Shown: positions 1 through 20,212 of the stretch, in pieces
Layout of the letters: each line of letters opens with the position of its first letter
Numbering within the stretch: position 1 is the stretch's first letter
Virus record (IMG/VR): IMGVR_UViG_3300047552_000112
Span: 1-20,212 of that record
DNA: 20,212 bases
From: a virus
Direction: 5' to 3' (one strand)
Translations under genes and position numbers: made by a program
Notes under the pieces: model-generated
Database searches by the model: none
Seen by the model: only the letters and a program-made list of their open reading frames with translations
What the model was told of the DNA's origin: nothing

Positions 1-374
1 GTCAACACAGCGATGATGTCGTCGGCTTCAGCACGGTCATACTTGATAACCTTGTAGGGGAAATACACAGCGAGGTCATCGCGGATCTCAGACATGGTGT
101 CAAAGATTAATTTCCAATCAAGGTCAGAAGCATCACGTGCTTTCTTGCGACTGGCTTTGTAGTGTTCAAAGACTTCCTTGCGCCAGTACTTACGACCGTC
201 AGTTGCGATTACAATCTGACCGTATTCTTTACCATACTTCTTCTTGTACGACTTGATAGTCGAAAGAACAACGTGACGAATAAGGTTCTTGACTTCTGCT
301 TCAGTACCTTTCAACTCTCGTTGGAATGTTAGGATAGTTGCCAAAGCAACTTGTGAATAATCTACGAGAATCAT
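1..374 (-). CDS. rnh: RNase H / 5'-3' FEN-like exonuclease, 3' part cut by window edge
   Basis: The first 124 codons of a T4 RNase H-type nuclease; the rest lies beyond base 1. T4 RNase H removes RNA primers from lagging-strand fragments and belongs to the FEN/5' nuclease family. Visible family features are an N-terminal LVDYSQ with the first metal-binding Asp (D5), ATDGRKYWRK around D59, a basic helical-arch stretch FEHYKASRKKARD (residues 69-81), and EADD (116-119), which carries further active-site acids. Spacing and wording match T4 RNase H closely, though this start is about 15 residues shorter at the N-terminus. The ATG at 374 shares one base with the stop of the gene upstream (TAATG), so the two are translationally coupled. 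T4 RNase H is about 305 residues, so roughly 40% of the gene is here. Confidence 0.93.
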   Translation of the reverse strand, partial: MILVDYSQVALATILTFQRELKGTEAEVKNLIRHVVLSTIKSYKKKYGKEYGQIVIATDGRKYWRKEVFEHYKASRKKARDASDLDWKLIFDTMSEIRDDLAVYFPYKVIKYDRAEADDIIAVL

Positions 375-1495
375 TAAAATGCTCCGAGGATAATACATTC
401 CTCATTGATGCGACCGTTCGGTGCCGCAGGTTTAGTTTTCAAAGTCTTGAATGCAGCATTCAGAGGACGCTTAGTCATTGCCAACCCTTTGAAGAAGTCT
501 TCAGGTTTGCGCAGGGTCATAGACTTAGATTCTACAACATCAAAGCCGATCAGGGTTGTACCCTTAACAGCAAGACCAGAATCAGCCTTGTACACTTGAA
601 CCTTACGATACTTGGTATTGTAGATCCAAACTTCTTTGGCACCAATCATATCTTCAGGCTTCACTGACTTCAGTTTCAGTTCAGCGAATTCCTTCATGTA
701 CTTAACCTTAGCAACTTGCTTAGACAGAGGTACAGCTTTGCGAGCACGAGGTGCACGAGTAGCCTTGGCAGTTTGAACTGCTTGGTTACAGTCACTGATA
801 ATCTGTTCAACAAACTCAGCGAACTTCTTCAGTTCTCGTTTGGTGAGATGACTGTATCCTTCGACGAGTTGTTTGTCGTCTCCAGCAAGGGCTTCGCGCA
901 GTTCTGCTGCGGTTGAGATAAAGAACTCTCCAATGCGTTTTGCGATTGGAGCGGACACGTTATTCGATGCCAGATAACCCTTCGTCGAGAAGTCTGATTT
1001 CTTATTGATGATGAAGTCATCAATTGCTCCCTCAATTTCACCTGCTAGTTCGTGAGCCTTGTCGTCCATGCGTTGTTGGATAGAAGGTTGGGCAGCAACC
1101 AAAGCAGCAGTTGCAGCAGCTTTCTTATCGGCTTTGTCTTGAGACTTTTGACGAGAGCCGATCTGTTCTTTCAAGAATGCAACACGCTCATTGAAGAAGT
1201 TAAGTTCTTTCTCTTGAAGAGCAGAACCACCTTCTTGAAGACGTGCCAAGATACCAGCATATCGGAAGTGGTATTCATCAACCTTCAACATTTCAACTGC
1301 AGTCTTCTTATCGACTTTGGCATAATGGCTGATGAACCACTTCTTCTTATCTTTGTCGTCGTGATTCGTGTTGTAGTAATTCAACGCACGGAGCAAGTCA
1401 GACTTATAATTGTCTTCGGTCAAAGTAACTTCGACACCCTTGCTCATGCGCTCGGCTTTTTCAATTAGTTTTTGTCGTTTTGCGGCAGTAGCCAT
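374..1495 (-). CDS. Conserved T4-like phage protein of unknown function, 373 aa
   Basis: A 373-residue, Lys/Ala-rich, mostly helical soluble protein with no signal peptide or membrane segment. It starts MATAAKRQKLIEKAE, has an EKELNFFNERVAFLKEQIG segment near residues 95-113, a basic stretch TRAPRARKA near residue 245, a beta-rich region around residues 285-340 (KEVWIYNTKYRKVQVYKA) and ends GRINEECIILGAF. I recall similar proteins, including that C-terminus, in cyanophages and related T4-like phages, but no function. It has its own near-consensus sigma70 promoter and a GGAGGATTTATCCT leader. Its stop overlaps the rnh start by one base and dsbA lies upstream, so a role in DNA metabolism or late transcription is plausible from context only. 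Confidence 0.8.
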   Translation of the reverse strand: MATAAKRQKLIEKAERMSKGVEVTLTEDNYKSDLLRALNYYNTNHDDKDKKKWFISHYAKVDKKTAVEMLKVDEYHFRYAGILARLQEGGSALQEKELNFFNERVAFLKEQIGSRQKSQDKADKKAAATAALVAAQPSIQQRMDDKAHELAGEIEGAIDDFIINKKSDFSTKGYLASNNVSAPIAKRIGEFFISTAAELREALAGDDKQLVEGYSHLTKRELKKFAEFVEQIISDCNQAVQTAKATRAPRARKAVPLSKQVAKVKYMKEFAELKLKSVKPEDMIGAKEVWIYNTKYRKVQVYKADSGLAVKGTTLIGFDVVESKSMTLRKPEDFFKGLAMTKRPLNAAFKTLKTKPAAPNGRINEECIILGAF

Positions 1496-1522
1496 AGGAT
1501 AAATCCTCCAAGTTATAGAATA

Positions 1523-1552
1523 ATTATACCCTATTTCCTAATTAAAGTCAAG
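1523..1552 (-). promoter_or_regulatory. Sigma70-type early promoter for the 373-aa gene and rnh
   Basis: On the minus strand TTGACT and TATAAT are separated by 17 bp. The -35 is followed directly by TTAATT, giving the block TTGACTTTAATT shared with three other promoters here, and GGG precedes the -10. The dsbA stop codon TGA lies inside the -35 hexamer. Coordinates are good to about one base. Confidence 0.85.
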
Positions 1553-1814
1553 CGGTTTTTTGCGTTGTAGTAGCTTCGTCGTAGATCTCCATAAACTCTT
1601 CGTGCTCGGCTTCCACCTGAGTACGGTTCTGTTTATGGTATGTTTTTGCGATCTTATTAATGATTTTCTTACTAATCTTGAATTCGTCTGACTTTTCCTT
1701 AACGATTTCGCGAATCAAATCACGTTCAGCTTCGATACGGAGCATAGAGTTACTCAACTCTTGAATTGCTCCCATAAACTTCTTACGATCTTGTTCAGTA
1801 GAAAACATGCTCAT
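1548..1814 (-). CDS. dsbA: DsbA-like dsDNA-binding / late transcription accessory protein
   Basis: An 88-residue charged helical protein resembling T4 DsbA, a small double-strand DNA-binding protein linked to late-promoter regions. The C-terminal half fits best: KKIINKIAKTYHKQNR followed by EAEHEEFMEIYDE, against the T4 pattern K-x-FNRLLALYHKDNR...EAETEEVVELYD. In T4, dsbA also sits beside rnh, so synteny supports the call. The start overlaps the stop of the small membrane-protein gene upstream (ATGA). The stop codon falls inside the -35 box of the next promoter. The alternative is an unrelated small helical phage protein, but sequence and neighbourhood together make that unlikely. Confidence 0.8.
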   Translation of the reverse strand: MSMFSTEQDRKKFMGAIQELSNSMLRIEAERDLIREIVKEKSDEFKISKKIINKIAKTYHKQNRTQVEAEHEEFMEIYDEATTTQKTA

Positions 1815-2002
1815 TTCTTGAAACTCACTTCTGTTTTAAATACAGCTGGGATGATGAAAGCAGCAAGCCAAGTTTCCAAAGTGTATGGAATGGCAAGTGC
1901 AGGGAACAATGTGTTCAATGCCCAAATTGCGGCAAGTGGTCCACCGATAACCATTAAAGCAGCGAGGACAACCACGCCGATTACAATCATACCTTTACTC
2001 AT
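1811..2002 (-). CDS. Small membrane protein, 63 aa
   Basis: The start is placed at ATG 2002, giving MSKGMIVIGVVV, because GGAGAAACAAAATG supplies a good ribosome-binding site and the ATG overlaps the upstream stop (ATGA); an in-frame start at 2062 would lie deep in the upstream gene. Residues about 5-24 (MIVIGVVVLAALMVIGGPLA) and 38-54 (TLETWLAAFIIPAVF) are hydrophobic, so one or two membrane-spanning helices are likely. The C-terminus is short and basic (SFKK). No family recognised. It sits in a tight operon between a WYL_2/Sm-like protein and dsbA, and is presumably made early and inserted in the inner membrane. Confidence 0.75.
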   Translation of the reverse strand: MSKGMIVIGVVVLAALMVIGGPLAAIWALNTLFPALAIPYTLETWLAAFIIPAVFKTEVSFKK

Positions 2003-2316
2003 TTTGTTTCTCCAATAGAAAATGTTACGTTTTTGATAGAGTCCCAACGGAAGGATCTCCATTCATTTGTGATGGTGTCAAAGACACGTAGAGCGGATCC
2101 ACCAGTCGTGCTATTTGTCGTTTCCTCCAACCCTGACTTTGGTTGCTTGTCGACGGGGATGCGGGATTCTGAGAGGGTGCAGAACATTTCTCGTTCTGTC
2201 CCATCTTTCTTGGTGAAAGTAACGCACAAATCTGTTGTGAGCTCATCGTGTAAAAGTCCTCTTAGCCAAGTTTGAAATTCTGGGTCAGTACCCAGCGGTT
2301 GTTTAACTTCTGTCAT
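1999..2316 (-). CDS. WYL_2 / Sm-like SH3 beta-barrel phage protein
   Basis: A 105-residue protein with the pattern of the phage WYL_2 (DUF2693) family, predicted to form an Sm-like/SH3 beta-barrel: DLCVTFTKKDGTEREMFCTL (about residues 29-48), a P-x-D linker, then VFDTITNEWRSFRWDSIKN (about 78-96), where W-R-S-F-R-x-D-S-I is the hallmark. Family members are common in T4-like phages. The related WYL fold senses ligands or nucleic acids, but no activity is established for these short versions. Start: GAGTGAAAAATG at 2316; the gene overlaps the upstream one by 14 bp and ends in an ATGA overlap with the membrane-protein gene. Confidence 0.7.
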   Translation of the reverse strand: MTEVKQPLGTDPEFQTWLRGLLHDELTTDLCVTFTKKDGTEREMFCTLSESRIPVDKQPKSGLEETTNSTTGGSALRVFDTITNEWRSFRWDSIKNVTFSIGETK

Positions 2317-2491
2317 TTTTCACTCTTTCATAATAATCAACTAACGGTTTCCAGAAAGCAAGAAACTCTTCTGGGGTTGCAAAGAACTTATGATTGGTTT
2401 CATAAGTTCCATAATCTGTGGTGATCAGCGTTTGGATAGTTCCAGCTGGCACAGGAATCTCTTTAACAGTAATTGTATGGGGATATGTCAT
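2303..2491 (-). CDS. Hypothetical protein, 62 aa
   Basis: A small soluble protein with two beta-like stretches (TITVKEIPV; TIQTLITTDYG) followed by an aromatic helical segment, ATPEEFLAFWKPLVDYYERV. No family recognised. The ATG at 2491 shares one base with the stop of the gene upstream (TAATG), and the 3' end overlaps the WYL_2 gene by 14 bp. This is the tight packing seen throughout the arm and the main evidence that it is real. Confidence 0.6.
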   Translation of the reverse strand: MTYPHTITVKEIPVPAGTIQTLITTDYGTYETNHKFFATPEEFLAFWKPLVDYYERVKNDRS

Positions 2492-2826
2492 TAATTTCTC
2501 CGCATGGTTGCGATTTCAATAGCTTGTTCATCAGAGAAGATTGGAACAGCGTTGGATTTGTGCATTGTACCAATACCTTTGATCTTGTCGCCAGTATAAA
2601 CAGGTGCGGCTTTCTTTGTACAATCGTGATAGCCAGTATTCAATGATGGAAACTTTGGAGTCTCGCGAACGAATGGCTTCGGTTGTGCAATAGGCTTTAC
2701 TGTTTTGGTAACAGGTTTGGTTTCGTACTTCTTTAGTAGCTTCGCCCAAGAGGCATCCAACTCACGTTGCTTCGCTGTTGGTTTGTTGGCTTTGCGCTTT
2801 TTGAATGATGTATGAATAACTTGCAT
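2491..2826 (-). CDS. Conserved hypothetical phage protein, 111 aa, probably leaderless
   Basis: A basic, proline-rich protein beginning MQVIHTSFKKRKANKPTAKQ, with repeated KP/KT motifs (residues about 38-53) and a conserved-looking C-terminal part GYHDCTKKAAPVYTG...GIGTMHKSNAVPIFSDEQA. I recall similar C-termini in T4-like marine phages, function unknown. The reading frame extends upstream to a GTG at 2883, but a promoter (-10 at 2833-2838) lies inside that extension, so the ATG at 2826 is chosen. Only 6 nt separate the -10 from this ATG, so transcription should start at or next to the A of the ATG and no Shine-Dalgarno can exist. If the mRNA is not leaderless, the GTG or an internal start would have to be used. 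Confidence 0.65.
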   Translation of the reverse strand: MQVIHTSFKKRKANKPTAKQRELDASWAKLLKKYETKPVTKTVKPIAQPKPFVRETPKFPSLNTGYHDCTKKAAPVYTGDKIKGIGTMHKSNAVPIFSDEQAIEIATMRRN

Positions 2827-2832
2827 GATATA

Positions 2833-2861
2833 ATTATACCTGATAAGTTCTTGTAAGTCAA
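2833..2861 (-). promoter_or_regulatory. Sigma70-type promoter with predicted start site on the ATG at 2826
   Basis: TTGACT (2856-2861), 17-bp spacer, TATAAT (2833-2838), with GG before the -10. The -35 begins one base after the stop codon of the 57-aa gene. The distance from -10 to the ATG is 6 nt. Confidence 0.8.
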
Positions 2862-3035
2862 CTATTGAAGAGTTTCCCAACACGCGAAGGGAGTTTGTCG
2901 ATCGCAGATTTCTTCAAAGAGGTATTCCTCGATTTCGTCGAGTTCTTGCGTTGTGATATGCTCAGCTCCAAGAATGCCGTCAAAGACAGCTTGGATAATC
3001 ATTTCACGATCTTCAATAACAAAATCAACTTGCAT
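2862..3035 (-). CDS. Hypothetical acidic protein, 57 aa
   Basis: A 57-codon gene starting MQVDFVIEDREMIIQAVFDG and ending DRQTPFACWETLQ. It is acidic and helical (ELDEIEEYLFEEI near residues 31-43), with no membrane segment or recognised domain. The start overlaps the end of the upstream gene by 11 bp and the stop TAG directly abuts the -35 of the next promoter. It is too small for homology-based judgement by eye; position and packing are the support. Confidence 0.6.
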   Translation of the reverse strand: MQVDFVIEDREMIIQAVFDGILGAEHITTQELDEIEEYLFEEICDRQTPFACWETLQ

Positions 3036-3333
3036 TTAGTTTAGCCTGTAGACGTTTAACTTCAGCTTTGAGGTTGCGGTTTTCGTATTCAGCCCAACCA
3101 AGTTTATCCTGCATAGTTTTCATCATTAAACCAAAGTCACGATTGGCAGGTGCTAGGTCTTCAACTGGACGGATAATGAATTTACCATTCTCCCAGTCAA
3201 AGCCACTTGTTGCACTCTTGACTGCAACCATTGGTATTGCACCAACAGTAATGTATGGAAGTTCAATCGCGATCATAACTTCAGAATCATCTTTCGCATA
3301 CTGCAATGCGATTTTTAGATCTTCAACTTTCAT
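3025..3333 (-). CDS. Hypothetical protein with C-terminal coiled coil, 102 aa
   Basis: The start is placed at ATG 3333 (MKVEDLKIALQYAKDD) because GAGG lies 6 nt upstream; a longer frame to 3411 would run well into the upstream gene. The N-terminal half has the look of a small alpha/beta domain (VMIAIELPYITVGAIPMVAV, then GFDWENGKFIIRP near residues 43-55). The C-terminus (ENRNLKAEVKRLQAKLNAS) is a short coiled coil suited to dimerisation. No family recognised. It overlaps both neighbours. Confidence 0.6.
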   Translation of the reverse strand: MKVEDLKIALQYAKDDSEVMIAIELPYITVGAIPMVAVKSATSGFDWENGKFIIRPVEDLAPANRDFGLMMKTMQDKLGWAEYENRNLKAEVKRLQAKLNAS

Positions 3334-3514
3334 CTTCATCCTCGTACTGGTGATAACCAACAACTTCGCAAACGCTCTCCACCAACTGGGGTGCTTTTTC
3401 CCAACACTCATCGGATTGGTAGATAGCTTCAGGGCAAGAGATCTCTAATCTGTGAACAAATTCTTTACAAACATTCCAGAGTGCCATCAGTTCGGCATGG
3501 GTAGGTTCATTCAT
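3323..3514 (-). CDS. Conserved small hypothetical protein, 63 aa
   Basis: A helical acidic protein, MNEPTHAELMALWNVCKEFV..., with a central IS-C-P-E-A-I-Y-Q-S-D segment (residues 25-35) and an acidic tail YEDEDES. I recall the ISCPEAIYQ-type motif in short T4-like phage proteins of unknown function. The ATG overlaps the phosphatase-like gene's stop (ATGA), which supports this start and co-translation. Confidence 0.6.
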   Translation of the reverse strand: MNEPTHAELMALWNVCKEFVHRLEISCPEAIYQSDECWEKAPQLVESVCEVVGYHQYEDEDES

Positions 3515-4017
3515 ACATCACCTTCAAAATTGTCAGGGAGCCAAACACCACCGTCAGATAACCAACCACCAACGGAAGTCTTTGGCTCATCACTATCGTA
3601 AGTCAACCCAAGGGCTTTCATCATACGATGCTTCACACGTAGATTAGGTTGACGGAAACGATCAGTCGCAGTAAACCCCATCATGGTAGCAACTTCAACC
3701 ACAGCACCTGATCGGCAGATACCAGCGTGGCAATGAACAACAACGTTCATAGAGTTAGCCAAAGCATGTTGAAGCAGACGAACAATCTCATCAGCTTGTT
3801 CTTGGCTGATTTTGAAGTCATCATCGAAACCGTCTTCGTCTTCAGCATCCAAGAAGTCAAACTGGTGAACTTCTTTGAACGCAAACTTAGGGGTTGGGTG
3901 GTCTCCTGGCGGATCAGAGATTTGGATGAGCATAGAATTGGCACCACAGTCGTAGTGGGAACCATTTCTCACCGAATCACGGCTCACATTTTCAATCCAA
4001 CGAATAGTCACTTTCAA
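3511..4017 (-). CDS. Dual-specificity-type (Cys-dependent) phosphatase
   Basis: A 168-residue protein carrying the protein tyrosine/dual-specificity phosphatase P-loop VVVHCHAGICRSGAV, matching HCx5R(S/T): nucleophile C96, phosphate-binding R102, S103. Upstream acidic residues (D54-D58 region, FDFLDAEDEDGFDDD) could supply the general acid. The length suits a compact catalytic domain without extra modules. Members of this superfamily dephosphorylate proteins, RNA 5' ends, phosphoinositides or nucleotide derivatives, so the substrate cannot be told from sequence. It lies in an early operon with a MazG-like enzyme, downstream of the NAD+ genes, so a nucleotide or NAD-derived substrate is possible but is inference. 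It overlaps both neighbours. Confidence 0.82.
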   Translation of the reverse strand: MKVTIRWIENVSRDSVRNGSHYDCGANSMLIQISDPPGDHPTPKFAFKEVHQFDFLDAEDEDGFDDDFKISQEQADEIVRLLQHALANSMNVVVHCHAGICRSGAVVEVATMMGFTATDRFRQPNLRVKHRMMKALGLTYDSDEPKTSVGGWLSDGGVWLPDNFEGDV

Positions 4018-4168
4018 TCTCCATCAAGAGGGTTTTATCATATACTTCTAGCAGGTCTTCGTCTGAAATTTCTTTCAGTTCGTGTTCTGCAATCATAAAC
4101 TTTTCCATCAGTTGCTCAGGGGTGAAAGCAAACAGGATATACTCAGTCATCAATTCACGGAGGCTCAT
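3992..4168 (-). CDS. Hypothetical acidic protein, 58 aa
   Basis: A 58-codon gene, MSLRELMTEYILFAFTPEQL..., ending MEIESDYSLD. It is strongly acidic and helical, with no membrane segment. The start overlaps the MazG-like stop (ATGA) and its 3' end overlaps the phosphatase gene by 26 bp. No family recognised. Confidence 0.6.
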   Translation of the reverse strand: MSLRELMTEYILFAFTPEQLMEKFMIAEHELKEISDEDLLEVYDKTLLMEIESDYSLD

Positions 4169-4434
4169 ACAATGTTACTCCATTGAGCGAGTTTTTCACG
4201 TTTCTTTTCTGAGGCATCAATCACATTATCCCAACAGATCAAACCCTTTTCGCGCATCAGGTCAAACATACAAACCAAGTCACCGATTTCTTCTTCAAGG
4301 TGCTCACGATTAGTCTTTGGCTTTCCTGGCTTGTAGTTGTCGATACCGAAACGGTGAATCTTACTGATTGCCACAACCACTTCTGCGCATTCTTCTTGCG
4401 CAATATCCATAATCTCTACTTCAACCGAGTTCAT
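4165..4434 (-). CDS. MazG-like nucleoside triphosphate pyrophosphohydrolase
   Basis: An 89-residue all-alpha NTP-PPase of the MazG/dUTPase-2 type. It has the metal-binding pattern E15-x2-E18 (AQEECAEVV) and, after a loop, E49-x2-D52 (LEEEIGDL), as expected for EExxE...ExxD. Such enzymes hydrolyse NTPs or dNTPs to NMPs and pyrophosphate; phage MazGs have been proposed to act on dNTP pools or to lower (p)ppGpp. The start at 4434 (MNSVEVEIMD) is preferred for its 14-bp overlap with the upstream gene and a GGA about 8 nt upstream; an ATG at 4467 would add 11 residues. The single short domain is typical of phage versions. Confidence 0.78.
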   Translation of the reverse strand: MNSVEVEIMDIAQEECAEVVVAISKIHRFGIDNYKPGKPKTNREHLEEEIGDLVCMFDLMREKGLICWDNVIDASEKKREKLAQWSNIV

Positions 4435-4585
4435 TATACAATTCCAATTCTTGTTCCATTTGTTCACACGTCCAACAATAATACAACCACTCTACGAATT
4501 CCTGATACTCGTCGTCAAGTTGAGCCTGACGTTCAGCTTCGGTAGCTTCTTGCAGTTCTAAGTTGATTTCTTTTATCGTCTTCAT
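4421..4585 (-). CDS. Hypothetical acidic helical protein, 54 aa, probably leaderless
   Basis: MKTIKEINLELQEATEAERQ followed by acidic helices and a WLYYCWTCEQMEQE segment (residues about 34-47). No family recognised. The ATG at 4585 lies 6 nt downstream of a perfect TATAAT (4592-4597), so the predicted transcription start is the A of the ATG and there is no room for a Shine-Dalgarno. The in-frame TTG at 4603 would lie upstream of the transcript start. The 3' end overlaps the MazG-like gene. Confidence 0.62.
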   Translation of the reverse strand: MKTIKEINLELQEATEAERQAQLDDEYQEFVEWLYYCWTCEQMEQELELYNELG

Positions 4586-4591
4586 ATAATG

Positions 4592-4620
4592 ATTATACCC
4601 CAAGACTTAATTAAAGTCAA
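4592..4620 (-). promoter_or_regulatory. Sigma70-type early promoter, start site on the ATG at 4585
   Basis: TTGACT (4615-4620), 17-bp spacer, TATAAT (4592-4597). It carries the shared block TTGACTTTAATT and GGGG before the -10. It serves the small-gene operon that includes the MazG-like and phosphatase-like genes. Confidence 0.87.
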
Positions 4621-4644
4621 GGGGTATTTTCGTAATACTAAAGT

Positions 4645-6045
4645 TTACTTGTTAGAGTTGGCTCGGACTTCCTCGAAGGTGTAATCCTTGCTCAAGTTAC
4701 CATTCCAGTAGACTGGCACCAGAGCATTAGACCAACCACCGATACCTTTATCAGACCAACCAGTTGGAGCAGTTACGCCAGAAGCGAACTCACCACCAGA
4801 GTTAGTCCAAAGGGTAACACGACCAGCTTTAGACTTCTTACCAGCGTCAGTGATAGGATCTTTCTGAACGTCAACCCAAGTACCATTGATCAATGCAGCC
4901 GAACACTTCATAGCGAATCGTTGTGTGTCTCGATCAATTTGTTGGAGCAAGGCACCGCCCATACCGAATGCAATATTGTCTGCTGACCATCCCATTGCAG
5001 TGAGTGCCCCAAGGATAGAGCGGATGGACAACTCATTGACACCGTCCCCTTGGATGAGGCGAACGTTATTGAGGACTTTGAATCCTTTTGCGTTTGTAGT
5101 GTATCCAAACTTTGCTCCTAAAATCTCAATCAACTTCATATTAACTTCAACAGGATCACCAGAGTCGGGTCGGATAACCACTGTCGCACCAGAGGCGATA
5201 ACCTCTTCCTTGAGTTCTTCACCCCAGAGTTTGCTTGCTGCATTAAAGATGTCATATGAGTCACTCACAACTGCCAAGATAGAACCTTCACGACCGAATT
5301 GCTTCAGCATGTTACGGTATGCTTCTACTTCACCTGCACGACCCCAGCTGGTAATGGTGCTGTGTTCTGCGGCTGGAATTGAGAAACCTGCAACACCAGC
5401 GCTGTAATACTCACGAGCATAAAGGACACCAGTGATAGTGTCACTACCCATAAAATTAACCAAGTGCGCTGCGCCACCAATCCCCGCAGATTCCATACTT
5501 GAAACACCACGGGCACCGAAATCATGCAACTTAAAATCAATACCAGCAGGGTCACCAGTCTTCTCCAAATATTCTTTGATAATGTTTTTGATAGTTTTGG
5601 ACTGAGTGGCCACAGTGGTAGGATACCAAACTGCACGAAGCAAGGCAGTCTCAAGCCAAGTTGTCAACCAGAAACATTCTGGGTCTGTGTTCTCGATAGT
5701 CGCCAGTACATTTTTGACAGGCACCACAGTGCCTTCAGGTACAGCACGAATGACCAAAGGTAAGAAACCTTGGTGCTGATCAAGGATGTATTGCCACGCT
5801 TCACGATTAAATGGTTCACCGTGGGCTGTAAGAATTTCATCTGCAACATCAATGTCGGCTTGGGTAATTGGCTCAAGCAGATACTCCTTAATGAATGCTT
5901 GTAAACCGAAGAACAGGGTTTGATCGTAGCGACCACCACGTGATTCGATGTAAGAGTAGATGCCAGTTGTACCAGCGGGATATTGTTTCATCATGCTGAC
6001 TTTGTAGCTGTCAGTGTTGAGGATGATGTTTTTAGCGAGTTTCAT
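4645..6045 (-). CDS. nadV: Nicotinamide phosphoribosyltransferase
   Basis: A full-length (466 aa) NAMPT/NadV enzyme: nicotinamide + PRPP gives nicotinamide mononucleotide. Diagnostic motifs are NTDSYKVSM at the N-terminus (10-18), HDFGARGVSS (174-183), GSDT with D202 (equivalent to human NAMPT D219, which selects the amide over nicotinic acid), AAEHST with H228 (human H247), VSDSYDIFNA (260-269), and IRPDSGDP with R292 (human R311, PRPP/phosphate binding). The next phage gene upstream makes NAD+ from NMN, so the two form a complete two-step salvage route. It has its own promoter and an AAGGAG site 6 nt before ATG 6045. No sign of truncation or lost catalytic residues. Confidence 0.96.
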   Translation of the reverse strand: MKLAKNIILNTDSYKVSMMKQYPAGTTGIYSYIESRGGRYDQTLFFGLQAFIKEYLLEPITQADIDVADEILTAHGEPFNREAWQYILDQHQGFLPLVIRAVPEGTVVPVKNVLATIENTDPECFWLTTWLETALLRAVWYPTTVATQSKTIKNIIKEYLEKTGDPAGIDFKLHDFGARGVSSMESAGIGGAAHLVNFMGSDTITGVLYAREYYSAGVAGFSIPAAEHSTITSWGRAGEVEAYRNMLKQFGREGSILAVVSDSYDIFNAASKLWGEELKEEVIASGATVVIRPDSGDPVEVNMKLIEILGAKFGYTTNAKGFKVLNNVRLIQGDGVNELSIRSILGALTAMGWSADNIAFGMGGALLQQIDRDTQRFAMKCSAALINGTWVDVQKDPITDAGKKSKAGRVTLWTNSGGEFASGVTAPTGWSDKGIGGWSNALVPVYWNGNLSKDYTFEEVRANSNK

Positions 6046-6074
6046 AGTAAGCTCCTTACTTGTTTCTATACTTA

Positions 6075-6103
6075 ATTATACCTGATCTTTGAATTAAAGT
6101 CAA
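6075..6103 (-). promoter_or_regulatory. Sigma70-type early promoter for nadV
   Basis: TTGACT (6098-6103), 17-bp spacer, TATAAT (6075-6080). It shares the TTGACTTTAATT block and GG before the -10, and an A-tract precedes the -35 as in the 1,523-1,552 promoter. The stop codon of the upstream NadM gene lies inside the -35. Confidence 0.87.
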
Positions 6104-7077
6104 GCGTTTTTTGCGAAGGCTGGAATCGGCATAACTCCAGTGACTTTCGATACGATGTCCTTGTGGTCGTCGTACATCTCGATGTTGTTCAGTGCGTCGG
6201 TTAGTGGCACCCACTTACACAGAGCAGCATCGTCAGCACCATTGGCACGTGGCAGAGACCAGTCAGGGTTTGGACTGATACGCATATACACAGCCATGGT
6301 GTTGCGGGGAATACCGAACGAACGACTTGGGTCGTCAAACAATTCGGTCTTTACGATAGAGCCACGGAGAACTTTCTCTGGGACTCGCACGTTTGTTTCT
6401 TCAATCAACTCTCGGATTGCACAATCGAGAAATGTTTCACGCTGATTGCGAAAACCTCCTGGAAGTGCCCACGCACCTTTTCCTGGGGAGAACTTGCGTT
6501 GGATAAGCAAGATGTGACCTTGGCATTCAAGGATAGCATCGGAGCAGTTGAAGTTAAGGGTTTCTGGGAATGGATACCCAGCGAATAAGTCTTTTTCTTT
6601 GTCATAAAATGCACGATCGCCACGTACAGTCTCAGGCATGAGCGGATCATTTTCTGCAAACATACGAGTGCGAATCTCTGTTGCGTTTACCGAGTACTGA
6701 GCCTCGATAGATTTAAATTTGAGTTCAGGGAACCACTTGAGATAGTCGTTACCATCTTTCATGTGACCGAACAGGATCGGTGTACCCATTTCAAAATGTT
6801 CGATAGTAGCACGTACATCGGACATCCATTGGGTGTTTGAATAGCGATAATCGTTGAGTGGGATGATTTCGTAGTTGGTGATGCGTTGAGCATGCAACTT
6901 AACTTGGAGCATTTGTTTGCGTTCAGCAAACGTCCAAGGGTTACGGATAGAACGGCATTGATTAGCCGAACCAACTAGAATGTACAGTTTCTGTACTTGG
7001 GATGCAGCCACTCCAAGAGCGTGGATGTGACCTTCGTGAACGGGCTGGAATCGCCCAATAAAAATACCAGTTTTCAT
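6100..7077 (-). CDS. nadM: Bifunctional NMN adenylyltransferase / Nudix hydrolase (NadM-Nudix type)
   Basis: A two-domain protein of 325 residues from ATG 7077, chosen because GGAGATAAGAAAATG gives a proper ribosome-binding site. The N-terminal nucleotidyltransferase domain has GRFQPVHEGH (8-17, with the HxGH motif) and VNATEIR near 130-136 (ISSTxIR-like), and joins NMN to ATP to make NAD+. The C-terminal Nudix domain has a Nudix box at 208-230 (G-x5-E-x7-REL-x-EE), with the usual final Gly replaced by Asn. Fused enzymes of this kind in Synechocystis and Francisella hydrolyse ADP-ribose with the Nudix part. Paired with NadV, the phage can turn nicotinamide into NAD+ and possibly clear ADP-ribose left by NADases. 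Confidence 0.94.
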   Translation of the reverse strand: MKTGIFIGRFQPVHEGHIHALGVAASQVQKLYILVGSANQCRSIRNPWTFAERKQMLQVKLHAQRITNYEIIPLNDYRYSNTQWMSDVRATIEHFEMGTPILFGHMKDGNDYLKWFPELKFKSIEAQYSVNATEIRTRMFAENDPLMPETVRGDRAFYDKEKDLFAGYPFPETLNFNCSDAILECQGHILLIQRKFSPGKGAWALPGGFRNQRETFLDCAIRELIEETNVRVPEKVLRGSIVKTELFDDPSRSFGIPRNTMAVYMRISPNPDWSLPRANGADDAALCKWVPLTDALNNIEMYDDHKDIVSKVTGVMPIPAFAKNA

Positions 7078-7123
7078 TTTCTTATCTCCTAAGAATACAT
7101 ACAAGCAGACTACCTGCTCATTT

Positions 7124-7615
7124 CTATTTAGCCAACTTTGCCTTGGCGCATACCTCTAATTTGTCAAAAAATTCCAAGCGACCTTTGATCTCCATGTAGA
7201 AGGCTTGGTACTTAGCAATTCGGGCAATGTCCTTTTCAGTCACACCCTTCAGTCGACGGATGTCAGTGTTGTGTCGCAAGTCAGCCATCTTAACACGCAT
7301 TGCATCGTAGCTAGAGAACACACCAGTCTTGTACTCTTCGTAAGTCTGTCCACGTTGCTTTGTCAAGCACTTCAAACCTTCAATCACCCGCTCAGAGATA
7401 CCAGCGTCACGTAGATCTTGGTAAGTCACGTCAGTGTCTTCAATCACGTCATGACCCAGAGCCATACACATCAGTTCTTCGTCGTCAGACTTCAGGTAGT
7501 GCATCACTTTCAGTGGATGTAGGATATAAGGGTTTCCACCTTTGTCAAACTGACCGTGGTGGGCATTTACTGCAATATGCAGCATTTTGTCGAGCATTTC
7601 ACCTTTTTTCATCAT
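7124..7615 (-). CDS. SpoT/MESH1-like HD-domain hydrolase
   Basis: A 163-residue single HD domain of the RelA/SpoT hydrolase class: NAHHGQF (H19), YILHPLKV (H33), GHDVIEDTD with the HD pair H55-D56 and the E59-D60 motif, and KMADLRHNTD near residue 110, which supplies the fourth metal ligand. Stand-alone enzymes of this type (small alarmone hydrolases, MESH1) remove pyrophosphate from (p)ppGpp; human MESH1 also dephosphorylates NADPH to NADH. No synthetase domain is present, so only hydrolysis is expected. It is the first gene of the leftward run, with two sigma70-like promoters in tandem and AAGGGA before tandem ATGs at 7615 and 7612. Either a stringent-response or an NADP(H)-directed role would fit the NAD genes downstream. 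Confidence 0.87.
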   Translation of the reverse strand: MMKKGEMLDKMLHIAVNAHHGQFDKGGNPYILHPLKVMHYLKSDDEELMCMALGHDVIEDTDVTYQDLRDAGISERVIEGLKCLTKQRGQTYEEYKTGVFSSYDAMRVKMADLRHNTDIRRLKGVTEKDIARIAKYQAFYMEIKGRLEFFDKLEVCAKAKLAK

Positions 7616-7638
7616 ACTATTTCCCTTTCCATAGTTTA

Positions 7639-7667
7639 ATTATACCATAGTTCTGAATTAAAGTAAA
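7639..7667 (-). promoter_or_regulatory. Proximal sigma70-type early promoter of the leftward operon
   Basis: TTTACT (7662-7667), 17-bp spacer, TATAAT (7639-7644), with the shared TTTACTTTAATT block and GG before the -10. It lies 23 bp upstream of the HD-hydrolase start. Confidence 0.83.
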
Positions 7668-7715
7668 GGGATATTTGACTAATACTTTACACTCCTTATC
7701 AAACCCGACACGGGT

Positions 7716-7744
7716 ATTATACGTCTGCAAGAACCAAAAGTAAA
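7716..7744 (-). promoter_or_regulatory. Distal sigma70-type early promoter of the leftward operon
   Basis: TTTACT (7739-7744), 17-bp spacer, TATAAT (7716-7721). It is in tandem with the proximal promoter, 77 bp away, and lacks the TTAATT extension. The two drive transcription away from the lysis island in this 186-bp gene-free hub (7,616-7,801). Confidence 0.72.
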
Positions 7745-7755
7745 GTTTATCTTAC

Positions 7756-7763
7756 AATAAATA
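7756..7763 (+). promoter_or_regulatory. T4-type late promoter element AATAAATA for the lysis island
   Basis: AATAAATAC on the plus strand, 38 bp before the endolysin ATG, resembles the T4 late -10 TATAAATA and the NATAAATA form described in cyanophages. The same octamer occurs at 14,159-14,166 on the minus strand upstream of the other late-looking operon. No -35 is needed for gp55-dependent promoters. Confidence 0.62.
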
Positions 7764-7801
7764 CAATTGCATACTTTTGTGCATTTTTATAGGAAGGTGA
7801 G

Positions 7802-8425
7802 ATGGAATTAACACTACAACAATTAAAACAGTTGCTTCCAAAGAACCCTTACGTTGATCACTGGCACCACGCTTTATCGCAACTTTTGCCAGAATATGAG
7901 ATCAACACTCCGCAGCGAATTGCAGCTTTTGTGGCTCAGTGCGCTCATGAATCGGGTGGATTTATGGTTCTGAAGGAAAACCTTAATTACAAGGCTGCAA
8001 CACTTCGCAAGATTTTCCCAAAGTATTTCCCAACGGACGCTATGGCTGCAGAATATGCTGCAAAGCCAAATAAACAAGAAGCAATTGCTAACCTAGTTTA
8101 TGCAAACCGCATGGGTAATGGTGGTCCAGAGACTGGTGACGGTTATCGTTACTGTGGTCGTGGATTGATCCAGTTAACAGGAAAGTCAAACTATTCATGG
8201 TTCGCTGCTTCCCTTGGTATTCCAGTCGAAGAGGCTGCTGAATATCTACAGACTTTTGAGGGTGCTGCTCAATCCGCTTGCTGGTTCTGGGAAACAAATA
8301 ACCTAAACCAATGGGCTGATAAGGGTGACATTCTTACATTGACTAAGAAGATCAACGGTGGTACTATCGGTCTAGAAGATCGTATCAAACACTATGAGCA
8401 TGCTCTACATGTAATGGGAGCCTAA
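7802..8425 (+). CDS. Endolysin, glycoside hydrolase family 19 (chitinase-like muramidase)
   Basis: A 207-residue single-domain GH19 enzyme of the kind phages use to cut peptidoglycan. Diagnostic features are AAFVAQCAHESGGF with the catalytic Glu (E50), the KENLNY segment, YRYCGRGLIQLTG near residues 115-127 (substrate-binding motif), and AACWFW-like QSACWFWETNNLN further on. No signal peptide or membrane segment is present, so export needs a holin. It is the first gene of the plus-strand island, with AGGAAGGTGAG before the ATG and a late promoter upstream. The downstream gene starts 1 bp after its stop. Confidence 0.93.
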   Translation: MELTLQQLKQLLPKNPYVDHWHHALSQLLPEYEINTPQRIAAFVAQCAHESGGFMVLKENLNYKAATLRKIFPKYFPTDAMAAEYAAKPNKQEAIANLVYANRMGNGGPETGDGYRYCGRGLIQLTGKSNYSWFAASLGIPVEEAAEYLQTFEGAAQSACWFWETNNLNQWADKGDILTLTKKINGGTIGLEDRIKHYEHALHVMGA

Positions 8426-8426
8426 A

Positions 8427-8708
8427 ATGAACGACCGTAAGTTAGTCAGATGGTTGTTATTGCTTTTGCTATTGCCACTTGGTTTAGCCATGTGCAGTAA
8501 AGAGCAATTTCGCTATCCATGCCAAGACCCAGCTAACTGGGATAAAGAATTTTGTAAAATGCCTTTATGTGATGTGAATAGAACTTGTCCAGAACACATC
8601 TTTAAAGGTCAACGCGACCCGCGATTAGGACCACCAAAAGATGAAACTACTAAAACTGCTGTACAACCGATTACTCCAGCATCTCAAGGAGCAAACTGTG
8701 GAAAATAA
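8427..8708 (+). CDS. Cys-rich probable lipoprotein or exported protein, 93 aa
   Basis: The N-terminus MNDRKLVRW followed by a run of Leu and LGLAMC looks like a lipoprotein signal with C23 as the lipidated residue, although Met at -1 is not the usual Gly/Ala/Ser. The mature part carries several cysteines (RYPC, EFCKMPLC, RTC) within the first 60 residues, then a polar Pro/Thr-rich tail. I recall similar short proteins near endolysins in marine T4-like phages. The start is supported by GGGAG overlapping the endolysin end. A lysis or envelope role follows from position only; it is not the o-spanin, because a clearer Rz1 sits at 20.0-20.2 kb. Confidence 0.7.
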   Translation: MNDRKLVRWLLLLLLLPLGLAMCSKEQFRYPCQDPANWDKEFCKMPLCDVNRTCPEHIFKGQRDPRLGPPKDETTKTAVQPITPASQGANCGK

Positions 8709-9177
8709 AGACACATTTGTATATACTGAAGAACAACTGATGGCTCGCCTGAAGTTCTTCATCGGTATCTGCTTATCGCTTACACTATTCGGTATCGTGT
8801 TCGTTGTATTGTATTCTTTGATTTTTGTTACTCAACCGTTGAACGCTATCAGCCCAATCGACCAAAAGTTCTTTGAGTTGATTGTACCTATCGCTACATT
8901 CTTGACTGGTACTCTATCAGGTATCATGCTTGCAGGTACTAAACCAGAAGACCAGAAGATGATGTTAGAAGCTCAGAAGCAAGCGCAATCAAACGCTGAA
9001 GCTGCTGCTAAGAACACTATCGCTCAAGCTGCTATTTTGAACCCAACTCCGCCACCAGCGCCAGTTGTGATTCAACAACCAATGTATCAGGCTCCACCAG
9101 CTAACTTTACACCACAAGTGTTAATGAGCTCAACTGGTAAACCAATGCCTGCACAACCTGATCACCAAGAGATCTAA
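8698..9177 (+). CDS. Two-helix membrane protein with Pro-rich tail, holin candidate
   Basis: The start is placed at GTG 8698 because AGGAG sits 6 nt upstream; this gives 159 residues (MENKDTFVYTEEQLMARLKF) and an 11-bp overlap with the lipoprotein gene. A longer frame from 8641 would lie inside that gene and has no comparable site. Two hydrophobic segments (about 19-45 and 58-80, FFELIVPIATFLTGTLSGIML) are followed by an Ala/Gln-rich helix and a proline-rich tail (PTPPPAPVVIQQP). It could be a holin or another late membrane protein; topology and position by the endolysin support this, sequence alone does not prove it. Confidence 0.72.
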   Translation: MENKDTFVYTEEQLMARLKFFIGICLSLTLFGIVFVVLYSLIFVTQPLNAISPIDQKFFELIVPIATFLTGTLSGIMLAGTKPEDQKMMLEAQKQAQSNAEAAAKNTIAQAAILNPTPPPAPVVIQQPMYQAPPANFTPQVLMSSTGKPMPAQPDHQEI

Positions 9178-9408
9178 ATGGAATTTCTAAAGAGTATGTT
9201 ACAAGACGGTCACAACGGCTCATGGAGCAGTAAGAGAGTGATCACGCTTTTGGCTTTTGTTATCGTTGGTGTATCATATTTGGCTGATCAGTTCACAATC
9301 TATAAAGCAAATGAAACCTTATTCGATTCAATCATCTACTTGGTGATTGCTGGATTAGGTTTCACTGCTTCCGAAAAATTCGCAAAGAAGGAAAAATCAA
9401 ATGAATAA
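9178..9408 (+). CDS. Small two-helix membrane protein, holin candidate
   Basis: A 76-residue protein with a polar N-terminus (MEFLKSMLQDGHNGSWSSKR), two hydrophobic helices (about 21-38, VITLLAFVIVGVSYLA, and 50-65, SIIYLVIAGLGF) and a charged basic tail (SEKFAKKEKSNE). This is the architecture of class II holins: short, two membrane segments, charged C-terminus. Directly downstream of another membrane gene and two genes after the endolysin, it is the better holin candidate of the two. The ATG follows the previous stop without a gap. Confidence 0.72.
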   Translation: MEFLKSMLQDGHNGSWSSKRVITLLAFVIVGVSYLADQFTIYKANETLFDSIIYLVIAGLGFTASEKFAKKEKSNE

Positions 9409-9577
9409 GTTTCTAGCAATTCTATTGGCAAGCGTAATGTCTTTTGGCGTTATGGCTGCTGAAACTGAACGTGTTTGTATCGAAGTAAAAGATGCAAAGA
9501 CTGGTAAGATGAAAGAAGAATGTAAGGTGATTAAGAAGCACAAAAAACTTGAAGGCACCGAAGTGCCTAAGAAGTAA
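9401..9577 (+). CDS. Small secreted protein, 58 aa
   Basis: A signal peptide MNKFLAILLASVMSFGVMAA, with probable cleavage before ETERVC, is followed by a 38-residue mature part with two cysteines (C27, C41) that could pair, and a Lys-rich end (KKHKKLEGTEVPKK). No family recognised. It overlaps the previous gene by 8 bp, AAGGA precedes the ATG, and the island's terminator follows its stop. It is probably periplasmic. Confidence 0.68.
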   Translation: MNKFLAILLASVMSFGVMAAETERVCIEVKDAKTGKMKEECKVIKKHKKLEGTEVPKK

Positions 9578-9581
9578 AAGA

Positions 9582-9606
9582 AAAGGGAGCGTTAAGCTCC
9601 CTTTTT
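9582..9606. terminator. Rho-independent terminator between convergent operons, likely bidirectional
   Basis: AAAGGGAGC, loop GTTAA, GCTCCCTTT, then TTATTT on the plus strand; the left flank AAAAG gives a T-rich tail on the minus strand too. It closes the plus-strand lysis island and, by overlapping the stop of the 56-aa minus gene, could also end the rightward arm's late operon. Confidence 0.88.
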
Positions 9607-9775
9607 ATTTGCGCATTTTAAACCAATATGTTGTTTGTAATACTCTCATCACGTGATCGCCAGTTGTGTTATTCCATTTAGCTGCCCACTCGACGAAATG
9701 TGACCAATCCCTTTCAGGATCCTCTTGCTCCTGACACCACGCTTGATACATATGGTGTAAAGTATAAGGTGTCAT
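9605..9775 (-). CDS. Hypothetical protein, 56 aa
   Basis: A 56-codon gene: MTPYTLHHMYQAWCQEQEDP, a Trp-rich middle (WSHFVEWAAKWNN) and a basic end (TTYWFKMRK). No family recognised. The ATG shares one base with the upstream stop (TAATG) and the stop lies in the terminator stem region, so it is the last gene of the late operon. Confidence 0.62.
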   Translation of the reverse strand: MTPYTLHHMYQAWCQEQEDPERDWSHFVEWAAKWNNTTGDHVMRVLQTTYWFKMRK

Positions 9776-10272
9776 TACTTAGCCAATGGATTGTCCAGCG
9801 CTCTTTGAATCTTACGATCCACGCTGTTGTCTAACGCTTTAAGTTCTTTACGAACTTCGTTTACGTCCTGAGTTGTTTCACGTTGGCTTTGCTTTGCGCC
9901 ACGTTCTACTGAATCAACAATACCTTCCAAACGACGAATGTCGCTCTTTAAGTCGTTCTTAATATCTTGCGTGTATTGAACAGACTTCTCTGATTTCTCC
10001 ACAACAATATCCATCTTAGCTTGTAGCTCTGATAGGTCAGGTGCAACATATTCAGCGATACGCTTCTTCATTGATTGATAATCTTTGTACGTTTCAAACG
10101 CACCGTACAAACCACCAAGGATAGAAGAAACTAGAGTGAACGCTACCATTAACTTGGCTGGAGTAAATTCATACCCACCAATGCTAATAACAGTGTTTGC
10201 ACTAGCATACTTCTTTACTGCATCTTCAGCAGCGTCAATCTTGGCATTGACATCTTTAATTTCTTCAGACAT
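9775..10272 (-). CDS. Membrane-anchored coiled-coil protein, 165 aa
   Basis: The start at 10272 (MSEEIKDVNAKIDAAED) follows GGAGAGTAAT; a longer frame would overlap the upstream gene and lacks such a site. One hydrophobic helix at about residues 39-57 (PAKLMVAFTLVSSILGGLYG) is followed by a long charged heptad-like region (about 60-160). The topology resembles an i-spanin or a membrane-tethered structural protein, but the Rz/Rz1 pair at the right edge makes a spanin role unlikely. It is the partner of two exported proteins in the same operon. Function unknown. Confidence 0.72.
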   Translation of the reverse strand: MSEEIKDVNAKIDAAEDAVKKYASANTVISIGGYEFTPAKLMVAFTLVSSILGGLYGAFETYKDYQSMKKRIAEYVAPDLSELQAKMDIVVEKSEKSVQYTQDIKNDLKSDIRRLEGIVDSVERGAKQSQRETTQDVNEVRKELKALDNSVDRKIQRALDNPLAK

Positions 10273-10273
10273 A

Positions 10274-11878
10274 TTACTCTCCGTATTGTGAGCCAACTAG
10301 CTCGTTATGTAGACGATCGGATGGTCCATACAACCCCATGCCTAATCTTCTATTGTCTACGTTCTTTTGATTATTGTAGACAGTGAAAGGTTTATAACCA
10401 ACAACGTCTGGCACTACTGATTTACCATACGCATCAAATCCTGGCGTGAAACCCATAGCTTGGATTACCACGTTCTGTACTTGTTTCTGCGATTCCATGT
10501 CCGCAGCCTTACCCATTTCATTGGCTAAGTTCTTACCCTTTTCAACCGCATCTTTCTTAGCAGCTTCTGCTCTACGTTCAGCTAACTGTTGACGAGCAGA
10601 AGGTTGAGGCTTCTCGCCACCTTGAGCTTGCTGAGGTGCTGGAGCAGCTGGTTTATCAGCACCAGCTGGCTTTTCTACTGCAGCTGGTGCTGGAGCAGGT
10701 GCCTGTACTAAAGGGACAGTGGCTGTTGCTGCTTGAGCTGGTGATGCTGAAGTGGCAGATGTGGTAACAACTTCATTAACTACTGGATCAGACACCACGG
10801 CAACTGCAGTAGTTTCTGTTGTAGTCGTTGGAGCCATTGCTGCAACTGTACCAGCTGTTGCTATTGTTGATGCTGTTCCTTGCTTTTCGAACAGCATTTT
10901 CTTGGCGTAAGCTGTAGCATAATTAGGGCAAGTTGTTGAATACAATCCATTAAGATTGCACTGTTGTGTAAAATACGCTTGTTCATATCCTGGACAAGCA
11001 GAATTGTAGAGTGCATTCGTTGAGCATTGCTGATTGAAGTACGCTGTTTCATATCCTGGACAAGTAGTTGAGTAAAGAGGGTTAACAGAACACTGATAAT
11101 TTAGGTACGCATTAGCATATCCTGGGCAGCTTGGATCGTGTAAAGCATTAACTGTGCATTGCTGTGTAAAGTAAGCAGCAGCATATCCTGGACATTGTGG
11201 GCTATAAAGGGCACTTGCAGAACATTGTAGGTTTAAATAAGCTGCAGCGTAACCTGAGCATGTAGTAGATGATAGCGGATCGGCTGCACATGTATCAACA
11301 CCATAGTTCATTTTTAAACTAACGTTGCGAACCTTTGGTCCGTAGTAACCACCCCAGAAACCGCCATCTCTACCGCTGAACTGAACAGTTAAGTTACCAA
11401 AGTCAGAAGGAACTCCTGGGTTCTCGTAGTTGACAGTACCACTAAAAGTGGTCCAGTCGAACTTAGTGTTATAGACCCAACTGTCTGTTCTTCGTATCGC
11501 AGTGTTGTTATAGTTTAGAGTGTAAACGTTTGCGTATAGTGTATCAACGCCACCTTGACGGTTATCGCCGTTTAGGTTGTTAATATCCCAAGAGTATGAA
11601 TACCCTCTAACTTGTATACCTGAGCCAACGTTTGATAGTGCTTGATTGATTGCGAATGTCTGAGCGACAGTCGACTGCATATAACTGAAGTGGATTGTAT
11701 TAGTGGCTGGGTCGTAAAGAGCTCCTGGACCACCAGTGCAACAATCATTTGGTTTTGAGCCTGTGACTACACCTGACCACGTATGAGCAGTCCCAGATGT
11801 AATTAGATTTGGCGTTGACTGATCCTGAGCGTGAGCGAAAGAAACTGTCAACCACAAAATGGCTAACAGCTTCTTCAT
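10274..11878 (-). CDS. Secreted protein with six 22-residue Cys repeats and Ala/Pro-rich linker
   Basis: A 534-residue protein with a clear signal peptide (MKKLLAILWLTVSFAHA, cleavage before QDQ). Domains in order: an N-terminal beta-rich domain (about 20-195) with adjacent C46-C47 and Gly/aromatic-rich strands (GGFWGGYYGP); six tandem repeats (197-328) of C-x9-C-(P/S)-x-Y-x2-A-Y; a Thr/Ala/Pro-rich low-complexity linker (about 330-425); a charged helical segment (426-470); and a C-terminal tail ending SQYGE. Twelve evenly spaced repeat cysteines suggest disulfides, so folding in the periplasm or beyond. I recall related proteins in marine T4-like phages without a function. The ATG overlaps the upstream stop (TAATG). 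It might act on the host surface or ride on the virion; both are guesses. Confidence 0.83.
   Translation of the reverse strand: MKKLLAILWLTVSFAHAQDQSTPNLITSGTAHTWSGVVTGSKPNDCCTGGPGALYDPATNTIHFSYMQSTVAQTFAINQALSNVGSGIQVRGYSYSWDINNLNGDNRQGGVDTLYANVYTLNYNNTAIRRTDSWVYNTKFDWTTFSGTVNYENPGVPSDFGNLTVQFSGRDGGFWGGYYGPKVRNVSLKMNYGVDTCAADPLSSTTCSGYAAAYLNLQCSASALYSPQCPGYAAAYFTQQCTVNALHDPSCPGYANAYLNYQCSVNPLYSTTCPGYETAYFNQQCSTNALYNSACPGYEQAYFTQQCNLNGLYSTTCPNYATAYAKKMLFEKQGTASTIATAGTVAAMAPTTTTETTAVAVVSDPVVNEVVTTSATSASPAQAATATVPLVQAPAPAPAAVEKPAGADKPAAPAPQQAQGGEKPQPSARQQLAERRAEAAKKDAVEKGKNLANEMGKAADMESQKQVQNVVIQAMGFTPGFDAYGKSVVPDVVGYKPFTVYNNQKNVDNRRLGMGLYGPSDRLHNELVGSQYGE
10895..11290 (-). repeat. Six tandem 66-bp (22-aa) Cys-repeat units inside the secreted protein
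   Basis: Repeat units begin at residues 197, 219, 241, 263, 285 and 307, an exact 22-residue period with no indels. The consensus is C-S-x-N-x-L-Y-S-x-x-C-P-G-Y-x-x-A-Y-x-x-Q-Q. The DNA copies have diverged while keeping Cys, Gly-Tyr and Ala-Tyr, which argues for selection on the protein and against recent duplication. Confidence 0.9.
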
Positions 11879-12366
11879 TACTTCTTCTCAGGAGTTGGGA
11901 CGATTGTATCGTCTTCTTTGATACGACCCTTTGCCTTCCAAATCTCTTTAGCGTTCTCGCCGATCTTACCTTGCACTGGGCATGGTGTACCTGCGTCTAA
12001 CATAGCTTGGAAAACACGATCGTCTTGGCATAATGTTGCTACCGCTGCAACCTTCATACCCATATCATATAGATTCTTCGAAAGTTTGATTCTTTCGCAA
12101 TTCATATCCCTAGTTGTACCACCCATAGAGATACCAAGAATCTGCGTCTGAACTGCACCACTTGCGGCAGTGGCACATACGTCATTATTAATTGTTGTAA
12201 TTGCTGGAGCCACAGCTGTTGGCGGTGGCGATTTTACTGTTGTAGTACTGTTGCTTGTAGTCTCGGAATAAGATCTACTTGTCGAATCAGTTACGATTGG
12301 GTCAACTGCCCAAGCGTTTAATGTAGTCATAACAAAAAGCGATATCACACATAGCTTTTTGTACAT
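11878..12366 (-). CDS. Secreted phage protein, 162 aa
   Basis: The signal peptide MYKKLCVISLFVMTTLNAWA is followed by a Ser/Thr-rich linker (residues 23-48), then a compact domain with four cysteines (C64, C90, C113, C129) around QTQILGISMGG (74-83) and CERIKLSKNLYDMGMKVAAV (90-109). I recall this core in short exported proteins of cyanophages and other T4-like marine phages, function unknown. The paired cysteines fit a disulfide-bonded periplasmic fold. It directly precedes the Cys-repeat protein (TAATG overlap), so the two exported proteins are probably co-translated and may work together. GAGGAG and AGGAGG both lie upstream of the ATG. Confidence 0.78.
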   Translation of the reverse strand: MYKKLCVISLFVMTTLNAWAVDPIVTDSTSRSYSETTSNSTTTVKSPPPTAVAPAITTINNDVCATAASGAVQTQILGISMGGTTRDMNCERIKLSKNLYDMGMKVAAVATLCQDDRVFQAMLDAGTPCPVQGKIGENAKEIWKAKGRIKEDDTIVPTPEKK

Positions 12367-12428
12367 GGCTTTTGCCCTCCTAACTCCTCACCCTTGGAGC
12401 CAGACACAACCCGTCTGTTGTTATTATA

Positions 12429-12518
12429 TTAGGTGATAACACTATTTAGGTATCCGCAGTCTTTGCAAACGTCCTTGAATAGGTTTAATGCTCCACAAAA
12501 TTTACATTCATACTTCAT
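12429..12518 (-). CDS. 29-residue zinc-ribbon mini-protein
   Basis: MKYECKFCGALNLFKDVCKDCGYLN... has two CxxC knuckles (C5/C8 and C18/C21) 10 residues apart, each followed by Gly, the signature of a minimal zinc ribbon. The start overlaps the upstream membrane-protein stop (ATGA), which supports translation despite the size. Such ribbons bind nucleic acid or protein partners; nothing here shows which. The zinc-binding pattern is too regular to be chance in an unused frame. Confidence 0.68.
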   Translation of the reverse strand: MKYECKFCGALNLFKDVCKDCGYLNSVIT

Positions 12519-13711
12519 TTTTTATTCAACTTTTCAATATCGTCTTCGATAGTACCAACCTTGTTTAAGAAGGATTGTACTTTACGTTTCTTTTCTTGTT
12601 CCAACAGTTCTGATTCGTATCTACCCATTTCTTTTTCGGTAGATTTAACACCAACTCTGCTGTAAAGTTCTGGTTCCCAGTCTTTCTTGACCTCAACCTC
12701 AACATGATCATCAAATAATAGATCGTCCTCAGTTTCTAAAACTTTAGGGCTTTCTTCACCTTTAATCTCTAACGTGCCTTCTTCTATACCTTTTTTGACG
12801 GCTTCCTGTAATTCAGGGAAATCGCTTATTGGGCGAGGCTCCGTTAGATTTAACTCTTTGTTCTTATCAAAGAACTCTTGAAGAGGGTGAGGTGCAAGTT
12901 CTTCTGGAGTTGGTTTTTCGCCAACATCAGCAACCCATGCATCAGGTTTATATTCTTCACCCTTTTCCTTTTTCATCTGCCAGTTAGCAGCAATCAGTAA
13001 TAGAACGGCTAGTGGATCAAACACTAGCACGATCATCATGATTACAATTCGGACGGCTTTTTCGAGTATCTCTTCGCTGGCGCTTTCTTCGTAGATGAGC
13101 GCTGCGATGTATTTGATTGGTCCGACTTCGGCTTCGACTTTACGGACTTCGGCTGCGATTGGGGCACGTTCTTCGTTGTATTTTGCGACTTGGGTTTGCG
13201 CTGCGCCGATCTCTGAGAGGAGCCTTGTTCTTTCTTTCTGCTGGGCTCTGCGGATGGCAACGGCTCGGTCTGCACCGTTGGCGTCTGTGGTTCTTGAGAT
13301 GGTTTGATCAACTTGTTGATCCAGTTGAGAAATTTGCTTACGAGCTGCATCTATATTTTCCTTTTCAGTTTTAATTTTTTCATCTATCAGAGATAACTTA
13401 GCTGCAACGTCGCCAGTTGGGACTGCTTGGTCTAGGTGAGCTTTAGACAGATAACCAAAGATACCCATTGACGTTAGCATCATTAAGACTACTAAAGCAA
13501 CGGTAAAGTAGCCCATCATTAGTTTTGGAATCTCTTTCCAGCTGCGATACAGCCAAGAAGCCACAACTAATTTGGACACTTCAAGTAGAGAACCCATGAT
13601 GAAAATTGGAATTGCGGCTGCAGCAAAGATCGCCACTAGACCCATGATTGAGTAGTAAGCTGCCACTGCGGATAAACCCAGTGCTGTTCCGAATAGTAAA
13701 TATGCCATCAT
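12515..13711 (-). CDS. Multi-pass membrane protein with periplasmic/cytoplasmic coiled coil, 398 aa
   Basis: Hydrophobic segments lie at about residues 4-42 (probably two helices), 67-88 and 220-243, giving about four membrane passes. Between the third and fourth is a long charged coiled coil (about 103-200, with IDEKIKTEKENID and QLDQQVDQ). After the last helix come about 150 residues of acidic, disordered-looking tail ending in another helix (VGTIEDDIEKLNKK). I recall proteins of this layout in marine T4-like phages without known function. A large coiled coil between membrane helices suggests a scaffold or a sensor spanning the inner membrane. Tandem ATGs overlap the upstream stop. It sits with exported proteins in a late operon. 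Confidence 0.78.
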   Translation of the reverse strand: MMAYLLFGTALGLSAVAAYYSIMGLVAIFAAAAIPIFIMGSLLEVSKLVVASWLYRSWKEIPKLMMGYFTVALVVLMMLTSMGIFGYLSKAHLDQAVPTGDVAAKLSLIDEKIKTEKENIDAARKQISQLDQQVDQTISRTTDANGADRAVAIRRAQQKERTRLLSEIGAAQTQVAKYNEERAPIAAEVRKVEAEVGPIKYIAALIYEESASEEILEKAVRIVIMMIVLVFDPLAVLLLIAANWQMKKEKGEEYKPDAWVADVGEKPTPEELAPHPLQEFFDKNKELNLTEPRPISDFPELQEAVKKGIEEGTLEIKGEESPKVLETEDDLLFDDHVEVEVKKDWEPELYSRVGVKSTEKEMGRYESELLEQEKKRKVQSFLNKVGTIEDDIEKLNKK

Positions 13712-14133
13712 AGTTTATTTAAGATATGAGAACCATGAACACGAACGCTAATCTGTCCGTTGTAATAATCCGTGGTTTCCAACACTCTCCTTGTAAATTG
13801 TTCGCGAGCCTCAACGTAAGAACATTCAGCTTTTGATTTACAGAAAAACAAAATCTCCCTGCGGAAGTTATCCTTCCCAAGGAGCTCTACATCTTTATTT
13901 AGTTCTATGCTAGAGCCATAGTAGTCTAGCCAATCAGAGTCTATTTTTGACTTGATCTTCTTTTTCTTTTTAGTGCCGTTCTTTAAAGTGACGGTCTTAT
14001 AAGAAGTCTTGCTGAACTTAGCAAGTTTCTTACCAATATATTTGCGATCGCTGGTGAGGTTTGTGATTAAGTATACAAACCCCACGCAGTCTTCTGGTAA
14101 TTCAGTAATCTGTTCGTTATTATAAAGCCACAT
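13708..14133 (-). CDS. GIY-YIG-like endonuclease
   Basis: A 141-residue protein with a degenerate GIY-YIG core: GFVYLITN (residues 18-25, in place of GIY), RKYIGKK (30-36, YIG), a basic insert TLKNGTKKKKKIKSK (49-63), DWLDYYGSS (68-75), NFRREILFFCKS with candidate catalytic Arg (R91/R92), and SYVEAREQF with a candidate metal-binding Glu (E109). I recall close relatives throughout T4-like phages. It may act as a recombination or repair nuclease or derive from a homing endonuclease. The late promoter lies just upstream and no Shine-Dalgarno is visible before the ATG; the leader can fold into a hairpin. Confidence 0.72.
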   Translation of the reverse strand: MWLYNNEQITELPEDCVGFVYLITNLTSDRKYIGKKLAKFSKTSYKTVTLKNGTKKKKKIKSKIDSDWLDYYGSSIELNKDVELLGKDNFRREILFFCKSKAECSYVEAREQFTRRVLETTDYYNGQISVRVHGSHILNKL

Positions 14134-14139
14134 TGAATA

Positions 14140-14163
14140 AAATAGTTCGTAAAGAAACTATTT
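14140..14163. repeat. Inverted repeat overlapping the late promoter and leader
   Basis: AAATAGTT (14140-14147), 8-nt spacer, AACTATTT (14156-14163): a perfect 8-bp inverted repeat. The right arm overlaps the AATAAATA late element and the stop of the zinc-ribbon gene. It could be an operator or an mRNA hairpin in the leader of the GIY-YIG gene. Confidence 0.7.
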
Positions 14164-14166
14164 ATT
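14159..14166 (-). promoter_or_regulatory. T4-type late promoter element AATAAATA
   Basis: The minus strand reads GAATAAATAG, the same octamer as the lysis-island promoter. It lies 25 bp upstream of the GIY-YIG gene and heads the late operon (14,133 down to 9,605). The stop codon of the zinc-ribbon gene is part of the octamer. Confidence 0.6.
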
Positions 14167-14308
14167 CGTCTTGGTCTTCATCGTCTTCTTCGTAAATGTC
14201 TGCTGAACACACAGGGCAGTAAACGATATCCTCTATTCTTTCTTCTGACTTGAGGATAATCTTACCGTATGCACCACATTCTTGACATTCAAAATGCTTA
14301 GTTGCCAT
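14162..14308 (-). CDS. 48-residue zinc-ribbon protein with acidic tail
   Basis: MATKHFECQECGAYGKIIL...YCPVCSADI then a very acidic end (YEEDDEDQDE). Two CxxC knuckles (C8/C11 and C31/C34), separated by a beta-like linker, fit a rubredoxin-like zinc ribbon of the kind found in transcription and DNA-binding factors. GGAGAAAT precedes the ATG. A role in DNA or RNA polymerase binding is possible from the fold. It is the second mini zinc ribbon in this arm, with unrelated spacing. Confidence 0.75.
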   Translation of the reverse strand: MATKHFECQECGAYGKIILKSEERIEDIVYCPVCSADIYEEDDEDQDE

Positions 14309-14316
14309 ATTTCTCC

Positions 14317-14772
14317 TTAAAGAGCAAATACAATATATGCTCTGGCTGTTGTTGGTTTGTACTCGTATTTGAGACCAGCAGGGATATAGACTAAGTCACC
14401 TGGTTCTAATAGTCGCTGTTCATCTTCTAACTTGAACTCACTATGACCAATGGCATTCCAAATAAGTACATCATTGTCGCTGGTGTATTTATAATCACCC
14501 TTTGTTGTAAGAGTGACGTACATATCAACACCTTTGATTTCACCATCAAGATTCTCGTTTAGGTATTCTTTAACTGGAGCAATGCTGTCGATTTGATCAA
14601 CAGCTGGTAGTTTATAATACATAACACCAACTGGTCCACCAACCTGATTATCGGCACAGTGTGCCAGATAACCTATAACAGTTTCCCAAGGGAATGTTGG
14701 TTGGATTGCTCTAGAGACTACTGTTGGAACCTTGTCAGCGATTCGTTGGTTTAATTGTTCCATTAAGCCCAT
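14317..14772 (-). CDS. Cupin-fold protein lacking metal ligands
   Basis: A 151-residue protein whose C-terminal part reads EPGDLVYIPAGLKYEY...AYIVFAL, the PGD...PxG strand pattern of cupin motif 2. The His normally found three residues after PxG is Tyr here, and no HxH motif 1 is visible, so metal-dependent catalysis is unlikely; a binding or structural role fits better. The N-terminal region (QLNQRIADKVPTVVSRAIQP) is helical. It overlaps the nrdB end by 10 bp. ATG 14772 is chosen for GGAG 6 nt upstream; ATG 14763, with a TAATG overlap, is an alternative three codons shorter. Confidence 0.65.
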   Translation of the reverse strand: MGLMEQLNQRIADKVPTVVSRAIQPTFPWETVIGYLAHCADNQVGGPVGVMYYKLPAVDQIDSIAPVKEYLNENLDGEIKGVDMYVTLTTKGDYKYTSDNDVLIWNAIGHSEFKLEDEQRLLEPGDLVYIPAGLKYEYKPTTARAYIVFAL

Positions 14773-15743
14773 ACATCACTCCATGATCCAGTCAGTGCAC
14801 CTTTGGCATAGTCAGTGACACGGTTCTCGAAGAAATTACCGTGCACAGGTGCGTTAATCATTTCTTCAACCCATGGTAGTGGGTTCTTCTTGACTTTAAA
14901 GATACCCTTCATACCAAGGCTGATTAAACGACGATCAGCAATGTAACGGATATACTTCTTAACGTCTTCAGCAGACAGGTCTCTCATATCACCGCTTTGG
15001 TAGCACAAGTCGATGAACTTGTCTTCCAATTCAACCATCTTCTCAGCGATTGAATAGATTTTACCTTTGAGTTCGTCGTTCCAGATCTCTGGGTTTTCTT
15101 TGACGTATTCCTTGAACAATCGCATCATGTTCTCAGCATGCATCGTTTCGTCAACGATAGACCAAGTGACGATTTGACCCATACCCTTCATCATACCGTG
15201 ACGAGGGAAGTTCAATAGCATAATGAATGATGAGAACAACTGCATACCTTCAGTGAACGCTGAGAACACGGCAATGTGTTCAGCAACGCTGGCAGCTGTA
15301 CCGTTCTTGCTAGAGATATCTAACACATAGTCGTGCTTGTCTTTCATCTCTTGGTATTCCAAGAACTGATTGTAAGTAGTCTCTGGTAAACCTAGTGTTT
15401 CAATCAAGTGAGAATATGCAGCAATGTGTAATGCTTCACGTGCAGCAAAGCCCATCAACATCATGCGGATCTCAGGTTGAGGGAAATGAGGTAAGTAGTT
15501 ATTTACATAACCACCAGCAACGTCAATGTCACCCTGTGTAAAGAAACGGAAGATGTTAGTTAGAAAAGTCTTTTCCTCAGCAGTCAAAGACTTCTTCCAC
15601 TGTTTAACGTCTTCAGCCATAGGCACTTCAGTGTGGAGCCAGTGAGCTTGTTCGTGTTTCAACCAAGCCTCATATGCCCACGGATAGTTGAACGGTTTAA
15701 AGTTCGTTCTGCTATCGGTAAGTTTGTAATTCTTTTTAACCAT
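14763..15743 (-). CDS. nrdB: Ribonucleotide reductase class I beta subunit
   Basis: The radical-generating subunit (326 aa) that partners NrdA to reduce NDPs to dNDPs. The di-metal ligands can be matched to E. coli NrdB by spacing: D72, E103 and H106 (REALHIAAY), E165 (FTEGMQ), E199 and H202 (DETMHAE), for E. coli D84, E115, H118, E204, E238 and H241. The radical tyrosine is present (Y110 for Y122), so this looks like a conventional Tyr-radical class I enzyme. The C-terminus (TGSWSDVWA) would be the NrdA-docking tail. A 62-aa gene separates it from nrdA; its ATG overlaps that gene's stop by one base. Confidence 0.96.
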   Translation of the reverse strand: MVKKNYKLTDSRTNFKPFNYPWAYEAWLKHEQAHWLHTEVPMAEDVKQWKKSLTAEEKTFLTNIFRFFTQGDIDVAGGYVNNYLPHFPQPEIRMMLMGFAAREALHIAAYSHLIETLGLPETTYNQFLEYQEMKDKHDYVLDISSKNGTAASVAEHIAVFSAFTEGMQLFSSFIMLLNFPRHGMMKGMGQIVTWSIVDETMHAENMMRLFKEYVKENPEIWNDELKGKIYSIAEKMVELEDKFIDLCYQSGDMRDLSAEDVKKYIRYIADRRLISLGMKGIFKVKKNPLPWVEEMINAPVHGNFFENRVTDYAKGALTGSWSDVWA

Positions 15744-15931
15744 TATTCTTTGTCCAATTCTAATTCTATCATTTCGTCCGTGATATGGACGCCAACGACT
15801 TCACGATAACCTTCTGGTGTTAATACAACCACTTTAACCTTTTTAAGAGTTTTGTGAATCTCACCGCTATTCTTTGGGTAGAGAGCACACCAATATTTTT
15901 TGATTTTATCAGAGATGTCGTAAGCGTCCAT
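15743..15931 (-). CDS. Hypothetical protein between nrdA and nrdB, 62 aa
   Basis: MDAYDISDKIKKYWCALYPK..., with a basic middle (HKTLKKVKVVVLTPEGYREV) and an acidic end. It has a single cysteine (C15) and no CxxC, so it is not a glutaredoxin or thioredoxin, which often occupy this place. The predicted fold is a short helix plus strands. AAGGATGACCCC precedes the ATG; it starts 4 bp after the nrdA stop and couples to nrdB (TAATG). Association with the reductase is inferred from position. Confidence 0.68.
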   Translation of the reverse strand: MDAYDISDKIKKYWCALYPKNSGEIHKTLKKVKVVVLTPEGYREVVGVHITDEMIELELDKE

Positions 15932-15935
15932 GGGG

Positions 15936-17735
15936 TCATCCTTCGCAGGCTAGGCAGACTGATTCATCACCAGTCATAGCAGTTAAGTCGATTTCTTTAA
16001 TCACTTCACGTTCAATCTTCTTAGCAACTTTATCTGCCTTGGCGATCTTATCAGAACGACAATAATACATAGTCTTCAGTTTTTCTTTCCATGCCATAAA
16101 GTGTACAGCGTGGATATATTTAATATGCGAGTCTGGTCTAAAGAAGACATTTAGAGACTGCGCTTGGTCTATATATACTTGCCTGTCTGCGGCGTGTTGA
16201 ATGACCCAGCGCTGGTCAATTTCCATAGACGTCTTGAAAACATCTTTGTTCCAGTCGTCCATCCAATCCAAGTGCTGAACCGAACCATCATTCGCAATAA
16301 TAGAACTCCATGTTTCTTCATACCAACCCTCTTTGTGTTTAGCAGCTTCTTCGCGGATAATCACATCAAGATAACGGTTCTTGTTCAGGTGAGAACCCGA
16401 TAGAGTGTCTTGGCGATAAGCGTTGGCACGATAAGGTTCAATAGAAGGAGAAGTATTCCCCATGAGAATGGAAGAAGAAGCATTGGGAGCAATAGCCATA
16501 AGATGACTAAAGCGATTCCCAGTACCAACTGCATCAGGAGCTTCGCCACGCTCAGATCCCAATTCTTTATTTGCAACATCTAATTTACCTCTTACATAAG
16601 CAAAGATTTGTTTATTCTTACCAACGGCTAGGCTGGATTCCCATGGGATGCTGTTCTTTTGCAAGAAGGCATGGAAACCCAACGCACCGATACCGATGCT
16701 TCGTTCACGCATGGCGGAGAACTTTGCACGTTCGATTGAGGTAGGTGCATGATCAATAAAATGCTGAAGCACATTGTCAAGCATTTCTGCAACATCACGA
16801 AGGAATAGATCGTCAGTTTTCCACTCATCATAGTATTCAAGGTTCAATGAAGACAAACAACAAACAGCTGTACGTTCTTCGTTGGTTGGTAAAATAATTT
16901 CTGAACACAAGTTTGATTGATGAACACGTAGACCTTTTTCATACAACCACTGTGGTAGTCTACGGTTAGACTCATCAATGAAGTGAAGGTATGGCTCACC
17001 AGTTTGCATACGCATTTCTAAGATACGCTGCCATAGTTCTTTAGCTGATACAGTTTCACGGACTTCGCTTGACGCTGGGTCAATTAGATTCCACGAGTCA
17101 TCAGCATTATGATCAAGCATACAACGCTCGATAATTTCCATGAACGCATCAGGGATATTAATACCATGGTGCATATTCAGGCAACGCATATTCTGGTCAC
17201 CTGTTGGTTTGCGCATCTCTAAGAAGTTAATGATATCTGGATGACTAATATCGAGGTAAGCAGCATAAGAGCCACGACGAGTACGTCCCTGACGATAAGC
17301 CAAACTAGACGCATCGTACATTTTGAGGTGAGGCATAACTCCAGTCGATTTATCGTCCGCCGAACGGATACCAAAACCGATGCCAACACCACCGCCAAGC
17401 ATAGAAAGCCAATTAGTTTCGCTAAGATTATCAACTAGACCCTCCGCTGTGTCTTCGATATAGTTGAGGAAGCAGCTGATAGGAAGACCACGCTTGCTGC
17501 GACCGAAAGAAAGGATAGGTGTAGAATATGAAAGCCAATGTTTGCTGGAATATTCATACAACCTTTGAGCGTGTTCTGGTGTGCTACCGAACATACTTGA
17601 TACATACGCGAACCTTTCTTGAGGGGAGACTTCTTCCTCTCTCATATAACTTTCTTTTAGACGAATCTTCCCAAGTTCATCAAATAGATTATCTCGAGAA
17701 TAGTCTACCTTAATGCCATGCACAACTTCTTGCAT
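15936..17735 (-). CDS. nrdA: Ribonucleotide reductase class I alpha subunit without ATP cone
   Basis: The catalytic subunit (599 aa). Active-site residues are visible: PISCFL with C88 (first redox Cys), SNLCSEI with N275, thiyl-radical C277 and E279, CCLSSLNL with C292 (second redox Cys), the radical-relay Tyr pair in LKTMYYCRS, and a C-terminal CLAC (594-597) that regenerates the active site via thioredoxin or glutaredoxin. At 599 residues against about 760 in E. coli, the N-terminal ATP-cone is missing, so dATP feedback inhibition of overall activity is not expected; specificity-site regulation may remain. AAGGAAATCT precedes the ATG. It lies 16 bp after thyX in a dNTP-synthesis operon. Confidence 0.96.
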   Translation of the reverse strand: MQEVVHGIKVDYSRDNLFDELGKIRLKESYMREEEVSPQERFAYVSSMFGSTPEHAQRLYEYSSKHWLSYSTPILSFGRSKRGLPISCFLNYIEDTAEGLVDNLSETNWLSMLGGGVGIGFGIRSADDKSTGVMPHLKMYDASSLAYRQGRTRRGSYAAYLDISHPDIINFLEMRKPTGDQNMRCLNMHHGINIPDAFMEIIERCMLDHNADDSWNLIDPASSEVRETVSAKELWQRILEMRMQTGEPYLHFIDESNRRLPQWLYEKGLRVHQSNLCSEIILPTNEERTAVCCLSSLNLEYYDEWKTDDLFLRDVAEMLDNVLQHFIDHAPTSIERAKFSAMRERSIGIGALGFHAFLQKNSIPWESSLAVGKNKQIFAYVRGKLDVANKELGSERGEAPDAVGTGNRFSHLMAIAPNASSSILMGNTSPSIEPYRANAYRQDTLSGSHLNKNRYLDVIIREEAAKHKEGWYEETWSSIIANDGSVQHLDWMDDWNKDVFKTSMEIDQRWVIQHAADRQVYIDQAQSLNVFFRPDSHIKYIHAVHFMAWKEKLKTMYYCRSDKIAKADKVAKKIEREVIKEIDLTAMTGDESVCLACEG

Positions 17736-17751
17736 AGATTTCCTTTTTATT

Positions 17752-18420
17752 TTAATTATTGATAATGTCGTCTACCATAGGGAAGGCTTCAGCAATAGCT
17801 TTTGCACACTCTAGAGCGACGTCTCTATGTTCTTCTTGTGTACCGTTTTCTTTACGGAGTTGAATGTAGTGAATCCAACTGCGGATTGTACCATTCATGT
17901 ATAAGCGACTTACTGTATTACCTTCTGGTAAGATAGCACGTGCTTGTTCTTTAGCAATACCCTTTTCAATAGCTTCAGCATAAGTCGCCTTGACATAATC
18001 AATTAGAAACTTTTGCTTAGCATCCCACCACGCTTTTAGGGCAACGTCATTAGTGTGGATGGAGTTTTGACGGTTCTTCTGGTCTTGTAGTCTAGCTTCT
18101 CTTAGGACAAAGTCTAAGTCCTTAGTTGGATCAGCATAACGTTGGCTGAACTCTTGGAATGAGAATGAACGGTGACGAAGAATCTGTCGAGCGATATCAC
18201 GAGTAGTTTCGATCTCTAGGCACGCTGAGACCATTTCAAGCGGAGACCAGTGTTGGTGTTTGATAAGATACTTGATTAACTTATCAGCTGTGTCCATATT
18301 AAATTGGTTAGATGGGTTGCTAACTCTAGCGCAGAATGCAATAAGCTCCTGTGCATCGGTCAACCCTTCATCATACATACCACGTGCGGGTTTAGAGTAA
18401 CTAATTAATTTAACTTTCAT
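17752..18420 (-). CDS. thyX: Flavin-dependent thymidylate synthase
   Basis: A 222-residue ThyX, converting dUMP to dTMP with FAD and methylene-tetrahydrofolate. The signature RHR-x7-S-x-R is at residues 82-94 (RHRSFSFQEFSQR). ARVSNP (31-36) and HQHWSPLEM (55-63) are also family features, as are ILPEGN and RLYMNGTIRSW further on. T4 uses the unrelated Td enzyme; ThyX is common in marine phages. ATG 18420 is chosen because it overlaps the primase stop (ATGA); a TTG four codons upstream is less likely. It sits directly before nrdA. Confidence 0.95.
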   Translation of the reverse strand: MKVKLISYSKPARGMYDEGLTDAQELIAFCARVSNPSNQFNMDTADKLIKYLIKHQHWSPLEMVSACLEIETTRDIARQILRHRSFSFQEFSQRYADPTKDLDFVLREARLQDQKNRQNSIHTNDVALKAWWDAKQKFLIDYVKATYAEAIEKGIAKEQARAILPEGNTVSRLYMNGTIRSWIHYIQLRKENGTQEEHRDVALECAKAIAEAFPMVDDIINN

Positions 18421-19445
18421 ACTTTTTTCCAATCTGCGAATTTCAATTTAGCTTCCATACCTGCGAAGGTATTTGTATTTATGAGGTTCAAAACCTCACT
18501 TGGGGTTCTTCCAGCCTTGATCATATCATTAATGTCTTTTTCTTCCACTGTATCTGGATACATAACAACGTTATAACCAAGGTCAATATATTTACCAAGC
18601 TGGCGGACAATGTCTTTATTTCTTGGTTCGTTATCCATTACAAGCGTTGCATTAGTGAGAAGCTGACGAATGATAGGGGTATCAAAACTTGCTCCTGAAA
18701 CAGCGATTGCATTCGGAAGAAACAAACTGTCGATTGGTCCTTCCACCACGTAAATTCGTTTTGAGTAGTCAACTCTGTCAAGTCCATATATTTTCTCCAC
18801 TTCTTCACCAACTTTGATGGTGTAATACTTAGGCGTCTCGTCACCGTATGCTCGCGCACCGATAGCAAAACATTTACCATGTTTGTTAAAATACGGGATG
18901 ATCATACGAGGATGGTCACCCTGAATAGGCTCTTCAAACTTAGGTTGAAATGAGTTTACAAACTTCTTGAACTTCGGAGCGAAGTAAAGAAGTTTCAATT
19001 TGTCTTCTGGGATTTTACGGTCAAGAGCATACTTGACTGCAGGGTGACTGCGATCTAAACGATCGAGTCTATGAACAGACGAAAGAACATCATCTTCCCA
19101 TTCAAGCACAGCAGGTGCTTTAGTTTCGGGGATGAATTTACCAACGTCCTTGTGATCAGTATACTTGGATGCGTTTTCTTTGTAACGTTCCAACACATAC
19201 TCATCATACAGGCTTGCATTAACACGCTTCAGTAAGTTACCAAAGTTGCAAGACAAACCACAGTTGTGACACTTATAAGTCAGACCACCCTTGAAGTTTA
19301 GGATGTAACCACGTGCCTTTGTTTTCTTGGTTGAGCTGTCACCACACACTGGACACGAGAAGTTCCAAGTGTATGGTTTAACCTGTCTGAAGTTTCTTAG
19401 CTGCGCTCCAAGAATGGAGGCATATTTGACGTCAATGTATAACAT
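18417..19445 (-). CDS. DNA primase (T4 gp61-like)
   Basis: A 342-residue primase with an N-terminal zinc-binding domain (C31PVC34 and C59HNC62) followed by a Toprim catalytic core: IYVVEGPIDSLFLPNA with E235 and D238, LVMDNEPRNKD with D271, and EEKDINDMI (301-309). It makes RNA primers for lagging-strand synthesis with the replicative helicase; those primers are later removed by the RNase H encoded at the left end. It has its own sigma70-type promoter with a short leader and weak GAG site. The stop overlaps thyX. Confidence 0.93.
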   Translation of the reverse strand: MLYIDVKYASILGAQLRNFRQVKPYTWNFSCPVCGDSSTKKTKARGYILNFKGGLTYKCHNCGLSCNFGNLLKRVNASLYDEYVLERYKENASKYTDHKDVGKFIPETKAPAVLEWEDDVLSSVHRLDRLDRSHPAVKYALDRKIPEDKLKLLYFAPKFKKFVNSFQPKFEEPIQGDHPRMIIPYFNKHGKCFAIGARAYGDETPKYYTIKVGEEVEKIYGLDRVDYSKRIYVVEGPIDSLFLPNAIAVSGASFDTPIIRQLLTNATLVMDNEPRNKDIVRQLGKYIDLGYNVVMYPDTVEEKDINDMIKAGRTPSEVLNLINTNTFAGMEAKLKFADWKKV

Positions 19446-19474
19446 GATAAAATCTCAACTAACATATAGAGTAT

Positions 19475-19503
19475 ATTATACCCCATATCATCATAAAAAG
19501 CAA
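19475..19503 (-). promoter_or_regulatory. Sigma70-type promoter for primase-thyX-nrd operon
   Basis: TTGCTT (19498-19503), 17-bp spacer, TATAAT (19475-19480), with GGGG before the -10 as in the left-arm promoters, but without the TTAATT block. It lies 30 bp upstream of the primase ATG. Confidence 0.78.
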
Positions 19504-19509
19504 GTTTTA

Positions 19510-19950
19510 TTATCCAAAGATCTTGGTGATGATCCCTGTGTTTCCAACAACAAAACCTAATACAATAGCACCACCAACAATCATCCAACGCCATCTTTCA
19601 AGAACATCTACACGGTCAGCGATAGCTTTGATGTCAACTTGAATTTCTTTTTGGATAAGTTCGTGCTGCTCTTTGGCAGCTTTAGCACCTGCTTGCAGCT
19701 TTTGATCTAAACGATTTTCCATATCGCTAATTTTATCTACGATCTCTCGATTACCTGTTGTAATACGAGAATGTAATTCTTTGATTTCGTCGGCACGTTG
19801 GTCAGACACTTTATCTAGCCCGTCTAGTCGTTGTTCATGTACGGCTAGAATCTTGCTGATGTCACCGCTAACCTGTGTAATTTTTTCTATGGATGTATCG
19901 AGTTTCGAGACTACACTCTTCAAAACTCCGACTTCTGTTTCAATCGCCAT
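19510..19950 (-). CDS. Tail-anchored coiled-coil membrane protein, XhlA-like layout
   Basis: A 146-residue protein from ATG 19950 (MAIETEVGVLKSVV). Almost the whole N-terminal 118 residues form charged heptad-like helix (SRITTGNREIVDKISDMENR and similar), and a single C-terminal hydrophobic helix follows (about 121-143, RWMIVGGAIVLGFVVGNTGI). A coiled coil ending in a W/R boundary and one terminal membrane helix resembles the XhlA lysis accessory protein of PBSX, though this one is longer. Its start overlaps the Rz end by 11 bp, so it is expressed with the spanins; a lysis role is inferred from that. Confidence 0.74.
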   Translation of the reverse strand: MAIETEVGVLKSVVSKLDTSIEKITQVSGDISKILAVHEQRLDGLDKVSDQRADEIKELHSRITTGNREIVDKISDMENRLDQKLQAGAKAAKEQHELIQKEIQVDIKAIADRVDVLERWRWMIVGGAIVLGFVVGNTGIITKIFG

Positions 19951-20212
19951 TGTAGATTCTCTTCTGTTCATTAACCCACTCTTGTAGCGATCTTAATTGT
20001 TCTGCTACTTTGTGATAGGTTGTGTAGTTTTCTGTGATGGTTGTGGCAACTCCAGAGAGTTTAACTTCGGAGGCTCCTTCATTAGTGCCTCTGGAGGTGT
20101 CGGGAACTTCATTGCGACTGGCACTGTCGTGGAGCAAGACGAAACCATTAGGGATAACGCACTGACCATCAGCAGTCGCTGTAATAAGATTTGGAATTTG
20201 TTTTGCAATTAG
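19940..20212 (-). CDS. Rz: Rz-like i-spanin, 5' part cut by window edge
   Basis: The reading frame is open from the right window edge to the stop at 19940, giving the last 90 residues of a larger protein. The visible part includes CVIPNGFVLLHDSAS (about residues 18-32 of the fragment), KLSGVATTITENY and HKVAEQLRSLQEWVNEQ, a pattern I recognise from the C-terminal half of Rz-like spanins in many phages. The membrane anchor and start are expected beyond base 20212. i-spanins join with Rz1 to fuse the inner and outer membranes at the end of lysis. The embedded Rz1 in another frame supports the call. The endolysin lies 11 kb away on the other strand. Confidence 0.75.
   Translation of the reverse strand, partial: LIAKQIPNLITATADGQCVIPNGFVLLHDSASRNEVPDTSRGTNEGASEVKLSGVATTITENYTTYHKVAEQLRSLQEWVNEQKRIYNGD
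20005..20208 (-). CDS. Rz1: Rz1-like o-spanin lipoprotein embedded in Rz
   Basis: A 67-residue lipoprotein in the frame offset from Rz and contained within it, as in lambda Rz/Rz1. N-terminus with Lys/Arg, a hydrophobic core (LLMVSALSLMVSSC) and lipobox VSSC with C25 as the lipidated residue. The mature part is short and Pro-rich (KFPTPPEALMKEPPK), typical of Rz1. A stop codon directly precedes the TTG at 20208, so the start is this TTG or an internal ATG at 20169; the latter would lose the positive N-region, so the TTG is preferred. The ribosome-binding site would lie beyond the window. Confidence 0.74.
   Translation of the reverse strand: MQNKFQILLQRLLMVSALSLMVSSCSTTVPVAMKFPTPPEALMKEPPKLNSLELPQPSQKTTQPITK

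Follow-up and report, generated by a model that had tools for sequence, protein, structure and literature searches.

A NARP2-type gene pair preceded by an exchangeable gene for a predicted Aph1-type hydrolase in a phage genome

Gene content and promoters of the locus

The window (the whole analysed stretch of 20,212 nucleotides), from a phage of an uncultured sample, carries three intact genes on the minus strand, where the first-pass annotation had placed them. The first encodes an HD hydrolase of 163 aa (7124–7615), an Aph1-type small alarmone hydrolase (SAH) and predicted adenosine 3'-pyrophosphohydrolase. It is followed by NatV (NadM-Nudix), a bifunctional NMN adenylyltransferase (NMNAT)/Nudix hydrolase of 325 aa (6100–7077), and NadV, a nicotinamide phosphoribosyltransferase of the Nampt type with 466 aa (4645–6045). 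For NatV, the ATG preceded by an AGGAG site is a more likely start than the TTG at 7104 given in the ORF list. On the same strand, a MazG-like nucleotide pyrophosphohydrolase (4165–4467; Pfam MazG E 1e-4, phrog_4856 E 1.3e-21) has its own promoter unit. A dual-specificity-phosphatase-like protein is also encoded on the minus strand (3511–4017; Pfam Tc-R-P E 9.3e-8), and a relative of it is present in 24 of 81 HD loci of other phages. An ADP-ribose pyrophosphate synthetase-like gene was absent among the genes checked. A megablast search of the whole window against phages gave no match. PADLOC yielded only weak matches in the window: a Nudix-like PDC-S07 (7.4e-7) and Drt3a to the gene at 374–1495 (0.003).

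The promoters had been described as strong, which is fair for HD and NadV by their near-consensus sequence. A sigma-70-type promoter, TTTACT-17-TATAAT (7639–7667, minus strand), precedes the ATG of HD by about 24 bases. TTGACT-17-TATAAT (6075–6103, minus strand) lies upstream of NadV, with the -35 element overlapping the NatV stop codon. Both have the extended form TTKACTTTAATT-N9-GGTATAAT in common, present four times in the window and never in 100 shuffles. The third copy (4592–4620, minus strand) follows NadV and precedes a 54-aa ORF and the MazG-like gene; the fourth (1523–1551, minus strand) precedes the 374–1495 gene. NatV has no promoter of this type of its own and would thus be read from the HD promoter.

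NadV and NatV

Homology supports the identities of NadV, NatV and the HD protein well. In profile searches, NadV matched phrog_448 (E 3.5e-163) and NAPRTase (E 3.6e-62). Matches to Nampt structures place it with the Nampt and not the Namat type: the Xanthomonas Nampt 7yqo was matched with E 6.5e-177 and human-type Nampt with about 1e-131, while three other chains deposited as Nampt reached only 3e-76 to 4e-65. Active-site residues of the human type are aligned in NadV (AEHSTITSWG, RPDSGDP, GSD). NatV matched phrog_395 (E 1.6e-60), Pfam NUDIX (8e-17) and CTP_transf_like (1e-10), and both domains are covered by the bifunctional enzymes 2qjo (E 7.5e-47) and 2qjt (1.6e-46). The sequence contains the motifs GRFQPVHEGH and NATEIRTR and an intact Nudix box, GFRNQRETFLDCAIRELIEETNV; the protein is of the KVP40 NatV kind. 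The window phage thus encodes an NMN adenylyltransferase together with a Nampt-type NadV, in adjacent genes on one strand. These profile matches bear out the first-pass assignment of a complete route from nicotinamide via NMN to NAD+ and of a NARP2-type enzyme pair.

The fused Nudix domain had been considered unusual company. This point falls, because the NMNAT-Nudix fusion is the standard phage architecture: tblastn with NatV matched 455 phage records, and in 419 of these the match spans 80% or more of the two domains together, KVP40 NatV included, and the fusion is the described architecture of phage NadM (PMC9503650). The removal of ADP-ribose signals by this domain, also proposed earlier, is unproven; the Nudix domain of phage NadM regulates NAD+ by cleaving NAD+ itself (PMC9503650).

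KVP40-group phages have been called NARP2 carriers (PMC12028318). KVP40 has the same NatV architecture, with 40.8% (NatV) and 47.1% (NadV) identity to the window proteins, but its two genes are about 43 kb apart. Acidovorax phage ACP17 is closer (NatV 49.5%, NadV 58.1%) and shares the NatV-NadV order. It has no SAH beside this pair; a diverged SAH is encoded about 25 kb away. The hydrolase gene in first position distinguishes the window from plain NARP2. Pseudomonas phage Adele combines NARP1, a small alarmone hydrolase and MazG in one genome (PMC12846349). NAD+ reconstitution, SAH and MazG thus co-occur as in the window phage, but with NARP1 instead of NARP2, and as genes 022/024 and 032 instead of one contiguous set.

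Family and substrate class of the HD protein

The HD protein matched phrog_990 (E 1.7e-61) and TIGR00691 spoT_relA (9.5e-16); the match to Pfam HD_4 had 21.3 bits, under the cut-off of 27.2 bits. Matches were found in 361 phage records. Among structures, Aph1 of Bacteroides caccae (7smg), a (p)ppApp hydrolase and the immunity partner of Apk2 MuF toxins, was the closest (phmmer E 2.5e-26, profile E 9.4e-31; 36–37% identity). A long RSH enzyme came second with 5.5e-13, and MESH1 reached 3.9e-5. A predicted model of the HD protein (pLDDT 92) retrieved 7smg at Foldseek ranks 1–4 and superimposed on it with a VIA Z of 22.1 and an rmsd of 1.1 over 142 residues; MESH1 and PaSAH had Z values of 17.3–17.8. 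In sequence and fold, 7smg was well ahead of 3nr1, 5vxa and 9chy.

The metal and catalytic residues H33, H55-D56, E59-D60 and D112 are invariant in the family alignment and all shared with Aph1; predicted model and alignment agree on an alarmone-hydrolase fold with its catalytic residues. At the position of RSH Arg44 (QVRKSG in RelSeq), an aspartate (Q-x-D-K-x-G) is present in Aph1, 80 of 80 phage loci and the aligned cellular relatives. This aspartate is accompanied by DLxxNxDIxRL in the HD protein, in 7smg and nearly so in a bacterial homologue (locus L140), and both are absent in RelSeq. Between the HD gene and its relative at locus L001, codon positions 1, 2 and 3 differ 3, 2 and 47 times, a pattern of strong purifying selection.

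By profile, predicted fold and, more tentatively, signature residues, the HD protein belongs with Aph1 and not with the MESH1 kind. Of the first-pass description as SpoT/MESH1-like with NADPH as a possible substrate, the stand-alone alarmone-type HD hydrolase beside the NAD pair stands, whereas MESH1 kinship and NADPH are not the preferred reading. A MESH1-like NADPH phosphatase feeding the NADH/NAD+ pools would explain the NAD genes as neighbours, and XccSAH of the Mesh1-L group dephosphorylates NADPH weakly (PMC9765508). Yet MESH1 is a distant relative (23–25% identity, Z 16.0–17.3), SAHMex does not hydrolyse NADPH and even MESH1 is slow (PMC7644958), which makes NADPH a very improbable substrate. 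Hydrolysis of (p)ppGpp, blunting the stringent response, agrees with the intact HD and ED motifs of RSH enzymes, the TIGR00691 match and the name guanosine bisphosphate 3'-pyrophosphohydrolase used in several phage annotations. It is nevertheless unlikely: the nearest relative is Aph1 instead of RSH or MESH1, Arg44 is replaced by aspartate throughout the family, and an SAH can be specific for (p)ppApp alone, as SAHMex is (PMC7644958). Relatedness and this one substitution suggest (p)ppApp specificity for the HD protein.

Relatives in toxin and counter-toxin contexts

Unlike Aph1, the HD gene is phage-borne and has no toxin gene beside it; NAD salvage genes are located alongside. Its relative gp220 of phage PVP-SE1 (54.5% identity in the tblastn segment, 50% over the alignment) adjoins a gene labelled thymidylate kinase and not NAD genes. 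FaRel, a toxin of the toxSAS class, is reportedly neutralised by the SAH of PVP-SE1. A genome search detected gp220 as the only SAH of PVP-SE1, and so it is presumably the enzyme of the published test. PaSpo of SSU5 removes the toxSAS mark from tRNA (PMC11559606). In an Enterococcus BWR-S5 prophage, an HD relative (44%) is located behind a MuF protein with a C-terminus matching alarmone synthetases (SaSAS 5e-8, Tas1 9e-5). An HD relative behind a MuF toxin is the published apk2-aph1 layout (PMC12226406). A pairing of bacterial HD homologues with synthetase toxins is not the rule: no synthetase was noticed among the Clostridia neighbourhoods listed, and only L140, the locus of this Enterococcus prophage, has one, by weak matches.

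Exchange of the hydrolase gene and recurrence of the gene order

A related phage locus is mostly 97–100% identical to the window on both sides of HD, but only 65–78% across 7045–7645; the HD allele was swapped within surroundings of 99% identity. Some relatives have a small ORF instead of HD in this slot. HD is an optional, exchangeable cassette.

The NAD pair may simply be metabolic and serve to raise NAD+ while a large phage replicates and makes nucleotides in the infected cell; HD would then be an accessory-region gene that lies next to the pair without being related to it. In line with such a role, the same window carries genes for ThyX and both subunits of ribonucleotide reductase as well as a primase-like gene. 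In phiSt2, transcription of the NAMPT gene begins almost immediately once infection starts, and the authors of that study gave it a metabolic reading (PMC5107563). Separation of HD from the NAD pair is also common. A full NatV-NadV pair is missing in 10 of 16 large records selected by HD, and HD is thus not always part of the NAD module; HD is missing in six of seven large records selected by NatV. Nevertheless, in the eight large records that contain HD and the NAD pair together, the two are closer to each other than expected for random positions (Fisher p 2e-6; the records are related, and gene placement in phage genomes is not random). The order hydrolase-NatV-NadV also recurs, with divergent NatV (two loci, L019 and L062) and with a different hydrolase subfamily. 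Mesorhizobium phage Cp1R7A-A1 has this order on one strand with the same tight spacing as the window. Its hydrolase is CG11900/RSH-like and barely alignable with the window HD (26% over 87 residues, E 0.01). These observations and the standing of NARP2, reportedly an established counter-defence, speak against a purely metabolic NAD pair beside an unrelated HD, a reading that we regard as possible but not probable.

SAHs of the Mesorhizobium type are not generally located by NAD genes, as seen in Rhizobium, Vibrio and Nodularia phages; in the Vibrio phage, an ADP-ribose pyrophosphatase is encoded at a distance of about 1 kb from the SAH. One locus with a relative of the Mesorhizobium NatV came up in a scan; neither HD nor the Mesorhizobium-type hydrolase was detected there. 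A NadV annotation overlying HD in Klebsiella phage K23PH08C2 was dismissed: HD is on the other strand there, and the sister phage KpS8 has a normal gene.

Proposed function

Rebuilding NAD+ is a known way for phages to survive bacterial immunity that destroys NAD. We consider it rather probable, judging from sequence relationships, that the locus is a NARP2-type module with an exchangeable first-position cassette encoding an Aph1-type adenosine 3'-pyrophosphohydrolase. NARP2 operons would, on this reading, frequently acquire such an eraser. During infection, the promoter at 7667 would drive HD and NatV, and the one at 6103 would drive NadV. NadV would convert nicotinamide and PRPP to NMN, and NatV would form NAD+ from NMN and ATP. 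Together they would rebuild the NAD+ that NADase effectors had degraded to nicotinamide. The HD protein would strip the 3'-pyrophosphate from adenosine in free (p)ppApp, the product of toxic synthetases; a probable further target is the tRNA 3'-terminal A76 pyrophosphorylated by toxSAS immunity toxins of the CapRel/FaRel2 kind. This would restore ATP pools or translation. A joint anti-defence role of NAD pair and hydrolase is plausible, and with it the phage might counter two types of bacterial self-destruct immunity simultaneously.

More tentatively, phages might repeatedly assemble a two-pronged counter-defence operon of NatV-NadV and a 3'-pyrophosphate eraser, with the hydrolase slot exchanged between alleles and subfamilies as it tracks the immune toxins of the hosts. 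Either type of defence depletes adenylate cofactors, and the two arms might for this reason act together: by returning ADP/ATP, the eraser would supply what NatV needs. The recurring order with different hydrolase families makes this coupling directly testable with three genes. If true, one operon would answer two unrelated chemistries of abortive infection, NAD+ depletion and the pyrophosphorylation of adenosine or tRNA, and many phage 'metal-dependent phosphohydrolases' would gain a physiological role as counter-defence enzymes.

The NAD+ genes and their transcription

Three minus-strand genes follow one another in reading order: a small alarmone hydrolase (SAH)-type gene, HD (7615-7124, 163 aa), NatV (7077-6100, 325 aa) and NadV (6045-4645, 466 aa). 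The intergenic gaps are 46 bases (HD/NatV) and 54 bases (NatV/NadV). The window, a viral record of 20,212 bases, matched nothing when compared as a whole with the phage collection by megablast. By profile and sequence comparison, NadV is a nicotinamide phosphoribosyltransferase (Nampt), with matches to phrog_448 (E 3.5e-163) and Xanthomonas Nampt 7yqo (E 6.5e-177). NatV combines an NMN adenylyltransferase (NMNAT) and a Nudix domain in the same build as 2qjo (E 7.5e-47) and 2qjt (E 1.6e-46). The first-pass annotation considered the Nudix fusion unusual. It is ordinary: KVP40 NatV (40.8% identity) and Acidovorax ACP17 NatV (49.5% identity) share it, and it has been described as the phage NadM architecture, with NadV also present in every NadM phage surveyed (PMC9503650). 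Within NatV (6100-7077) and its relatives, the Nudix domain is regularly better conserved than the NMNAT domain, with values of 98% versus 78% in locus L094 and 93% versus 73% in L100. This higher conservation suggests a stronger constraint on the Nudix part, whose substrate may be ADP-ribose signals, free ADP-ribose or NAD+. Elsewhere in the window, a SegE-type GIY-YIG protein (13708-14133, Pfam PF19835 E 3e-32) was assigned to phrog_447, whose label 'NAD synthetase' looks wrong for it.

The extended promoter motif TTKACTTTAATT-N9-GGTATAAT has four minus-strand copies in the window and none in 100 shuffles. One copy (7639-7667) lies about 24 bases upstream of HD, and one (6075-6103) overlaps the NatV stop codon and would serve NadV; the same extended motif is at 4592-4620 and 1523-1551. 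The layout reads as two transcription units, HD-NatV and NadV. Three relatives (L084, L116, L110) carry the motif upstream of both HD and NadV. Early timing is a prediction from promoter strength and the host-type consensus. Placed at gene boundaries, the four near-identical promoters also act as repeats and could be recombination sites for HD cassette exchange.

HD as an exchangeable cassette

Compared with L084, the window is mostly 97-100% identical on both flanks of HD, and only 65-78% identical in bins 7045 to 7645; a second, milder dip (82-83%) lies within NadV near 4945-5245. At the protein level, HD shares 71-73% and the NatV domains 99-100% with L084. L001 has the opposite pattern, a close HD (94-95%) and a distant NMNAT domain (78%). 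Together, the two comparisons show that HD has been exchanged as a unit. With duplicates dropped by contig name, the position upstream of NatV is occupied by HD in 13 distinct contigs and by a 64-aa ORF in 8 loci. This conserved ORF (MAEVKLNGLYKVEVTEYERGWGQ...) replaces HD in L085 (~9800-9990), L087, L089-L092, L118 and L123 and is possibly an alternative cargo. HD differs between the window and L001 at 3, 2 and 47 sites in codon positions 1, 2 and 3; the dominance of third-position differences indicates that the gene is maintained by selection.

HD resembles (p)ppApp hydrolases

Among solved structures, HD is closest to Aph1 from Bacteroides caccae, a (p)ppApp hydrolase (7smg; profile search E 9.4e-31, phmmer E 2.5e-26); in the phmmer search, long RSH enzymes (5.5e-13 and weaker) and MESH1 (3.9e-5) come behind it. 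The AlphaFold model (pLDDT 92.4) superimposes with 7smg at Z 22.1 and rmsd 1.1 over 142 residues, versus Z 17.8 for a Pseudomonas SAH and 17.3 for MESH1. The metal and catalytic residues H33, H55-D56, E59-D60 and D112 are invariant in a 12-sequence alignment. The position of RelSeq Arg44 (QVRKSG) is Asp (QxDKxG) in HD, 7smg, gp220 of phage PVP-SE1 and aligned cellular relatives, and in all 80 phage loci. One phage with an intact HD gene also encodes a degenerate paralogue (L058:2087-2494, 39%), which is probably no enzyme because its HDxxED motif reads HELLNKT.

In an Enterococcus sp. BWR-S5 prophage (L140), an HD relative (44%) directly follows a MuF protein (L140:3322-4761) whose C-terminal region matches the alarmone synthetases SaSAS and Tas1. 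This arrangement is the one published for apk2 and aph1 (PMC12226406), and the two prophage genes are a probable Apk2-type toxin/immunity pair. FaRel toxicity is relieved by the PVP-SE1 SAH, according to work cited in PMC7644958. The toxSAS mark, located at the 3'-CCA end of tRNA, is removed by SSU5 PaSpo, another phage SAH (PMC11559606). Searches of the PVP-SE1 genome detected gp220 as its only SAH, with 54.5% identity to HD in a tblastn segment and 50% over the alignment. The 3'-CCA mark is on adenosine A76, and an adenosine 3'-pyrophosphohydrolase is therefore chemically suited to it. The window HD may act on tRNA.

Linkage and proposed biological role

The association of HD with NatV-NadV is not obligatory: among large records, 6 of the 16 selected by HD carried both NAD+ genes, and one of the seven selected by NatV carried HD. 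Where they co-occur they tend to be close together (Fisher p 2e-6, a rough test on 8 records that overstates closeness, given related records and a general clustering of accessory genes). The recurrence of the hydrolase-NatV-NadV order is better evidence for meaningful company. In L019 and L062, a divergent NatV, whose NMNAT domain is 28-35% identical, begins less than 300 bases after HD, and NadV comes next. Mesorhizobium phage Cp1R7A-A1, a single isolate from outside any counted sample, has the order with 88 and 2 bases between successive genes. Its hydrolase (L155:3355-3912), directly before NatV-NadV, belongs to another SAH subfamily (26% identity to HD over 87 residues, E 0.01; best solved relative CG11900) and has neither the R-K nor the D-K motif. 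Of the 81 HD loci, 24 (among them L040, L047, L048, L050 and L002-L007) have a relative of the dual-specificity-phosphatase-like gene (window 3511-4017) close by, in many cases as the immediate neighbour of HD.

The idea has a partial precedent in phage Adele, for which NAD+ reconstitution (by the NARP1 route) and an SAH have already been noted together (PMC12846349). In the open-licence literature searched, no paper was found that describes hydrolase, NatV and NadV as contiguous genes in this order with NARP2, the Nampt and NMNAT route. HD-NatV-NadV is a real, functional-looking module, a new combination of known parts. Homology establishes which families the enzymes belong to; their substrates, the timing and a counter-defence role of the module are inferred. 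Most likely, NadV and NatV would rebuild NAD+ following NADase immunity, and HD would reverse the adenosine 3'-pyrophosphorylation made by toxic synthetases.
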